A DNA stretch of 64,000 nt from Bacillus sp. ISL-51 (GTDB lineage Bacteria; Bacillota; Bacilli; Bacillales; Bacillaceae): the NCBI RefSeq assembly GCF_018613535.1, contig NZ_JAGGQB010000007.1, positions 58,842 to 122,841 of the forward strand, written 5' to 3'. A program made the translations under genes and the position numbers. Shown here in pieces: positions 1 to 64,000 of this stretch (positions are counted from its first letter, which is position 1; every line of letters starts with the position of its first letter). The notes beneath the pieces were generated by a model that did not search any database, was not told the DNA's origin, and saw only the letters and a program-made list of their open reading frames with translations.

Positions 1-377
1 TCAAATTCTTTCATTATACAGCATTTGGTGTTATTTGAACAATTAATTCTGGTGATTTCTGTTTTTTGCAGCTGTTCGTTTTAAGTTAGACATTCGGGTT
101 CATCTCTATTCTTTAATCTTCTGCTTAAAAATTCCATGACCCGCACTCGGAAATCATTGCTGCCAAACAGACAGTCTGTCCGCATCTGCATAAACAAAAA
201 CATTCCAGCCCTATAATTTTATTTTTATTTTCTTCTTGGCCAAAAGAGAACAATACATATAACGATTGCGGGCTTGAAAAGTTTCATAAAATAAAAACAC
301 GCCTTTTCTTAAGTAAAATTAACCAGTACATTACATTATCTCATAAGCCCGTTTTCCAGTATATAGTCTGCCCAAAT
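1..377. other. Intergenic stretch without a recognisable gene
   Basis: This AT-rich stretch lies downstream of purT at the left edge of the window. I see no open reading frame with a ribosome binding site and no RNA gene. In B. subtilis the gene beyond purT is mpr, which may lie outside the window. Confidence 0.5.
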
Positions 378-417
378 AAAAAAGGTGTCTCTACCTCTTA
401 CGGTAAAGACACCTTTT
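378..417 (-). terminator. Rho-independent terminator of purT
   Basis: An 11-bp inverted repeat (arms 380-390 and 407-417, AAAAGGTGTCT type) sits just after the purT stop and is followed on the minus strand by a T-rich run. Confidence 0.85.
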
Positions 418-427
418 GAACAGAAAC

Positions 428-1582
428 CTATTTAACGGACAAATGGCTGAGCGCTTCGGCCGCTCTTTCTCTCGCTTTTTCAACTGTTTCAGCGGCAGAA
501 AGCGCAACCGCCATACGGCGCCCGATTTTCGTGACAGGTTTTCCGAAAACCCGAACTTGAGTATTCGATACGGCCAAAGCCTTTTCCAAGCCTTCGATCG
601 TATAATCAGCCAGCTCTTCCGGAGCTTTCAGCGGACGGCTTGCCCCCGGCAGTGGCTGGATAATGTCCGGAATCGGGAATCCTAAAATTGCGCGGACGTG
701 CAGCGCAAACTCTGACAAATTCTGCGTCACAAGCGTCACGAGTCCGGTGTCATGCGGACGCGGAGACACTTCGCTGAAATATACTTTATCTTTTGCAAGA
801 AAAAGCTCAACCCCGAACAAGCCGTATCCGCCAAGCTCGTCCGTTATGCTTTTCGCGATATGTTTTGCCTCTTCTATCTGCTGATCCGTCATGTGATGAG
901 GCTGCCACGATTCAATATAGTCCCCGTCCTTTTGTTCATGGCCGATCGGCGCGCAAAAGGACGTTCCGTTCACGGCGCGAACTGTCAAAAGGGTGATTTC
1001 TGATTCAAACGGAATGAATTCCTCCACGATCAGCCGGCCGTTTTTCACCCGGCCGCCTTCCATCGCCATGTCCCAGCAGCTTTTCAGCTCGGAAGCTGAA
1101 CGGCACACGCTCTGTCCTTTCCCGGAAGAACTCATCAGCGGCTTCACCACACATGGAAAGCCGATTTTTTCTGCCGCTTTTGTAAATTCTTCATATGTAT
1201 TCGCAAATTCATAGCCCGCCGTCGGAAGGTGAAGCGTCTCAGCTGCAAGGCGTCTGATGCCTTCCCGGTCCATCGTCAGCTTCGCCGCACGCGCATTCGG
1301 AATGACGTGAAAGTCTTCTTCTTCAAGCTTCAATAGCTCATCTGTGGCAATGGCTTCCACTTCCGGCACGATCAAATCAGGTTTTTCTTTCTCAATAACT
1401 TCCCTGATCTGCGCCTGATCGAGCATGTCGACAACATAGCTTTTATGCGCGGTCTGCATTGCAGGAGCATGCTCATAGCTGTCAACGGCTACAGTGACAA
1501 CCCCGAGCCTCTGGGCTTCAATGATGACTTCTTTTCCCAGCTCGCCCGATCCTAACAATAACATTTTCTTCGCTTGATACAT
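428..1582 (-). CDS. purT: Formate-dependent phosphoribosylglycinamide formyltransferase PurT
   Basis: The 384-residue protein matches PurT, the ATP-grasp enzyme that uses formate and ATP to formylate glycinamide ribonucleotide in de novo purine synthesis. The N-terminal nucleotide-fold motif LLLGSGELGKE is visible at residues 8-18. The ATP-grasp body follows, with VVKPLMSSSGKGQS around residues 147-160 and the metal-binding FSEVSPRPHD segment near residues 270-280. Length and order of domains are those of the family. The gene is monocistronic, with its own terminator downstream. I see no clear PurR box upstream. The neighbouring upstream genes are accessory and unrelated to purines. Confidence 0.97.
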   Translation of the reverse strand: MYQAKKMLLLGSGELGKEVIIEAQRLGVVTVAVDSYEHAPAMQTAHKSYVVDMLDQAQIREVIEKEKPDLIVPEVEAIATDELLKLEEEDFHVIPNARAAKLTMDREGIRRLAAETLHLPTAGYEFANTYEEFTKAAEKIGFPCVVKPLMSSSGKGQSVCRSASELKSCWDMAMEGGRVKNGRLIVEEFIPFESEITLLTVRAVNGTSFCAPIGHEQKDGDYIESWQPHHMTDQQIEEAKHIAKSITDELGGYGLFGVELFLAKDKVYFSEVSPRPHDTGLVTLVTQNLSEFALHVRAILGFPIPDIIQPLPGASRPLKAPEELADYTIEGLEKALAVSNTQVRVFGKPVTKIGRRMAVALSAAETVEKARERAAEALSHLSVK

Positions 1583-1640
1583 GTCCTTTTGCCCCTTCCT
1601 CTCTTTACCTCACTCATTATAACGGAAATATTCAAAAAAT

Positions 1641-1676
1641 AAAGACAGGATAAGAACCGGCTCTTATCCTGTCTTT
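1641..1676 (-). terminator. Terminator of the alcohol dehydrogenase-like gene
   Basis: A perfect 15-bp inverted repeat (1641-1655 and 1662-1676) with a 6-nt loop is followed by ATTTTTT on the minus strand. It separates the dehydrogenase gene from purT. Confidence 0.9.
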
Positions 1677-1682
1677 TCCCTA

Positions 1683-2735
1683 TCATTCAAGTGATTCAAT
1701 CGCAGCCGCCACGTCCTGTTCGCCATAGTCCCCCATTAAGCATAGCGATTCCTCCGCCCGGCAGGCATGAGAAGCGATCTGCCGCTTGGCCTCTTCTTGC
1801 TTTTCATGAATGCCAAGACCGCTCAGGCTGACAGGAAACCCGAGCCGGCGGTAGAACGGGATCAGCTCTTGAATTTCATTTCTCCGCTCCTCTAACGCAA
1901 GCTGCACCAGTATGCCGTAAGCAACCTTCCGGCCGTGAAGCACCTGATGCGTCTCTTCAATAAAGCTGAGTCCGTTGTGAACCGCATGCGCCCCCGCCAT
2001 TCTGCACAAACGGCCGCCATAACCGCCAACCGTGCCTGCAAGAGTGATGATCGTTTCTGCCGTATGGATGAACGGCACGGACAGCTCACCTTTCTCCATG
2101 CTTTCGACGGCTTCCCCGCTGTATTGCAGTAACATATCGCGGATATATACCGCTTGCCGCAGCCCTGTTTGCGCCATTAAAGACACCGTATTCTCCGTAT
2201 TTCTGATGACGGCCTCCGCTTCATACCATTTCGCAAGCGTATCACCGATTCCGCTTTTAAAATATTCGATGGGAGACGAAAGCAATAATAGCGGGTCAAC
2301 AAGCGTTACATAGCTTGAACGCTTATGATAATCCACTCTGATAAAATTGCCTCTGTCATCATATATGACACTTAACGGCGTACTTGCGGCACATGTTCCC
2401 GCAATGGAAGGAATCATTACAACCTCAATATCCAGCCGGTCTGCCGCCGCTTTCGCCGCATCTAACACCGTACCGCCGCCGATACCGATGATCACATCGG
2501 CATCCCCCGCCTGATCACAGACCTTTCGCACCGCCTCAGGTGAGCAGTATCCTTTATGCTGAATCACATCCCAAGAAGAGTGACCGCTGTAATCGGCAAA
2601 CGCCTGATAGGATTTGATTCCAGTCACAATCACAGGTTTCCTGAATCCCTCCAACAGCCCGGAAAGCTCTTTTGCGATTCCTTCCTTGCATATGTATTGA
2701 TTCGGTCCGCTTCGCACGATGTCTTCAGGCATCAT
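1683..2735 (-). CDS. Iron-containing alcohol dehydrogenase family protein (glycerol dehydrogenase-like)
   Basis: The 350-residue protein belongs to the group III metal-dependent dehydrogenases (GldA/HcxA type). The NAD-binding motif GIGGGTVLDAAK is at residues 84-95. Likely metal ligands are D165 (in GIGDTLAKW), H250 (MAGAHAVHNG) and H267 (VLHGRK), at the spacing seen in glycerol dehydrogenase. A good ribosome binding site (AAAGGAG) precedes tandem ATG codons; either could be used. The substrate cannot be told from sequence; hydroxy-acid or polyol oxidation/reduction is likely. It lies downstream of an XRE regulator on the same strand, with a promoter overlapping a long inverted repeat between them. 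B. subtilis 168 has no gene here, so it is probably part of an accessory insertion. Confidence 0.85.
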   Translation of the reverse strand: MMPEDIVRSGPNQYICKEGIAKELSGLLEGFRKPVIVTGIKSYQAFADYSGHSSWDVIQHKGYCSPEAVRKVCDQAGDADVIIGIGGGTVLDAAKAAADRLDIEVVMIPSIAGTCAASTPLSVIYDDRGNFIRVDYHKRSSYVTLVDPLLLLSSPIEYFKSGIGDTLAKWYEAEAVIRNTENTVSLMAQTGLRQAVYIRDMLLQYSGEAVESMEKGELSVPFIHTAETIITLAGTVGGYGGRLCRMAGAHAVHNGLSFIEETHQVLHGRKVAYGILVQLALEERRNEIQELIPFYRRLGFPVSLSGLGIHEKQEEAKRQIASHACRAEESLCLMGDYGEQDVAAAIESLE

Positions 2736-2759
2736 ATGAATCTCTCCTTTAATTGGGTT

Positions 2760-2797
2760 CTTATAAAATGTATTTTCTCATTTGTCAGAAAATACAT
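2760..2797 (-). promoter_or_regulatory. Promoter with overlapping 11-bp inverted repeat (candidate operator)
   Basis: On the minus strand, CTGACA (2783-2788) and TATAAG (2760-2765) are 17 bp apart and start transcription a few bases before the dehydrogenase ribosome binding site. A perfect 11-bp inverted repeat (2768-2778 and 2787-2797, 8-nt centre) covers the -35 and the spacer. It is AT-rich and lacks a T tract, so it looks like a repressor operator and not a terminator. The adjacent XRE protein is the obvious candidate ligand, which is inference. Confidence 0.6.
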
Positions 2798-2823
2798 CAA
2801 CCTGAGATGCGGAAAGCGTCAGG

Positions 2824-3294
2824 TCAGCGTTTCACCTCTTCAGCCTCCAGAAACAGTTCATCCAGCCGCTCCAATGACTCCTGCTTTTCAAAACTGCTGA
2901 ACCACAAGTCATCATACGCATCCAAAATGCGGTAATGGTGCGAAATCAAATGCTGCTGTAAGCGGAACTCTCCTTTTTTCTCGATTGCTTTCCACCATAC
3001 CTTGCCGCCCATCGTCTTTCCTTTAGGCCTGTCAATCGTGCGGTGGGCAACCGTTTCTATTACCTCCAGCGGATCATCTCCCAATACAGATTGCAGCGCC
3101 TCACTTGTTCTGAACAGCGCGCACACCGCCACAACATGCGCCCATCCCGCAAGCGAGCGGCCTTTCTCAATCTGCACCAGCGACTTTTTTGAAAGCCCGA
3201 GCACATCTGCCATTTTCTCTTGGGTATACCCCCTCTCCGACCGGATACGCTTTAACTGGACTGAGACAAGCTCAGTGATATAATCTTGATCCAT
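2824..3294 (-). CDS. XRE-family helix-turn-helix transcriptional regulator
   Basis: The protein has 156 residues from the chosen start. Residues about 10-45 form a Cro/C1-type helix-turn-helix (RSERGYTQEKMADVLGLSKK). The rest is a charged C-terminal domain, ending in a glutamate-rich helix, that I do not recognise. The start at 3294 is preferred over an in-frame ATG 30 bases upstream because GGAGG lies five bases before it. It is divergent from the LXG toxin gene and upstream of the dehydrogenase, so it may control one or both. The target is not shown by the sequence. Confidence 0.85.
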   Translation of the reverse strand: MDQDYITELVSVQLKRIRSERGYTQEKMADVLGLSKKSLVQIEKGRSLAGWAHVVAVCALFRTSEALQSVLGDDPLEVIETVAHRTIDRPKGKTMGGKVWWKAIEKKGEFRLQQHLISHHYRILDAYDDLWFSSFEKQESLERLDELFLEAEEVKR

Positions 3295-3484
3295 CTTAAC
3301 CTCCACACTTATGAATAATGCCATTTTACACCGCCGGGCTCCTTTTTTATCGGAACAATTTTAAATGAATCAAAAGAATCAGTAAAAAAGTACCTTTTTT
3401 CCTCTTTTTCTCAAATCGTGATCAGAAATTGGAATCATCATGGTAAAATACGGGCAGAGAAAATCAGGCGAAAGGACACTGGAT

Positions 3485-5268
3485 ATGAAACTACTCGAAA
3501 CCAGCACTCTCATTCACTCAGCCGACAGCCGTCTGAAAGCTTATCAAAAAACGAGAGATGAAATGGCCGCTCTGAAACAACAGTTTCACGGCATTGCAAA
3601 TATGGACGCCATGACAGGGAGAGGCGCGGACGCCATAAGAGCCTTTTACAATGAACAAGCCTCCGGAGCAGGGCTGTGGCTTGATCTCTTCGACATGAAA
3701 ATTACTTTTTTCAAAAGCATTCCGAGAGAAATAGAACAGGCGGGCTTCGGCCAAAATGATTTGCTGGAAGAATCATTTCTTGAAAGCGAACTGAACCATG
3801 CCGGGCAGAAAGCACACCATATCATCGACGGCCAGCACGACGAGATCAGCCGAATTTTAAGATCAATTGACGATATTCTGTCCTTATCACCGTTTGACAA
3901 ATCCGCGGTCACCGGCAAACTTGACGCTGCCGATCACCAAAAACGGCAGAACACTTACATAAACTCGACGCAAAACTGATGCACGAATACGCTCAATCTG
4001 AAGCGCTTGAGCACGAAGCTGAAGCCTTTTTCCGGACGCTTGCCGACTTAACAAGTAAAGCCGGGGGCCCGCTGTCTTTTAACGCTAAAGCATTTCACGA
4101 CACTGACGTATATAAAAGAAAAGCCGGCATACAAAAACGAGCCCATCAATACATTAAAATCAAACAGCAGGAAGAAACGGCCTTTTTACAGAAAAAACTG
4201 GACCGCACTTCTGACCCGGGGGAATATGTAAACATTGCGGAAGAACTCGGGGCTGACAACATGAACGCCGAACAATTACAATATTACTCAAGCCTCCTCC
4301 AGCTAAAAGCCATGCGCCAAGCCGGACAAATGCTCATCGACGGAGCCAAAGGCATCATGCTGGGGATATGGGACGCAGGAAAAGACGCCGTCATCGGCGC
4401 TTACGATATCGCCGTCTGGCTGCAAAGAGCACAAGGACGCGCGGGAGCGATAGAACAAGCCAAAGCCGGACAAGAACTCATCAGCGCCATTTACAGCGCA
4501 CCGGAAACATTCGATTACATGGTTCAATCCTTCAAAGCCTCATGGAACGAAAACATCATCCACGGCGACACCTACAGCCGCACCCACTACATCGCCTACG
4601 CCGTCGCCTCCCTCATAGGAGCAAAAGGCGCAGGAAAAGTCACCGGGGTGACAAGAGCCGGGAGATTCGTGACGAAGGAAGCGAAGACTTTTATTGCGGA
4701 TCAGAAAAATGCGGCAGCGCGAATTTACGCAAAAGGAAAATCATCAGTTTCTCAGCCATGGCAGCCTGCATTTTCAGGAATCGGAGAACCGTTTTCTCAG
4801 GCGGGGAAAGCGGTTGATGTGAAACAGGAGAGTGTTGTTTATAATAAAAAACAGAGCATCGGCCGGACAACTGGCAATCACAAAAAATCTTTTCTTATAA
4901 AAGGAGATTTACATGTTCATGAATCAAAAGGCGGTCATTTGATTGAACGCCATGTCGGAAAATCGGATGAAGAACTTATAAAAAGATTAGAAGAGAATCC
5001 AAAAATTAAGGGTGCATCAACATTTACTGATCAGAATACAGCTCAACAAATCGTTGATGAAGTGTTACATCAAAAGAAGAAAGAAATAGAAGATTGGCTT
5101 AATCATTCAGTAAAGCCAACTCAAGATTTTTCTTATAACGGACAAGAAATAATCGGAAGAGGAGTAAAAAAAGGATCAACTCGTATAATAGAAATGAAAA
5201 ACGCAAAAATTGTATTAAAAAGAAACAAAGATGGCAGTTTTATATTAACTGGCTATCCGGTTAAATAG
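3485..5268 (+). pseudogene. LXG-domain polymorphic toxin with RNase A-like C-terminus, interrupted by a 1-nt frameshift
   Basis: Two abutting frames together encode one LXG toxin, a substrate of the Firmicutes type VII secretion system (YeeF/YobL family). The first frame (to 3979, start ATG 3485) gives the helical LXG region beginning MKLLETSTLIHSADSRLKAY. The second (open through 5268) gives the rest of the LXG region, a glycine/alanine-rich linker and a toxin tip. The correct frame resumes near 3950, where one missing base restores KLDAKLMHEYAQSEAL. The tip (about 115 residues) has the bacterial CdiA-CT RNase A-like signature: GGHLIERHVGKSDEEL, then SSFTD-like GASTFTDQNTA, VLKRNKDGSF and a final TGYP. 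Base composition becomes AT-rich after about 4840, consistent with a swapped toxin cassette. Downstream lies a matching immunity gene. Unless the frameshift is a sequencing error or is bypassed, full-length toxin is not made. An internal restart at ATG 3979 would lack the N-terminal part needed for export. Confidence 0.85.
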
Positions 5269-5279
5269 AGGTGGGGCAA

Positions 5280-5582
5280 ATGGAGAAGTTAAAAAATGAG
5301 AGTGTAGAGGAAGTAAGAAGTTTTTTGTCTTGTTACTTTCATCAGGATTACGATTCAATGGAATCCGTATACGAAGAATTACTTAATGAAGAATCAGTAG
5401 AATACTTAATCTTCCTGGTCCCTCTTTTAAGGAACTTCATCAATAGTGATTGGTCAATTGAAGATAAAAGTACACTCATAGATGAATGTGCCGATGGAGT
5501 TTACTTTCCTTACTACGAAATGTCTCCTTTAGATTGGTTGAAACAAGTAACAAAAAAAATTGAATTGTACTTAAATATATAG
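5280..5582 (+). CDS. Immunity protein for the RNase A-like LXG toxin (CdiI-like)
   Basis: This acidic 100-residue protein follows the toxin stop after 11 bases, the standard place for a cognate immunity gene. It is rich in D and E (for example YFHQDYDSMESVYEELLNEE near the N-terminus), fitting a binding partner for a basic RNase. The pattern FLxxYFHQDYDS recalls contact-dependent inhibition immunity proteins of the CdiI_2 type; that family call is from memory. The start at ATG 5280 is chosen because AGAGGTGG lies just upstream; an in-frame GTG at 5271 overlaps that site. It shares the AT-rich composition of the toxin tip. Confidence 0.75.
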   Translation: MEKLKNESVEEVRSFLSCYFHQDYDSMESVYEELLNEESVEYLIFLVPLLRNFINSDWSIEDKSTLIDECADGVYFPYYEMSPLDWLKQVTKKIELYLNI

Positions 5583-5592
5583 GCAGGAGAAA

Positions 5593-5658
5593 TTGAGAAT
5601 TATTAAACTGATGTTTAATACAGATGAAAGAAAAATCATCATCTTTATTACAACATAA
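5593..5658 (+). CDS. Possible 21-residue peptide or gene remnant behind the immunity gene
   Basis: GGCAGGAGAAA precedes a TTG that opens 21 codons (RIIKLMFNTDERKIIIFITT) before a stop. It may be the broken start of a further immunity-type gene, which often follow LXG loci as orphan copies. I recognise no family. The rest of the stretch to 5768 shows no gene. Confidence 0.2.
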   Translation: MRIIKLMFNTDERKIIIFITT

Positions 5659-5768
5659 TCCGCGAATGAACAGGCAGTCATTCTTTGTTATTCTTATATC
5701 ATCTAAAGCGATTGATTAGCTCCAACAAGCATGTAATGAAATAAATAACTCTATAAAAAGTAATGATA

Positions 5769-5800
5769 AAAAAGCAGGCAATTCAAAAAACCTGCTTTTT
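5769..5800 (+). terminator. Terminator of the LXG toxin-immunity unit
   Basis: A 10-bp inverted repeat AAAAAGCAGG / CCTGCTTTTT with a 12-nt AT-rich centre ends in a T run on the plus strand. Confidence 0.85.
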
Positions 5801-5914
5801 TATATTTTTTCTGAAACCTTTCGAGCAAAAGAAGTCGGAAACAGTCACCAACTCACTATAGCCAGGAAATTTGTGAAAATGAGTAGCAGCTTTAATGAAC
5901 CATTAAAAAATTAA

Positions 5915-6319
5915 AAGGGACTTTTAAAAGGGGCTAAAACTAGGTGTACTGTTATCGAAGTGACACAGCGGGTGTTTTTATACGGACTGGTGTTTATGAT
6001 TCCCTTTTTGTATATCTTTGATTTCAGACAGGGGCTTCATGCCTTCGCATCACTTTCTAATGTATTCAATATGTTACACCTCGGCATCGGAGCCTCTGCT
6101 GTCTGCTTTGTGATCTGGAATTATTCCGTTTCGGTACTGGGTGCTGTCAAAACGAGCGCTTATATTTATATCGTTCCCGTAGTGACAATCACAGCATCTG
6201 TGGTGTTCCTTCAGGAAAAAATGACGTGGATCGCACTTGCAGGGGGAGCACTCATTTTATGCGGTCTTTATATGTCAGAAATGAAACCGAAGCCAAAGCA
6301 GAATACAGAAAACGTGTAA
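5915..6319 (+). pseudogene. ybfH: Truncated EamA/DMT-family transporter (C-terminal part of ybfH)
   Basis: The open frame encodes about 120 residues corresponding to the second half of a 10-TM drug/metabolite transporter. Visible are a TM helix ([18 protein letters not shown]), then [42 protein letters not shown] and the closing [17 protein letters not shown]. Full members have around 300 residues. No start with a good ribosome binding site exists and the frame is closed upstream at 5912-5914. By synteny it is the remains of ybfH, which in B. subtilis lies between ybfG and ybfI-purT. The accessory island replaces its 5' half and ybfI. It is almost certainly non-functional. Confidence 0.8.
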
Positions 6320-6321
6320 AT

Positions 6322-6368
6322 AAAGCAAGCGATTCCGATTGATGCGTGATCGCTTGCTGTCTTTTTTG
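6322..6368 (+). terminator. Terminator behind the ybfH remnant
   Basis: An inverted repeat AGCAAGCGAT / ATCGCTTGCT with a GT-rich loop is followed by GTCTTTTTT on the plus strand. Confidence 0.8.
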
Positions 6369-6496
6369 ATAAGAAGGCACCCCGCATGCCCGCCCTGACG
6401 TTCCGGACTCTCTCCGAAGTTTCATAGGCGCAGACAAGCTGTCATACGTTTGCCAGCTATGAATGAACGCACATTAAAAGTAATGGAGGGATTACG

Positions 6497-8704
6497 ATGG
6501 ACGAAATGGTCCTGGAAACACAACAATGGCTGAATGATACGTACGGAGGCAGACACGGGTACAACAAAGTGCCGGAAAATGGAAAAACGGGCTGGGATAC
6601 CATTTACGGTCTGACACGGGCGCTTCAAATTGAGCTTGGCATTTCAGAACCTGCCGATAACTTCGGCCCGACGACACAAAGACTGTTCAAACCTTTGAAA
6701 AAGCAATCACCAAATTCAGCATCGACAAACATGAATTACATTTTACAAGGGGCGCTGTGGTGTAAAGGATTTAACCCCGGCGGGTTTTCCGGCGTTTTCT
6801 ATGAGAATACCGAAAGCGCTGTAAAAGAGTTTCAAAAAGCAGCCGGTCTTACCAACCAGGACGGTATCGTCACAGCACTGATTATGAAAGCCTTGCTGGA
6901 TATGAGCGCTTTTCGATTAGTAGCGGGAGGCGACCAACGAATCCGGCAAATCCAGCAGAACCTGAACCGGGATTACAATGATTACATCGGCTTGATGCCT
7001 TGTGACGGATTATATGCCCGCGATACAAACAAGGCTCTCATTTATGCCCTGCAAAAAGAAGAAGGCATGAGTACAAGTGTCGCTAACGGATTTTTCGGAA
7101 ACGGAACGACCAGCTTATGCCCTACCTTGACTCCCGGCGATTCAAGAACAGGCTTTGTTTTGATTGTTCAATACGCGCTTTACTGTAATGGGAAATCGTT
7201 TGATCCCGGTGAATTCGACGGAAAATATGGAGTCGGAGTTGTATCAGCAGTTAAAGCTTTCCAAGAGTTTATGTGCCTGCCGCAAACAGGTTATGCGGAC
7301 ATGCCTACGATTAAAGCTTTATTATCAAGCTCAGGCGATACAACAAGGGCTGCTTCAGCTTGTGATACTGCTGCAATTTTGACGGCAGAGAAGGCTCAGA
7401 CCCTGCGCAGCAACGGTTATAAAGTGGTAGGAAGATATTTGACAGGAAATGTTCGGACCAGCAGCGGACTTACGTCAAAGGCTTTGACGTCAAAAGAGCT
7501 TTCTGTCATTTTTGATGCCGGATTGCGTATCTTTCCGATTTACCAAGATGGCGGCTATGAATCATCCTATTTTGTGAAAGGCCAAGGGACAAGAGATGCA
7601 TACAATGCTGCATCAGCGGCTCGAAGATTAGGTTTCCCATCGGGCACGACCATTTATTTTGCCGTTGATTTCGATGCGTACGATTATGAAGTCACAGACA
7701 AAATCATCCCTTATTTCCAAGAAATCAAGTCGGCCTTTATGAAAATGCAGACATTTTCAACTGCTCCTAAATATGAAATCGGGGTATACGGACCAAGAAA
7801 CATTTGCATCCGGACATTGGAAGCGGGACTGACCAAATATAGCTTTGCGGCAAATATGTCAACCGGCTTCAGCGGTAATCTCGGCTATCCAATGCCAAAG
7901 AACTGGGCCTTCGATCAATTTTACGAAGGAACGATCGGAAGCGGCGCAGGAAGCATTGGCATTGATAAGGACGGATTTTCAGGAAAAGACTCTGGGGTGA
8001 GCAAGGTAACCCCCCCTTCTGATCCTGTTTATGATGCAAGATTAAACACATTGACAAATATTCTGTCAACCATCCCTGCTTTAGAAAATGCACCCGGCCT
8101 AGCAAATATGATGATGGAATTCGGTACAACCGAGACCATTTTAACTTCTCCGAGTTTAGATATTTTATTGTCCACTTCACTTCTTTATACAATTCCGAGT
8201 GAAGGCTCAGCTAATACGATGACAATAACAAACGGCAAACCCGGAGCCTATGTTACTGGTTTATTAGGGGACACACAAACCATTCTTACAGCCTCAGAAA
8301 TCAGTTCTTATCAAAATTTATTAAACAATCTGAGCCTATCTGTAAGAAATGGTTATTTGGAAATGGCAGTAACACCAACTGCTCAATCAATAGATGTTTC
8401 AATAAAAATTTATACACCCGACATTCCGGTAGCGGATGGAACCACAACTGGACTTACGACTATGTTTACGTTTAAAATTAAAACGTATAAAGGTGTGCCG
8501 GCTGTATCTTCTGAAAGTGAATTAGCAAAGAGTTGGGATCTTCTCCCTTCTTCTCTTACAATTGTAGCTGGTATTTCTGCATTCTATTTTACAAGTAAGG
8601 TTCTTACATCTGAAAAACCGGTTGAAAATAAAACAGTAGAAGCAGTAACTGAATTTGCTGCAATATTATTAGCTCTTTACGCTTATATGACTGATCGCTT
8701 CTAA
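6497..8704 (+). CDS. ybfG: YbfG: peptidoglycan-binding and DUF1906 glycoside-hydrolase-like protein
   Basis: The 735-residue protein has no N-terminal signal peptide. Residues 1 to about 280 hold several peptidoglycan-binding-like modules, each with a GxY/F...AVKxFQ core such as AVKEFQKAAGL and AVKAFQEFMCL. Residues about 290-510 form a DUF1906 (Rv2525c-like) TIM-barrel with VVGRYLTG, IYQDGG and IYFAVDFDAYDYE, the acidic segment typical of this fold. The last about 220 residues are of different character: no recognised domain, and a hydrophobic helix near the end (LPSSLTIVAGISAFYF). Length matches B. subtilis YbfG. The ribosome binding site GGAGGG precedes ATG 6497. Cell-wall binding is a safe inference; enzymatic activity is unproven. 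The last third of the gene is more AT-rich than the first two thirds. Confidence 0.9.
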   Translation: MDEMVLETQQWLNDTYGGRHGYNKVPENGKTGWDTIYGLTRALQIELGISEPADNFGPTTQRLFKPLKKQSPNSASTNMNYILQGALWCKGFNPGGFSGVFYENTESAVKEFQKAAGLTNQDGIVTALIMKALLDMSAFRLVAGGDQRIRQIQQNLNRDYNDYIGLMPCDGLYARDTNKALIYALQKEEGMSTSVANGFFGNGTTSLCPTLTPGDSRTGFVLIVQYALYCNGKSFDPGEFDGKYGVGVVSAVKAFQEFMCLPQTGYADMPTIKALLSSSGDTTRAASACDTAAILTAEKAQTLRSNGYKVVGRYLTGNVRTSSGLTSKALTSKELSVIFDAGLRIFPIYQDGGYESSYFVKGQGTRDAYNAASAARRLGFPSGTTIYFAVDFDAYDYEVTDKIIPYFQEIKSAFMKMQTFSTAPKYEIGVYGPRNICIRTLEAGLTKYSFAANMSTGFSGNLGYPMPKNWAFDQFYEGTIGSGAGSIGIDKDGFSGKDSGVSKVTPPSDPVYDARLNTLTNILSTIPALENAPGLANMMMEFGTTETILTSPSLDILLSTSLLYTIPSEGSANTMTITNGKPGAYVTGLLGDTQTILTASEISSYQNLLNNLSLSVRNGYLEMAVTPTAQSIDVSIKIYTPDIPVADGTTTGLTTMFTFKIKTYKGVPAVSSESELAKSWDLLPSSLTIVAGISAFYFTSKVLTSEKPVENKTVEAVTEFAAILLALYAYMTDRF

Positions 8705-8708
8705 CAAG

Positions 8709-8746
8709 TTAAAAACTGCATGAATGTTCAATTCATGCAGTTTTAT
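8709..8746 (+). terminator. Terminator of ybfG
   Basis: The inverted repeat AAACTGCATGAAT / ATTCATGCAGTTT is followed by a short T-rich tail. It lies between ybfG and the next membrane gene, so the latter needs read-through or its own promoter. Confidence 0.8.
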
Positions 8747-8775
8747 TCCTATAATATTTTTGGGGGTTTCAATCA

Positions 8776-9663
8776 TTGAATGAAAATCAATCCGCATTTA
8801 ACACAGCAAAACAAACTGCACAAAAAGTGGTAAAATGTCAGAATGATCAAGAAGTAATGGACTTTTTATCTTCGCAAGATTTACATACGCTCAACCTATT
8901 AAAGTATTATTATTCTGCCCCATCATTATCTTTTCAGTTACTTATGAAGATCGCTTTTTCCTGTATAGTAATGGCTTTGATCTTCACTTCTTTCTTGTTT
9001 ATTCAAGTCAAATCACTGATACCTGTCCCAATCTTATCTGATCTTTTACCGGCAGCATTTTCCCTGTTTACAATAGGATGCATTGTGATGTTTTATATGT
9101 ATATTGCACGTGAAAAGAACAGCCATTTGCCCGAAAAGCACATAACCCGAAAAGCTTATTTCGTCCGAATTGTTAATATGATTGATATGAATTTACGGAA
9201 GAAATATGATTCGCTGGCGGCTCATGTGAATGGTATACAAAGCAATCATACAATTGAAGAAACAGTTCAGCAGATCACTGCTTGCAGAAATGATGAAGAA
9301 CTGATGAGATGCCTTGAGAAACAAGATACGAACAGGCTATGCCAATTAAAAGCTATTTTCTCTAAGCCTGTATTTTCTTTATATGAATTTATGAAGTGGA
9401 TTTTTATTGGAAGTATTATTGCTGTTTTTCTGACAGCGCTATTCTCAGGTCAAGTCAGCTATATTCATATCCCCAGTCTTTTTCCTTATCTTCTTCTCTT
9501 TTTGTTTGTTAGAGGTCTTATCTATCTGATTAAACTGCTGCAGCTGTATCAAAAAGGACCTTTGCACTCAATATCACAATTCGCCAGAAACGCCGAACAT
9601 GTCCGGGTGACGGATATGATTGATTTTGTGCTTGAACAAAAATATAAGGAAACAATGAAATAA
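8776..9663 (+). CDS. Membrane protein with two tandem copies of one helical/2-TM unit (YbfF position)
   Basis: This 295-residue protein starts at TTG 8776 behind GGGGG. It consists of two homologous halves. Each begins with a soluble helical segment (CQNDQEVMDFLSSQDLHTLN against CRNDEELMRCLEKQDTNRLC), continues with two TM helices and closes with a motif like VNMIDMNLRKKY or TDMIDFVLEQKY. No catalytic motif is visible. It is downstream of ybfG on the same strand, in the place of B. subtilis ybfF. Function is unknown; a role connected to YbfG, for example as a protective membrane partner, is speculation. Confidence 0.75.
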   Translation: MNENQSAFNTAKQTAQKVVKCQNDQEVMDFLSSQDLHTLNLLKYYYSAPSLSFQLLMKIAFSCIVMALIFTSFLFIQVKSLIPVPILSDLLPAAFSLFTIGCIVMFYMYIAREKNSHLPEKHITRKAYFVRIVNMIDMNLRKKYDSLAAHVNGIQSNHTIEETVQQITACRNDEELMRCLEKQDTNRLCQLKAIFSKPVFSLYEFMKWIFIGSIIAVFLTALFSGQVSYIHIPSLFPYLLLFLFVRGLIYLIKLLQLYQKGPLHSISQFARNAEHVRVTDMIDFVLEQKYKETMK

Positions 9664-9670
9664 ACAAGCC

Positions 9671-9700
9671 ATTTCCCCCTTCATCAAAAGGGGGATTTTT
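9671..9700 (+). terminator. Terminator behind the duplicated membrane protein gene
   Basis: ATTTCCCCCTT and AAAAGGGGGATTT form a GC-rich hairpin ending in a T run. Confidence 0.85.
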
Positions 9701-9883
9701 CATGATTCCAGAATAAATTCTCCAAGTTTCCCGTCATCATACCGTTTTCCCTCCCGCTTTTAATCAAAAATCAAACAATTCCTTCAAAAAAGGCTTTTCC
9801 CAACCGGAATTCCCTGAACAGGTATATTTATTCCCCAATATAATGGAAATAGGCAAACTCGTAAATGAAGAAGGAGCGACATT

Positions 9884-11329
9884 ATGGGAATCATTAATGG
9901 CAAAACGTTTATTGATCGGCTTAACGGGCTTGAGAATGAAATTTGGTTTGATGGGCAGAGGGTGGGGGGAAACATTTCTGAGCATCACGCCTTTAAAGGC
10001 CTTTTGGAAACGAAGAGCTCTCTTTACAATTTACAAACGGATGAGAATATACAAGACGAGATGACGTTCTGTCTGCCCGGGAAAGAAGAACGGGCCGGGC
10101 TTTCATACCTTCAGCCGAAAACGAAAGATGACTTAAGAAGAAGAAGAAAGATGATTGAACACTGGGCCCGGCATACGCATGGGATGATGGGCAGAAGCCC
10201 TGATTACATGAATACCGTGGTGATGAGCTTCGCTTCCTCTGCGGCGCTTTTAAATGGACGGGAAAATTGTTTTCCTGAAAATATTCAAGCGCTGTACGAA
10301 CGGGCTGTGAAACAGGATCTTTCGTTTACACATACATTTATTACTCCTCAGGTGAACCGCTCTCAGATGAACTTTCATCTTTCTAAAGAGCCGATTTCCG
10401 CACAAGTAGTTGATAAAAATGAAGAAGGCATCGTGATTAAAGGGGCCAGGCTTCTTGCTACACAAGGCGGCTTAACGGATGAAGTGCTCGTTATTTCTTC
10501 TCCGAGACTCTATTTTGAAACAGATGAAGCCTTTGCCTTTTCCATTTCTTCGAATACAAAAGGCGTTAAATTTATTTGCAGGGAATCGTTCGTTTTAGGG
10601 GAATCCTCATTTGATTATCCCCTCAGCTCAAAATATGAAGAAATGGATTCGATCGTTGTGTTTGATGATGTGTTAGTACCGTGGGAGCGTGTATTTTTTT
10701 ACGACAATTATGAAGCGGCTAACGATTTAATCATGAAAAGCTCTTTTAATGCCTTTGCATTTCATCAAGTCGTCACCAGGCAAATTGTCAAAACGGAATT
10801 TTTGCTGGGCCTTGCTCAGACTCTGGCAGAAACGATTAATGTAAGTGAATATCAGCATATCCAGGATAAATTATCCGAAGTGATTATCGGCCTTGAAACA
10901 ATGAAAGCACTTTTAGAAAAATCCGAGAACGACGCAGAGACAGATGAATGGGGATATATGAGGCCCAGCGTGATCCCTCTGCGGGTGATCAGCTCCGTCT
11001 TCCCAAAAATCTATCCCCGCTTCACGGAGATTATTCAATTGATCGGAGCAAGCGGAATGGTTACACTGCCGACTGAAAATGCCTTCGCTTCCGATATCAG
11101 GGGTGATCTTGACCAATATTTGCGGGCAGCCGAAACGAATGCCGAAGATCGGGTGAAAATTTTCCGCCTGGCATGGGATTTAACCATGAGCCCTTTCGGT
11201 ACAAGACAAACTCAATATGAAAGGTACTTCTTTGGGGACCCTGTCCGCTTAACCAGCCATTTATACAAAAATTATCCGAAAGAAAAATATGTCGGTGCCA
11301 TAAGCGAATTTTTAAACATCCATAAATAA
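9884..11329 (+). CDS. 4-hydroxyphenylacetate 3-monooxygenase (HpaB) family oxygenase
   Basis: At 481 residues this matches the oxygenase component of two-component, FADH2-dependent aromatic monooxygenases (HpaB/YoaI type). Family features are the early RRRRKMIEHWARHTHGMMGRSPDYMN segment, the central VVFDDVLVPWERVFFYDN and the C-terminal all-helical region with IQLIGASGMVTLPTE. HpaB-type enzymes hydroxylate phenols ortho to an existing hydroxyl. They need a separate flavin reductase, and none is encoded nearby, so a general cellular reductase may serve. AAGGAG lies seven bases before ATG 9884. The substrate is unknown. Confidence 0.88.
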   Translation: MGIINGKTFIDRLNGLENEIWFDGQRVGGNISEHHAFKGLLETKSSLYNLQTDENIQDEMTFCLPGKEERAGLSYLQPKTKDDLRRRRKMIEHWARHTHGMMGRSPDYMNTVVMSFASSAALLNGRENCFPENIQALYERAVKQDLSFTHTFITPQVNRSQMNFHLSKEPISAQVVDKNEEGIVIKGARLLATQGGLTDEVLVISSPRLYFETDEAFAFSISSNTKGVKFICRESFVLGESSFDYPLSSKYEEMDSIVVFDDVLVPWERVFFYDNYEAANDLIMKSSFNAFAFHQVVTRQIVKTEFLLGLAQTLAETINVSEYQHIQDKLSEVIIGLETMKALLEKSENDAETDEWGYMRPSVIPLRVISSVFPKIYPRFTEIIQLIGASGMVTLPTENAFASDIRGDLDQYLRAAETNAEDRVKIFRLAWDLTMSPFGTRQTQYERYFFGDPVRLTSHLYKNYPKEKYVGAISEFLNIHK

Positions 11330-11330
11330 A

Positions 11331-11355
11331 AAAGCAGAGAAAACAATCTCTGCTT
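11331..11355 (+). terminator. Probable terminator of the HpaB-family gene
   Basis: AAAGCAGAGA and TCTCTGCTT form a stem right after the stop codon. The following T run is short, so the call is moderate. Confidence 0.6.
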
Positions 11356-11385
11356 ATTACCGTATGTTTTTGGGAAACGGCACCC

Positions 11386-11628
11386 CTATTCTTTATTTTT
11401 CCTGACTACCACCATCGTAATATGCGATAACGCAAAAGACACAAGCGTATACAGCAAGGCCCATCCTATAAACGTTTTATTCAATACGGTAAACGTACAT
11501 ATGAGGCAAACCGCCAAAGAGGCAAGCGGCATGACATACGCGTTTTTAAACAGATACGTCCCGGCGACTGACAATATGATGATACAAAGCGGAAGCACGC
11601 CGAACGCAAAATCCAATTCATCTATCAA
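11386..11628 (-). CDS. ybeF: YbeF: small DUF2651 membrane protein
   Basis: The 80-residue protein has three predicted TM helices (FGVLPLCIIILSVAGTYLF, VMPLASLAVCLICTFTVL and LYTLVSFALSHITMVVV) and a short basic tail. It matches YbeF in B. subtilis by length and by position next to glpT. AAAGGAG lies eight bases before the TTG at 11628. A GTG three codons upstream overlaps the ribosome binding site and is less likely. Function is unknown. A broken second copy lies on the other side of glpT-glpQ. Confidence 0.82.
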   Translation of the reverse strand: MIDELDFAFGVLPLCIIILSVAGTYLFKNAYVMPLASLAVCLICTFTVLNKTFIGWALLYTLVSFALSHITMVVVRKNKE

Positions 11629-11786
11629 CCTATGCACTCCTTTCGCATTCTTACATGGCCTAACACATCATATGCCCGTGTTCAAAAACGATTACAGAAA
11701 GCTTTTCCTTTGTTACAAAACACCTTCGCTTTCAGATGGATATCCCCTCTTACAATTTATTTAAAAATGAAATTTGTCACAAACCG

Positions 11787-11815
11787 TTTACATTCCTTCC
11801 AGACTATGATAATTT
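11787..11815 (+). promoter_or_regulatory. Sigma-A-type promoter of glpT-glpQ
   Basis: TTTACA (11787-11792) and TAATTT (11810-11815) are spaced by 17 bp, directly upstream of the cre site and the leader hairpin of glpT. Confidence 0.55.
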
Positions 11816-11816
11816 A

Positions 11817-11830
11817 AGAAAGCGCTATCA
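11817..11830 (+). promoter_or_regulatory. Catabolite-responsive element (cre) for CcpA
   Basis: AGAAAGCGCTATCA matches the 14-bp cre consensus TGWAANCGNTNWCA at all but the first base. It lies at the likely transcription start of glpT, where CcpA binding would block initiation. Confidence 0.75.
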
Positions 11831-11866
11831 TATACAAGTTAATCATTTTTGGATGGAGATGAGGAG

Positions 11867-11912
11867 AGCCAGAATAAACCGCCCTTTTAACAGGGTGATT
11901 TCTGGTTCTTTT
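11867..11912 (+). terminator. GlpP-type leader terminator/antiterminator of glpT
   Basis: The glpT leader contains a long hairpin with arms AGCCAGAAtaaaccGCCCT and AGGGtgaTTTCTGGTT followed by CTTTTT, 67 bases before the glpT start. In B. subtilis the GlpP protein with glycerol-3-phosphate prevents termination at equivalent hairpins before glp genes. Assignment to GlpP rests on that parallel. Confidence 0.75.
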
Positions 11913-11979
11913 TGTCATTTTCGCTGAGAGGAGTGTCATACATACATCATGATAGACGTTGAACAAAGGGGAGGATTTT

Positions 11980-13314
11980 ATGTTTCAAATTTTTAAGCCG
12001 GCTCCGCACATTGAGAGACTGGATGAGTCAAAGACGGATGCGGCCTATAAACGGCTGAGGCTGCAAGTGTTTCTAGGAATTTTCATCGGATATGCAGGCT
12101 ACTATTTGCTGAGGAAAAACTTTGCCTTCGCCATTCCTTATCTTCAGGAACAAGGGTTTTCTAAAACCGAGCTGGGGCTGGTGCTCGCGGCTGTGTCTAT
12201 CGCTTACGGCTTCAGTAAATTTATTATGGGCATGGTGTCCGACCGATGCAATCCGAGGTACTTCCTCGCGACAGGTTTATTTCTGTCCGGTGTCGTAAAT
12301 ATCTTGTTTGTTTCCATGCCGTGGGTTACTTCAAGCGTGACCATCATGTTCATTTTTATGTTTATCAACGGCTGGTTCCAAGGGATGGGCTGGCCGCCAT
12401 GCGGGCGGACAATGGCCCATTGGTTTTCTATCAGTGAACGCGGCACGAAGATGTCGATTTGGAATGTCGCCCACAATATTGGCGGCGGGATTCTGGCGCC
12501 TTTAGTTACTCTTGGAATCGCTATGTTCGTCACTTGGAAAAGCGTGTTTTTCTTTCCTGCCATTATTGCTATTGTTATTTCATTTGTGATTGTTCTGCTG
12601 GTTCGTGATACTCCTCAATCTTGCGGACTTCCGCCAATTGAGGAATATCGGAATGACTATCCGAAACATGCGTTTAAAGATCAGGAAAAAGAAATGACCA
12701 CCAAAGAAATCCTGTTTACATATGTCCTGAACAATAAATTTCTTTGGTACATCGCGTTTGCCAATGTGTTTGTTTATTTTGTCCGGTACGGTGTCGTTGA
12801 TTGGGCGCCGACTTATTTAACAGAAGCAAAGGGATTCTCACCGGAAGACTCGCGCTGGTCTTATTTCCTTTATGAATATGCAGGAATTCCGGGAACGATT
12901 CTATGCGGATGGATCAGCGACCGGTTCTTCAAAAGCCGCCGCGCACCGGCAGGCGTCCTGTTTATGGCCGGTGTGTTTATCGCCGTATTGGTGTACTGGC
13001 TGAATCCGGCCGGCCACCCGCTTGTCGATAATATCGCGCTCATCAGCATCGGCTTCCTGATTTACGGACCGGTTATGCTGATAGGCTTGCAGGCCATTGA
13101 TCTTGCGCCGAAAAAAGCGGCCGGAACAGCTGCGGGATTAACGGGATTTTTCGGTTATATCGGCGGGTCCGCTTTCGCCAACGCGATTATGGGCATTGTC
13201 GTTGACCGCTTTAACTGGACCGGGGGCTTTATGATGCTGGTCGGTTCTTGTGTATTGTCTATTGTGTTCTTAGCGCTTACTTGGAATACGGGAAAAAGAG
13301 CGGAGCATGTGTAA
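11980..13314 (+). CDS. glpT: Glycerol-3-phosphate permease GlpT
   Basis: The 444-residue protein is an MFS organophosphate antiporter with 12 predicted TM helices, matching B. subtilis GlpT in length. The start is ATG 11980 behind GGGGAGG. Family features include GYAGYYLLRKNFAFAIPYL in TM1 with the Arg/Lys used for phosphate binding, the loop DRCNPRYFLATG, and GMGWPPCGRTMAHWF in the fourth/fifth helix region. It exchanges glycerol-3-phosphate for inorganic phosphate. It forms an operon with glpQ, which releases the substrate outside the cell. Control appears to combine CcpA (cre) and GlpP antitermination in the leader. Confidence 0.96.
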   Translation: MFQIFKPAPHIERLDESKTDAAYKRLRLQVFLGIFIGYAGYYLLRKNFAFAIPYLQEQGFSKTELGLVLAAVSIAYGFSKFIMGMVSDRCNPRYFLATGLFLSGVVNILFVSMPWVTSSVTIMFIFMFINGWFQGMGWPPCGRTMAHWFSISERGTKMSIWNVAHNIGGGILAPLVTLGIAMFVTWKSVFFFPAIIAIVISFVIVLLVRDTPQSCGLPPIEEYRNDYPKHAFKDQEKEMTTKEILFTYVLNNKFLWYIAFANVFVYFVRYGVVDWAPTYLTEAKGFSPEDSRWSYFLYEYAGIPGTILCGWISDRFFKSRRAPAGVLFMAGVFIAVLVYWLNPAGHPLVDNIALISIGFLIYGPVMLIGLQAIDLAPKKAAGTAAGLTGFFGYIGGSAFANAIMGIVVDRFNWTGGFMMLVGSCVLSIVFLALTWNTGKRAEHV

Positions 13315-13410
13315 GAAAACAACATAAAAGATTAATATTTCAGCTGCACGCTATTTACAACCGCTTTCTAATATAAAACATATATTGATAGTTTTTAAGG
13401 GGGAGAAAAA

Positions 13411-14298
13411 ATGCGGAAAAATAGAATACTTGCTTTGGTTTTGCTTTCTTTCGGTCTGCTGTCCTTTATCGTCACACCTGTGTCGGCAAAGGGAAAGGGA
13501 AACCTGCTGTCTCCTGACAGAGTGTTAACGATTGCCCATCGGGGTGCTTCGGGATATGTACCGGAGCACACGATGCTTTCCTACGAAACCGCCCGGAAAA
13601 TGAAAGCAGATTATATTGAAATGGATTTACAAATGACAAAAGACGGAAAGCTAATTGTGATGCATGATGAAAAACTGGATCGCACCACAAACGGACACGG
13701 CTGGGTGAAAGACCATACATTAGCTGAGATTAAAAAGCTTGATGCCGGTTCCTGGTTTAATAAAGCCTACCCGGAAAAAGCAAAGCCTCAATACGCCGAC
13801 CTGAAGGTTCCTGCACTCGATGAAGTGTTAAAACGTTACGGCAGACACGCAAACTATTATATTGAAACAAAAGCGCCTGAGATTTACCCGGGAATGGAAG
13901 AAAAACTGATTGCCTCACTGAAGAAATATAAATTGACAGGAAAGCATGCAAAAACGGGACAAGTTATCATTCAATCTTTCAGCAAAGACAGCCTGCTGAA
14001 GATCAAAACATTAGACCCGAAACTGCCGACCGTTCAATTGTTAGAGGCCGAACAGCTATCCTCAATGACTGATGCTGACTTAACGGAAATCAAAACATAC
14101 GCAGTCGGCATCGGACCGGACTACAAAGCGCTGAATGCTGAAAACGTCCGCACAATTCGCAATCACGGCCTGCTTTTACACCCTTATACGGTAAACACAG
14201 AAGCGGACATGCGCCGCCTTCTGAACTGGGGCGTGACCGGAGTGTTTACAAACTATGCGGATGTGTTCCAACAGGTAAAGAAAGATTATAAAAAATGA
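13411..14298 (+). CDS. glpQ: Secreted glycerophosphodiester phosphodiesterase GlpQ
   Basis: The 295-residue protein has a signal peptide of about 27 residues ending near SAKG. The mature part is a GDPD TIM-barrel: IAHRGASGYVPEHT holds the catalytic His-Arg and Glu, followed by EMDLQMTKDGKLIVMHDE with the metal-binding Glu/Asp and second catalytic His. It hydrolyses glycerophosphodiesters, and in B. subtilis also degrades wall teichoic acid from its end, giving glycerol-3-phosphate for GlpT. It lies 96 bases downstream of glpT behind its own AAGGGGGAG ribosome binding site and ends at a strong terminator. Confidence 0.96.
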   Translation: MRKNRILALVLLSFGLLSFIVTPVSAKGKGNLLSPDRVLTIAHRGASGYVPEHTMLSYETARKMKADYIEMDLQMTKDGKLIVMHDEKLDRTTNGHGWVKDHTLAEIKKLDAGSWFNKAYPEKAKPQYADLKVPALDEVLKRYGRHANYYIETKAPEIYPGMEEKLIASLKKYKLTGKHAKTGQVIIQSFSKDSLLKIKTLDPKLPTVQLLEAEQLSSMTDADLTEIKTYAVGIGPDYKALNAENVRTIRNHGLLLHPYTVNTEADMRRLLNWGVTGVFTNYADVFQQVKKDYKK

Positions 14299-14301
14299 GA
14301 T

Positions 14302-14336
14302 AAAAATGAGTTCGGTATGATACCGAACTCATTTTT
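14302..14336 (+). terminator. Bidirectional terminator behind glpQ
   Basis: A 16-bp inverted repeat (AAAAATGAGTTCGGTA / TACCGAACTCATTTTT) ends the glpT-glpQ operon. It is symmetric and would also stop transcription from the convergent ybeF-like remnant. Confidence 0.92.
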
Positions 14337-14338
14337 CA

Positions 14339-14571
14339 TTACGGTATGTCACTTGCCTTTTTCTTAAGGACAAGCATCGTGATATAGGATAAAACAAGTG
14401 ACATCACGCAACCCAAAAGGACGAGTTAAAAACAGTAACCATTAATAGTAATGAAACAGCCAAACTCACAAGAGGCATGATATATATTCTTTTCCATACC
14501 CAAGTGCCAGCAATCGAAAACACGATGATGGCAAGCGGCAAAATGCCAAAAGCAATATCCAGTTCATCCAT
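14339..14571 (-). pseudogene. Second, frameshifted ybeF-like DUF2651 gene
   Basis: Reading on the minus strand from ATG 14571, the product starts MDELDIAFGILPLAIIVFSI and follows the ybeF protein closely for about 55 residues, then meets TGA at 14402-14404 or nearby. A different frame then continues the family sequence, ending GCVMSLVLSYITMLVLKKK up to TAA 14339. The two frames together cover a whole YbeF-like protein, so the copy is disrupted by an indel in its third quarter. It shares the downstream terminator with glpQ. It appears to be a diverged duplicate flanking glpT-glpQ. Confidence 0.75.
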
Positions 14572-14676
14572 AAGAACACCTCATTTTCAGATTTAGCATT
14601 CAAAATGATTTTCATCGCACAATCTATCACATTAAAAAATCCATTTCCTGTTCATATCATGGATGATTAAGACTAA

Positions 14677-14706
14677 AAAACCTTGCGGGTCTTACCGCAA
14701 GGTTTT
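14677..14706 (-). terminator. Terminator of aimA
   Basis: AAAACCTTGCGG and CCGCAAGGTTTT pair with a 6-nt loop, followed by a T-rich run on the minus strand. Confidence 0.9.
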
Positions 14707-14716
14707 GCACATATCA

Positions 14717-16336
14717 TTATTCTTTCCCGGCAGCCGCTTCCGCCTGCGCGCCTATTAATTGATCATTAATTTCTTTCGCATCTTTCAGATACTCAGTCTG
14801 GAATCCGCTCTTAAGCGCCCACGTATAGAAGCCAAGCGCTACAACCGTAATCAGACCCATATCCCAGCCATAAGGAATGATGTTTAAACCGCCGAACTTC
14901 TCACTGCCGAGCCATGAAATAACCATCATGCCGAGCAGATAAAAAACCATCCACACACCGCCTTTAAAGTTTCGGCGGAATCCTTTCCACTTTGCTTTTG
15001 CCTGATAGTAGAAATAAATCGGAAGTCCGATCAAGATAATAAACAGCACCTGCCCCGTTAACGGCCAGCGCGCCCAATACAGCACGAGAGACGCAAACAC
15101 AAATCCGAGCGGAGCAATCACGCTGAGGCCTTTTAAACGAAGAGGCCTGTATAAATCTTTTGCCGTCCGCCGCAGCGTCATCACCGTCACTGGACCCGTG
15201 ATGTAAGAAATCAGCGTGGCAACGGAAATAATTTCTGCAAGCACGCCCCATCCTCTGAATAAAAACAAAAAGATAAAGGATACGATAAGATTAAAAATCA
15301 TAGCCTGGCGCGGTACGCCGTAAAGCGGATGAAGCTTTCCGAAAATGCTCGGCATGTATTTATTTTTTTCCATACCGTAGATCATGCGTGATGTCGTCGC
15401 TGTATAGGTGATGCCTGTTCCTGACGGAGATACGAACGCATCCGCATAAAGAATGATGACAAGCCAGTTGATATTTAATGCAATCGCCAAGTCAGCAAAC
15501 GGAGAGTTAAAGTTCAGGTGGCTCCAGCCATGTGTGACCATGGAAGGATCAACCGCTCCGATAAACGTGATCTGCAAAAGCACATAAATGACGGTAGCGA
15601 CCAAAAGTGACCCGACAACCGCAATCGGAATGGATCTGCCGGGGTTTTTCGCTTCTCCCGCCATGTTGATCGGGCTTTGAAACCCGTTAAACGCAAATAC
15701 GATACCGGACGTGGCCACCGCCGTCAGCACACTCGCCCATCCGTTCGGCGCGATGCTTGACCCGGATGTAAAGTTCCCGCCGTGAAAACCGGCAAACAAT
15801 AGAGCCCCGATCGTAAGCCCCGGTATAATGATTTTAAAAATCGTAATAAGAGAATTCGCTTTAGAAAATAAATTAACTGTCCAATAATTCAGTAAAAAGT
15901 AAATAATCAGCAATACGGATGCGAAGCCAAGCCCCTCTCCCGTAAGCGTGCCGTTGTGCACAAGATTGCTTGTCCACTTTGCCCATTCCCAAGGCCATGA
16001 GCTCATATATTGAATCGATGCAACCGCTTCCACAGGAATAACAGAGACAATCGCAATCCAGTTTGCCCATCCGGCAATAAAACCGATAAATGATCCATGA
16101 GAATATTGAGTGTATTTAACCATTCCCCCGGCTTCCGGGAACATAGAACCCAACTCACTGTAAGAAAGTGCGATAAAAAGAATGACGATCATACCGATAA
16201 TCCAGGAAATAATCGCGGCAGGCCCCGCAATTTGGGCCGCCCGCCATGCTCCGAATAACCAGCCAGAGCCAATCATCGACCCAAGTCCGACCATCATGAG
16301 TGCAAACGTTCCCATTCTTCGATGCAATTGATTCAT
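14717..16336 (-). CDS. aimA: Amino acid transporter AimA (YbeC), APC superfamily
   Basis: The 539-residue protein has the 12-14 TM helices of the APC superfamily and begins with the substrate-site motif MMVGLGSMIGSGWLFGAW. Position and sequence match YbeC of B. subtilis, reported as a glutamate and serine importer (AimA). The start is ATG 16336, since GAAAGGTG lies before it; a TTG 18 bases upstream has no ribosome binding site. It is divergent from ybyB. The C-terminal cytosolic tail is short and alanine-rich (AQAEAAAGKE). Confidence 0.92.
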   Translation of the reverse strand: MNQLHRRMGTFALMMVGLGSMIGSGWLFGAWRAAQIAGPAAIISWIIGMIVILFIALSYSELGSMFPEAGGMVKYTQYSHGSFIGFIAGWANWIAIVSVIPVEAVASIQYMSSWPWEWAKWTSNLVHNGTLTGEGLGFASVLLIIYFLLNYWTVNLFSKANSLITIFKIIIPGLTIGALLFAGFHGGNFTSGSSIAPNGWASVLTAVATSGIVFAFNGFQSPINMAGEAKNPGRSIPIAVVGSLLVATVIYVLLQITFIGAVDPSMVTHGWSHLNFNSPFADLAIALNINWLVIILYADAFVSPSGTGITYTATTSRMIYGMEKNKYMPSIFGKLHPLYGVPRQAMIFNLIVSFIFLFLFRGWGVLAEIISVATLISYITGPVTVMTLRRTAKDLYRPLRLKGLSVIAPLGFVFASLVLYWARWPLTGQVLFIILIGLPIYFYYQAKAKWKGFRRNFKGGVWMVFYLLGMMVISWLGSEKFGGLNIIPYGWDMGLITVVALGFYTWALKSGFQTEYLKDAKEINDQLIGAQAEAAAGKE

Positions 16337-16519
16337 ATAGTTAACACCTTTCAATTAATTTGTGACTCTAGCTGTCATATTTATATTATTATTCTGATTA
16401 ATCGGTTTTGTCAATCTTTATCGCATTAAAGCAAACCACCAACTTCATCCGCCCATGTTTAATCACCCGTCAAGCGGGAATAACAACTGAAACGCCAGAA
16501 ATAGAAAGGAGTTCTTATA

Positions 16520-16780
16520 ATGAAACAAAAACTGCTCATTTCAGGACTTGCTGTTTCTACTGTCGGAGTGACTTCCTACCTGCTGAAAGATAAATCCAAC
16601 CGCCAAAAGGTAAAGAACTTTATTCACAGCATCAAAACATCGTTTTCCAGCAAACCAAATATAGACTCATTTCCCGTCAGTAAAGCAGGCAACCCGCATC
16701 CCGAGGATATTGAAGATAACAAAATGGTATCCGAAGGCTCTATGTACCCGGTTCAATACTATGATAAAAAGAAAAAATAA
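16520..16780 (+). CDS. ybyB: YbyB: small conserved Bacillus protein
   Basis: The 86-residue protein has an N-terminal hydrophobic segment (LLISGLAVSTVGVTSYLL) followed by a basic stretch and a conserved tail EDIEDNKMVSEGSMYPVQYY. It matches B. subtilis YbyB in length, sequence and position beside aimA (ybeC). AAAGGAG precedes ATG 16520. Function is unknown. The N-terminal helix could be a membrane anchor. Confidence 0.9.
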   Translation: MKQKLLISGLAVSTVGVTSYLLKDKSNRQKVKNFIHSIKTSFSSKPNIDSFPVSKAGNPHPEDIEDNKMVSEGSMYPVQYYDKKKK

Positions 16781-16790
16781 TTTGTTCCTC

Positions 16791-16814
16791 GGCTGCCTCG
16801 TCGGCAGCCTTTTT
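16791..16814 (+). terminator. Terminator of ybyB
   Basis: GGCTGCC and GGCAGCC form a short GC-rich stem followed by TTTTT. Confidence 0.75.
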
Positions 16815-16837
16815 ACTGCATTAAGGCAACGGTTTAA

Positions 16838-16930
16838 ACATCCGCCAATACTAATGCGGATGATACCGGGATCACCGCTAAACAAATCACAACGGAAATC
16901 CTCAAAAAGTACGGCCTGATCACAAACTAA
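16838..16930 (+). pseudogene. ybxI: C-terminal remnant of class D beta-lactamase gene ybxI
   Basis: About 30 codons are open and closed by TAA 16928-16930, with a stop in frame just upstream at 16835. The residues NADDTGITAKQITTEILKKY, then GLITN, resemble the C-terminal helix of class D (OXA-like) beta-lactamases such as YbxI. In B. subtilis ybxI and cypC lie between csgA and ybyB, exactly the place of this remnant. The rest of ybxI and all of cypC are absent here. Confidence 0.65.
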
Positions 16931-16960
16931 AAAAAGCCCGGCAGCTTGCGGGGCTTTTTT
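16931..16960. terminator. Bidirectional terminator between ybxI remnant and csgA
   Basis: AAAAAGCCCCGCA-type arms (AAAAAGCCCGGCA / TTGCGGGGCTTTTT) give a symmetric hairpin with T runs on both strands. Its end overlaps the csgA stop codon. Confidence 0.8.
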
Positions 16961-17207
16961 AAAACAGCAGCTCATACACCTCATTCAATTCCCTGGTACG
17001 CTTATCATCCTGCTCGTCCCGGGCGTATTTGATTTCCTTTTCAAGCACCTGATTCAAAAAATCCATCTCAAGATCATCTAGATCCTTCACAAGTTCCTCC
17101 TCATTTGCGTAATGCTTTACCCGCAATTTTTCATAAATCCTTTGGCATACCTCTTGCTCCAAATGATTCGAAAGCGATTCACGCAAATATCCGAGTGTCA
17201 TATCCAT
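16959..17207 (-). CDS. csgA: Sporulation-specific protein CsgA
   Basis: The 82-residue, acidic, helical protein begins MDMTLGYLRESLSNHLEQEV and ends RELNEVYELLF, matching B. subtilis CsgA, a protein made in the forespore during sporulation. AAAGGAGA precedes ATG 17207, which is why the longer upstream frame is rejected. The stop codon lies inside the downstream terminator. Molecular function is not known. Confidence 0.9.
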   Translation of the reverse strand: MDMTLGYLRESLSNHLEQEVCQRIYEKLRVKHYANEEELVKDLDDLEMDFLNQVLEKEIKYARDEQDDKRTRELNEVYELLF

Positions 17208-17263
17208 CGTTTCAGTCTCCTTTCCTTTCTGAATAGCTTGCGGAAAGAGAGAAAAACTATACA

Positions 17264-17290
17264 TAAAAGCCCGGCATCTGCATACCGGGC
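17264..17290 (-). terminator. Terminator of the DUF4879 secreted protein gene
   Basis: GCCCGG(TAT) and (AT)GCCGGGC pair across a short loop, followed by TTTTAT on the minus strand. Confidence 0.75.
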
Positions 17291-17298
17291 AAATCATT

Positions 17299-17775
17299 TT
17301 ATTTTTGAACTTGGATTGAGAAAAATCCGCTGCTTAACGGCGTATACGGCCCATTCAGCCCTGTTGCGGAAAAAGAAAACGTACCGGAGCTGACATTTTG
17401 AAGAGGGACGCTGTAATATTTAATATATCCGGTAATGATATTACCGTTTTTCATATAATCATCCTCCAGTGCTTTTGACGTGAAGCTCGTAATGTTCGTG
17501 CCGTTGTTAAAAGCCTGAATCGTATTATTATTCGGATAGCCCTGGAAATAAACGGCCAGATAACCTGTTGTGCCTTTCATTGGAATAGAAGCACTGATTT
17601 GATTGGCACCGATATTTTCCCACTGATAATTCTGTCCGTCAGACGTGACACCGACAATGCGGATTTGCGTTAAAGCAGGAGCGGGTGCTGCAGAAGCGGA
17701 TTGTGTCAGTATCCCGCTTACAAGCAACAAAACAGCGGCCGCGACGGCAAACATCATAACAATTCTTTTCTTCAT
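17299..17775 (-). CDS. Secreted DUF4879-family protein (YolA-like)
   Basis: The 158-residue product starts with a signal peptide (basic MKKRI, hydrophobic core to residue 24, cleavage probably after SASA). The mature part is small, rich in N, T, S and G, with GTTGYLAVYFQGYPNNNTIQ and FSFSATGLNGPYTPLSSGFF. These features fit the DUF4879 family that includes the YolA protein of B. subtilis. GGGAGG precedes ATG 17775. The function is unknown; secretion into the medium is likely. Confidence 0.75.
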   Translation of the reverse strand: MKKRIVMMFAVAAAVLLLVSGILTQSASAAPAPALTQIRIVGVTSDGQNYQWENIGANQISASIPMKGTTGYLAVYFQGYPNNNTIQAFNNGTNITSFTSKALEDDYMKNGNIITGYIKYYSVPLQNVSSGTFSFSATGLNGPYTPLSSGFFSIQVQK

Positions 17776-17876
17776 GTTTCTTCCTCCCTGCAATCAGTTT
17801 TTTCCAATAGATCCTTCCATTTGTATTTTACATGAATTTCAAAGAAAAAGAATACAAGACTGCAAATGTTTGTGAA

Positions 17877-18056
17877 CTATATATGAAAAGCTCTGGACAC
17901 ACCATTAATGATAAGAAAAATTCCGCAAATCCTTAAGATTACTCTCGAACTTCTGTCATCTTTTCCGAAAAAGGTTTTTCCAAACCAGCCGATCCATATA
18001 TTCATCGCAATTCCTGCGAGCAATTCTATGATTCCTATGATTTCCGCCATATACAA
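17877..18056 (-). CDS. Small two-helix membrane protein of unknown function
   Basis: The roughly 60-residue protein has two hydrophobic helices (MAEIIGIIELLAGIAMNIWI and VILRICGIFLIINGVSRAF) with a charged loop between. GGAGGG lies eight bases before TTG 18056; GTG 18065 and ATG 18050 are alternatives. It sits five to twenty bases after the last gene of the ABC/two-component cluster, so it may be co-transcribed with it. I do not recognise a family. Confidence 0.55.
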   Translation of the reverse strand: MYMAEIIGIIELLAGIAMNIWIGWFGKTFFGKDDRSSRVILRICGIFLIINGVSRAFHI

Positions 18057-18069
18057 AGCAGTCACCCTC

Positions 18070-19224
18070 CTACCCGTGCTTTTTTACATTAAGATTGATA
18101 AAGTAAAGTGCTGCCGCCAAAGCCGCGGTTCCAATTCCCAGAAATAAGCTTAACGGCGCGATTTGTGAGCCAATCGCAGTGCTGCCGTTCATCATGTCTT
18201 TTAATGAGCCGATCGCCCACTTTTCAGGGGTGAACGCAGACAGCACCCGCATGTACTTCGGAGCCAGCTCTAAAGAGAAGAAAGAACCGCCCAAAATGCC
18301 GCTGACCGCTATCAGAATTGAAGCGAGCGAGGTAAATTGTTTTTGGCTTTTCATAAACGGAATCAGCACCATTGTTACAGCCGTCAGTGCAAATAAATAG
18401 GCCGCAAGCACCGCTCCTGCTTCCAGAACGTTATCCGCGATGCTGATATGGAGCAAATATTTTCCGGCAGCGATGATTACAATAATATGAAGGAGGCCGA
18501 AAAGGTAAGCCGCACAGAACTTGGATACTGCGTACTTCTGATAGGAAACGGGCGTGCTCAGCAATCTGGTAAATGTGTCATTTTCCTTTTCATCAATAAA
18601 TGATCTTAAGCCCTGTACCGCGACGAACCAAATGAACATCGCCAAAAACCCGATAAGCCTGTCAGCCGCTTGCCCGCCTGCTTGATTGGTATGATGCGTA
18701 ACCGTTACCGCAGAACGGCCCTGCATGTTTTTTAGCAGATCAGCCGCCGTCTGCTTCCCATCGATATGCAACGTCTGGGACATGTGTTTCGCGTCGCGGA
18801 CTATTTTTTTCAGCGTGCCTGCCTGTTGAGAGATAAACTGTTCTGTCAAAGCGGCATCACCTTTTTCTTCATTTTGGATAAATGATAAGCTTACTCGGTC
18901 TTTTGAAAATAACCGTTCTTCGAAATGGGGACCGATCAACAGTCCGAACGAAATATCGTGACGGTTCACTTTTTTCTTCAGTACGTCTTCAGTCACCTTC
19001 GTAAGCTTCAAATGTCCGTCCATCTGAATCATGTTCATGAATTGCTCCGAATAGACGCTTTGATCCGCATCAGCTACAAACACTTCCTTCTGCTGACTGC
19101 CATGCAGTGCAAACGAAAATAAATATGTCAGAAGGAGCGGGACGGAAATCGTCGCAAAGATGGCTATTCGATTTTGGAACATCAGCTTCAGCTGATGTTT
19201 GATCATCAAAAACATCTGCCTCAT
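18070..19224 (-). CDS. ABC-2 type permease, second subunit of LnrN/YfiN type
   Basis: The 384-residue membrane protein has one N-terminal TM helix, a large external domain of about 130 residues and five C-terminal TM helices, the layout of ABC-2 permeases of drug exporters. The motif GGSFFSLELAPKYMRVLSAFTPEKWA near the end is typical of the family. Its start overlaps the stop of the preceding permease by four bases (ATGA). The gene set histidine kinase, response regulator, ATPase, permease, permease with lengths 377, 214, 308, 395 and 384 closely follows LnrJKLMN (YfiJKLMN), the linearmycin-resistance exporter of B. subtilis. It may be a paralogue serving another lipid-targeting compound. Confidence 0.85.
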   Translation of the reverse strand: MRQMFLMIKHQLKLMFQNRIAIFATISVPLLLTYLFSFALHGSQQKEVFVADADQSVYSEQFMNMIQMDGHLKLTKVTEDVLKKKVNRHDISFGLLIGPHFEERLFSKDRVSLSFIQNEEKGDAALTEQFISQQAGTLKKIVRDAKHMSQTLHIDGKQTAADLLKNMQGRSAVTVTHHTNQAGGQAADRLIGFLAMFIWFVAVQGLRSFIDEKENDTFTRLLSTPVSYQKYAVSKFCAAYLFGLLHIIVIIAAGKYLLHISIADNVLEAGAVLAAYLFALTAVTMVLIPFMKSQKQFTSLASILIAVSGILGGSFFSLELAPKYMRVLSAFTPEKWAIGSLKDMMNGSTAIGSQIAPLSLFLGIGTAALAAALYFINLNVKKHG

Positions 19225-20408
19225 GAAACCGGCTCCTTCCGTTTAAACACCCATATTGTCATACACAAAAAGACGGCGCCGATAACGGCCAGCTCTGCCA
19301 AATCCATCGACATTCCGCTCAAACCGGCGTGCTGCGTGACACTTACATAGCTATTGATTGCTTTGCCGTTCGGTATCAATTCCTGAATGATCCGCAAGCT
19401 GGCAGGCAGGTTGTCCTTCGCGATAAAGCTTCCCCCTAAAAAACTGAACAAATACAGAATCGGAGCCGCCATGCTTGAAACAGCTGCATGATTTTTCGCC
19501 GTAAAGCCCCAAAGCAGCACCATACTGCCGATCGCAAACGAATAAACAGCCGTAACCAGAAACATCTCAAACAAATTGCCCCACTTTACTTGATACACAA
19601 TGCTGCTGATCAGAATGACGGCAGCCATTTGCATAAGAATGGCAAATATAATCCCGAGAAGCTTGCCTGCCACGTACTGGATATGTAAAACGGGCATTGA
19701 TTTAATTCTGAATAAGGTGCGCTGCTGTCTCTCCTCCACAATGCCGTGAACAAGCACAAATGCCGTCATAATGGAGAACATTACGACCATTGCGATAGAA
19801 TAATATTGCATCGCATTCATGGAGGCTTGTTCGCCGGCCGTCTGTTTCGGAATGTTGACGGCTTTTTCACTATGGCTGTTTAGACCGCTGACCACCTTTT
19901 CAATCTCAGCCTTTGACATATGCCCGGAATGCTTCAGCACTTCTTTCTCTTCGCTGTATACGGTCTTGATTCTCGTGACAAACGAATCGGCCATCGTCTC
20001 GACAATGTCTCCGTTTACGGACGCTTTGTTGTCTGCGATGACACTGATACTTGTTTTTTTATTGTTTTCCGCCGCTTCCGTAAATCCCTTCGGCACATAT
20101 ACAAACACAGAGGCTTTTCCGCTTGCGACAAGCTTTTTTCCTTCTTGATAGCTGTCCGCTTCTTTGACATGGATGATATCACTTTGCTTCAGCACGCCGT
20201 CCTTTAACACATCTCCCAGCGGCTGCTCCGCGTGATCCGCATTAAAAAATGCGACATCAAATGGCCGTACTTTCGAATCTGAATCATGGAAAACCGTTCC
20301 TAATATGAGAATCATAAGCGACGGAAACAGTATCAGCTTGATGTAAAATGACTTTTGCGCTGCCAATAATCGAAAGTCCAATAATAAAAGCTGGAATATT
20401 GTTCTCAT
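19221..20408 (-). CDS. ABC-2 type permease, first subunit of LnrM/YfiM type
   Basis: The 395-residue protein has the same layout as its neighbour: a TM helix at residues about 20-38, a large external domain, then five or six TM helices with IVEERQQRTLFRIKSMPVLH, the conserved intracellular coupling helix of ABC-2 permeases. It would pair with the downstream permease as a heterodimer under one ATPase. It overlaps the next gene by four bases and follows the ATPase gene after ten bases, so the three are one operon. Confidence 0.85.
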   Translation of the reverse strand: MRTIFQLLLLDFRLLAAQKSFYIKLILFPSLMILILGTVFHDSDSKVRPFDVAFFNADHAEQPLGDVLKDGVLKQSDIIHVKEADSYQEGKKLVASGKASVFVYVPKGFTEAAENNKKTSISVIADNKASVNGDIVETMADSFVTRIKTVYSEEKEVLKHSGHMSKAEIEKVVSGLNSHSEKAVNIPKQTAGEQASMNAMQYYSIAMVVMFSIMTAFVLVHGIVEERQQRTLFRIKSMPVLHIQYVAGKLLGIIFAILMQMAAVILISSIVYQVKWGNLFEMFLVTAVYSFAIGSMVLLWGFTAKNHAAVSSMAAPILYLFSFLGGSFIAKDNLPASLRIIQELIPNGKAINSYVSVTQHAGLSGMSMDLAELAVIGAVFLCMTIWVFKRKEPVS

Positions 20409-20418
20409 GACGCTCCCC

Positions 20419-21345
20419 CTATGAATCCCGCAGTGATTTTCCGGTGAGCTGGAGAAAGATGCTTTCTAAATTAGCTTCTTCGAAATGAAGGCCTGTGATG
20501 GTGAGCCCGGTTTTCCTGATACCGTCCGCGATATCAATCATATTTCGATCCACCAGCATAGAAATTTTCTGGCGGCTGAGGGCAACTTTAGAGACACCGG
20601 GAATATGATGGATTTTCTTTACGGCGTCGTCGTTCAGCTCCGCCACATTTACAATCAGGGTATCGCAGGCATTTGCCATCTGTTTCAATTCGTCTTTCGT
20701 TCCGGCTGCAATAAGAGAACCGTGATCCATAATCGCCGCTTTCTCACATAAGTACTCGACCTCTTCCATGTAATGGCTCGTGTAGATGACCGTCATTCCT
20801 TTTTCTTCATTTAATGTTTTGACGGTTTCAAGGATATGATGTCTGGATTGCGGATCAATTCCCACAGTCGGCTCATCCAAAATGAATAGCTTCGGATCAT
20901 TCATTAAAGCGGCGCCGATATTCACCCGTCGTTTCATTCCGCCGGAAAATTCAGCCACTCTTTGATTCTGCTGCTCCTTTAATTCAATCATCTCCAATAC
21001 CTCATCGATGCGCTTATAGAGCGCCGTACCGGAAAGGCCGTATAAGCTCCCGAAAAAAGCCAAATTATCCTTCGCGCTTAACGACTGGTATAATGCTAAC
21101 TCTTGAGGGACAACGCCCATTATTTTTTTAATCGCGACAGGCTGTTCTTTCAGTGATTTGCCGTCTATATGTATCGTTCCGCCCGTCGGCGCGAGCACTG
21201 TGCTGATCATTGACACAATTGTTGACTTCCCGGCTCCGTTCGGCCCTAAAAGGCCGAATATCTCTCCGCTTTCAATTCGCAGCGACACATCATTCACAGC
21301 GATAAAATCACCGTACTTTTTTGTCAGATTTTTTAATTCGAGCAT
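20419..21345 (-). CDS. ABC transporter ATPase of LnrL/YfiL type
   Basis: The 308-residue ATPase has Walker A (GPNGAGKST, residues about 34-42), Q-loop VPQE, signature EFSGGMKRR, Walker B LFILDEPTVGID and switch His in YTSHYMEEVEYL. The C-terminal extension of about 90 residues is typical of drug-export ATPases. It is the first gene of the exporter operon. Between it and the response regulator gene is a 136-base promoter region with repeats that could bind that regulator. Confidence 0.92.
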   Translation of the reverse strand: MLELKNLTKKYGDFIAVNDVSLRIESGEIFGLLGPNGAGKSTIVSMISTVLAPTGGTIHIDGKSLKEQPVAIKKIMGVVPQELALYQSLSAKDNLAFFGSLYGLSGTALYKRIDEVLEMIELKEQQNQRVAEFSGGMKRRVNIGAALMNDPKLFILDEPTVGIDPQSRHHILETVKTLNEEKGMTVIYTSHYMEEVEYLCEKAAIMDHGSLIAAGTKDELKQMANACDTLIVNVAELNDDAVKKIHHIPGVSKVALSRQKISMLVDRNMIDIADGIRKTGLTITGLHFEEANLESIFLQLTGKSLRDS

Positions 21346-21390
21346 TCGTTCAGCACTCCTTGTGTCAGTCTGCTCTCATTCTACTCCTGA

Positions 21391-21428
21391 CAATACCTGC
21401 TTACTATTCACTTTAGTACTCAATACCT
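21391..21428 (-). promoter_or_regulatory. Repeat-bearing promoter region before the exporter operon
   Basis: An 8-base direct repeat CAATACCT occurs at 21391-21398 and 21421-21428, 30 bp apart. It flanks an interrupted palindrome TACTA-N7-TAGTA (21402-21418). This is a likely binding site for the response regulator encoded just upstream. The repeats are seen; the regulator assignment is inference. Confidence 0.45.
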
Positions 21429-21481
21429 ATATTACTTTCGTCATATGTTTGGCAATAAAAAGAGGAAGGGAAAAGCGGGAA

Positions 21482-22126
21482 TTACATCAGTTTTTGTAAA
21501 TATAATGTGAGCTCGGTTCTGTTTGTCACTTCCAGTTTTTCAAGGATGCGGGATACATAATTTTTTACCGTGCCTTCTGTCAGAAATAAAGCCGCGCCGA
21601 TGCTTTTATTACTTTTGCCTTCCATAATGTGCTTTGCCACTTCAAGCTCTCTCGGCGTAAGAATCGCCGTCAGCTCTTCACGGGGCTGTTCTTTCTCGGT
21701 TTCCGTGTTCATCTCATTGAAAGCTTTCACTACCTTTAGCGTAATCTTGGGATTCAGCATCATATTCCCTTCACAAGCAGCTTGAAGAGAGGCGATAATT
21801 TCGTCAGAATCAGCATCCTTCAGGATATAACCGTCCGCCCCGTTTTTCAGCCCGGTAAAAATATATTCTTTATCATGAAATGTCGTCAAAATGATTACTT
21901 TTACAGACGGATGCTGCATTTTTACCGCTTTTGTCGCCTCTATTCCATCCATTCCCGGCATTCTGATGTCCATCAAAACAGCATCGGGCTCGGTTTGCGA
22001 AAGCAGCTGCAAAACCTCTTCGCCATGAGAGGCCTCCCCCACGACATTGATCTCTTCATGAAGACTTAATATCATTTTCAGCCCCTCTCTGACAATAGGC
22101 TGATCATCTGCGATAATGACATTCAC
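21482..22126 (-). CDS. LuxR-type response regulator (LnrK/YfiK-like)
   Basis: The 214-residue protein has a receiver domain with the acidic pair IIADDQP, the phospho-accepting Asp in VLMDIRMPGMDG, the Thr in IILTTF and Lys in LKDAD. A LuxR/NarL helix-turn-helix (LTPRELEVAKHIMEGKSNKS to VKNYVSRILEKL) follows. It starts at GTG 22126, two bases from the kinase stop, so the two are translationally close. It is expected to switch on the ABC operon next door when the kinase senses its signal. Confidence 0.92.
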   Translation of the reverse strand: MNVIIADDQPIVREGLKMILSLHEEINVVGEASHGEEVLQLLSQTEPDAVLMDIRMPGMDGIEATKAVKMQHPSVKVIILTTFHDKEYIFTGLKNGADGYILKDADSDEIIASLQAACEGNMMLNPKITLKVVKAFNEMNTETEKEQPREELTAILTPRELEVAKHIMEGKSNKSIGAALFLTEGTVKNYVSRILEKLEVTNRTELTLYLQKLM

Positions 22127-22127
22127 T

Positions 22128-23261
22128 TTATCGTTCCTCCTTACATGGTATATACATTTTCACATCAAATCCCGTCTCTTTTCCCGAATAAAAAACAGCC
22201 TCTCCGCCCAATGCGGCGGCTCTTTTTTCAATTCCGTTCAGGCCATTTGATTTTGTGATATTTCCACAGCCAGAGCCGTTATTATGAATATGCGACAAAA
22301 TCATATCCCGCTCTTTTTGAATACGAATAGAAAAATAGGAAGCACGTCCGTGTTTCAGCCCATTTGTGATCGTTTCCTGCACAATTTGATAGATGCAGTG
22401 TTTTATATCAGGGTTCACCTCTTCTATTTCTTCATCAATATCCAGCTCAAAGCGTATATCATCCGTTTCTTGAAAATGGCTGAATATGTCACGGAGTGCT
22501 TGCTCAAACTCACGCCCGGACAAAGGATCGTGAAGAAGCATAACCGCCTGGCGCAGTTTGAGAATGGATTCCTTCGAAAGCTCATACGCCTTTTGAATGA
22601 CCTGTTTCACTTTTTCCGGCTTATGGTCTGCCGCTTTGCCCGCAAATTCTAAATTCAGCCTCAGCGCCACAAGATAATGTCCGAGAGAATCATGCAATTC
22701 CTGTGCAATTCTCGTTCTTTCTTTGGAAATCGTCAGCTCCTCTATCCGGTCTGAATATTCCTTCAGTGTGGCATTAGCGGTTTGCAGCTCTTTGTTTAAC
22801 TTCTCGATTTTCGATTTTTCCTGCAAATTTCTCCGATATAAATAAATAATCGCAAACATGATCACATAAGGCAGCACAATATCACTGACACCCGTACCGG
22901 CGGCATATAGACCGACAGCAAAGGCAGCGGCATTCATACTTAACAAAACAATCGATATCTTTTCCTTCGTGATGAGAATTTCCACCAATAATAGAACCAT
23001 GATGACCTGTGTCCCCGCACAATAAACGCGGTACAGCAAGAAGCCCGCCATCACATTGCTCAGGAGAAAAGACCCGAAATAAAAGACGGATTGTCTTTTA
23101 CCATATATCGGCTGCAAACAGTCATTGGCCGTTAACAAAATAGCAAGCACAGCTAAAAAAACCCCCAGCTTCCGTTGGGCCGGCGGAATCTGAAGAATAG
23201 TATGAAAGATTGATAGTAAGGCAAAAACTCTAATGACTAATTTCGTATGTGCTATGTTCAT
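22128..23261 (-). CDS. Membrane sensor histidine kinase (LnrJ/YfiJ-like)
   Basis: The 377-residue kinase has about six N-terminal TM helices with hardly any external domain, a coiled-coil linker (NLQEKSKIEKLNKELQTANA) and a HisKA_3 domain with the phospho-acceptor His in RIAQELHDSLGH. The ATPase domain has NGLKHGRA (N box) and NGLNGIEKRAAALGG (G box). Such intramembrane-sensing kinases typically detect membrane-active antibiotics. The start is ATG 23261 behind GGAG; a TTG 21 bases earlier precedes the ribosome binding site. Confidence 0.9.
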   Translation of the reverse strand: MNIAHTKLVIRVFALLSIFHTILQIPPAQRKLGVFLAVLAILLTANDCLQPIYGKRQSVFYFGSFLLSNVMAGFLLYRVYCAGTQVIMVLLLVEILITKEKISIVLLSMNAAAFAVGLYAAGTGVSDIVLPYVIMFAIIYLYRRNLQEKSKIEKLNKELQTANATLKEYSDRIEELTISKERTRIAQELHDSLGHYLVALRLNLEFAGKAADHKPEKVKQVIQKAYELSKESILKLRQAVMLLHDPLSGREFEQALRDIFSHFQETDDIRFELDIDEEIEEVNPDIKHCIYQIVQETITNGLKHGRASYFSIRIQKERDMILSHIHNNGSGCGNITKSNGLNGIEKRAAALGGEAVFYSGKETGFDVKMYIPCKEER

Positions 23262-23285
23262 CGGATGCTCCTCGGCCTGCAAGAT

Positions 23286-24008
23286 TTATGTGAGAGCGCC
23301 GGATTGTCTTTTCACATGCAACAGATCATACAGATCATACAGCTCATCAAGCGAATGAATTTCATACGTCGGAACGATACCAGACTCATTTGCTTTCTGC
23401 CCGGGATTGAACCAGCACGTATCAAGCCCGGCCATCTGTCCGCCCTTCATATCCGCGCTCAGGGAATCGCCGATAATGAGCGCTTGCTCGGCGGAAAAGT
23501 CAGGAATTCTGGCAAACACATAATCAAAATATTCCTTCATCGGCTTTTGAAAACCCGTATCCTCAGACACAAAAATGTCTTTAAAAAACGGATACAGCCC
23601 CGAGTCGTGCAAACGCTTATATTGTGATCTGGATACACCGTTTGTCACGATATACAAATCATATACAGGGTGCAGGCTTTTGATCAGCTCATAAGCGCCG
23701 TCAATGAGCTGATGCCCTTCTTCTAAGTATTGGCGGTATTTCTGATTCAGCAAAACACCGTCCGCCTCATAACCATATTCCTTAAATAACAGGGTGAATC
23801 GGGTATTTACGACTTCGTCACGAGTCATTTCTCCCTCTTCAAACGCTTTCCATAACCCTTGATTCATTGCTTTATACCGGGCCTCCACATCAGCTGTCAG
23901 CTCTATCTCCGTGTCTTGAAACAATATTTGAAGAGCATCGTTTTCTGAAGCAGTGAAGTCCAGCAGTGTATTGTCTATATCAAATAATAATGTTTGGTAA
24001 TTTTTCAT
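23286..24008 (-). CDS. yfnB: HAD-family nucleotidase YfnB
   Basis: The 240-residue protein is a HAD phosphatase of the YjjG/YfnB group. Motif I is LLFDIDNTLLDF (nucleophile first Asp), motif II VTNGVSRSQYK, and motif III-IV DTGFQKPMKEYF with GDSLSADMKGG. Members dephosphorylate nucleoside monophosphates and similar small molecules. ATG 24008 is chosen for its GGGGGA ribosome binding site; upstream in-frame codons lie in the promoter region. In B. subtilis yfnB is in a different part of the chromosome, so its presence here shows local rearrangement. It precedes the kinase gene by 24 bases and may be co-transcribed with it. Confidence 0.88.
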   Translation of the reverse strand: MKNYQTLLFDIDNTLLDFTASENDALQILFQDTEIELTADVEARYKAMNQGLWKAFEEGEMTRDEVVNTRFTLLFKEYGYEADGVLLNQKYRQYLEEGHQLIDGAYELIKSLHPVYDLYIVTNGVSRSQYKRLHDSGLYPFFKDIFVSEDTGFQKPMKEYFDYVFARIPDFSAEQALIIGDSLSADMKGGQMAGLDTCWFNPGQKANESGIVPTYEIHSLDELYDLYDLLHVKRQSGALT

Positions 24009-24311
24009 AGATGGTTCCCCCGGTTCTGCTTTTTTTATCCAGTATACCACTGGGGAACACGCCGATAAAGATAACCGCCGGAAACTGTTTTAAAATGAAA
24101 TTGTTTCTCCATCCTCCGCGATAAAATGAAGGAATTAGGCAGGCGGGTGTGTTTGAAGATACACGATCCGCCTTGTGCAGCAAAAAGCAGATATACCGTC
24201 TGTCCATTATTTGCATGAAAAGAATTGGGCATAGTCTGACGGAGAGCCGGATCGATTTTCTTACCGAACTGTACCATTTTACTAATTATAAATTGTCGAT
24301 TATCATTAACT
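24009..24311. other. Intergenic region between yfnB and ybxG
   Basis: The stretch contains a probable promoter for yfnB (TATACT on the minus strand near 24045) and otherwise no gene I can support. A 97-codon open frame on the minus strand begins inside the ybxG terminator and lacks a ribosome binding site. Confidence 0.4.
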
Positions 24312-24344
24312 AAAAAAGACACCTCCATTTTAGGAAGTGTCTTT
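24312..24344 (-). terminator. Terminator of ybxG
   Basis: AAAGACACcTCC and GGAaGTGTCTTT pair across a 6-nt loop, followed by a T run on the minus strand. Confidence 0.9.
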
Positions 24345-24349
24345 CTGAC

Positions 24350-25735
24350 TCACACAGCGTCTTCTATTTTCGTATCATCATCGGCAGCCCGCTTGCCAAT
24401 GCCAAAAGCAAAGTAGCTGGCAGCCACAATCGCTAAGAAAATAACCCCGACGATCAGCGATACCCGCGTGTCATCGTTAAACCACATACCGACTAACACC
24501 ATCAGTAAGAAAGCAATCGTCACATAGTTTGTCACAGGCGCGAAAGGCATTTTAAACGGATGCTTATCAAGTTCAGCACCCTTTGCCCTTCTGAATCCGA
24601 GATGGCTGATCAAAATGACGAACCACGGAATCATACCCGGAAGCACACTCGCACTGTACACATACACAAATACATTTGGCGGCGCAATATAGTTCAATAC
24701 AACGCCGGCCGCTAACCCGATCAATACAGCGATTGTACCGTATAAGGGCACACCGTTGCGGGAGACTTTCTTAAAGAATTTCGGCGCTTGACCGTTCACG
24801 CCCAATGTATAAAGCATACGTCCTGCGCTGAAAATCCCGCTGTTACAGCCGGACATCGCTGCCGTAATCACAACAAAGTTAATAATACCGGCCGCCGCCG
24901 TAATCCCGATTTTCGCAAATGTAGAAACGAACGGGCTTCCGAGTGAATGAAGTTCATCCCACGGATACACAGTGACAATGACAAAAATCGCCCCGATATA
25001 GAAAATTAGAATCCGCCAGATAATGCTCTGGATTGCGCTTTTTAACGTTTTTTGCGGATCTTTCGCTTCCCCGGCGGTAATCCCGATCAGCTCGACCCCT
25101 TGATAGGCCGCAATGACAAGAGATAAAGCAAAGAAAAATCCTGAAAAACCATTTGCAAAGAAACCGCCGTGCGACCAAAGATTAGATAATCCGATCGCAT
25201 GTCCCCCGTTACCGAAACCGAAGAAAATAATGCCGATTCCCGCGATAATCATTAAGATGATCGTCACGATTTTAATCATCGCAAACCAAAATTCAAACTC
25301 ACCGAATGATTTCACTGAAATTAAATTCGCCGCGCCGAGAATGGCCATGGCAATGATGCCCGGTATCCATGCAGGCAGATCCGGAAACCAATATTTCATA
25401 TATGAACCGACGGCAATGATTTCAGACATCCCGACGATTACCCATTGAAACCAGTTGCTCCACGCCGTCATATAGCCGGCTAACGGATGTATATACTTAT
25501 GGCCGAATGTCGCAAACGAACCCGTACTCGGCTCCACATAAAGCATCTCGCCCATCGCGCGCATGATAAAAAAGATAAAAATACCGGCAATTGCATATGC
25601 AAGCAGGACAGACGGACCGGTCCACTGAATCGTGCTGGATGAACCCATGAATAAACCGACACCGATCGTACCGCCCAAAGCAATCATCTGTATATGACGC
25701 GCGCCCAAGCCTCTCTTCAACTCTTTGTTTGCCAC
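24350..25735 (-). CDS. ybxG: Amino acid permease YbxG (AAT family)
   Basis: The 461-residue protein has 12 TM helices and the AAT/APC hallmark [20 protein letters not shown] near its N-terminus, then [20 protein letters not shown]. Length, sequence and position relative to csgA match B. subtilis YbxG, which is reported to take up serine and threonine. The ribosome binding site GGAGGAAG lies before ATG 25735. A monocistronic unit is likely, given the strong terminator and the long upstream gap. Confidence 0.92.
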
Positions 25736-26193
25736 TTCGCTTCCTCCTCTAACAGCTCTATATATTTGAAATAATGAAGCAGAAGGTGCACCTTTTTTGT
25801 ACCTAACTCACTCTTCATTTCTCGCAATATTAGAAATTTTCTATTTTTCCATTGTTATAAAATCTCCAATTTCCTTATCTCATCATAATAAATTTCCGTG
25901 GAAAACACAATTGTTTTTTTCAGGTAAACACCTTTCAGTCTAAGCTGAGCAAACTCAAATAAAGCGCTTTCATTTTATTAAATTATGAATATTAAGATAA
26001 TGAAATGCTGTAAACAGCCGAGAAAAAATTTCCCCGGCTTTAGGCCGTCCGCCCCCCATTCTATATAAATTTGCCTTACATCACACAAGCCCGTTTGCGC
26101 CAAAGTAAAAAGCTGAAAACCCTTCTTTCTTCCATTCTCCCTCGGATATACGATAATCCTGCTTATATGGAAAAAATTGCGGATTCATTTTCG
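25736..26193. other. Long AT-rich gap between ybxG and the MarR gene
   Basis: The first 250 bases hold the ybxG promoter region without a clear riboswitch. A weak hairpin near 26022-26045 may end the MarR gene transcript. From 26044 an open plus-strand frame of about 70 codons resembles a gene fragment but has no ribosome binding site and runs into the MarR gene. Confidence 0.4.
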
Positions 26194-26625
26194 CTAATCG
26201 ATAAATGCCTCATTCAGCCGGATCAGCAGCTTGCCGAACAGTTCTTTTTCATCACCTGACCAATCGTCAAGCATACGATGATACCGTTTAAGACGCATCT
26301 GCTTATCGGCTTTTAAACGCTGCTTGCCGAGCTTTGTAATCGTAAACAGGCTGACCCGCCCGTCAGATGGATCGGAAAAACGATGGATCAGCTTTTTCGC
26401 CTCCAAGGCAGCAGCCTGCCTCGAAAGCGTGGAAATATCCAGTTTAAAGGATTCGGCCAATTCCTTGACACGCGCAGGCCCAAACTCATCTAACTGCCTT
26501 AATAACAGATAAGCCGGCCTCTCCAGATTCCCGATTTTACGGTCAGAGTTATCCAGATAAACAGCCCGCCTGATAAAGGTAGTGAGCTCATATTCAATCA
26601 ATTCAATCGGATCTTGTTTCGGCAA
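26194..26625 (-). CDS. yxaD: MarR-family regulator (YxaD-like)
   Basis: The 143-residue winged-helix protein has the MarR core: PAYLLLRQLDEFGPARVKEL, recognition helix LDISTLSRQAAALEAKKLI and wing RFSDPSDGRVSLFTITKLG. It starts at TTG 26625 behind AAGGAG; the long frame upstream overlaps the promoter. It is divergent from an LrgAB-like pair, the same arrangement as yxaD next to yxaC in B. subtilis. Two near-identical palindromic elements in the shared promoter region are its likely operators, giving autorepression and control of the transporter pair. Confidence 0.8.
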   Translation of the reverse strand: MPKQDPIELIEYELTTFIRRAVYLDNSDRKIGNLERPAYLLLRQLDEFGPARVKELAESFKLDISTLSRQAAALEAKKLIHRFSDPSDGRVSLFTITKLGKQRLKADKQMRLKRYHRMLDDWSGDEKELFGKLLIRLNEAFID

Positions 26626-26660
26626 ATGGAATCGCTCCTTACAATTGACAACAGCATCAT

Positions 26661-26683
26661 TAGTTGTATAATACAAACATATG
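26661..26683. promoter_or_regulatory. MarR operator copy 1
   Basis: A 23-bp element centred on the palindrome TTGTATAATACAA. It matches copy 2 at 21 of 23 positions and lies next to the MarR gene start, overlapping its probable -10. Confidence 0.6.
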
Positions 26684-26725
26684 CATTTGTATCCTGCAAA
26701 CATATAAACAAGTTTTGCATACATA

Positions 26726-26748
26726 TAGTTGTATAGTACAAATATATG
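26726..26748. promoter_or_regulatory. MarR operator copy 2
   Basis: A 23-bp element with core TTGTATAGTACAA, in the same orientation as copy 1 and 65 bp (about six helical turns) away. It would overlap the -10 region (TATAGT) of the LrgA-like gene promoter. Confidence 0.6.
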
Positions 26749-26826
26749 TACCAAAAGTAAAGAATTTACCGTAATATCGGCAACAAGAAAGGGGGAAGCT
26801 GCTCTTCTCCAAAGAACAGCACCGTT

Positions 26827-27231
26827 GTGAAAGCCATACGCATTATCTTACAAATTATCATTTTATACGCATTTTCCATGATCGGAGAAGCCGCCCAACA
26901 GCTGTTTCATCTGCCCATTCCGGGAAGCATCATCGGCTTAGTCCTCATGCTCATTTGTTTGACGGCTAAGATCGTTCCTGTGAAGATCATTGAAGACGGA
27001 TCGGGGTTTTTGCTTTCTTTTCTTCCATTATTATTTATACCGGCCATGGCGGGCGTGATGAATTACCCATCCCTTTTTTCCGCAAGCGGAGCCGCTCTGT
27101 TTTTGATTGTCATACTGAGCACCATCGTCACGATGATCGCTGCGGGATACGCCAGCCAGCTGTTAGAACATAAAGCCAATCAGCGAAAGGAGAAAAAAAA
27201 GTGCAGCAAGCATGCATCGCAATCATTATAA
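26827..27231 (+). CDS. LrgA/CidA-family holin-like membrane protein
   Basis: The 134-residue protein has four TM helices and the LrgA/CidA pattern: IGEAAQQLFHLPIPGSIIGL, a second helix, then FLPLLFIPAMAGVMNY. Such proteins work with an LrgB partner; in Bacillus a homologous pair moves pyruvate (PftAB), others are linked to murein hydrolase control. The start is GTG 26827, with no strong ribosome binding site, and no better in-frame start exists. It overlaps the next gene by 31 bases. Confidence 0.85.
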   Translation: MKAIRIILQIIILYAFSMIGEAAQQLFHLPIPGSIIGLVLMLICLTAKIVPVKIIEDGSGFLLSFLPLLFIPAMAGVMNYPSLFSASGAALFLIVILSTIVTMIAAGYASQLLEHKANQRKEKKKCSKHASQSL

Positions 27232-27893
27232 TTTTATTAACGGCTGCCGCTTATCTGGCCATGGTGAAATTATATGTGCGCTATCCATACCCATTTCTCA
27301 TACCCGTACTGACAACGACGATTCTGATTATCGTGCTGCTGCTCGCCTTTCACATTCCTTATAAAGACTATATGATCGGCGGAAAGTGGATTAATTCATT
27401 GCTTGGCCCCGCTGTCGTGGCATTAGCTTATCCGCTTTATAAGCAGCGCCGCATCTTGATTCAATACAGCTTCCCGATCATCGGAGGCGTGCTGGCGGGC
27501 TTATTTTCAGGAATGGTCAGCGGCCTGTTATTTGCAGAACTGTTTGGCATCGACCGGAATTTGATTCTGTCTATCATTCCAAAATCAATCACAACCCCTG
27601 TCGCCATTCAGATCGCCACCGGACTGGGCGGCGTTCCATCAATGACAGTGGTATTTGTCATGGTCGCAGGATTTTCAGGCGTCATTCTCGGACCGCTGCT
27701 TCTCAAATGGATTCGCATTCGCAGCTCACTCGGAAAAGGAATTGCATTCGGAAGCGCCTCTCATGCGCTCGGCACCTCAAAAGCAATGGAATACGGGGAA
27801 TTAACGGTCTCCATGAGTTCCGTTTCCATGACGCTCTGTGCTGTGCTCGGCTCTGTATTCGGCCCCGTTGTAGCGTGGATGTTTCAGATTTAA
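27201..27893 (+). CDS. yxaC: LrgB/CidB-family membrane protein (YxaC-like)
   Basis: The 230-residue protein has about seven TM helices and LrgB motifs including ALAYPLYKQRRIL, SIIPKSITTPVAIQIATGLGG and FGSASHALGTSKAME. GTG 27201 follows GGAGAAAAAAAA. Together with the upstream LrgA-like protein it forms one membrane complex; the substrate here is unknown. Length and MarR neighbour fit YxaC. The operon ends at a strong terminator. Confidence 0.87.
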   Translation: MQQACIAIIIILLTAAAYLAMVKLYVRYPYPFLIPVLTTTILIIVLLLAFHIPYKDYMIGGKWINSLLGPAVVALAYPLYKQRRILIQYSFPIIGGVLAGLFSGMVSGLLFAELFGIDRNLILSIIPKSITTPVAIQIATGLGGVPSMTVVFVMVAGFSGVILGPLLLKWIRIRSSLGKGIAFGSASHALGTSKAMEYGELTVSMSSVSMTLCAVLGSVFGPVVAWMFQI

Positions 27894-27896
27894 AAC

Positions 27897-27928
27897 AAAA
27901 AAGCTGACGGCGTATCGTCAGCTTTTTT
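27897..27928 (+). terminator. Terminator of the LrgAB-like operon
   Basis: AAAAAAGCTGACG and CGTCAGCTTTTTT pair with a 6-nt loop and T run. Confidence 0.93.
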
Positions 27929-28009
27929 ATATGCCATTACTTTCATTTCCATTATCATGTTTCAATTGTAAGAATAATGGTAAAGTAGAATGAAAGGGAG
28001 GGATTCATA

Positions 28010-28852
28010 ATGGATAAAGCAATTCCGCAAATGACGCTTAATGACGGTACAAGCATTCCTGCTATCGGCTTTGGTACATACGCTCTTAACGGAAATGAAG
28101 GCGTTCATGCCATTAACAGCGCTATTGATATTGGCTATCGTTTGATTGACACCGCTTATAACTACGAGAATGAAGGAACTGTCGGAGAAGCCATTCGCCG
28201 CAGCTCGGTTCCCAGGGAACAGTTGTACATTACATCCAAACTTCCCGGGCGCTATCATGAATACGACAAAGCAGTAAAAACGATCCAAGAATCTTTATAC
28301 CGGGCGAACTTAGATTACTATGACTTGTATCTTGTTCATTGGCCGAACCCGAAACAAGGCCGCTACACAGAAGCATGGCAAGCCCTGATTGACGCTAAAC
28401 AATGGGGTTTGATTCGTTCCATCGGCGTTTGCAACTTCCTGCCTGAACACATTGAACAGCTTGAACGTGAAACCGGCGTGAAGCCAAGTATCAACCAGAT
28501 TGAATTGCATCCCGCTTTTAATCAGGAACACCAGCATAAATGGCATGAAGAACAAGGCATCCTGACAGAATCATGGAGTCCTTTAGCCCGCGCCAGTGAA
28601 ATATTGAATGATAAGCAGCTTGAGCAAATTGCAGAGAAGCATCATAAAACAATTTCTCAAGTGATCTTACGCTGGCATGTCCAGCTCGGCGCTGTTCCGA
28701 TTCCGAAATCATCATCCCCGGAACGCCAGCTTGAAAACATTTCTGTTTTTGATTTCTCACTTGATGAAAGCGATATGAAGGTAATCGCTTCGCTTTCCCG
28801 CCCGGACGGAAGGATTAACGGTCAAGACCCGGCGGAGTATGAGGAGTTTTAA
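28010..28852 (+). CDS. Aldo/keto reductase
   Basis: The 280-residue protein is an NADPH-dependent aldo/keto reductase with the (beta/alpha)8 fold. The catalytic tetrad is visible: Asp and Tyr in YRLIDTAYNYENE, Lys in YITSKLPG and His in YLVHWPNP. The cofactor-binding end carries VPIPKSSSPERQLENI. It resembles B. subtilis YtbE/YvgN in general layout but is not clearly either. Likely substrates are small aldehydes and methylglyoxal. GGGAGG lies before ATG 28010. It is monocistronic. Confidence 0.9.
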   Translation: MDKAIPQMTLNDGTSIPAIGFGTYALNGNEGVHAINSAIDIGYRLIDTAYNYENEGTVGEAIRRSSVPREQLYITSKLPGRYHEYDKAVKTIQESLYRANLDYYDLYLVHWPNPKQGRYTEAWQALIDAKQWGLIRSIGVCNFLPEHIEQLERETGVKPSINQIELHPAFNQEHQHKWHEEQGILTESWSPLARASEILNDKQLEQIAEKHHKTISQVILRWHVQLGAVPIPKSSSPERQLENISVFDFSLDESDMKVIASLSRPDGRINGQDPAEYEEF

Positions 28853-28887
28853 GAGAACGAATACTCAATAAATTAAAATAAAAGGAC

Positions 28888-29010
28888 ATGGTGCAGCTTC
28901 CTTTTCAGCGAATTGATTATCTCGTAATCACAGCTGACCTGCTGATTTTAGGTCTTTCACTTGCCGTTACATTAAACGGAGGGACACGGTTTCACAATCC
29001 GTTCTTATAG
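28888..29010 (+). pseudogene. Possible 40-residue gene remnant
   Basis: From ATG 28888 an open frame of 40 codons contains one hydrophobic helix (YLVITADLLILGLSLAVTL) and ends at TAG before a terminator. AAAGGA lies only two bases before the ATG. It looks like the C-terminal end of a membrane protein gene, but I do not recognise the family. Confidence 0.3.
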
Positions 29011-29024
29011 AGTCAGACTGATTT

Positions 29025-29050
29025 AAAAAAGACCCCCTCGGGTCTTTTTT
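29025..29050 (+). terminator. Rho-independent terminator
   Basis: AAAGACCC and GGGTCTTT pair across CCTC, with a seven-base T run following. Confidence 0.9.
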
Positions 29051-29160
29051 TGCGTTTTTTTCAAATCATTTACTTTACAGGATTGACGTTACATCTTTAA
29101 ATACATATAATCTTATCAAAATAGTAAGAATTAGATCTGTGAAGGAAGGTGGCCATTCTG

Positions 29161-30144
29161 ATGAAGCGAAAAAGGGTCTGCACCCTCATAATCATAGCTG
29201 CTTTTTTAAGCCTCACTGCATGTACAGCCAATGAAACAAATGGAAAGCAGCCCATTCGAATCGGATTCCAAAAAGGAAATACACTGCACCTTTTAAAAGA
29301 AAGCCGCTATTTAGAAAAACGATTAACACACGAGAAAATTGAATGGATTGAATTCGAAGGCGGCGGGGCTTTATTGGAGGCGCTGGCTGCCGGAAAGATT
29401 GATTACGGAAATGCCGCTGACGGATCAGGTATTTTTGCGCAAAGCTCCGGCAAACACATTGTTTACGTGGGTGCGAGCCCGCCAAATTTATCAGGTGTCG
29501 GTGTCGTCGTAAAAGAGAATAGCCCCATTCAATCCTTTGCTGATTTAAAAGGGAAAATTATAGCCGCGAATAAAGGGGGAAATCACCATTACCTCGCTCT
29601 CTTGGCTTTGAAAGACGCCGAGTTAACCCAGCACGATGTCAAATGGGCTTTCGTATCGGATGCCGCTCAAGGCAGGGCTGCTCTGGAATCGGGTGAAGTC
29701 GATGCTTTTGCAACGTACGATCCATTCCTGGCCGGAGTCGAAGAAAATGGACATGTAAGAACTCTTCCCCATCATGTTACGGCTTATCCGAATCGCACGT
29801 TTTACTATGCTGCACCGCAATTCGTACGCGAACATCCCGATCTGGTTAAATCCATATTAGAGGAGACTGACCGCTCAGACCGATATGCCAGCACGCATCA
29901 AAACGAAATCGCCAGCCGAATCGCGACTCTGACCGGTATTCAGTCTAATATATTGAAACGGGCGACAAAGCGAAAGAACTACGGCGTGAATACGCTGACG
30001 AAAGATATCATATCCGCCCAGCAGCAGCAGGCAGATGACTACTATCAGCTCGGATTAATAAAAGACCCGATCCGCGTTTCTGACATCATGCCTCTCGATC
30101 CTTTGTGGAAGCCTGTTTTAAAAGAAAGTAAAGGAGACGAATGA
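29161..30144 (+). CDS. Sulfonate-type ABC importer, substrate-binding lipoprotein (SsuA-like)
   Basis: The 327-residue protein is a lipoprotein with lipobox LTAC (acylated Cys at residue 21). It belongs to the SsuA/TauA/NrtA group of periplasmic-type binding proteins: IRIGFQKGNTLHLLKE at the start, IDYGNAADGSGIF, VYVGASPPN and VDAFATYDPFLAG. These proteins bind alkanesulfonates, taurine or related anions. ATG 29161 is preferred to the GTG at 29149, which overlaps the ribosome binding site. It is the first gene of a three-gene importer operon. No FMNH2-dependent sulfonate monooxygenase (SsuD) follows, unlike the ssuBACD operon. Confidence 0.88.
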   Translation: MKRKRVCTLIIIAAFLSLTACTANETNGKQPIRIGFQKGNTLHLLKESRYLEKRLTHEKIEWIEFEGGGALLEALAAGKIDYGNAADGSGIFAQSSGKHIVYVGASPPNLSGVGVVVKENSPIQSFADLKGKIIAANKGGNHHYLALLALKDAELTQHDVKWAFVSDAAQGRAALESGEVDAFATYDPFLAGVEENGHVRTLPHHVTAYPNRTFYYAAPQFVREHPDLVKSILEETDRSDRYASTHQNEIASRIATLTGIQSNILKRATKRKNYGVNTLTKDIISAQQQQADDYYQLGLIKDPIRVSDIMPLDPLWKPVLKESKGDE

Positions 30145-30908
30145 TCATGAGAAAAAGTGTACTCCCCTGGCTGGTGCCGATTTTTATACTAATCGTTTGG
30201 CAATTATTTTCTTCCTCACATGTATTATCAGAGAGTCTTTTTCCTTCTCCGCTATCTGTTTTAAAAGCATTGTGGGAGCTCGTCGCAAATGGAGCGCTTG
30301 CTCTGCATTTACAAATCAGTTTAGCGCGTGCACTGAGCGGACTATTGATTGGCGGACTGATCGGCTTTATCCTCGGCATTATCAACGGCTGGTCAGCGCT
30401 TTCCTTCCGTCTCCTGGATACAACCATCCAAATGATCCGGAACATTCCGCACTTTGCCCTTTTGCCGCTTGTCATTGTCTGGCTTGGAATCGGCGAAGCT
30501 CCGAAAGTATTTCTCGTCGCGCTCGGCGTCATGTTTCCCGTCTATATTAATACGCTCCATGGCATTCGGAATGTGAACCGCGAACATATTGAAATGGGGA
30601 AAATGTACGGCTTACGCGGTTTTCAATTATTCAAACAGATTTATTTCCCTTCCGCTCTCCCTTCTATATTCGTCGGCTTTCGTTATGCGCTCGGCGTTAT
30701 GTGGCTGACCTTAATCGTTTCTGAAACAATCGCCACAAGCAACGGAATTGGCTACCTTGCCATGAATGCACGTCAATTTATGCAGACGGATGTCATTATC
30801 GTCAGCATTTTAGTCTACGCCTTATTAGGCAAAGCAGCCGACATCATTGCTCATATCGGTGAGCGCTATGCGCTGAAATGGCATCCTAATTATCAAAAGC
30901 AAGGATAG
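30141..30908 (+). CDS. Sulfonate-type ABC importer permease (SsuC-like)
   Basis: The 255-residue permease has six TM helices. It carries the EAA loop typical of BPD importers (HIEMGKMYGLRGFQLFKQIY followed by FPSALP) that contacts the ATPase. It overlaps the binding-protein stop by four bases, showing translational coupling. ATG 30141 or ATG 30147 could be used; AAGGAG serves both. It forms a homodimer in this transporter class. Confidence 0.9.
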   Translation: MIMRKSVLPWLVPIFILIVWQLFSSSHVLSESLFPSPLSVLKALWELVANGALALHLQISLARALSGLLIGGLIGFILGIINGWSALSFRLLDTTIQMIRNIPHFALLPLVIVWLGIGEAPKVFLVALGVMFPVYINTLHGIRNVNREHIEMGKMYGLRGFQLFKQIYFPSALPSIFVGFRYALGVMWLTLIVSETIATSNGIGYLAMNARQFMQTDVIIVSILVYALLGKAADIIAHIGERYALKWHPNYQKQG

Positions 30909-30919
30909 GAGTGAAAAAA

Positions 30920-31672
30920 ATGGCACAGCCCTCTCAGAAAATAGAGTTGTATAGCCAAGCAAATGAGCAAGCGGCCCAAATTAAATTGGATCATGTCAGC
31001 AAACAATTCGGCGGCACACAAGTCTTAAAAGACATTTCTTTGACAATTGAACAAGGCCAATTCACGGCCATCGTCGGAAGAAGCGGGAGCGGAAAAAGCA
31101 CATTTCTCCGCATTCTGGCCCAGTTAGAGCAAACGAGCTCAGGCCAACTGACATTCAGCGGCACAGATGAGAACAGCACCACAATGATGTATCAGGATTC
31201 ACGGCTGCTGCCATGGAAAAAGGTCATCGATAATGTATTAATCGGGCTGCCGAAAGAACGGACAGAAAAAGCAGAGGAAGTGCTGAAAGCAGTCGGATTG
31301 TGGAACTACCGCCACGCATGGCCGTATAAGCTGTCAGGCGGACAGCAGCAAAGGGTTGCCCTTGCCCGTGCTCTCATCAGAAAGCCATCCCTTCTGCTGC
31401 TGGATGAACCGCTCAGCGCATTGGATGCCCTCACCCGTCTCGACATGCAACAATTGATAGAAAAACTATGGAAACAAAATGGATTTACAGCTGTGCTCGT
31501 CACACACGATGTGCAGGAAGCGGTCCGCCTTTCTGACCGTGTCATCATGATCGAAGACGGAGAAATCAGCTTCGACATCTCGATCCGCGCTAAACGCCCC
31601 CGCTCCTTGTCTGACAGCACACTCATCCAGATTGAACATGAGATCTTGCATCGAATTCTTCAGCGGACATGA
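30920..31672 (+). CDS. Sulfonate-type ABC importer ATPase (SsuB-like)
   Basis: The 250-residue ATPase has Walker A GRSGSGKST, Q-loop MMYQDSRLLPW (with the DSRLLPW typical of the Nrt/Ssu/Tau group), signature LSGGQQQRVALARAL, Walker B LLLLDEPLSALD and switch His VLVTHDVQEAV. ATG 30920 follows AGGAG by eight bases; an in-frame GTG at 30911 overlaps the ribosome binding site. It completes the import system with the two genes upstream. Confidence 0.92.
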   Translation: MAQPSQKIELYSQANEQAAQIKLDHVSKQFGGTQVLKDISLTIEQGQFTAIVGRSGSGKSTFLRILAQLEQTSSGQLTFSGTDENSTTMMYQDSRLLPWKKVIDNVLIGLPKERTEKAEEVLKAVGLWNYRHAWPYKLSGGQQQRVALARALIRKPSLLLLDEPLSALDALTRLDMQQLIEKLWKQNGFTAVLVTHDVQEAVRLSDRVIMIEDGEISFDISIRAKRPRSLSDSTLIQIEHEILHRILQRT

Positions 31673-31704
31673 CAAAGGGATGATGCGGCCGGACGTCCAA
31701 CAAG

Positions 31705-31735
31705 AAAAGCTGACGGAATCACTCGTCAGCTTTTT
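31705..31735 (+). terminator. Terminator of the sulfonate-type importer operon
   Basis: AAAAGCTGACG and CGTCAGCTTTT pair across an 8-nt loop, followed by T residues. The stem is nearly the same as that of the LrgAB-like operon terminator. Confidence 0.9.
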
Positions 31736-31867
31736 CACCTTTTTCTCTAGGATAGCCAAGTAACGTGTGAAACTTTACAGTAAAGGCTGTCAAGTTTACA
31801 TTCAATACTGAATGCTAATAGGAAACACTTATCCTGTTATAACAGCATACAATCAATAAACACCCTG

Positions 31868-32521
31868 TTAAAATTCTTTTTTATGATATATAGCTGTAGC
31901 GATAAAAAAAGAAATTATATATAATATAATGCCGAAGAAGATATATATAATCGGGACAGATAAAGATGGATTTATGTGTAAAAATGACAGCGGTAATTGT
32001 TCTGATACATAACCAACTACGCTTTGCAATCCAAAGGTAGCAAAAAGCCCTCCCATTGCACCTCCAATTACAATAGCATCAGACTTTTCAGGGCCTATAA
32101 TGTAGAGAAGAGGGTATACTATTGCACCGGCAAAGAGAACGATGAAAGTTCCAAAAGAAACAATATGAAATATGCCGTCAATAGGTTCATCAGAAACCAG
32201 GCTGTTTATAAAGAAAATACAATAAGATAATATAGCTCCGATAACAACAACCAAAATATAGAAGAAATAGTGACTTTGAACAATATTTGTTCTGCTGACC
32301 GGTAAAGTCAGCACATACTTGTCATAACCAGACTTGCTTTCATACTTTATAACCTCAAGTGCGGGCATAACCACAAACAAAATAATTAGCATAGCAACGA
32401 AACGATGCATTGAAGCATCCCCAAAATAAAAAATGACTGCTGATATCAATATTGCTAACCCCGTGTATGCAAAGAAGCTTCGATAAACCAAGTAATAGTT
32501 AGTCAGTAACAGACCTCTCAT
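31868..32521 (-). CDS. ABC-2 family permease of PmtB/YtrC-F type
   Basis: The 217-residue protein has six TM helices and the ABC2_membrane_5 pattern: LLLTNYYLVYRSFFAYTGLA at the start and LEVIKYESKSGYDKYVLTLP followed by VSR, the coupling segment. It resembles PmtB, which exports amphipathic peptides in staphylococci, and B. subtilis Ytr permeases. The start ATG 32521 follows AGGAG by eight bases and overlaps the end of the ATPase gene. The gene pair is clearly more AT-rich than its neighbours, suggesting acquisition. Confidence 0.82.
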   Translation of the reverse strand: MRGLLLTNYYLVYRSFFAYTGLAILISAVIFYFGDASMHRFVAMLIILFVVMPALEVIKYESKSGYDKYVLTLPVSRTNIVQSHYFFYILVVVIGAILSYCIFFINSLVSDEPIDGIFHIVSFGTFIVLFAGAIVYPLLYIIGPEKSDAIVIGGAMGGLFATFGLQSVVGYVSEQLPLSFLHINPSLSVPIIYIFFGIILYIISFFIATAIYHKKEF

Positions 32522-33374
32522 TTTTTTCACTCCTAGTTAAAAAGACGCTGATTTCTTCTATTGAAATGGTTTTTGCCGTTATGCCATTCGGCAATTTCTG
32601 TTTATCCGATACAAGCACACTCCAATAAGAACCATTATTCCTTTTTGCAAGAACTATATTTTCGTTGAGCGCAGCCAATTGAGCTTCATCAACATCTGCA
32701 ACAGTATATCTTTCAAGGACCCTATCTTTCTCTTCATTTAATAAAATTTCACCATCTTTAATAATAATGATATGGCTGGCTATCTTCTCGACATCAGACA
32801 TAATATGCGATGAAAGTAAAATACCGCCGTTGCTTTTACTCACAAAGCTTTTTAATTCATTTAACAGATCATCTCTTGAAGAGGGATCAAGCCCTCCTGT
32901 TGCTTCATCCAGGATTAATAATTTTGCATTATGCGACAAAGCAACAGCTACGGATAACTTCATTGACATTCCACGCGAGAACTTTTTTACTTTTTTGTCC
33001 ATAGGCAAGGAAAAAGAATGAACTAACCGATAAAAATCGTCTTGGTCCCAAGTGTCGAATAGTTTTTTAAATACATTATTCAGCTGCTTTATCGTAAGAT
33101 GCGCAGGCAGATTCATCGCATCAAATACTACCCCAATATCTTCTTTGAACCTTATGTGTTTATCCAGATTCTCTTTACCAAAGATTTTAACTTTGCCTCT
33201 ATCTTGAGAGATTAGCCCTAATATTGTTTTAAATGTAGTTGATTTGCCTGCGCCGTTATCACCGATGAAACCCACAATTGATCCAGCCGGCACATTGAAT
33301 GTGATATCTTTTAAAACAGCTTTATCACCAAAAGATTTGCTAACGTTTCTTATTTCTAAAAGATTTGGCATCAT
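32499..33374 (-). CDS. ABC transporter ATPase of PmtA/YtrB type
   Basis: The 291-residue ATPase has Walker A GDNGAGKST, a signature FSRGMSMK (R in place of the usual second G), Walker B LLILDEATGGLD and switch His LLSSHIMSDVEKI. The C-terminal extension of about 80 residues is typical of this group. AGGAG precedes tandem ATG codons at 33374 and 33371. It overlaps the permease gene. With no GntR regulator gene nearby, control is unclear. A role in export of, or defence against, membrane-active peptides is inferred from the family. Confidence 0.87.
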   Translation of the reverse strand: MMPNLLEIRNVSKSFGDKAVLKDITFNVPAGSIVGFIGDNGAGKSTTFKTILGLISQDRGKVKIFGKENLDKHIRFKEDIGVVFDAMNLPAHLTIKQLNNVFKKLFDTWDQDDFYRLVHSFSLPMDKKVKKFSRGMSMKLSVAVALSHNAKLLILDEATGGLDPSSRDDLLNELKSFVSKSNGGILLSSHIMSDVEKIASHIIIIKDGEILLNEEKDRVLERYTVADVDEAQLAALNENIVLAKRNNGSYWSVLVSDKQKLPNGITAKTISIEEISVFLTRSEKNERSVTD

Positions 33375-34044
33375 TCCACTCCTATAATTGTTGTCAGGAC
33401 TTTTTTATGAATGAACCGAATTCTTTTAAGCGATTGCAAGTTTTTTCACATTTGCCTATTTTAAGTTATTCATAATGGATCAGGAGTTCATTTCTAAACC
33501 GCCTTCGATCTAGCATACAATTACTCATATCTCTTAAACTTTTCATGCCAGTAAAAACAGAAAAGCTTTTATAAGAATGCTTTTTATTGCTTTTAAAGCA
33601 TTGGTCCGTTTATTGCCTTTCTTAATAAAAATTGGGATATACAACTGAATGATTACGACTATATAATGGGGTACTCATGATGAAAAGTGCTGGAGGTGAC
33701 TTACTTGCCGGTAAAGAAAATGTATGTTTTATCATCTATATATGCATCCTCATGAGGTAACAGATTTATACACGACTGACTAAATGAGGAGTCAGTTCAA
33801 GAATGAGGTATGCACTATAAAGTGATGCAGACATGGGAATAAAACACCAAAACAAATACTAATTGAGAAACTTTTATTTGAACGCTGCCATTATTTACTA
33901 ATTGTTACATTTATGGGTTTAAATCGGAGTATACCTATATTATAAAATAGATGTTACTTCTTTTCAAATATATATACGGAAATTTCTTTATAAATATAAA
34001 ATCTTTAGTTAATCAAAAAAGAGTTCATTTCTAATTTCCATACT
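33375..34044. other. AT-rich 670-base gap between the ABC pair and glmS
   Basis: No full gene is present. The stretch holds the promoter region of the ABC pair at its left end and a very short open frame behind a strong ribosome binding site at 33692-33755. The rest, to about 34040, shows nothing I can name. Confidence 0.4.
33705..33755 (+). CDS. Possible 16-residue peptide gene behind a strong ribosome binding site
   Basis: GGAGGTGA (33692-33699) is followed after five bases by TTG and 15 further codons (PVKKMYVLSSIYASS) before TGA. TATAAT lies at 33662-33667. A basic start and hydrophobic end are seen, but no family is recognised. It could be a leader peptide or a gene remnant. Confidence 0.2.
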   Translation: MPVKKMYVLSSIYASS

Positions 34045-34078
34045 AAAAACCCCTCTGGTTTATCTCAACCAAAGGGGT
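34045..34078 (-). terminator. Terminator of glmS
   Basis: AACCCCTCTGGTT and AACCAAAGGGGT pair (one mismatch) across a 6-nt loop, with a T-rich run on the minus strand. Confidence 0.85.
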
Positions 34079-34130
34079 CAAACTTTAAGACTATATTTTA
34101 CATCTGTAGTTTATCGGTAATTTACTAAAC

Positions 34131-35933
34131 CTACTCCACAGTAACACTCTTCGCAAGGTTGCGCGGTTTATCCACATCACACCCGCGATGCAGCGCAGCA
34201 TAATAAGCAATCAGCTGCAATGGCACAACAGAAACCAACGGAGCAAGCGCAGGATTGACTTCCGGCAGAACGAATCTGTCATCCGCGTCGTCCAGGCCTT
34301 TCAGCGAGATGATGCATGTGTTCGCTCCGCGTGCCGCAACCTCTTTCACGTTTCCGCGAATGCTTAGGTTGACGTGCTCTTGTGTCGCCAGAGCAAAGAC
34401 CGGTGTTCCTTCTTCGATCAGGGCGATCGTTCCGTGCTTCAGCTCGCCGCCTGCGAAGCCTTCCGCTTGGATGTAAGAAATCTCTTTCAGCTTCAGGGCG
34501 CCTTCTACACATACGAAGTAGTCAAGGCCGCGGCCGATGAAGAAAGCGTTTCTTGAGACAGTCAGGTATTCGCGTGCGATCATTTCCATTTCGTCCTTCT
34601 GGTCGCAGAGAGCTTCCATGGCGTTTGCAGCGATACCTAATTCTTTAACTAAGTCAAAGCCGATGTCAACGCCGTTACGTTCTGCTGCTACGGACGCAAG
34701 GATCGCTAAGACGGCGATTTGGGCCGTATAGGCTTTTGTTGAAGCAACGGCGATCTCAGGGCCTGCGTGCAGAAGCAATGTGTAGTCCGCTTCACGGGAA
34801 AGTGTTGATCCCGGCACGTTTGTGATCGTCAGCGCTTTGTGCCCTAACGCTTTTACTTGAACAAGCACGGCGCGGCTGTCCGCTGTTTCTCCGCTTTGAG
34901 AAAGGAAGATAAAGAGCGGCTTCTTAGACAGAAGCGGCATGTTGTAAGAGAATTCACTCGCTACATGCACTTCAACCGGTACGTTTGCCCACATTTCAAT
35001 ATATTGTTTCCCGACAAGGCCTGCATGGTAGCTTGTTCCGCATGCCACGATATAGATGCGGTCCGCTTCCGCTACGGCGTCAGCGACATCGCCCGCCACG
35101 GCAAGCTTGCCGTTTTCGTCTTGATACGTTTGGATGATTTTGCGCATCACAAGCGGCTGCTCATCCGTTTCTTTTAACATGTAGTGAGGGTACGTGCCTT
35201 TTTCAATATCACTGGCGTCAAGCTCAGCGATATAAGACGCACGTGTCATGATGTCACCGTCTAGGTTTTTAATCACGACTTCGTCTTTAGTCACAATGAC
35301 CATTTCTTTGTCTAAAAGCTCCACATATTCATTCGTTACTTGAAGCATAGCCATCGCGTCAGATGCCACGACGTTAAATGTATCTCCAAGACCGACTAAT
35401 AGAGGACTTTTGTTTTTTGCGACATAAATGGTGTCTGTGTTTTCACCGTCAAATAACGCAATTGCGTAAGAGCCTTTTAACAGGGTAAGTGTTTTGCGGA
35501 ACGCTTCTTCTGTCTCGAGTCCTCCAGTCACAAATTGCTCGATCATTTGAACGACTACCTCAGTGTCTGTATCACTTTTCAGTTCAACGTTTTCAAGGTA
35601 TTCGCGCTTCAGCTGAACATAGTTCTCGATCACACCGTTGTGAACAAGTGTAAAGCGGCCGAGTGCGCTTTGATGCGGGTGAGCGTTCAGGAAGCTTGGT
35701 TCGCCGTGAGTCGCCCAGCGTGTATGGCCGATTCCTGCTTGAGATTCAACAGTTGAATCCACCACTTCACGAAGGTCGGCGATGCGGCCTTTTTCTTTGT
35801 ACACATGCACGCCCTGCTCGTTCGCCACAGCGATACCGGCAGAGTCATAACCGCGATACTCAAGCTTCTCCAATCCTTTTAACAAAATCTCTTTCGCATC
35901 AAGCTGACCGATATAACCTACAATTCCACACAT
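34131..35933 (-). CDS. glmS: Glutamine-fructose-6-phosphate aminotransferase GlmS
   Basis: The 600-residue enzyme makes glucosamine-6-phosphate from fructose-6-phosphate and glutamine, the first step to UDP-GlcNAc. The N-terminal Ntn glutaminase domain starts MCGIVGYIG with Cys2 as nucleophile, followed by [13 protein letters not shown] and [11 protein letters not shown]. Two SIS isomerase domains follow, with [20 protein letters not shown], and the C-terminal tail [12 protein letters not shown]. Length is standard. It is preceded by the glmS ribozyme in a long leader, by which glucosamine-6-phosphate switches off its own mRNA. AGGAGGA lies before ATG 35933. Confidence 0.98.
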
Positions 35934-36004
35934 ATTTTCTTCCTCCTAAAGGTGTAAAAGGAGACGAAGAAAGTCAGATAACAAGGGGACTTTCCATCGT
36001 CCCC

Positions 36005-36184
36005 TCCCACATGTTTTTTTGGAAGATCATGTGATTTCTCTTTGTTCGGAGAGTCGCCTCACCGGTTTGAAGAAATCCTTACGGCTGTGACCTAACATAA
36101 ATCAGCCGGGAGGCATCCGCCGAAAATTCGATAACCTCCATCCTCGTCAACTAAGCCGTTTTTCGGGCGCTTAGTTCGGGCGCT
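36005..36184 (-). ncRNA. glmS self-cleaving ribozyme riboswitch
   Basis: The minus-strand leader of glmS contains the conserved glmS ribozyme. The core GCGCCCGAACTAAGCGCCCG starts at 36183; self-cleavage is expected between A 36184 and G 36183. Further conserved segments are GAGGATGGAGGTTATCG, the P2/P3 arms around 36110-36150, and the P4 stem CACATG/CATGTG ending near 36008. The RNA uses glucosamine-6-phosphate as cofactor and cleaves the glmS mRNA. A small hairpin GGGGAC/GTCCCC (35985-36004) lies between ribozyme and ribosome binding site. Confidence 0.95.
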
Positions 36185-36250
36185 ATAATTATAAAGATGC
36201 AAACAATGCCGCCTTTCCTGAGAATGAAAAACAAAGGCTGAACAAGCTTG

Positions 36251-36279
36251 ATTTTACAACATGTGCCAAGGACGGTCAA
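36251..36279 (-). promoter_or_regulatory. Sigma-A promoter of glmS with overlapping inverted repeat
   Basis: On the minus strand TTGACC (36274-36279) and TAAAAT (36251-36256) are separated by 17 bp, placing the start about 60 bases before the ribozyme cleavage site. An 8-bp inverted repeat TGCCAAGG / CCTTGGCA (36264-36271 and 36294-36301) straddles the -35 element. Confidence 0.8.
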
Positions 36280-36366
36280 TTGTTTTTTGCTGCCCTTGGC
36301 ATCATGTATTACTATCATTTTATGCCAATCCCGCTTGTCTTGTTCGCTCTCTGTTTATAAACTTCG

Positions 36367-37713
36367 CTACTCCGCTCCCATTTCTGTCCGCACGACATCC
36401 ACAATTCTTGTGACATATTTGTCACAAAGTTCTTTTGTTCTCGCTTCTGCCATCACGCGGACGAGCGGCTCGGTGCCTGAAGGGCGCACTAAAATCCGGC
36501 CGTCGCCGTTCATTTCTTTTTCCACTTCAGAAATAACAGCCTTTACCTTAGTGTTTTCTTCAACCTTGTATTTATCCGTCACTCTCACATTCACTAACAG
36601 CTGCGGGAATTTTTTCATTTCATCCGCAAGTTCTGAAAGGGTTTTTCCTGATGCCTTCAATGTATTGACCAGCATAATCGCTGACAAAAGGCCGTCGCCG
36701 GTTGTGTTGTAATCAAGAAAAATAAGATGCCCTGACTGCTCGCCGCCGACATTATACCCGTCTTTTTTCATTGCTTCCACGACGTAGCGGTCGCCGACTG
36801 CCGTTTGAACGCTCTTGATGTCATCTTTCTCAAGCGCTTTGTAGAAACCGAGGTTGCTCATCACAGTTGATACGACTGTATCATCCTTCAGGCGTCCTTC
36901 TGATTTCAAATACTTTGCGCATATGTACATAATTTGGTCGCCGTCGACAATGTTTCCTTTTTCATCAACGGCAATCAGACGGTCGCCGTCCCCGTCAAAC
37001 GCAAGGCCGATATCGGCGTTTTTTTCTTTGACGAAGGCACTTAACGCTTCCGGATGCGTAGAGCCGACGCCGTCATTAATATTTAAACCGTTCGGTGACG
37101 TTCCCATTGTGGACACGTCCGCGTCCAGATCAGCAAACAGGTGTGTCGCGATGGACGACGTAGCCCCGTGGGCGCAATCAAGCGCTACATGAATGCCGGT
37201 GAAATCTTCGTCGGCAGTCTGCTTTAAAAATTGCAGATATTTTTGAACGCCTTCAAAGTAATCGTTCACAAGCCCGAGCTCCGCGCCAGTCGGTCTCGGC
37301 AGCTTATCCTCCGGTTCGTCCATCAAGCGTTCGATCTCTGCCTCCTGCTCATCAGAAAGCTTAAAACCGTCACCCCCGAAGAACTTAATTCCGTTATCCT
37401 GCACAGGATTATGAGAGGCGGAGATCATGACGCCCGCCTCTGCATCCATTGCCTTCGTTAAATAGGATACGCCCGGCGTGGAAATGACGCCGAGACGCAT
37501 GACTTCAGCTCCGATTGATAAAAGTCCGGCGACAAGGGCTCCCTCCAGCATATGGCCGGAGATACGTGTATCGCGGCCGATCAGTACTTTCGGGCGCTGT
37601 TTGTCTTTTGTCAGGACATACCCGCCAAAACGCCCCACTTTAAAGGCCAGCTCTGGCGTAAGCTCGCTGTTGGCAACACCTCTTACACCATCTGTTCCAA
37701 AATACTTGCCCAT
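36367..37713 (-). CDS. glmM: Phosphoglucosamine mutase GlmM
   Basis: The 448-residue enzyme converts glucosamine-6-phosphate to glucosamine-1-phosphate. The phosphoserine loop is [15 protein letters not shown] near residue 100, the metal loop DGDGDR, the sugar loop GEQSGH and the phosphate-binding tail [17 protein letters not shown] 37713 ([12 protein letters not shown]) follows AAAGGAG by nine bases; upstream in-frame codons overlap cdaR. It is the last gene of the cdaA-cdaR-glmM operon. In related bacteria GlmM binds and inhibits the c-di-AMP cyclase CdaA, giving a link between wall precursor supply and c-di-AMP. Confidence 0.98.
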
Positions 37714-37730
37714 TTTGTATCGCTCCTTTT

Positions 37731-39167
37731 TCATTCTGTTGAAGAAGAATCAGCATTTGATCCGTCTTCATTTTGGTCTTGATTTTGATCCTGGTTTTGA
37801 CTTTTATTGTTATCGCTGTCAGTGTCGTCTTCCTGGTTTTTGTCTTTGTCATTTGTGTCTCCGCTGCTGCCGTTTTGATGATCGGAATTGGCGGAGCTGC
37901 CGTCATTTTTATTTGAATTTATGCTTTTCTTTGATGTCAGCTTTATTTTGGCGGTCTTTTTTGACAGGGACCATGTGATGTTTTGCGGTCCGTTCACTTC
38001 AAGCTTTACTGAATGCTCTCCGTCATTTAAGTCCGAGACATTGGCGTACAGCTCAATATCTGATTTCTTCAATGCCTTAATATTGTCCGGAGAGCCTTTG
38101 GCTGTGACGTTGACCGTTTGCGATTTTGGATCGAGAAACTCAATTTGCTGCGAGCTGTTCAGCCCGACTGTCTTAATCGCGACATCATCAAAATCCTGCT
38201 TGTCTTCACTGTCCACCTTAACATGAAGCGAAATTTTTTCAGGCGAAACCTTTGTGACACCCTTCGGCAGCGGAATGTCCGCATCTATGTCCGTACCCTT
38301 ATCAATTTTGCTCAAATCAAGCGAAACGCCGTCAATGAATTCAAGTGAATCCAAGACATCCTGCGGACCGTAAACCGTCACTTCGCTCGGGCTTGAGTCG
38401 ATACTGGCGACACTCACTCCGTCCGGAAGGCTTCCCTTCCTTTCAATTTTAAAAGGAAGCTTTTTGCTGGGGCTTGCCACCGGAACGGTAACTTTAATCA
38501 CTGACGGTTCAACATCAACAGGAAGTGCGTTTCCGTCTTTGTCATAGACAGTCACCTTCACTTCCTTTTCTATCGTCTCATCTGCATTTTCAAGGTTCAC
38601 GGATGCTTTGACAAGCGAAATGTTATCAATCACATTTTTGGAACCGGTAATCTGCACGTTTTTCGGGCTGATGATCGGCTGCTGCGGGGTATAACCCGTC
38701 TTCATCTTGCTTTTATTGTAGTATTCGACGTCAACGGGAAAACTCTCAGCCGTTTTTTCCTGAATCGTGACTGTCGTGACTGACGGATTTATGGATATCG
38801 TCAGGCCGTCCGATACGTTTTTAGCCTTCAGCTCGACTTTATGCGTGCCCGTTTTCAGGTTATTCATATCAGCGTAAATCTCAAAATTCTTTGTCTGTCT
38901 CGCCTTTTTCACCGCGCTTGTAGAACCTTTGATAGTGACATTAACCGTCTGAGGAACACCCGTGACGACGTAATTCGCTTCATCATAATACGCTTTTACG
39001 GGAATATCAGTCAGCGTAGCCTCGTCTGTTGTTGATGTCGGAAAGAAAGATTCCCCCGGTTTTTTCGGAGTCGGCGCCTGGTTGTTGTTAACCGCAACAT
39101 AAAGCAGCAGCGCAAAGAGCAATGCAATGATCTTTACAGCCCAGCGGTTGTTTAAGAATTTATCCAT
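37731..39167 (-). CDS. cdaR: CdaA regulatory protein CdaR (YbbR)
   Basis: The 478-residue protein has an N-terminal TM helix ([17 protein letters not shown]) and four tandem YbbR domains outside the cell, each with a repeated pattern of the type [26 protein letters not shown] or [10 protein letters not shown]. The C-terminus is a low-complexity tail rich in N, D, Q and S from about residue 415. In B. subtilis CdaR interacts with and regulates CdaA. It overlaps the cdaA stop by eight bases. Confidence 0.96.
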
Positions 39168-39981
39168 TTTTCTTGCCCCTCCAGTACCAGCGGTTAGAAG
39201 AAGTATCTCTGGCGTTTTTCTTAAACTCGGCTTCGAGCATTTCTTTCAGTGCGTCTTCCGTCAATTCTCTGTGAAGGTCTCCGTTTCTGGCCACACTGAT
39301 GTTGCCGGTCTCTTCAGACACAATAATGGTTAAGCTGTCCGTCACTTCACTGATGCCGACGGCCGCTCTGTGCCGCGTCCCAAGCTCCTTTGAAATAAAC
39401 GGGCTTTCAGACAGCGGCAGATAACACGCCGCGGCAGCAATCTCGTTATTCTTCATAATGACCGCTCCATCGTGCAGCGGCGTATTCGGGATGAAAATAT
39501 TAATCAAAAGCTCCGAGCTGACCTTCGCATTAAGCGGAATGCCTGTCTCGATATAATCTCCCATTCCCGTATCACGCTCAATCGCGATGAGAGCGCCGAT
39601 ACGGCGTTTCGCCATGTAGCTGATGGATTTTGTAATCGCTTCAATTGTTTTCTGCTGCGCTTCCTCCACGGGCGTGCCGCTTCTTGAAAAAAACCGCCCC
39701 CGGCCAAGCTGTTCAAGCGCCCTTCTCAGCTCAGGCTGGAATATAATAATAATCGCTAAAAATCCCCATGTTATCGCTTGGTCCATCAGCCACTGCAGTG
39801 TGCTGAGTCCCAAATATGAACTGGCCATCCGGACTAACACGATGACGACGATTCCTTTTAAAAGCTGAACCGCCTTCGTTCCGCGTATGACCATGATTAA
39901 TTTATATATCACATACCAAACAAGGAGAATATCAACGGCATTGCCGAGGTATTGCAAAAATGGGATGTCCTCAAAAGCCAT
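39160..39981 (-). CDS. cdaA: Membrane diadenylate cyclase CdaA
   Basis: The 273-residue enzyme condenses two ATP to c-di-AMP. Three N-terminal TM helices (about residues 10-80) are followed by a DAC domain with the catalytic motifs LHDGAVIM and GTRHRAAVGISE. ATG 39981 is chosen since it has GGAGGACGAGG before it and gives the standard N-terminus with IPFLQYLGNAVDILL; an upstream ATG at 40053 lies in frame but adds 24 non-conserved residues. First gene of the cdaA-cdaR-glmM operon. Confidence 0.97.
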   Translation of the reverse strand: MAFEDIPFLQYLGNAVDILLVWYVIYKLIMVIRGTKAVQLLKGIVVIVLVRMASSYLGLSTLQWLMDQAITWGFLAIIIIFQPELRRALEQLGRGRFFSRSGTPVEEAQQKTIEAITKSISYMAKRRIGALIAIERDTGMGDYIETGIPLNAKVSSELLINIFIPNTPLHDGAVIMKNNEIAAAACYLPLSESPFISKELGTRHRAAVGISEVTDSLTIIVSEETGNISVARNGDLHRELTEDALKEMLEAEFKKNARDTSSNRWYWRGKKNG

Positions 39982-40064
39982 TTCCTCGTCCTCCAAGAAT
40001 TCAGTCATTTCGTTTTCGTTATGGATTGTGCTGTATGAGCATATGTACTTCACATAGCGTGCTC

Positions 40065-40073
40065 ATTATACCA
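40065..40073 (-). promoter_or_regulatory. Extended -10 promoter of cdaA-cdaR-glmM
   Basis: TGGTATAAT on the minus strand is a full extended -10 element about 85 bases before cdaA. The -35 region is weak. Confidence 0.6.
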
Positions 40074-40126
40074 CATTTTGATTTCCCAAGTGAAATGAGC
40101 CTCCGCCCGATGCTTATTTTACATAG

Positions 40127-40159
40127 AAAAAAAGAGTAAAGCGAAAACTCGCTTTACTC
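40127..40159 (-). terminator. Terminator of the sigW-rsiW operon
   Basis: An 11-bp inverted repeat (40134-40144 and 40149-40159) followed by seven T on the minus strand. The rsiW stop codon TAA at 40154-40156 is inside the stem. Confidence 0.92.
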
Positions 40160-40780
40160 ATCTCCATTTGGGTCCAATGCGCTAATGGCACCTTGGCCCG
40201 CCGATTTCAGTTCATACCAAACCCAGTCAAACAATTGGTTAATTTCTTCAATTTGCCCGGTGACTTGTCCGGCTGAGGCCATGTATTTTTCTCCATTTAC
40301 CACGGTCACATCGCCGTCTACTTTTCCTTTAATGATCAGCTTGCCGTTTTTCACAGTGACATCGCCCTTTACGGTCTCGCCTTCAGGAACGGTAACCGTG
40401 TGATTCTGGACGACAAGATTCGGCTGTTTGGATACGCTGAAATTGTGGTCATTATGCCAGCTGTTGAAAAAACCGCCGCCCATTAAAATAACAAAAACCG
40501 CTGCGGCTGCAATCATCGGATGTGTTCTGAACCATCGTTTTACAGAAGCGCGTTTCTTCTCTTTTGGGAGATTCGCCATGACGTTGGCAGTAAAATCAGC
40601 AGGGGCTGTGACATGCGATGTGCTCCTGACGAGCGCAATGGATTTCTCCATTTCGTGAAAATGCCTTTTGCAATTCTCGCATGACTGCAAATGTTGTTTT
40701 AATACGTTCTCATCTTCAGGAAGGATATCTCCATCAAGATGCTTATGCATAAGCTGCACAATCTGTTCAGGACAGCTCAT
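40154..40780 (-). CDS. rsiW: Anti-sigma-W factor RsiW
   Basis: The 208-residue protein is a single-pass membrane anti-sigma factor. The cytoplasmic ZAS zinc motif is H30-x3-C34-x2-C37 (KQHLQSCENC), with Cys3 as the likely fourth ligand. The TM helix is at residues 87-105, followed by an external domain with repeated VTVKNGKL / VTVVNGEK elements. It holds SigW inactive until cell-envelope stress triggers cleavage by PrsW and RasP. It lies 13 bases after sigW in the same operon. Confidence 0.97.
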   Translation of the reverse strand: MSCPEQIVQLMHKHLDGDILPEDENVLKQHLQSCENCKRHFHEMEKSIALVRSTSHVTAPADFTANVMANLPKEKKRASVKRWFRTHPMIAAAAVFVILMGGGFFNSWHNDHNFSVSKQPNLVVQNHTVTVPEGETVKGDVTVKNGKLIIKGKVDGDVTVVNGEKYMASAGQVTGQIEEINQLFDWVWYELKSAGQGAISALDPNGDE

Positions 40781-40793
40781 TTCATCACCCCAC

Positions 40794-41357
40794 TTAAAGA
40801 TCCCTTAATTGTTTTCTAAGAGCCTCTCTGCCTCTGTGTATCCTTGTCTTTACCGTGCCGACAGGGATATTCAGAATCTCGCCGATTTCAATTAATGAGA
40901 GTTCGTCAATATACTTTAATACAATAACCGTTCTGTACTTGTCAGGCAGCTTTAATATTTTTTTCTGGATCGTGTCTGACAGCTCCAATGACAGCACTGC
41001 GTCTTCAGGGAGCACACCGTCCGCGGCAATTTGCGAATACATCGTCAGACCCTCTGCTCCCGCTACCTCTGCATCCAGATAATAATCAGGCTTTTTTTTA
41101 CGAATGCGGTCAATAGTCAAATTGGTCGCAATTCTGTAAAGCCATGTTGAAAATTTCCGGTTTATATCAAAGCTGTCGATATTGACATACGCTCTGATAA
41201 AAGCTTCCTGCGCAATATCCTCCGCTTCGTGAACATTGCCGAGCATGCGGTAGCAAAGCTGATATATCTTGTCTTTGTACAGATCAACGATGTCTGCAAA
41301 CGCATTTTGATCGCCTTTTTTGACTTGCTTGATTCTTTTTCTAATCATGTTTTCCAT
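40794..41357 (-). CDS. sigW: ECF sigma factor SigW
   Basis: The 187-residue sigma factor has region 2 (YKDKIYQLCYRMLGNVHEAE with AEDIAQEAFIRAY) and region 4 (LPDKYRTVIVLKYIDELSLI to TVKTRIHRGREAL). It is nearly the same as B. subtilis SigW, which controls defence against membrane-active antibiotics and alkaline shock. Its own promoter has the sigma-W consensus, so it is autoregulated. Confidence 0.98.
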   Translation of the reverse strand: MENMIRKRIKQVKKGDQNAFADIVDLYKDKIYQLCYRMLGNVHEAEDIAQEAFIRAYVNIDSFDINRKFSTWLYRIATNLTIDRIRKKKPDYYLDAEVAGAEGLTMYSQIAADGVLPEDAVLSLELSDTIQKKILKLPDKYRTVIVLKYIDELSLIEIGEILNIPVGTVKTRIHRGREALRKQLRDL

Positions 41358-41393
41358 GTTTTATCTAACCTCTGCCCTTCACCGGTCTGTATG

Positions 41394-41421
41394 TATACGT
41401 CGTTTGTTTTAAAAGGTTTCA
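41394..41421 (-). promoter_or_regulatory. Sigma-W autoregulatory promoter of sigW
   Basis: On the minus strand TGAAAC (41416-41421), a 16-bp spacer with AT-rich start and CGTATA (41394-41399) match the sigma-W consensus fully. Confidence 0.95.
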
Positions 41422-41551
41422 TTTTTTTGATAAATTTATTTTACCAAATTTCAGGCAGGGTGTAGATGGAAAATACAGAATATACTGCCTTAACAGCAGC
41501 TTAAAAATAGTATATCCGATGAATAATCAGAAATCGAAGTAATTCTGCAAT

Positions 41552-41584
41552 AAAAAAAAGACACCTTTTTCAGCAAAAGGTGTC
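41552..41584 (-). terminator. Terminator of the tRNA operon
   Basis: GACACCTTTT and AAAAGGTGTC pair across a 5-nt loop, with a T run on the minus strand right behind the last tRNA. Confidence 0.92.
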
Positions 41585-41589
41585 CGTGA

Positions 41590-41661
41590 CTGGGCTAGCT
41601 GGATTCGAACCAACGCATGACGGAGTCAAAGTCCGTTGCCTTACCGCTTGGCTATAGCCCA
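41590..41661 (-). tRNA. tRNA-Gln (anticodon TTG)
   Basis: A complete cloverleaf with U1-A72 acceptor pair typical of tRNA-Gln, anticodon loop CTTTGAC, and T-loop GGTTCGAATCC. CCA is not encoded. Confidence 0.95.
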
Positions 41662-41665
41662 ATAA

Positions 41666-41750
41666 TGGTGGAGGGGGGCAGATTCGAACTGCCGAACCCT
41701 GAGGGAGCGGATTTACAGTCCGCCGCGTTTAGCCACTTCGCTACCCCTCC
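41666..41750 (-). tRNA. tRNA-Tyr (anticodon GTA)
   Basis: An 85-base gene with the long variable arm of class II tRNAs, anticodon loop CTGTAAA and encoded CCA (41666-41668). Confidence 0.96.
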
Positions 41751-41770
41751 GTATTCTATTTGAAAAACAG

Positions 41771-41843
<73 letters not shown>

Positions 41844-41848
41844 AAATA

Positions 41849-41924
41849 TGGTGGAGGATGACGGGCTCGAACCGCCGACCCTCTGCTTGTAAGGCAGATG
41901 CTCTCCCAGCTGAGCTAATCCTCC
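41849..41924 (-). tRNA. tRNA-Val (anticodon TAC)
   Basis: A 76-base cloverleaf starting GGAGGATTAGCTCA with anticodon loop CTTACAA and encoded CCA (41849-41851). Confidence 0.96.
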
Positions 41925-41927
41925 ATA

Positions 41928-41999
41928 TGACCCGTACGGGATTCGAACCCGTGTTACCGCCGTGAAAGGGCGGTGTCTTAACCGCTTGACCAACGGGCC
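41928..41999 (-). tRNA. tRNA-Glu (anticodon TTC)
   Basis: A 72-base cloverleaf starting GGCCCGTTGGTCAA with anticodon loop CTTTCAC. First gene of the Glu-Val-Thr-Tyr-Gln cluster. CCA is not encoded. Confidence 0.96.
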
Positions 42000-42028
42000 G
42001 TTGTGTCTGCTTCGAGCTGACAAAAGTT

Positions 42029-42058
42029 ATTATATACAGGTTGTACCCCTTTTGTAAA
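42029..42058 (-). promoter_or_regulatory. Promoter of the tRNA operon
   Basis: TTTACA (42053-42058) and TATAAT (42029-42034) with an 18-bp spacer lie about 25 bases before tRNA-Glu on the minus strand. Confidence 0.8.
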
Positions 42059-42180
42059 GAGGAATTTTATTTTTTTTATTTTCAAACTTTTTTACCCGTT
42101 TTTTAACTGAAAAACTCTTCTCTCTCCTCCCATTTATTTTATGATAGATCTATCACAGCATATTGGAGGGACCTATTCAG

Positions 42181-42588
42181 ATGATCTTAGTCAGCTCTTG
42201 TCTCGGCGGAATTGAATGCAGATATAACGGCTCTCACGCCGCATCCGAAAAAATCCGCAGGCTTGTGGAAGAAAAGAAAGCTGTTATGGTTTGTCCCGAA
42301 CTTCTGGGCGGCTTCACCACTCCCCGCGAACCGGCGGAAATTATCGGCGGCACAGGCGAAGACGTAACGGCTTTATATATGGACGGCGCGGCCAAAACAT
42401 TAGCGTACGCAAAAGAAATAGGGGCCGACACCGTCATTCTAAAAGAAAACAGCCCGTCCTGCGGCAGCAGCTTCATCTATGACGGTACATTCTCAGGCCA
42501 AAAAATATTCGGCGACGGCATCACTTCCGCCCTTTTAAAACAGGCAGGCTGCCGCGTTATATCAGAAAATGAGCTTGATCAATTGTAA
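42181..42588 (+). CDS. ybbK: YbbK: DUF523 protein with an internal in-frame deletion
   Basis: The 135-residue protein has the DUF523 pattern: ILVSSCLGGIECRYNG with the conserved Cys, CPELLGGFTTPREPAEIIGG and LKENSPSCGSSFIYDG. Family members have about 16 more residues after GGTGEDV, ending in a second GEDV before T-x-x-Y/F. Here the two GEDV motifs have merged into one, so that segment is missing in frame. ATG 42181 behind GGAGGG is the start. Function is unknown; conserved Cys residues suggest thiol or metal chemistry. It is divergent from the tRNA operon and upstream of ybbJ. Confidence 0.88.
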   Translation: MILVSSCLGGIECRYNGSHAASEKIRRLVEEKKAVMVCPELLGGFTTPREPAEIIGGTGEDVTALYMDGAAKTLAYAKEIGADTVILKENSPSCGSSFIYDGTFSGQKIFGDGITSALLKQAGCRVISENELDQL

Positions 42589-42605
42589 TAAAGGAGAGAT
42601 CTGCC

Positions 42606-43082
42606 TTGGACGTAACTCTGTCCTTCTATAAACCGGAACACTTAGACGACCTGAACGGTTTCGTCCTGAATGAAGAAGATAAGAAATTTTCCGCTCTCCC
42701 GCGGGAAGTCCTGACACAAGCCATCGTTATCCGGGACCGTTATCCGGCAGTCATTTTAAACGGTGACCGTCCCGTCGGCTTTTTTATTTTACATACATCC
42801 AAAGAGACCCTATCCCCGTATACTAACAATGCTTTTGCCATTTTGCTGAGCGCTCTGTCCTTACACGCGCCGCATCAAGGAAAAGGCTATGCCAAACAAG
42901 CTATGATGAAGCTTCCCGCTTTTGTCAAAAGCTATTTCCCGTGGTGTGATGAAATCGTGCTCGCTGTTAATCAACTTAATCTTCGTGCAAAACACCTTTA
43001 CCAGACAACCGGTTTTATTGATAAAGGGCGCCGCAAAATCGGCCCGATTGGAGAACAATACATTTTGCATCATTTTTTATGA
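42606..43082 (+). CDS. ybbJ: YbbJ: GNAT-family acetyltransferase
   Basis: The 158-residue protein has the GNAT fold, with acetyl-CoA loop APHQGKGYAKQAMMKL and the later VNQLNLRAKHLYQTTGFIDK (Asn and Tyr typical of the family). TTG 42606 follows AAAGGAG. It starts 17 bases after ybbK and probably shares its transcript. The substrate is unknown; its place before the MurNAc operon hints at amino-sugar or wall-fragment metabolism, but this is weak. Confidence 0.9.
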   Translation: MDVTLSFYKPEHLDDLNGFVLNEEDKKFSALPREVLTQAIVIRDRYPAVILNGDRPVGFFILHTSKETLSPYTNNAFAILLSALSLHAPHQGKGYAKQAMMKLPAFVKSYFPWCDEIVLAVNQLNLRAKHLYQTTGFIDKGRRKIGPIGEQYILHHFL

Positions 43083-43104
43083 AAGCGTTTGAAATTTTAT
43101 TTCA
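43079..43104 (+). promoter_or_regulatory. Candidate cre and MurR operator before murQ
   Basis: ATGAAAGCGTTTGAA (43079-43093) differs from the degenerate cre consensus WTGNAANCGNWNNCW at one position. Overlapping it, TGAAAT-TTT-ATTTCA (43090-43104) is a perfect inverted repeat of the type bound by RpiR-family proteins. Both lie directly upstream of the murQ promoter. Confidence 0.5.
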
Positions 43105-43121
43105 CAAAAAACCGATTTTTA

Positions 43122-43151
43122 TTGAAACATTATGTCAAAAGCCCATATACT
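43122..43151 (+). promoter_or_regulatory. Sigma-A promoter of the murQ operon
   Basis: TTGAAA (43122-43127) and TATACT (43146-43151) with an 18-bp spacer start the transcript just before the GGGAGG ribosome binding site of murQ. Confidence 0.65.
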
Positions 43152-43181
43152 TCAAGTAATAAATACTTGGGAGGTAAACAT

Positions 43182-44099
43182 ATGACAGACCGGCTGAACA
43201 TTCACAAACTGACGACAGAAACAAGAAATCCGCAAACCGCTTCTATCCATCAAGCAGACACAATGGAAATCCTTCAATTCATCAATCAAGAGGATTTCAA
43301 AGTCGCAGAAGCCGTGCAGCAGGTTCTTCCGGATATCCAAGCCGCAGTCGAATTCGCGCATGAATCATTGCAGAAAAAGGGCAGGCTGATTTATGCGGGC
43401 GCAGGGACAAGCGGCAGACTCGGCGTATTAGATGCGGTTGAATGTCCGCCTACCTATAGCGTGAGCCCTGAGACAGTCATCGGTCTGATGGCCGGAGGAG
43501 CAGACGCCTTTTTGCGTGCTTCAGAAGGAATAGAAGACAGCGAAGAAGCCGGAGCTGACGATATAAAATCCATAGGTCTTACCGAAAACGACACGGTAAT
43601 TGCCATTGCAGCAAGCGGGCGGACGCCGTATGCGGCAGGCGTGCTGAAATACGCCAATACAATCGGCGCCAAAACCGTTGCACTGACATGCAACAAACAT
43701 TCACTCATTGGCAATTATGCTGATCACAGCATCGAGGTCATCGTCGGCCCTGAAGTGATTACAGGCTCAACACGAATGAAAGCGGCAACAGCACATAAAA
43801 TGATTTTGAACATGATTTCCACAGCCGTCATGGTGAAAAGCGGCAAAGTATACGAGAACTTAATGGTGGACGTTCATGTCAGCAATGAAAAACTGAAAGA
43901 ACGGGCGATCGGCATCATCCAAACGATAACGGGTGCCCCGTACGACACGGCAAAAGAAACACTCGAAACCGCCGATCTCCACGTCAAAACAGCGATTGTT
44001 ATGCTGAAAACCAATTCGGATGAAAAACATGCCGCAGCATTGCTCAAAGAAGCAGGAGGCTTCATTGACAAAGCCATTGAGCACCATCATTCCATGTAA
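43182..44099 (+). CDS. murQ: N-acetylmuramic acid 6-phosphate etherase MurQ
   Basis: The 305-residue enzyme cleaves the lactyl ether of MurNAc-6-phosphate to give GlcNAc-6-phosphate and lactate in the cytoplasm. The SIS domain shows [20 protein letters not shown] (with the catalytic Glu region) and [26 protein letters not shown] follows. ATG 43182 has GGGAGG in front; earlier in-frame codons belong to the promoter. It is the first gene of the murQRP-amiE-nagZ-namZ operon. Confidence 0.97.
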
Positions 44100-44111
44100 G
44101 GAGAGACGCAA

Positions 44112-44962
44112 TTGGCCAACGGCGGATTATCAATTATTCAGGCAATGAAGCACAAGCTCCCCCCGTCAGAACGCAAGCTTGCCGACTATATTTTACAGCA
44201 TCCCCATGAGACGGCCGATAGCACTGTCCATGACATCAGCGCCTCTGCCGGCACAAGCGGAGCAGCCGTTATCAGGTTATGCAAATCACTCGGCTTAAAA
44301 GGATTTCAAGAGTTGAAAATGCGAATCGCAGGAGACTTGGCAAAGCCTTCAGCCCAAGGCTACAGAGACATTCAGCCGAATGAGCCGCTCAGTTCCATTT
44401 CTGAGAAATCGGCAGGCAATGCCATCCAAGCCATCCAGGATACTGCCGGCATCACAGACTATAAAACACTCAAACAAGCGGTATCAGCACTATCACAAGC
44501 CCGCGCCGTCCACTTCATCGGCGCAGGCGCTTCAGGACTTGTCGCCCGGGATGCCCAGCAGAAATGGCTCCGCGTCAATAAACAAGCGACTCTTTTTCCG
44601 ACACGCATCTCGTCGCGTCATTAATCGCAAACGCCGGCAAACGGGATATTGTATTTGCCATATCATTTTCAGGAGAAACTCAGGAAATAATTGAACTCGT
44701 TTTATTGGCAAAACAAAAAGGCATACAAACCATAAGCCTGACAGCATTCAGCCAAAACGCAATCTCATCTCTGGCGGACATTTCTTTATATACCGCACAC
44801 TCAAATGAAGCTCCTTTTCGCAGCGCCGCCACTTCTTCCCGGTTAGCCCAGCTTTTTATGATTGATATATTGTTTTTAGGCATGGCCTCGGAGGAATACG
44901 AGGAAACCATCGGATATATTGATAACACAAGAGAAGCCATCCGATTGATGAGACACACATAA
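44112..44962 (+). pseudogene. murR: RpiR/SIS-family regulator MurR, interrupted by a 1-nt frameshift
   Basis: The first frame (TTG 44112 behind AAGGAGAG) codes the RpiR-type HTH (residues 1-80, with AGTSGAAVIRLCKSLGLKGF) and the first half of a SIS domain (HFIGAGASGLVARDAQQKW). It ends early at 44624. One base appears to be missing near 44600. The next frame continues exactly with DTHLVASLIANAGKRDIVFA, SFSGETQEIIELVLLAKQKG and on to REAIRLMRHT at 44962. The joined product has about 283 residues, the usual length of YbbH/MurR. If the shift is real, ligand sensing is lost and the operon may be deregulated. Confidence 0.9.
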
Positions 44963-44977
44963 AGAGGAGGGGTTTTG

Positions 44978-46345
44978 ATGCGCAAAGACGAAGTTTACAA
45001 TACGTTAGCCAGAGACATCTTAAAGCACTGCGGCGGGCCGTCTAATATTTCAAGCTTCACCCACTGTATGACACGTCTGAGGATTACGCCTTTTGACAAG
45101 GACCAAACAGACATTGAAGCTTTGAAACAGCTCGAAGGCGTCATCGGCGTAGTGGAAGCCGAAACGCTTCAGATCATTCTCGGCGCAGGAGTCGTCAACC
45201 ATGTCGCCGCCGCTTTCTCAAAACTTACGGCGGCAGAACAAAACTTCGATTTAAAAGAAGCCGCCTCACAAAAAAAAGCAGATATCAACAGAAAAAACGC
45301 GACACCGATTAAATTATTTCTAAGAAAAATATCCAGCATCTTCATCCCTCTCATTCCCGCACTCATTGCATCAGGCTTAATTACCGGCATCACAAAAGCC
45401 GTCATTCAGGCCGGCTGGCTCTCAAAAGAATCCCAAATCGCACTTATATTAACGGTTATCGGCTCAGGCTTATTCGCTTACCTCGGCGTCTTAGTCGGTA
45501 TAAATGCCGCCAAAGAATTCGGGGGAACACCCGCGATGGGCGGATTGGCAGGCATTTTGATCCTTAATCCCGAGATCGCCAATATCAGTTTATTCGGAGA
45601 AAATCTCCTTCCTGGCAGGGGCGGGCTGATCGGCGTCCTTTTCGCAGCCATTTTTATCGCTTATACCGAACGATTCATCAGGCGGTATATTCATCAATCG
45701 ATCGACATCATCGTTACGCCTACCATATCTTTACTCATTACCGGATTGGTTACGTATGTCGTCTTTATTCCTGCAGGCGGTGTTATTTCCGATCTCATCA
45801 CCTCAGGTTTATTGTCGCTGCTGCAATTGGGCGGTGTTATTTCCGGATTCGTATTAGGCGCCGCTTTCCTGCCCCTTGTCGTCACAGGCCTTCACCAAGG
45901 TTTGACCCCCGTGCATCTGGAATTAATCCGTTCCATCGGGGATGATCCGCTTCTCCCTATTCTCGCGATGGGAGGCGCAGGCCAAGTCGGCGCGGCCTTC
46001 GCCGTCTTCATGAAAACAAAAAAAGCCTCACTGAAAAGAGCGATAGGAGGCGGACTGCCATCCGGCCTTCTGGGGATCGGAGAACCGCTTATTTTCGGCG
46101 TCACTCTCCCGCTCGGCCGGCCGTTTTTGACAGCATGTCTGGGTGCGGGGATTGGCGGGGCCTTCCAAGCCCATTTTCAAGTGGCGACATTCTCCATCGG
46201 CGTTTCCGGGCTCCCGCTCTCTTTTCTCGTTCACCCGTCACAAATCTTCATATATATCATCGGTCTGCTTATTTCCTACGCAGCAGGCTTCTTATTCACC
46301 TATGCTTTCGGATTTACAGACGACATGGCTGCTGAATTCGATTAA
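44978..46345 (+). CDS. murP: MurNAc-specific PTS transporter EIIBC (MurP)
   Basis: The 455-residue protein has an N-terminal EIIB domain with the phospho-Cys in SSFTHCMTRLRI (near residue 30) and a C-terminal EIIC domain of about ten TM helices, with the conserved GITKAVIQAG and GIGEPLIFGVTLPLGRPF. It imports and phosphorylates MurNAc; the EIIA function must come from another protein, as known for this transporter class. ATG 44978 follows GAGGAGGGG. It is co-transcribed with murQ and murR. Confidence 0.95.
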   Translation: MRKDEVYNTLARDILKHCGGPSNISSFTHCMTRLRITPFDKDQTDIEALKQLEGVIGVVEAETLQIILGAGVVNHVAAAFSKLTAAEQNFDLKEAASQKKADINRKNATPIKLFLRKISSIFIPLIPALIASGLITGITKAVIQAGWLSKESQIALILTVIGSGLFAYLGVLVGINAAKEFGGTPAMGGLAGILILNPEIANISLFGENLLPGRGGLIGVLFAAIFIAYTERFIRRYIHQSIDIIVTPTISLLITGLVTYVVFIPAGGVISDLITSGLLSLLQLGGVISGFVLGAAFLPLVVTGLHQGLTPVHLELIRSIGDDPLLPILAMGGAGQVGAAFAVFMKTKKASLKRAIGGGLPSGLLGIGEPLIFGVTLPLGRPFLTACLGAGIGGAFQAHFQVATFSIGVSGLPLSFLVHPSQIFIYIIGLLISYAAGFLFTYAFGFTDDMAAEFD

Positions 46346-46363
46346 GCCGGGAGGGATCAATCT

Positions 46364-47647
46364 ATGAAAACGATGGTAATCGCATTACTCACGGTCACGT
46401 TAAGCCTTTCTTTACTGCTGCCGCATAAAGCCTTCGCTCAATCCAAAACATACGATACAGCAAAGCTGAGAAAGGTTGATCAAATGATTGAAAAAGACAT
46501 TGCCGCAGGATTCCCGGGAGCCGTTCTCGTTGTCGTAAAGGACGGACGGGTGATCAAAAAGAAAGCGTACGGCTACAGCAAGAAATATGACGGAGATACA
46601 CTTTTACACCGGCCGGAAAAGATGAAAACAACAACCATGTTCGATTTAGCCTCCAATACGAAAATGTACGCCGTCAATTTCGCCTTACAGCGCCTGGTCA
46701 GCCAAGGAAAGCTTGATATCTGTGAAAAGGTATCCGCTTATTTACCCGATTTCAAGGACAGAAAAGACGATCCGCTGAAAGGAAAAGACAGCATCCGCGT
46801 CATTGACGTCCTCCAGCATCAATCCGGGCTGCCATCGAGCTTTTATTTCTATCAGCCGGACACAGCGGGCCAATATTATTCTCAAGATCGAAAAAAAACG
46901 ATCCGCTATCTCACACGCATACCTTTGGATTACAAACCGGGGACGAAACACGTGTACAGCGATATCGGCTACATGCTTCTCGGCTGCATCATTGAAAACA
47001 TAACCGGAAAAACCCTTGATGTGTATGCAGAACAAGAGCTGTACAAACCGCTGAAACTGACGCACACGCTGTTCAATCCGCTGCAAAAAGGCTTTAAGGC
47101 CAAATCGTTTGCGGCAACTGAACGTTTAGGCAACACAAGAGACGGGGTCATCCATTTTCCCAACATAAGGACTTATACGCTGCAAGGCGAGGTTCACGAT
47201 GAAAAGGCATTTTACTCCATGGGGGGAGTTTCCGGGCATGCCGGGCTGTTCTCCCGAGCCGATGACATGGCCGTCCTGCTTCAAGTCATGCTGAACAGCG
47301 GCAGTTATAAGCACGCTTCACTCTTCACCAAACAAACCGCTGAACTGTTCACAACGGCCGCTTCCTCCGATCCGACATACGCTCTTGGCTGGCGGAAAAA
47401 CGGCAGCAAAGACATGGAGTGGATGTTCGGCCCTTATGCCAGCAAGCAGGCTTACGGACACACGGGATGGACCGGTACAGTAACCATTATTGACCCGTCT
47501 TACAAACTGGGCATTGCACTGTTAACGAATAAAAAGCATTCACCCGTCGCCAATCCCGCTGAAAACCCGAATGTATTCGAAGAAGACCTTTTTCCAACCG
47601 GGAGTTACGGAAGTGTCATAAAAGCGATTTACGAAGCAATTGAATGA
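46364..47647 (+). CDS. amiE: Secreted N-acetylmuramyl-L-alanine amidase AmiE (serine beta-lactamase fold)
   Basis: The 427-residue protein has a signal peptide ending KAFAQ and a class C beta-lactamase-like domain. The catalytic S97-N-T-K100 motif lies in DLASNTKMY, the second motif is Y198-S-D and the third HTG in YGHTGWTG. In B. subtilis AmiE (YbbE) removes the stem peptide from MurNAc-containing fragments outside the cell. GGGAGGG precedes ATG 46364. Works with nagZ and namZ next door. Confidence 0.94.
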   Translation: MKTMVIALLTVTLSLSLLLPHKAFAQSKTYDTAKLRKVDQMIEKDIAAGFPGAVLVVVKDGRVIKKKAYGYSKKYDGDTLLHRPEKMKTTTMFDLASNTKMYAVNFALQRLVSQGKLDICEKVSAYLPDFKDRKDDPLKGKDSIRVIDVLQHQSGLPSSFYFYQPDTAGQYYSQDRKKTIRYLTRIPLDYKPGTKHVYSDIGYMLLGCIIENITGKTLDVYAEQELYKPLKLTHTLFNPLQKGFKAKSFAATERLGNTRDGVIHFPNIRTYTLQGEVHDEKAFYSMGGVSGHAGLFSRADDMAVLLQVMLNSGSYKHASLFTKQTAELFTTAASSDPTYALGWRKNGSKDMEWMFGPYASKQAYGHTGWTGTVTIIDPSYKLGIALLTNKKHSPVANPAENPNVFEEDLFPTGSYGSVIKAIYEAIE

Positions 47648-47693
47648 CAACCTATGTCTTTTGTCCAAACTATGACGGCAGGAGGATACCATT

Positions 47694-49607
47694 ATGAAAC
47701 TTGTCATCTCAGCAGTATTACTGTTGTTTATTGTTTTCGGAACACATCAGGCCGCCACAAAGCAAGATATTCCATCTCAGGCGAAGCAAGCGGTAGCACG
47801 CATGACATTAGATGAGAAATTAGGGCAGATGCTCATGCCTGATTTTCGCAATTGGCAAAAAGATGGGCAGTCATCACCACAGGCATTTACCCAAATGAAT
47901 AACGAAGTCGCAGGGCTTATTAAAAAATATCAATTCGGCGGGGTTATTTTATTTGCAGAAAATGTAAGAAACACAGAGCAAACTGTCCGCCTTACAGATG
48001 CTTTTCAAAAGGCAAGCCCGAAAATTCCGCTTTTATTAAGCATTGATCAAGAAGGCGGAATCGTGACAAGACTTGGTGAGGGGACTCATTTCCCAGGCAA
48101 TATGGCCCTTGGCGCTGCAAGAAAACCAGCTTACGCGTCCCAGACAGGCGCCATCATCGGAAAAGAGCTTAAGGCCTTAGGCATCAATACAAATTTCGCA
48201 CCCGTTCTGGACATTAATAACAATCCCGGCAATCCGGTCATCGGCGTCAGATCATTCAGTGCAAAGCGGAATCTGACGGCGTCACTCGGCCTTGCCTCCA
48301 TGAAAGCTCAGCAAAAACAGAATGTTGCCACAGCCGTCAAACATTTCCCGGGACATGGCGACACGGATGTCGACAGCCATTACGGCCTGCCGCTTGTTAC
48401 CCACAGCCAAGAAAGGCTTCGTGAAATCGAGCTTTATCCTTTCCAGCAGGCAATCAAAGCCGGAGCCGACATGGTCATGACAGCGCACGTGCAATTTCCG
48501 GCGTTTGATGATACCACCTATAAAAGCAAACTGGACGGTTCAAATATCCTCGTACCCGCTACACTCTCAAAAAAAGTCATGACTCACCTTCTCCGTGAAG
48601 AAATGGGCTTTGACGGCGTCATCGTCACGGATGCATTAAATATGAAAGCAATCGCCGATCATTTCGGACAGGAAGAGGCGGTCGTCATGGCAATAAAAGC
48701 AGGGGTCGATATCGCCCTGATGCCTGCTCAGGTCACGTCACTGCAAACAGAAAAACGTTTTGAAGGCGTCCTTTCTGCCTTAAAAAAAGCGGTTCAAAAA
48801 GGGGATATCCCCCTTCAGCAAATTAACGAATCCGTTGAGCGTATCATTTCCCTGAAATTAAAGCGCGGCATTTATCCCGCACCGAAAGAAACAATCCTGA
48901 AAAAGAAAATCTCAAAAGCAGAGCAGACCGTCGGCAGCAAGAGCCATTTGAAGACAGAAAAAAAGATTGCTGAAAAAGCAGTGACCGTCTTAAAAAACGA
49001 GGACCGGACACTTCCGTTCAAGCCGAAAAAAAACAGCCGCGTCCTCATTGCCGCACCTTATGAAGACCAAACAGCATCAATGGAAGAAACCGTACGGCAG
49101 CTCATCAAGAAAAAAAAGATCAAGCCGGTAACCGTCAGCAAAATAAACTTTGCGGAGCGCACCTTTAATGACGAAGATAAAAAGAAAGCGGCCAATGCGG
49201 ATTATATGATTACAGGCTCATATGTCGTAAAAAATGACCCTGTCGTTAACGACGGCGTCATCGATGATTCCGTGACAGATCCCGGCAAATGGACGACGGC
49301 TTTCCCTCGGGCACTGATGAAAGCAGCACAATCTTATCAAAAACCCTTTGTGCTGGTGAGCCTGCGAAATCCGTACGACGCCGCCAATTTTGAAGAAGCA
49401 AAAGCTCTCGTCGCCGTCTACGGTTTCAAGGGATATGCGGACGGACAATACCTCCAGCCAAACATACCGGCCGGCATCGAAGCGATATTCGGGCAGACAA
49501 AACCGAAAGGCTTGCTGCCGGCGGATATCCCTTCCGTCACCCATCCCGGAAAGACGCTGTACCCATTTGGATACGGTCTCAACATCAAAACAGGAAAACC
49601 GCTTTAA
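47694..49607 (+). CDS. nagZ: Secreted beta-N-acetylglucosaminidase NagZ
   Basis: The 637-residue family 3 glycosidase begins with a signal peptide (residues 1-22). The catalytic barrel carries SIDQEGG and the [16 protein letters not shown] motif, in which D227 and H229 form the acid/base dyad, plus the nucleophile D313 in [11 protein letters not shown]-terminal alpha/beta domain from about residue 440 follows. It releases GlcNAc from GlcNAc-MurNAc fragments. GCAGGAGG lies before ATG 47694. Confidence 0.96.
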
Positions 49608-49619
49608 ACAGGAGGGCTT

Positions 49620-50867
49620 ATGATGAAAAAACAAACGGCTGCGCTTCTCGCCGGATTACTCGTCATCGGCGCCATGACGGCAGTCTCGGCTTCTTCCGAT
49701 ACAGACATTCGAATCGCCAAGAAAGCGAAAGTACAAACAGGCATCGACCGCTTGCTGAAAGACTATAAAAAACAGCTGAAAGGGAAAAGAATCGGACTGA
49801 TTACCAATCCGACCGGTGTAAACTCATCAATGAAAAGCAGTGTTGATGTGCTTTACGAGGCACCGGACATTCACCTGACAGCATTATTCAGTCCGGAACA
49901 CGGCGTTCGCGGCGACGCCCAAGCCGGAGACAAGGTCACATCATATATTGACGAAAAAACAGGCCTTCCCGTCTACAGTCTATACGGAGACACGAAAAAA
50001 CCGACGCACGAGATGCTGAAAGATACAGATGTTCTGATCTTTGATATTCAAGACGTCGGCACACGGTACTACACCTACATTTATACAATGGCTTATGCGA
50101 TGGAAGCTGCCAAGGAAAAAGGCATTCCTTTCTTCGTCTTAGACCGGCCCAATCCCCAAGGCCGACGAAGCCCTGACGGCCCGGTTCTGGAGCCCGATTA
50201 CGCTTCCTTTGTCGGACTGTACCCGATTGCAATGAAGCACGGGATGACCATCGGTGAGCTTGCTCTATTATTCAATCGGGAATTTCAAATTGGGGCCGAC
50301 CTCACCGTAGTGAAAATGAAGCATTGGAAACGGACGATGACAATTGAAGACACCGGTCTGCCTTTTGTCCTGCCGTCGCCTAACATTCCGACTCCGGACA
50401 GCATATTCGCATACTCCGCAACAGGCTTAATTGAAGGCACAAATGTATCAGAAGGAAGAGGCACAACGAAGCCGTTTGAATTCCTCGGCGCACCTTACAT
50501 GAAAAGCACCGAGCTTGAGGAACGCCTTAACGGCCTCAAGCTCCCTGGCGTCACATTCAGAGCCGCTTCATTTATCCCGAGCTTCTCAAAGCATCAAGGC
50601 AAGCTATGCCACGGAGTACAATTATATGTGACGAACAGAAACACATTCGAAGCAGCCAAAACAGGCCTCTCAATTATTAAAACGATCCACAGCCTATATC
50701 CGAATGACTTTTCATTCTTGGCGACAGGATCTTTCGACAAATTAATCGGCAACGGCTGGGTGCGCAAAAAAATAGAAAACGGCGCTTCTATTGAAGAAAT
50801 AATGAACACGTATCAACGCCGCCTCGACCAATTCAAGCTCGTGAGAAAGCAATACCTCATTTACTGA
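49620..50867 (+). CDS. namZ: Exo-beta-N-acetylmuramidase NamZ (YbbC, DUF1343)
   Basis: The 415-residue protein has a short signal peptide ending in AVSA and a DUF1343 domain with RIGLITNPTGVN, LFSPEHGVRG, DIQDVGTRYYTYIYTMAYAM and DRPNPQG. This family was shown in B. subtilis to release terminal MurNAc from peptidoglycan fragments (family GH171). AGGAGG serves either ATG 49620 or ATG 49623. Last gene of the MurNAc operon; the free MurNAc is taken up by MurP. Confidence 0.95.
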   Translation: MMKKQTAALLAGLLVIGAMTAVSASSDTDIRIAKKAKVQTGIDRLLKDYKKQLKGKRIGLITNPTGVNSSMKSSVDVLYEAPDIHLTALFSPEHGVRGDAQAGDKVTSYIDEKTGLPVYSLYGDTKKPTHEMLKDTDVLIFDIQDVGTRYYTYIYTMAYAMEAAKEKGIPFFVLDRPNPQGRRSPDGPVLEPDYASFVGLYPIAMKHGMTIGELALLFNREFQIGADLTVVKMKHWKRTMTIEDTGLPFVLPSPNIPTPDSIFAYSATGLIEGTNVSEGRGTTKPFEFLGAPYMKSTELEERLNGLKLPGVTFRAASFIPSFSKHQGKLCHGVQLYVTNRNTFEAAKTGLSIIKTIHSLYPNDFSFLATGSFDKLIGNGWVRKKIENGASIEEIMNTYQRRLDQFKLVRKQYLIY

Positions 50868-50958
50868 CAATATTCTTGTTACACGTGAAACGTTTTTCGA
50901 CGCTTTTCTCCTTTCCACTTTTCATAGGAAAACATTCATTTATTTGGTACAATTTAAT

Positions 50959-50973
50959 TGATAATTATTATCA
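50959..50973. promoter_or_regulatory. Fur box before btr
   Basis: TGATAAT-T-ATTATCA is a perfect 7-1-7 Fur box, 35 bases before the btr start. Confidence 0.95.
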
Positions 50974-51007
50974 TTTGAATGAATGTTTCCTAAAAAGGTG
51001 GTCTCTT

Positions 51008-52600
51008 ATGCAAAACGCATTGTTCTTTCAGCCAATTGACTTTGTCTCCATTAAAAAAACCGCAGAACTCCTGTCAGAACATCAGCTTACCGATTCTCCG
51101 GTACTGATCTTTCATCTAAAAGGCAAAGGGCGTATTGATATTGGAACAGACAGCTTCCCTCTGCAGAAAGAAACGCTCTACATCTGTCCTTCTGAAGAGA
51201 CATTCAGTATCGAACCGGCGCCGTCAAGCTCTATCCATCTGTACATTGTCAGGCTCCGCGCCTTCTCTTATTCAAAAGACGACAGAGCCATGCTTCCCCG
51301 GATTGGCGAAGACATCTTTCACGGTCTGCAGCAAATGAATATACAAACGGTTGAAAATCTGACAAGCCGGCTTCAGTCACTGGCTGAAAATGCCCAATCG
51401 TCTGACACGCTTATGAAAATGAAATATACAGCTGATTTTCAGCAGCTTATGTACGACCTCTATTCGGCAAATGTATGCCATCAATACAATACAAAAACAG
51501 CGATCGAACAGACAAAGCAATTTATAAAGGCACAATCCGACACGAAAATAACACTCACTCAGCTTGCCCAAATGGCCGGAATCAGTGCTAAACATTACAG
51601 TGAAACCTTTAAAAAGCTATATGGGAAAAGCGTGACAGAATACATAACAGACATCCGCATAACAAATGCAAAAAAACTGATGGCCAAAGCAAACTGCAAA
51701 TTAAGAGAAATCGCTCATCAAACCGGCTACCAGGACGAATTTTATTTCAGCCGCATCTTCAAAAAGCACACCGGCAGCTCACCTACAAGCTATATGAAAA
51801 AAAGGCGCACAAAGATGGCGGCATACGGGAAAGAAATGATAGGGCATCTGATTCCGCTCCATCATATTCCTTACGCGGCGGCGCTTCACCCGAAATGGAC
51901 AGCCTATTATTACAAACAATTTGCTCCCGATATTCCAATTCATCTCAGCGCTTACCGTTCAAATGCGAACTGGGAAGAGAATCTGCAAATGCTGTCTCAA
52001 GCGGCCCCCGACGTCATTTTAAGTATGGATTCGGTCAGTAAGGAAGAAAAAAATCGTTTACATAAAATAACCGACGTTTTTTATCTTCCGTCACAAGAAA
52101 ATTGGAGAACGCAATTTCTGCTTACAGCTGCATACTTAAACGAGGAGAAGGAAGCACAGCATTGGCTGGAGATGTATCAAAACCTGGTACATTCTGCGAA
52201 GGAATCTCTGGTGAACCTGCAAAAGCATTGTTTCTTATTTATCCGCCTTTATAAGGAAGATTTTTATCTTGTGCATAACAAAAGCATTCAAGATGTCTTT
52301 TTCGGAGATCTGGCCTTCCATTCTGCAAAACCGGAATTTGCCGCAGACCAAAAGATTTCATTCAACATGCTGACAGATTGCCAAGCTGACTGTCTCATGC
52401 TCTTTATCTGTAAAGAACCGGAGACGCTTGACTATTTTCAGCGCATTCAGCAGACCGCGGAATGGCAGAACCTTAGAGCCGTCCGCGATAAACGGGTGTT
52501 TCCCGTTTCATCAGATCCATGGGGTGAATATTCTCCAAGCGGCCATCAGCGGATCATTCAGCAAACCATTTCCATTTTTTCCGAAGATCGTCCATGGTAA
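51008..52600 (+). CDS. btr: AraC-type activator Btr with siderophore-binding domain
   Basis: The 530-residue protein has an AraC double HTH at about residues 160-265 (ITLTQLAQMAGISAKHYSET and IAHQTGYQDEFYFSRIFKKH). The C-terminal half is a periplasmic-binding-protein-like domain, related to FeuA, that senses Fe-bacillibactin in the cytoplasm. It activates feuABC-ybbA. ATG 51008 behind AAAAGGTGG is the start; the frame is open 132 bases further upstream but covers the Fur box. The final codons RPW-stop lie within the first half of the Btr binding site of feuA. Confidence 0.95.
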   Translation: MQNALFFQPIDFVSIKKTAELLSEHQLTDSPVLIFHLKGKGRIDIGTDSFPLQKETLYICPSEETFSIEPAPSSSIHLYIVRLRAFSYSKDDRAMLPRIGEDIFHGLQQMNIQTVENLTSRLQSLAENAQSSDTLMKMKYTADFQQLMYDLYSANVCHQYNTKTAIEQTKQFIKAQSDTKITLTQLAQMAGISAKHYSETFKKLYGKSVTEYITDIRITNAKKLMAKANCKLREIAHQTGYQDEFYFSRIFKKHTGSSPTSYMKKRRTKMAAYGKEMIGHLIPLHHIPYAAALHPKWTAYYYKQFAPDIPIHLSAYRSNANWEENLQMLSQAAPDVILSMDSVSKEEKNRLHKITDVFYLPSQENWRTQFLLTAAYLNEEKEAQHWLEMYQNLVHSAKESLVNLQKHCFLFIRLYKEDFYLVHNKSIQDVFFGDLAFHSAKPEFAADQKISFNMLTDCQADCLMLFICKEPETLDYFQRIQQTAEWQNLRAVRDKRVFPVSSDPWGEYSPSGHQRIIQQTISIFSEDRPW

Positions 52601-52620
52601 TACCGGAAATTGTCCATGGT
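52590..52620 (+). promoter_or_regulatory. Btr box: direct repeat upstream of feuA
   Basis: GTCCATGGT occurs at 52590-52598 and 52612-52620, 22 bp apart (two helical turns), ending at the weak -35 region of the feuA promoter (TATAAT at 52640-52645). This fits activator-dependent transcription by the AraC-type protein Btr. Confidence 0.8.
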
Positions 52621-52639
52621 CTTCTGCCTGTTCATTCTC

Positions 52640-52666
52640 TATAATTCCAATTGATAATAGTTATCA
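52640..52666 (+). promoter_or_regulatory. feuA -10 element and Fur box
   Basis: TATAAT (52640-52645) is followed by the 7-1-7 Fur box TGATAAT-A-GTTATCA (52652-52666), so iron-bound Fur covers the transcription start. Next comes AGGAGG before feuA. Confidence 0.92.
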
Positions 52667-52687
52667 ATTGAACAGGAGGAACAATAG

Positions 52688-53644
52688 ATGAAAAAATTCG
52701 CATTTGCTTTCATGATTCTGCTTTTAGCTTTCACGGCCGGGGCTTGCGGCAGCTCAGAGACATCTGATACAGCAAGTAAAGGAAAGAGCGCTTCTTCAGA
52801 TAGAAAGAAAATTGAGTACCTCGGAAAAACATATGAGGTGAAAGCGCCAACCGATAAACTCGCCATTACAGGCAGTGTGGAATCAATGGAAGACGCCAAA
52901 TTGCTTGACGTCCATCCGGCAGGAGCCATTTCATTCTCAGGCAAATTCCCTGATTTATTTAAAGACATCACAGACAAATCCGTATCCACAGGAGAAAAGA
53001 TGCAGCCGAATATGGAGAAAATTCTCGAGCTCCAGCCTGATGTCATTCTGGCATCAACAAAGTTCCCGGAAAAAACGTTAAAAAAATTGAGCAGCACTGC
53101 TGAGACCATCCCTGTCTCTCATATCTCATCAAACTGGAAAGACAATATGATGCTGCTCGCCCAGCTCACGGGTAAAGAGAAAAAAGCGAAACAGATCATT
53201 GCAGATTATGAGCAGGATCTGAAACAGACAAAAACAAAAATCAATAACAAAGCGAAAAAATCAAACGCGCTTGTCATCAGAATCAGACAAGGCAATATCT
53301 ATATTTATCCGGAACAAGTATATTTCAACTCTACGCTATACGGTGATTTAGGCCTGAAGGCGCCTGCCGAAGTAAAAGCGGCAAAAGCGCAGGAACTCAT
53401 TTCTCTGGAAAAATTAAGCGAAATGAATCCCGACCATATCTTTGTACAATTTTCAGATGATGAGAACGCAGATAAGCCGGATGCTTTAAAAGACTTAGAG
53501 AAAAACCCGATCTGGAAAAGCCTGAAGGCGGTCAAAGAAGACCATGTATACGTCAATACGATTGATCCTTTAGCCCAAGGCGGAACGGCTTGGAGTAAAA
53601 TCCGCTTCTTAAAAGTCGCGGCTGATAAATTGACTCAAGACTAA
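52688..53644 (+). CDS. feuA: Ferric catecholate siderophore-binding lipoprotein FeuA
   Basis: The 318-residue protein has a lipoprotein signal with acylated C20 (TAGAC) and a class III binding-protein fold linked by a long helix (KEKKAKQIIADYEQDLKQTK). It binds Fe-bacillibactin and Fe-enterobactin. First gene of feuABC-ybbA; the matching ATPase (YusV in B. subtilis) is encoded elsewhere. Confidence 0.96.
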   Translation: MKKFAFAFMILLLAFTAGACGSSETSDTASKGKSASSDRKKIEYLGKTYEVKAPTDKLAITGSVESMEDAKLLDVHPAGAISFSGKFPDLFKDITDKSVSTGEKMQPNMEKILELQPDVILASTKFPEKTLKKLSSTAETIPVSHISSNWKDNMMLLAQLTGKEKKAKQIIADYEQDLKQTKTKINNKAKKSNALVIRIRQGNIYIYPEQVYFNSTLYGDLGLKAPAEVKAAKAQELISLEKLSEMNPDHIFVQFSDDENADKPDALKDLEKNPIWKSLKAVKEDHVYVNTIDPLAQGGTAWSKIRFLKVAADKLTQD

Positions 53645-53664
53645 TAAAAGAGTAGGTTTTTCAC

Positions 53665-54672
53665 ATGTATTCAAAACGGCGGACACACATGATTTTAATC
53701 GCTGCTCCGTTTGCCATTGTTCTGTCATTGCTGCTTTCCGTTTTATATGGCGCAAAGCAGCTTGACGCTCATACTGTATTTTCCGCATTGCTTCATTTTA
53801 ATCCGGAAAATACCGATCATCAGATCATATGGCATTCAAGAACCCCAAGGGCGGCCGGCGCTATGTTTATCGGCGCGGCCCTTGCTGTTTCCGGAGCGCT
53901 CATGCAGGGAATCACACGGAACTATTTAGCGTCGCCTTCGATTATGGGTGTATCGGACGGTTCCGCTTTCATCATTACGCTTTGCATGGTTTTGCTCCCT
54001 CAATCAACATCCATTGAATTGATCATATACTCGTTCATCGGCTCTGCATTTGGCGCCGCCCTGGTTTTCGGGCTGGCCTCCATTCTTCCCGGCGGCTTTA
54101 CCCCGGTGCAGCTTGCAATCATCGGCACGGTGACAAGTATGCTTCTCAGCAGTCTATCGGCTGCGCTTTCTATCTATTTTCAAATCTCGCAGGATCTCAG
54201 TTTCTGGTACAGCGCAAGACTCCATCAAATGAACCCTGATTTTTTGAAACTGGCCATCCCGTTTTTTGCAATAGGAATCATCGTTGCAATGATTCTAAGC
54301 AAAAAAGTCACCGCTGTATCATTAGGAGACGACATTTCAAAAAGTCTGGGACAGCAGAAAAGGACCATCAAACTCATCGCTATGGCAGCCGTTGTGATAT
54401 TAACCGGAAGCTCTGTGGCGCTTGCCGGAAAAATAGCCTTTGTCGGATTGGTCGTCCCGCACATCACACGATTTCTTGTCGGGTCGGATTACAGCCGGCT
54501 GATTCCTTGTTCCTGCATCATCGGCGGGGTTTTCCTGACACTTTGCGATCTTGCCAGCCGATTTATTAATTATCCGTTTGAGACACCGATCGAAGTCGTC
54601 ACATCCATCGTCGGCGTTCCTTTCTTTCTTTATCTGATTAAAAGAAAAGGAGGGGATCAGCGTGGTTCGTAA
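53665..54672 (+). CDS. feuB: Siderophore ABC importer permease FeuB
   Basis: The 335-residue FecCD-family permease has about nine or ten TM helices with SRTPRAAGAMFIGAALAVSG, LASPSIMGVSDGSAF and the late AFVGLVVPHITRFLVGSDY coupling segment. Pairs with FeuC as a heterodimer. Its end overlaps the feuC start by 11 bases. Confidence 0.95.
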   Translation: MYSKRRTHMILIAAPFAIVLSLLLSVLYGAKQLDAHTVFSALLHFNPENTDHQIIWHSRTPRAAGAMFIGAALAVSGALMQGITRNYLASPSIMGVSDGSAFIITLCMVLLPQSTSIELIIYSFIGSAFGAALVFGLASILPGGFTPVQLAIIGTVTSMLLSSLSAALSIYFQISQDLSFWYSARLHQMNPDFLKLAIPFFAIGIIVAMILSKKVTAVSLGDDISKSLGQQKRTIKLIAMAAVVILTGSSVALAGKIAFVGLVVPHITRFLVGSDYSRLIPCSCIIGGVFLTLCDLASRFINYPFETPIEVVTSIVGVPFFLYLIKRKGGDQRGS

Positions 54673-55684
54673 AATGGCCGGAATCTATATGATCCTGATC
54701 GCTTTGATTCTGCTTGTAAGCTATGTCAGCATGACAAGCGGTTCCTTTTCCGCAAAGCCGGGAGAACTGCTCAGTACGCTCTTTCATATACATCCTAATC
54801 CGCAATATGAAATTTTGCTGTTTCAGCTGAGGCTGCCCCGCATCGTTATGGCCGCCGCCGTCGGACTCGGATTGGGAATAGCCGGAGCCGTCATCCAAGC
54901 CGTCACCAAAAACGGACTTGCAGATCCGGGCATACTGGGTATTAACGCAGGAGCCGGAGCGGGCATTGTTGCATTTATGCTGCTGTTTCAGGGACAATCC
55001 GAAGCGACAGCACTGGCATCCGCGATGGGTATGCCTTTTTTCGGTCTCATCGGCGGACTGATGGCGGCAGTTTTCATTTATATTTTCGCTTGGCACAGAG
55101 GCCATCTGGAATCCGGGAGAATCATTCTCGTCGGGATCGCCATGAATTCCGGATTCAGCGCGCTGTCTTTATTTTTATCGTTAAAAATGGACCCGCAAGA
55201 TTATGAGATGGCGATGGTCTGGAAAAACGGCAGCATCTGGTCGGCAAACTGGATGACAATTACGGCGATTCTGCCGTGGCTGATTGTATTCATTCCTTTA
55301 CTGATCACAAAATCTTCATTGCTGGATACCATCCGTTTTGACGAAGACACAGTAAAAAGCCTCGGTGTTTCAACGAATAGAGAAAAAACGATTCTACTGG
55401 TTGCCTGCATCGCCCTTATCAGCGCGTGCGTTTCCGCAGCAGGCAGCATGGGATTTGTCGGACTGATCGCGCCTCATATTTCCCGCAGGCTTGCCGGTAT
55501 TGAGCACCGATATTCATTACCCGTCAGCGGCTTGATCGGCATGCTTCTCGTCATATCCGCCGACTTTGCGGGTAAACTGTTCTTCCAGCCGTCAGAGGTT
55601 CCCGCAGGTATTATTCTCGCCATCCTGGGCGTTCCTTATTTCTTCTATCTGCTGTTTAAGCAAAAGAAGGGGATGAACGCATGA
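54662..55684 (+). CDS. feuC: Siderophore ABC importer permease FeuC
   Basis: The 340-residue FecCD-family permease starts at GTG 54662 behind GGAGGGG and overlaps feuB. Family motifs are LRLPRIVMAAAVGLGLGIAG, LADPGILGINAGAGAG and GFVGLIAPHISRRLAGIEH. Overlaps ybbA by four bases. Confidence 0.95.
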   Translation: MVRKMAGIYMILIALILLVSYVSMTSGSFSAKPGELLSTLFHIHPNPQYEILLFQLRLPRIVMAAAVGLGLGIAGAVIQAVTKNGLADPGILGINAGAGAGIVAFMLLFQGQSEATALASAMGMPFFGLIGGLMAAVFIYIFAWHRGHLESGRIILVGIAMNSGFSALSLFLSLKMDPQDYEMAMVWKNGSIWSANWMTITAILPWLIVFIPLLITKSSLLDTIRFDEDTVKSLGVSTNREKTILLVACIALISACVSAAGSMGFVGLIAPHISRRLAGIEHRYSLPVSGLIGMLLVISADFAGKLFFQPSEVPAGIILAILGVPYFFYLLFKQKKGMNA

Positions 55685-56436
55685 GAGGCACGCTCACGGA
55701 ACAGCATATAAATGGAAGTAATAAATGCACAGTGTATCTCCCGCCTTCCTATTCGGCTCATACGGAGGCTTTCCCTTGTGTATACGTACTGGATGGGGGT
55801 TCTTTGTTTTTAGAGCAGATTGATTTTCTCGAAACACAATTTGCACAAGGAAAACTGCCCGAACTCATCTTTGCAGGGATTGAGCCGGATAATAGACTAG
55901 ATGAGTACACACCATGGCCTGCGCCATCCCTCAGCCCCGATTACCAAGGCTTCGGCGGCAAAGGGGAGCTTTATCTATATGATTTGATACATCATCTCAT
56001 CCCAAAGGTTGAAGAGAACTGGAACATATCCAAAAACCCCAGTACAAGAGGTTTAATCGGCGCTTCGTTAGGCGGACTGTTTTCCATGTACGCCTTTTTA
56101 CAAAAACCTGACGTATTCGGCAGAATCGGCTGTATTTCCGGTTCCTTCTGGTATGAAAAATCGGCAGGCTACGTCCGCTCCGCATCTTTGCAGCCAAAAC
56201 AGCAGCGTATTTATATGTCTGTCGGCACCCGCGAAGCAGAACATAAAAACAACATCCAAAACAAGATGGTCAAGCGGAACATAGATGTTCATGAAAGCCT
56301 TAAAAACAAAGGCTTTTCCTCATCTCAGCTCTCGTTCACTATCGAAAAAGATGCCGTGCACCATCAAGAAGCTTTTATCAAGCAATTCGATTCAGCCTTA
56401 AACTGGCTATACGGAAAAAACCGCTCACGTGGCTGA
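55681..56436 (+). CDS. ybbA: Putative siderophore esterase YbbA (alpha/beta hydrolase)
   Basis: The 251-residue protein belongs to the esterase D/enterochelin esterase-like group. The nucleophile Ser is in GLIGASLGGLFSMY, an acidic residue is likely near residues 200-210, and the His is in DAVHHQEAF. Lies at the end of feuABC, so hydrolysis of ferric-siderophore trilactones is likely. B. subtilis has another bacillibactin esterase, BesA, elsewhere. The last codons and stop lie in the terminator stem. Confidence 0.9.
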   Translation: MRGTLTEQHINGSNKCTVYLPPSYSAHTEAFPCVYVLDGGSLFLEQIDFLETQFAQGKLPELIFAGIEPDNRLDEYTPWPAPSLSPDYQGFGGKGELYLYDLIHHLIPKVEENWNISKNPSTRGLIGASLGGLFSMYAFLQKPDVFGRIGCISGSFWYEKSAGYVRSASLQPKQQRIYMSVGTREAEHKNNIQNKMVKRNIDVHESLKNKGFSSSQLSFTIEKDAVHHQEAFIKQFDSALNWLYGKNRSRG

Positions 56437-56447
56437 GCGGTTTTTTT
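56415..56447. terminator. Bidirectional terminator shared by ybbA and ybaS
   Basis: ACCGCTCA and TGAGCGGT form the stem with A and T runs on both sides. The two TGA stop codons, of ybbA (56434-56436) and of ybaS (56425-56427 on the minus strand), are at matching places in the two arms. Confidence 0.93.
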
Positions 56448-57408
56448 CATACTTAATGACGACCGGCTTCAATTCAAATCGTTTCAGCAAAAAGCCGAAT
56501 AAAGCGGCAAGAATTTGCTGAAAAAGCATCCCGATGACGACCGGAACCGCCACTTGTGATGGAAAAAAAGAAACGGCAAGAACGGCTCCCGCGCTGATAT
56601 TACGCATACCTCCCGTATAAATCAGCGATACGATTTCATCCTGGCTCCGCTTCATCAGCCTTCCGATCAGCCAAGCAACCGCATAGCCCGTCATCGCGAT
56701 AAAAAATACCATTGCCGCGATGCCAGCGAATCTTGCATCCACATGCTTTACATACGGCGCGATTTCTGAACTGTTAATCGCAATGACAATCATCAGACAG
56801 ATTTTAGAAAAGGGAGACAGCGTCCGGCTTACCGCTTGCGTCCTGGCCGGCGAAGAAAACTGGTTGACAAGCATACCCAAAATAGAAGGGATTACCACCA
56901 TCTCCACCAGCCCTTTCATCATTCCCCACACATCCATTTGGACATTTGCCCCGGCCAATACAGAAAGGCTTAACGGAACGATAAAAGGAGAAAGCACGGT
57001 ATCAACAAGAATAATGGAAAGCGTTAATCCGACATTCCCCTTATACATCGCAGCCCAAATCAAACTCGTAATTCCGGTTGGAATCACCACGCCCATAATA
57101 AGCCCCGTCGTGGTTAAAGGATCGCCGCTGAATATCAGATGGCCGCTTCCCCATGCAAAAACCGGCATGAAGATATGCAAAACAAATAAAGCCATAATCA
57201 TAGGGAGCGGCTGCTCAATACTGCGTTTCAGCGATTGGAAATTGGCGCTCAAGCTGCCCGTAAACGTAATAAACGCGAAAATCCACGGCACAGCCCCGCC
57301 CATCCAGCTGATGTGCTGCGATAACAGCACACCTGCCGCTACACTTGAGGGAGTTAAAAGCGGCATAATCCTCCCCAACACTTGATTCATCTTCTGAAGC
57401 AACATCAT
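56425..57408 (-). CDS. ybaS: Bile acid:sodium symporter family transporter YbaS
   Basis: The 327-residue protein has about nine or ten TM helices of the BASS/PanS fold, with VVIPTGITSLIWAAMYKGNV and GGMRNISAGAVLAVSFF typical of the group. Members move ketopantoate, bile acids or other organic anions with sodium. ATG 57408 is chosen with AGGAG eight bases before; TTG 57414 is too close to it. Position next to ybbA and ybaR matches B. subtilis. Overlaps ybbA by 12 bases in convergent direction. Confidence 0.88.
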   Translation of the reverse strand: MMLLQKMNQVLGRIMPLLTPSSVAAGVLLSQHISWMGGAVPWIFAFITFTGSLSANFQSLKRSIEQPLPMIMALFVLHIFMPVFAWGSGHLIFSGDPLTTTGLIMGVVIPTGITSLIWAAMYKGNVGLTLSIILVDTVLSPFIVPLSLSVLAGANVQMDVWGMMKGLVEMVVIPSILGMLVNQFSSPARTQAVSRTLSPFSKICLMIVIAINSSEIAPYVKHVDARFAGIAAMVFFIAMTGYAVAWLIGRLMKRSQDEIVSLIYTGGMRNISAGAVLAVSFFPSQVAVPVVIGMLFQQILAALFGFLLKRFELKPVVIKYEKNRSAT

Positions 57409-57477
57409 ATGCAAGTCTCCTATATACGGTTTTCAAGTCTCATCCATTATAACAATGCAATCCGGCAAATTTAACCG

Positions 57478-57506
57478 AAAAAAAGCCCGGATATATTCAT
57501 CCGGAC
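57478..57506 (-). terminator. Terminator of ybaR
   Basis: GTCCGGAT and ATCCGGGC pair across a 6-nt loop and are followed by seven T on the minus strand. Confidence 0.92.
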
Positions 57507-57516
57507 TTCACAAATT

Positions 57517-58950
57517 CTATGCCATTTGTTTCATTATATCTTGGCTTTTCTGATTTAAACCCTTTAATTCTGCTTCAATTCCTTGTTCTTTACATTTGGC
57601 GACAATTTTTTCAAGAGCGGCTGCTCCGGAATCGTCCCAGACATGGGCATCGGTTAAATCAATGACAATCCGCTCGACATCGTCATGATACACGATCGCA
57701 TTTGTCAGCTCAGTCACAGAAGCAAAAAAGATTTGCCCCGTTACCTTATATGTTCTGACGCTTTTATGCTCGGATTGTGACACAATCGTCAGCTTTGATA
57801 TTTTAGCCGTAAAAAAGACTGCGCTTAATAACACGCCGGCAAAAACGCCTTTTGATAAATCATTTGTAAGGACGACTGTAACGACGGTAATCACCATAAC
57901 AATCGAATCAGTCAGCGGGGCTTTCCGCAAACCTTTAATAGATGACCAATCAAACGTGCCGATTGACACCATAACCATCACAGCCACCAGTGCCGCCATC
58001 GGAATTTTCACGACGATACCGCTTAAGACGGCAATTAAAAACATCAAAAACGCTCCAGCGACAAAAGCTGATAACCGCCCGCGGCCGCCGGCTTTCGTAT
58101 TGATGACAGACTGTCCGATCATCGCACACCCGGCCATTCCGCCGAAAAATCCGGTCACGATATTGGCGATCCCTTGTCCGCGGCTTTCTTTGTTTTTGTC
58201 ACTGTCTGTATCAGTCATTTCATCAATAATTTGAGCCGTCAGCAATGACTCAAGCAAGCCGACTAATGCAAGCGCAAAGGAATACGGGAAAATAATCCGC
58301 AATGTCTCAAACGTCCACGGAACATCCGGAATCAAGAAATGCGGAAGTGAACTCGTAATGCCGCCCATATCGCCGACAGTCCGAACATCCGCATGAAAGA
58401 AAACCGCAATAACCGTCATGACAATAATAGCCACCAGCGGAGACGGAACAGCTGTCGTAAGCTTCGGCAAAAGATAGATGATGGCAAGTGATCCGGCAAG
58501 CATGACGTACATCATCCATGAAGCTCCGGTAAACTGCGGAAGCTGCGCAGAAAAAATTAAAATCGCCAATGCATTCACAAATCCGATCATGACGGAACGC
58601 GGAATAAACTTCATTAACCTTGCAATCTTACTGACACCTAAAATAAATTGAATAACACCTGTCAAAATCGTTGCGGCAAATAAATACTGCAGCCCGTGAT
58701 CTGCCGCCAATGTCACCATCACAACCGCCATAGATCCTGTTGCGGCTGAAATCATTCCCGGTCTGCCGCCGAAGATAGAAATAATAATAGCGATACAAAA
58801 TGATGCATAGAGGCCAATCATAGGATCGACTCCCGCAATAATCGAAAAACCGATCGCTTCGGGAATTAAAGCCAAAGCAACCAAAATACCGGCCAGAATA
58901 TCTTTACGGACATTCCCAAACCACTGCTGTTTTAACGTAAAACCATTCAA
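57517..58950 (-). CDS. ybaR: SulP-family anion transporter YbaR
   Basis: The 477-residue protein has about 12 TM helices with the SulP start [20 protein letters not shown] and [35 protein letters not shown] central motif ([18 protein letters not shown]), and a C-terminal STAS domain (residues about 385-477, [20 protein letters not shown]). Transports sulfate, bicarbonate or a similar anion. TTG 58950 follows AAAGGAG. Matches B. subtilis YbaR by place. Confidence 0.92.
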
Positions 58951-59144
58951 ATTATAACGACTCCTTTTACATATAAAAAATCCGCACCATATCAGTTGGA
59001 AGCATTGATTTTCATCGGACGGAACAAAGAAGAATACTTACGGGGAATCGGAAGAAACGCTCAGAGTATAATGTGTTTGAGGAAAGGAATAGTTATACAA
59101 AGAGTATCATATTAAATCTTAAAGAAATGTGCAAGGTCAAAAGA

Positions 59145-59181
59145 AAAACGGCACAAATCGAGGGGTGAAATGAGCCGTTTT
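59145..59181 (-). terminator. Terminator of the azasugar operon
   Basis: AAAACGGC and GCCGTTTT pair around a 21-base loop, followed by TTCTTTT on the minus strand. Confidence 0.75.
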
Positions 59182-59193
59182 GATGATCTGCTT

Positions 59194-60240
59194 TTATAAT
59201 AGCTCCGGATCAGACACAAGAATGGTCTTAATTGCGCTGATATCGGTTCTTTCTTTTGTAACCGGATCAATGCCCATCAAGTTCTCTATGGCTTGTTCAA
59301 AATTTTCCAACTCTACCTTTTCAGTGATCAAATCATAGAGCTGAGGAAGATCGGAGGCACATGATAACGCAGCCTCCATAATCTGCCGCGCTTCACCCGT
59401 TCCGACAATCGTCACACCGTTGGAGAGCAGCTGATACGGCCTGACCTTCATCTCATACGTATCATCAAAGCCCATAGGGACAAGTCTTCCGCCTTTTTCT
59501 ATTAAAGGATAAGCCCAATCAAGCTGATTCCCGATTGCGTCAAAAATGACATCAAATTTTCTTCCTTGGTTAATCCGCTTTACTTCCTCGACAGTCAAGG
59601 CTTCAGGGTGATAGACATAATCGGATATACGGCTGGCCGCCTCACTCCGAAAGCTGCCGATTTCCGTAGCAACCGTCAGCCTTGCCAGTTTTTTCACCAT
59701 CATCTGTACGAGCAGGCCGATTGGGCCTGATCCCAATACCAATACGGAATCCTCCGGCTGGATTGAGGCCTTGTCCACCACATTCAGCACGCAAGAAAGA
59801 GGTTCAACCAATGTGGCCCGCTCCCATTCCATTGAATCCGGAATTTTATACATGAATCGGTCTTCCCCCACATAATATTCCGCAAACGTTCCATGCGCGC
59901 CTAGCCCCAGCTGCCAATCCTCAAAGGTTTCACAATAACAGGTCAGCCCTTTTCGGCAATAATAACATTTACCGCAAAATTGCGTAGGATCAATCACAAC
60001 GCGGTCTCCGACTTGTACATTTGTGACATCTTGACCGACTTCCACGACTGATCCGACTGATTCATGCCCCATAATCATATGATGGGCCGCATTCATTTTT
60101 CCTTTTAAAACATTCAAATCAGTACCGCAGATGCCAGTGCCGAAAATTTTCACTTTGACATCATTGGATTTCCGAATCTGAGGCTCGTCCACCTCTTGAT
60201 ATTCGAGTTTATCGTTAGGAGTCCAGACCAACGCCTTCAT
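59194..60240 (-). CDS. gutB1: Zinc-dependent polyol dehydrogenase GutB1, azasugar biosynthesis
   Basis: The 348-residue protein is a medium-chain dehydrogenase. Catalytic zinc ligands are C38 (GTGICGTD), H59 and E60 (MGHESVG); the structural zinc site is C89, C92, C95 and C103. The NAD(P)-binding motif VLGSGPIGLLVQM is near residue 170. In the B. velezensis/amyloliquefaciens pathway GutB1 oxidises 2-amino-2-deoxy-D-mannitol at C6, which cyclises to mannojirimycin. It overlaps yktC1 by 26 bases and is last in the operon. Confidence 0.92.
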   Translation of the reverse strand: MKALVWTPNDKLEYQEVDEPQIRKSNDVKVKIFGTGICGTDLNVLKGKMNAAHHMIMGHESVGSVVEVGQDVTNVQVGDRVVIDPTQFCGKCYYCRKGLTCYCETFEDWQLGLGAHGTFAEYYVGEDRFMYKIPDSMEWERATLVEPLSCVLNVVDKASIQPEDSVLVLGSGPIGLLVQMMVKKLARLTVATEIGSFRSEAASRISDYVYHPEALTVEEVKRINQGRKFDVIFDAIGNQLDWAYPLIEKGGRLVPMGFDDTYEMKVRPYQLLSNGVTIVGTGEARQIMEAALSCASDLPQLYDLITEKVELENFEQAIENLMGIDPVTKERTDISAIKTILVSDPELL

Positions 60241-61165
60241 ATCTCTCTTCCTTTCTGCCCCAGCGGATTTGGTCTAACAGCTTTTGATGAAGCTCCTTCG
60301 TAGATGCCGCAATACATGATTGCTGATTTTGATAACTTAAATCGGTGAGAAGCGTATTGTCCAAAGACTGGCCATAAGCATCAGTAATGACCACGCCCGC
60401 CTTTTTCGCCAAAAATACGCTGGCAGCGATATCATAAGGGAATAAGTGCAAAACCTGTCCGTTCCCGACCTGCTGAAAATCAGACAGCAGTTTCGGGTCA
60501 TCTTTGAGCAGGCGGTTGCCGATATCAACATAAGCATCCATCTGCCCTGTGATAATTCTGGAGATCGAATAAGAAGCGCTATTGAAAACAAAGACGCCTC
60601 CATTATTGGCAGATTGGTCAATCAAGTGTCCGTATGCATCAGTCATGAGATGCGCCGGATGTCCGTTAAATTCAAGGCTCCAGAACATATTTTTTATGTC
60701 TTGCACCCCGCTCAAATTCGGTAATTCTCCTTGATAACCTTCAAATTGGATAGCGTCACTATAAATATCACCGTACATATAAGCGCCGGATTTAAGCTCA
60801 AGCAAAAAAGCAAATTCAATATCCTTTATTTTTGCGTCCTGCTTATACGAAGCCAATGCAATTGAAATACATGACATTTCAAGCCCCGCAGCAGCCGGCC
60901 GCGTTCCGTCTATAGGATCTACAATCAAAATATACTGCGGATTTTCTCCAAACAGCTTCAGCCCGCCATCCTCTGTGTAAAAAGCGATCGGGTATTCCTG
61001 CTTCTGAATATAGTCGAGAACCGCATCCTCGGCGGCGGCATCAATGTTAAACTGTGCGTCGCCTCCCGGAGAGTACCCGTTAACCAACCGATTTTTCAGC
61101 GTGCCTTTTTGATTTTTCACCTTTTGATAAACGAATTTCCCAAGTTCAATAATATAGTCCCTCAC
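60215..61165 (-). CDS. yktC1: Inositol monophosphatase-like phosphatase YktC1, azasugar biosynthesis
   Basis: The 316-residue protein belongs to the Mg-dependent inositol monophosphatase superfamily: E65 in FYTEDGG and D83-P-I-D86-G-T in IVDPIDGTRP are metal ligands. Later family motifs are diverged. In the azasugar pathway it removes the phosphate from 2-amino-2-deoxymannitol-6-phosphate made by GabT1. It starts at GTG 61165, overlapping the gabT1 stop by four bases. Longer than a standard member by about 40 residues. Confidence 0.92.
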   Translation of the reverse strand: MRDYIIELGKFVYQKVKNQKGTLKNRLVNGYSPGGDAQFNIDAAAEDAVLDYIQKQEYPIAFYTEDGGLKLFGENPQYILIVDPIDGTRPAAAGLEMSCISIALASYKQDAKIKDIEFAFLLELKSGAYMYGDIYSDAIQFEGYQGELPNLSGVQDIKNMFWSLEFNGHPAHLMTDAYGHLIDQSANNGGVFVFNSASYSISRIITGQMDAYVDIGNRLLKDDPKLLSDFQQVGNGQVLHLFPYDIAASVFLAKKAGVVITDAYGQSLDNTLLTDLSYQNQQSCIAASTKELHQKLLDQIRWGRKEERYEGVGLDS

Positions 61166-62430
61166 TTGATTTCCTCCAATAGCTTGCGGAGTCTGTAGCA
61201 GAGCACCTCAGCCTCACTAAGTGTAATGGTTAAAGGCGGACGGATTTTAAATACATTTCCGAACCCGTATCGGGACGTCCGGAGAATTAACCCGTGATCC
61301 ATCCCCCGTTTCGCGATATAATTGGTCAGCTCTACATCCGGCTCATTGTTTTCTTTTACAATCTCAACGCCAATCATCAGGCCGACGCCTCTTACATCAG
61401 AAATAAAAGCAAAATCCTCTTTCATCGTTTCTAAGCGATCCATAATATAGTTTCCGACAGTCGTCACATTCTCTAAAAAGCCGGGGCGCTGCATAATGTC
61501 AATGGTTTTACATGCAGCAGCTGATGCCATCACATTCGAACCGTAAGTAAAGGAATGAGTGTAACCAGGCAGTCCTGTATACTTTTCTTCCGTCAAAGTG
61601 GCGGCGACTTGGAAGCCCGTTCCTCCCAGCCCTTTTGCCACAGTCATCATATTAGGTTTTACATCAAAGTGATCGGCAGCAAACATCTTTCCAGTCCGGC
61701 CGAAACCAGTTTGAATTTCATCAAAGATCAGAGCGATATCATGCTCATCGCAAAGCTTTCTCAGCTGTTTAAAATATTCCTTAGGCGGAACGACATTTCC
61801 TCCGTTTCCGGAGATCGGTTCAACAATCATAGCGGCAATTTTTCCATTGCTCGCATACTCAATAAAATCATTAATTCTTTCTACGCACAGCATGCCGCAT
61901 GTGTCTGGCTTTTGATTATAAAAACAGCGATTGCAATACGGGTCGGGAACTTGCAGACCAAAAGAAATTTGAGGCGGGAACGGTTCTTTTCGAAATGAAT
62001 TACCGGATAAAGCAGACGTCATGTAAGTTTGTCCGAGGTGGCTTCTAAATAGGGAGATAACATCAGTTTTTCCGGAATAGTACTGAGCCATTTTAATAGC
62101 TCCTTCATTCGCGCCGGAACCGCTGCTGACTTTAGGGTGTACTTTTGTGAGATTATCAGGGGTGATTTCTACAAGTTTTTCAGCCAGTTTGTTAACTGCG
62201 TCTGTTTGAAAGGAAGATGTGACATGAATCAGCTTATCTACCTGATCTTTAACAGTATCAATGACTTCTTTGTTTCCATAACCTAAATTCAAGTTAAATG
62301 TAGCGGAAGCACAATCAATATATTCATTTCCCTCTTGATCGTACAGGTAAATCCCTTCTCCTCGCTCCATTACTACATCATCAACACTGTAATACAAGCT
62401 GTCTGGATTCGTGATTTCCTTCGTTCCCAC
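61162..62430 (-). CDS. gabT1: PLP-dependent aminotransferase GabT1, first step of azasugar biosynthesis
   Basis: The 422-residue class III aminotransferase has GSGANEG (residues 104-110), D237 in IFDEIQTGFGRTG and the PLP-binding K266 in TVAKGLGG. GabT1 aminates C2 of fructose-6-phosphate. Between residues 166 and 182 it holds four Cys in a C-x2-C-x8-C-x3-C pattern. GTG 62430 is the start, behind GGGGTGG. First gene of gabT1-yktC1-gutB1; coupled by overlap to yktC1. Confidence 0.93.
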   Translation of the reverse strand: MGTKEITNPDSLYYSVDDVVMERGEGIYLYDQEGNEYIDCASATFNLNLGYGNKEVIDTVKDQVDKLIHVTSSFQTDAVNKLAEKLVEITPDNLTKVHPKVSSGSGANEGAIKMAQYYSGKTDVISLFRSHLGQTYMTSALSGNSFRKEPFPPQISFGLQVPDPYCNRCFYNQKPDTCGMLCVERINDFIEYASNGKIAAMIVEPISGNGGNVVPPKEYFKQLRKLCDEHDIALIFDEIQTGFGRTGKMFAADHFDVKPNMMTVAKGLGGTGFQVAATLTEEKYTGLPGYTHSFTYGSNVMASAAACKTIDIMQRPGFLENVTTVGNYIMDRLETMKEDFAFISDVRGVGLMIGVEIVKENNEPDVELTNYIAKRGMDHGLILRTSRYGFGNVFKIRPPLTITLSEAEVLCYRLRKLLEEIK

Positions 62431-62468
62431 ACTACCACCCCTATTAAATTATTAGAAATTCGCTTTTT

Positions 62469-62533
62469 ATCGTATAAATTATTGAAATTAATGTCAACGT
62501 GCTTTTTGTAAAATATGTTAACAATTTGTTAAC
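62469..62533 (-). promoter_or_regulatory. Promoter of gabT1 with upstream GTTAAC repeat
   Basis: On the minus strand TTGACA (62492-62497) and TACGAT (62469-62474) are 17 bp apart. Two GTTAAC palindromes (62517-62522 and 62528-62533), 11 bp apart, lie 20 bases upstream of the -35, within the region shared with the divergent MFS gene. Confidence 0.7.
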
Positions 62534-62697
62534 GTTATCATTAGGGGTATGCGGGGAAAAGTTATGTGATATAGTAACAATAATTGGGTTTAATGTAAAA
62601 AAATCTATCGTCACTTCTATCATATTCGCTAAAAATACTATTCACATCATGTCATAACTAGTAGAGGGAAATATTATTTTACCAATAAGGAGATAAA

Positions 62698-63912
62698 ATG
62701 ATGAAAACTCGTCTGCTGTGGATTGGCTGTTTTTCTTATGGATCAATTGCTTTTACACTCGTTATTCTTGGAGCTGTACTGCCTGAGTTACTCACACATT
62801 ATTCACAGAGTTACAGTAATGGCGGAGTATTAGTGTTCTCTCAGTTCATGGGTTTCCTAATCGGTGTCCTCGGAATGCCTTACATGGTGAAAAAGCTGGG
62901 GCGTAAAAACGTCGTTATCTTTGGCTTGGCGCTGATCAGCTGTGAAATATTTATATCCTTTCTCCCCCCTTGGCCTTTACTCTTTCTTCTTGTGAGCATA
63001 GCAGGGCTGGGCGCAGGCTTAGTAGAATCCTGTGTAGGCACCATCATTCTCACCGCTATTAAAGAAAGACAAGCCGTGGCCATGAGCAAGATGGAGGTTG
63101 CCTACGGACTGGGCGCGCTGTTTATGCCGCTGCTGTCAGGCTTTCTTATCAACAGCCACATGTGGACATTAGCATTTTCGATATTAGGATTAAGCAGTTT
63201 GGCGCTTTTGGTTGCTTGGAAACAAATGAGCTTCGGCAGTATTGATCAATTGCTCATACGTAAAGAAGACTCTCCCGGCACCGATAAAAAAGAAAGCCCA
63301 GGCTACCGGGCTCATGGATTGCTGTTTATTTCGATGGCGGCCGCTTACTTCTTCTTCTACGGAGGCAGCGAAGTATCGATCGTGCATTTTATCCCCTCAA
63401 TCTTCGCTGAGAAATGGGATATCCCCAACTCTTTGGCAACGATAACGGTAACAATTTATTGGACCGGCATGATCATCGGACGGTTACTAACAGGTCCGGT
63501 ATCAGAAAAATTAACCTATCACAGGTTTCTCCGTCTCATAAGCATTGGCGGTCTGGCCGCACTTGCCGTATTGTCGTTAAGTAAAACCGTTTGGCTCGGT
63601 TTTGCTCTTTGTTTCTTCTTAGGTCTGTTCATGGCTGGTATGTTCGCAATCGCATTAATCATCACCAATCACTTTTACCCCGGAAAAACAGAACAAACCA
63701 CCAGCATCCTGCTTGCTTCCAATGGACTGGGAGGATCAATTCTTCCGATTGCTGTCGGCTGGAGCTTAGATGAATATCCGGCACAAACAGCTTTCTGGCT
63801 GTTCACAGCATTGATGCTGATCATGCTCCTGATTGTGTTCGGTTTAAGAATGCTCGAGACAATGAAATCAAACAGCCTAAGAAATCATAGCAGCAAAGCA
63901 AAGTCTATATGA
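62698..63912 (+). CDS. MFS transporter of GlcP/FucP-like type, divergent to the azasugar genes
   Basis: The 404-residue protein has 12 TM helices. It carries the family loop MPYMVKKLGRKNVVIFGLAL and the motif GLGAGLVESCVGTIIL, which recalls the GlcP sugar permease of the B. subtilis neotrehalosadiamine locus. AAGGAG serves either ATG 62698 or ATG 62701. The gene is divergent from gabT1 and has its own terminator. Export of the azasugar or uptake of a sugar precursor are both possible; the sequence does not decide. Confidence 0.85.
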   Translation: MMKTRLLWIGCFSYGSIAFTLVILGAVLPELLTHYSQSYSNGGVLVFSQFMGFLIGVLGMPYMVKKLGRKNVVIFGLALISCEIFISFLPPWPLLFLLVSIAGLGAGLVESCVGTIILTAIKERQAVAMSKMEVAYGLGALFMPLLSGFLINSHMWTLAFSILGLSSLALLVAWKQMSFGSIDQLLIRKEDSPGTDKKESPGYRAHGLLFISMAAAYFFFYGGSEVSIVHFIPSIFAEKWDIPNSLATITVTIYWTGMIIGRLLTGPVSEKLTYHRFLRLISIGGLAALAVLSLSKTVWLGFALCFFLGLFMAGMFAIALIITNHFYPGKTEQTTSILLASNGLGGSILPIAVGWSLDEYPAQTAFWLFTALMLIMLLIVFGLRMLETMKSNSLRNHSSKAKSI

Positions 63913-63916
63913 ACAT

Positions 63917-63953
63917 AAAAAGCTAATGCTCTCTTCAAGAGGCATTAGCTTTT
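63917..63953 (+). terminator. Terminator of the MFS gene
   Basis: AAAAGCTAATGC and GCATTAGCTTTT pair around CTCTTCAAGAG, which itself pairs, giving a long hairpin with T-rich end. The remaining bases to 64000 hold nothing I can name. Confidence 0.92.
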
Positions 63954-64000
63954 ACACGTTAGGAATCTTTTCTAAAAGAAAAAACCCAGCTCATTCTGAG

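What the first reader, a model, noticed from the sequence alone, without database searches (positions are those of the whole stretch)
3485..5582. LXG type VII toxin with RNase A-like tip, immunity gene, and a 1-nt break in the delivery domain
Both halves of the LXG toxin are intact in two frames, and one missing base near 3950 separates them. The tip carries the RNase A-like signature (GGHLIERHVGKS, FTDQNTA, TGYP). Composition shifts to AT-rich at about 4840, the border between conserved shaft and variable tip, and stays so through the immunity gene. The restart ATG overlaps the first stop (TGATG), so a delivery-dead but RNase-active fragment might be made inside the cell, which would keep the immunity gene under selection.
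Basis: partly seen in the sequence, partly recalled or inferred. Interest (0 to 1): 0.7.

Follow-up and report, generated by a model that had tools for sequence, protein, structure and literature searches.

The report
Broken bacterial toxin, immunity gene kept
A Bacillus chromosome carries a gene of the LXG toxin family that is split into two reading frames inside its export domain, while its RNase-like tip and the neighbouring immunity gene are intact, so the toxin is likely no longer delivered but the cell is predicted to stay protected against the same toxin from neighbours; this is an ordinary fate for such genes.

Summary
Window 3485-3979 encodes the first three quarters of an LXG domain; 3979-5268 the rest, the shaft and an RNase A-like tip; 5280-5582 a CdiI_2 immunity protein. 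Tip and immunity protein both find their best solved-structure fold match in one complex, the Yersinia kristensenii CDI pair 5E3E, and the four published active-site residues are present. The locus is shared with B. nakamurai and B. siamensis, where the gene is one open frame with another tip. So this is a new tip allele of a known kind of polymorphic toxin, broken in its delivery domain. The break looks recent, and it is the only genuine gene split among those compared in the window. Most likely a recently inactivated toxin whose immunity gene persists or still protects. Interest is low to modest.

The parts
3485..3979 (+). First piece: N-terminal part of the LXG delivery domain (164 aa from the ATG with a Shine-Dalgarno match; ORF could start at 3440), ends at TGA 3977-3979
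   Evidence: PF04740 E 2.6e-31, model 1-156/202; 93.6% identical to the B. nakamurai gene over residues 1-156
3925..3976 (.). Zone in which the reading frame changes
   Evidence: Previous stop of the second frame at 3922, stop of the first frame at 3977; similarity switches frame at about 3940-3952
3977..3981 (+). TGATG: stop of the first piece overlapping a possible restart ATG
   Evidence: Sequence; no Shine-Dalgarno match of 4 nt or more; codon is CTG in L004 and GTT in L005
3979..4839 (+). Second piece, rest of LXG domain and conserved shaft
   Evidence: 80-81% identical to G026 (B. siamensis) and G016 (B. nakamurai) up to residue 287 and 300; 81.6% to L004 over 1-287
4840..5268 (+). AT-rich linker and RNase A-like toxin tip; active-site-equivalent codons His 4951, Arg 4984, Thr 5248, Tyr 5254
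   Evidence: PF18431 E 6.4e-29; 5E3E_B E 8.1e-19; model versus 5E3E_B TM 0.88 by target, 0.76 by query; codons checked
5280..5582 (+). CdiI_2-family immunity gene, 100 aa, own Shine-Dalgarno match (GAGGTG, 6 nt)
   Evidence: PF18593 E 5.2e-10; model's two best PDB matches are 5E3E_A and 5E3E_C; start site
2824..3324 (-). Divergent helix-turn-helix regulator flanking the locus, conserved in the relatives
   Evidence: HTH_31 E 6.4e-10; 96% and 88% identical in L004 and L005
5960..6319 (+). C-terminal 119 residues of an EamA transporter gene, remnant beside the toxin locus
   Evidence: EamA E 5.4e-15; relatives in open frames of 303-319 codons, e.g. G028, G005, G032, G011; next to a ybfG-like gene in G005 and near purT in G032

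Best explanation
This is a chromosomal gene of the LXG (type VII secretion) toxin family whose reading frame is broken inside the delivery domain, leaving an intact RNase A-like tip and immunity gene, so the toxin is likely no longer exported while the immunity protein is predicted to protect against the same toxin from neighbours. Shown: the two frames, the domains, the four active-site residues, the shared locus in two relatives with intact frames and other tips, and the AT-rich tip/immunity block. Inferred: the tip and immunity gene came in together as a cassette that replaced an earlier tip; the break happened recently in this lineage; the tip piece is made little or not at all; the immunity gene persists because the loss is too recent for decay or because it still protects.
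For: Domains. The tip matches CdiA-CT of 5E3E at E 8.1e-19 over 113 of its 114 residues and by fold (TM 0.88 by target). The published active-site residues His175, Arg186, Thr276, Tyr278 (PMC9086364, passages) map, by counting along the alignment, to residues invariant in the 19 tips aligned (window plus 18 proteins that I chose from the 120 listed). The immunity model's best matches are the immunity chains of the same complex, TM 0.66-0.69, though Foldseek E is only 0.23-0.30. Same locus in B. nakamurai and B. siamensis with single open frames of 643 and 658 aa. The same shaft lineage carries EndoU, ADP-ribosyltransferase or unnamed tips in P0002-P0007. Recent break: constraint on the first piece (omega 0.136 versus nakamurai; window-lineage codon changes 5 synonymous, 1 not), no second stop. 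Sequence-quality control: of 49 siamensis ORFs of 100 aa or more with a relative in the window, 46 are whole in one frame; the exceptions are this gene, an ORF lying over tRNA genes and a short ORF opposite a conserved 83-codon one. The identical 429-aa protein is recorded on 3 contigs, the longest 123,268 bases, against 122,841 for the window's contig, so at least one other contig record has the same split. Secretion ATPase EssC is present (1500-codon frame, 1790 bits), with two other LXG genes in open frames of 713 and 610 codons.
Against: The shaft after the break shows more amino-acid change on the window's branch (10 synonymous, 17 not) than on nakamurai's (16, 13), not significantly (p 0.19); against the ADH gene on the same branch (21, 4) the window's shaft differs (p 0.0007), nakamurai's does not (p 0.77). 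That would fit an older loss. The contig records with the identical piece may be the same strain. The tip fold rests on one good model of five (mean pLDDT 72, the others 35-58). The immunity match by plain sequence to 5E3E_A is not significant (E 1.4). No expression, secretion or toxicity data exist here.
Confidence: 0.8

Rival explanations
1. Sequencing or assembly error: the gene is intact in the real chromosome and the locus is a working LXG toxin with an RNase A-like tip.
For: Constraint on both pieces (omega 0.14 and 0.31 versus nakamurai) and no other stop; the two relatives read at this locus have one frame.
Against: Only this gene is split among the genuine genes compared (46 of 49 siamensis ORFs whole, 6 of 7 nakamurai ORFs whole); the identical second piece stands on 3 contigs including one longer than the window's; other truncated copies of this domain exist in relatives (P0123, P0124).
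Confidence: 0.13
2. The second piece is made by coupled restart at TGATG and acts inside the cell; together with the immunity gene it behaves as a toxin-antitoxin pair that keeps the immunity gene under selection.
For: Stop and start overlap as TGATG; the tip's active-site residues and the immunity gene are intact.
Against: No Shine-Dalgarno match at 3979 and none of 5 nt or more at any in-frame start of this piece; ATG absent in both relatives read; 17 of 29 related immunity places lack a complete RNase A tip upstream.
Confidence: 0.05
3. Programmed frameshifting or phase variation makes the full-length toxin from the two frames in some cells.
For: A relative, P0124, is also truncated in this stretch and runs into the same alternate frame (it shares the nine residues NTYINSTQN).
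Against: The two relatives read at this locus use one frame; no long repeat tract at the site (longest run is five A); P0123 departs at a different place.
Confidence: 0.02

Closest known systems
LXG polymorphic toxins of Bacillus (type VIIb secretion; Kobayashi 2021, PMC8321402, passages seen)
   Same: LXG domain, conserved shaft, variable tip, immunity gene directly downstream, EssC in the genome
   Different: This copy is split into two frames inside the LXG domain
CdiA-CT/CdiI of Yersinia kristensenii, PDB 5E3E (review PMC9086364, passages seen; original paper not held)
   Same: RNase A-like tip with the same His/Arg/Thr/Tyr set and no cysteines; immunity protein in PF18593 whose best fold match is this CdiI
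   Different: Delivery part is LXG/type VII, not CdiA two-partner secretion
'Ribonuclease YeeF family' LXG proteins with PF18431 tips in B. subtilis and B. velezensis (P0014-P0101)
   Same: LXG plus RNase A-like tip, 36-39% identical over the second piece
   Different: Different shaft lineage; the window's shaft is closest to proteins with other tips, several named YobL-like. The YeeF studied from B. subtilis subsp. spizizenii W23 is a DNase (PMC7033585, passages seen)

Membership tests
LXG/type VIIb polymorphic toxin | N-terminal LXG domain PF04740 | tested here: met
   E 2.6e-31, positions 1-156 of 202 in the first piece
LXG/type VIIb polymorphic toxin | One continuous frame from LXG domain to toxin tip | tested here: not met
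   Two frames, stops at 3922 and 3977; hence filed as a broken allele, not as a working toxin
LXG/type VIIb polymorphic toxin | Immunity gene directly downstream | tested here: met
   CdiI_2 at 5280-5582
LXG/type VIIb polymorphic toxin | Type VIIb secretion machine in the genome | tested here: met
   EssC TIGR03928, 1790.4 bits against a cut-off of 778.4; other machine parts not tested
LXG/type VIIb polymorphic toxin | Secretion and killing of neighbours | not testable with these tools
   -
Bacterial RNase A family (PF18431, CdiA-CT Ykris type) | Profile and fold | tested here: met
   E 6.4e-29; 5E3E_B E 8.1e-19; TM 0.88 by target, Foldseek E 2e-12; best model mean pLDDT 72, other four 35-58
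Bacterial RNase A family (PF18431, CdiA-CT Ykris type) | His/Arg/Thr/Tyr active site, no disulfides | tested here: met
   Residues invariant in the 19 tips aligned, codons checked, no cysteine in 134 residues
Bacterial RNase A family (PF18431, CdiA-CT Ykris type) | Metal-independent RNase activity | not testable with these tools
   -
CdiI_2 immunity (PF18593) | Profile match | tested here: met
   E 5.2e-10, 40.4 bits against a cut-off of 26.7
CdiI_2 immunity (PF18593) | Fold of 5E3E CdiI | tested here: inconclusive
   Best two fold matches are 5E3E_A and _C, probability 0.99, TM 0.66-0.69, but E 0.23-0.30; plain sequence match E 1.4
Programmed-frameshift gene | Two frames conserved in relatives | tested here: not met
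   Both relatives read at this locus have a single frame

The most novel reading that the evidence does not exclude
The break has turned a delivered toxin and its immunity gene into an internal toxin-antitoxin pair: the TGATG overlap restarts translation, the RNase piece is made in the cytoplasm, and the cell has become addicted to its immunity gene, with repeated breaks in the same domain in relatives being a route by which such pairs arise.
Probability: 0.05. Interest if true: 0.6.

Novelty: new member of a known kind. Interest (0 to 1): 0.25.

Why it matters
It adds an RNase A-like tip to a chromosomal LXG site shared with B. nakamurai and B. siamensis, whose shaft lineage otherwise showed EndoU, ADP-ribosyltransferase or unnamed tips, and shows a delivery-domain break with tip and immunity gene intact. 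That makes it a clean natural case for asking why immunity genes outlive their toxins.

Tried and rejected
Internal start for the tip alone: an AAAGGAG lies at 4900-4906 (read by eye) but the ATG after it (4913) is out of frame, and no in-frame start of the second piece has a Shine-Dalgarno match of 5 nt or more. Plasmid or phage origin of this copy: tblastn of the second piece matches 26 plasmid records (16 Bacillus, 8 Pantoea, 2 Rhizobium; 15 listed) and 20 Bacillus phage records (15 listed), all below 60% identity; the immunity protein matches one plasmid record at 41.8%. Promoter and terminator scans of 3200-6500 gave no excess over shuffles (5 against 6.6, 4 against 3.4). Paper searches on LXG with frameshift (11 papers) or pseudogene (6 papers) showed no account of this locus in their listings; of these I saw passages of PMC8321402 and PMC12935306 only. 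Passages of PMC3482391 and the listings added background; LXG with EndoU and B. velezensis gave 0 papers. The original 5E3E paper is not held. The protein searches are limited by length, so longer carriers of this tip could be missed.

Full report
What is there. On the + strand of a 3.6-Mb genome whose nearest named relatives at this locus are Bacillus, 3485-3979 encodes the first 156 of 202 positions of an LXG domain (PF04740, E 2.6e-31), and 3979-5268 encodes 429 residues ending in a bacterial RNase A domain (PF18431, E 6.4e-29). A 100-residue CdiI_2 immunity protein (PF18593, E 5.2e-10) follows at 5280-5582. The frames change between the stops at 3922 and 3977, and similarity to intact relatives switches at about 3940-3952. 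GC falls from 0.493 before 4840 to 0.322 after it and stays low through the immunity gene (profile).

The tip and its immunity protein. The tip matches the toxin chain of PDB 5E3E, the Yersinia kristensenii CDI pair, at E 8.1e-19. Its fold model (best of five, mean pLDDT 72, first 25 residues unreliable, the other four models 35-58) matches 5E3E_B with TM 0.88 by target and 0.76 by query length. The active-site residues named in a review of that toxin, His175, Arg186, Thr276 and Tyr278 (PMC9086364, passages), map by counting along the 5E3E_B alignment to window codons 4951, 4984, 5248 and 5254 and are invariant in the 19 tips aligned, the window's and 18 that I chose from the 120 proteins listed. 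The immunity protein's plain sequence match to 5E3E_A is not significant (E 1.4), but the two best fold matches of its model (mean pLDDT 80, from two sequences) are 5E3E_A and 5E3E_C (probability 0.99, TM 0.66-0.69, Foldseek E 0.23-0.30). Both proteins thus point to one known toxin-immunity complex, the second less firmly.

The locus. In B. nakamurai (L004) and B. siamensis (L005) the same order purT - iron alcohol dehydrogenase - HTH - LXG is found, with single LXG frames of 643 and 658 aa. The window's shaft is 81% and 80% identical to theirs up to residue 300 and 287 of the second piece, where similarity ends. Proteins with this shaft carry EndoU (P0006, P0007), ADP-ribosyltransferase (P0004) or unnamed tips (P0002, P0003, P0005), while LXG proteins with RNase A tips mostly have another shaft (36-39% identity, P0014-P0101; 33-43% in four genus genomes). 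The window therefore most likely shows a swapped tip/immunity cassette at a shared site. In G039 and G014 an LXG gene with a shaft about 55% identical also lies beside purT. In G032 a full-length EamA gene lies near purT, and in G005 one lies beside a ybfG-like gene; the 119-residue EamA piece at 5960-6319 looks like what is left of such a gene.

The break. It is the only genuine gene of those compared that is split: 46 of 49 siamensis ORFs (100 aa or more, relative in the window at 60% or more) are whole in one frame, and the other two exceptions are an ORF over tRNA genes and a short ORF opposite a conserved 83-codon one; against nakamurai 6 of 7 are whole and the exception is this gene. The identical 429-aa protein is recorded on 3 contigs, the longest longer than the window's own; they may be the same strain. 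The first piece is under constraint (omega 0.136 versus nakamurai, 0.154 versus siamensis); on the window's branch it has 5 synonymous and 1 amino-acid-changing codon differences. The shaft after the break has omega 0.31 between the window and either relative and 0.29 between the two relatives; the window's branch has 10 and 17, nakamurai's 16 and 13 (p 0.19). Against the ADH gene on the same branch the window's shaft differs (p 0.0007), nakamurai's does not (p 0.77), so some relaxation after the break is possible. With no second stop, a recent break fits best.

Breaks recur. A search with the first piece, which by its length limits sees only short proteins, found three relatives: P0124 (154 aa) is truncated in the same stretch and runs into the same alternate frame, P0123 (201 aa) departs from the family sequence further on, and P0125 goes from part of the domain straight to an ADP-ribosyltransferase tip. 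This search is biased towards N-terminal breaks. Second halves without an LXG domain also exist for RNase A-tip genes (P0102, named B. subtilis, and P0104). Short open LXG frames occur elsewhere in the genus, for example 281 codons in G030 and 299 in G038 (a cut list); I did not count them or check their causes.

Why is the immunity gene kept? The restart ATG has no Shine-Dalgarno match of 4 nt or more, no in-frame start of this piece has one of 5 nt or more, and the codon is CTG and GTT in the two relatives, so the TGATG overlap is not shared with them. A search of 44 genus genomes found 38 places with an immunity relative in 26 genomes, the window's own included. Thirty came with flanks (8 did not and were left out), and two of these are the same stretch, so 29 distinct places: 12 (the window's included) have a complete RNase A tip directly upstream, 4 a partial or broken tip and 13 none within about 1.5 kb. 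Limits: divergent tips could be missed, other toxin types were not looked for, one of the 13 is cut by a contig end and one immunity match (L063) has a stop. The 12 pairs support a real tip-immunity pairing; the other 17 show that such immunity genes occur without a complete tip, so an internal poison is not needed. Protection against neighbours, or too little time for decay, is enough.

Secretion. EssC is present in one 1500-codon frame and two other LXG genes lie in open frames of 713 and 610 codons, so the strain likely still uses type VII secretion with other effectors.

Verdict. A new tip allele at a known kind of toxin locus, broken in its delivery domain. Ordinary as biology, useful as a natural test of immunity-gene retention.

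Noticed in passing
5960-6319: C-terminal 119 residues of an EamA transporter gene beside the ybfG-like gene; full-length relatives lie near purT (G032) or beside a ybfG-like gene (G005), so the toxin site may have replaced most of it.
   Followed up: partly
L004 and L005, 5500-7431: The same locus in B. nakamurai and B. siamensis carries similar tips (EndoU in the nakamurai protein P0006), and siamensis has an extra 333-codon ORF between the immunity gene and the ybfG-like gene.
   Followed up: partly
P0123, P0124, P0125: Other truncated or rearranged N-terminal pieces of this LXG lineage, one running into the same alternate frame as the window.
   Followed up: partly
L046, L052, L054, L059: CdiI_2 immunity genes downstream of partial or stop-bearing RNase A tips in other genomes of the genus.
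   Followed up: partly
8776-9663: 295-residue protein with two similar-looking halves (by eye), no Pfam match above cut-off; G039 and G014 each hold more than one matching stretch near their LXG gene.
   Followed up: no
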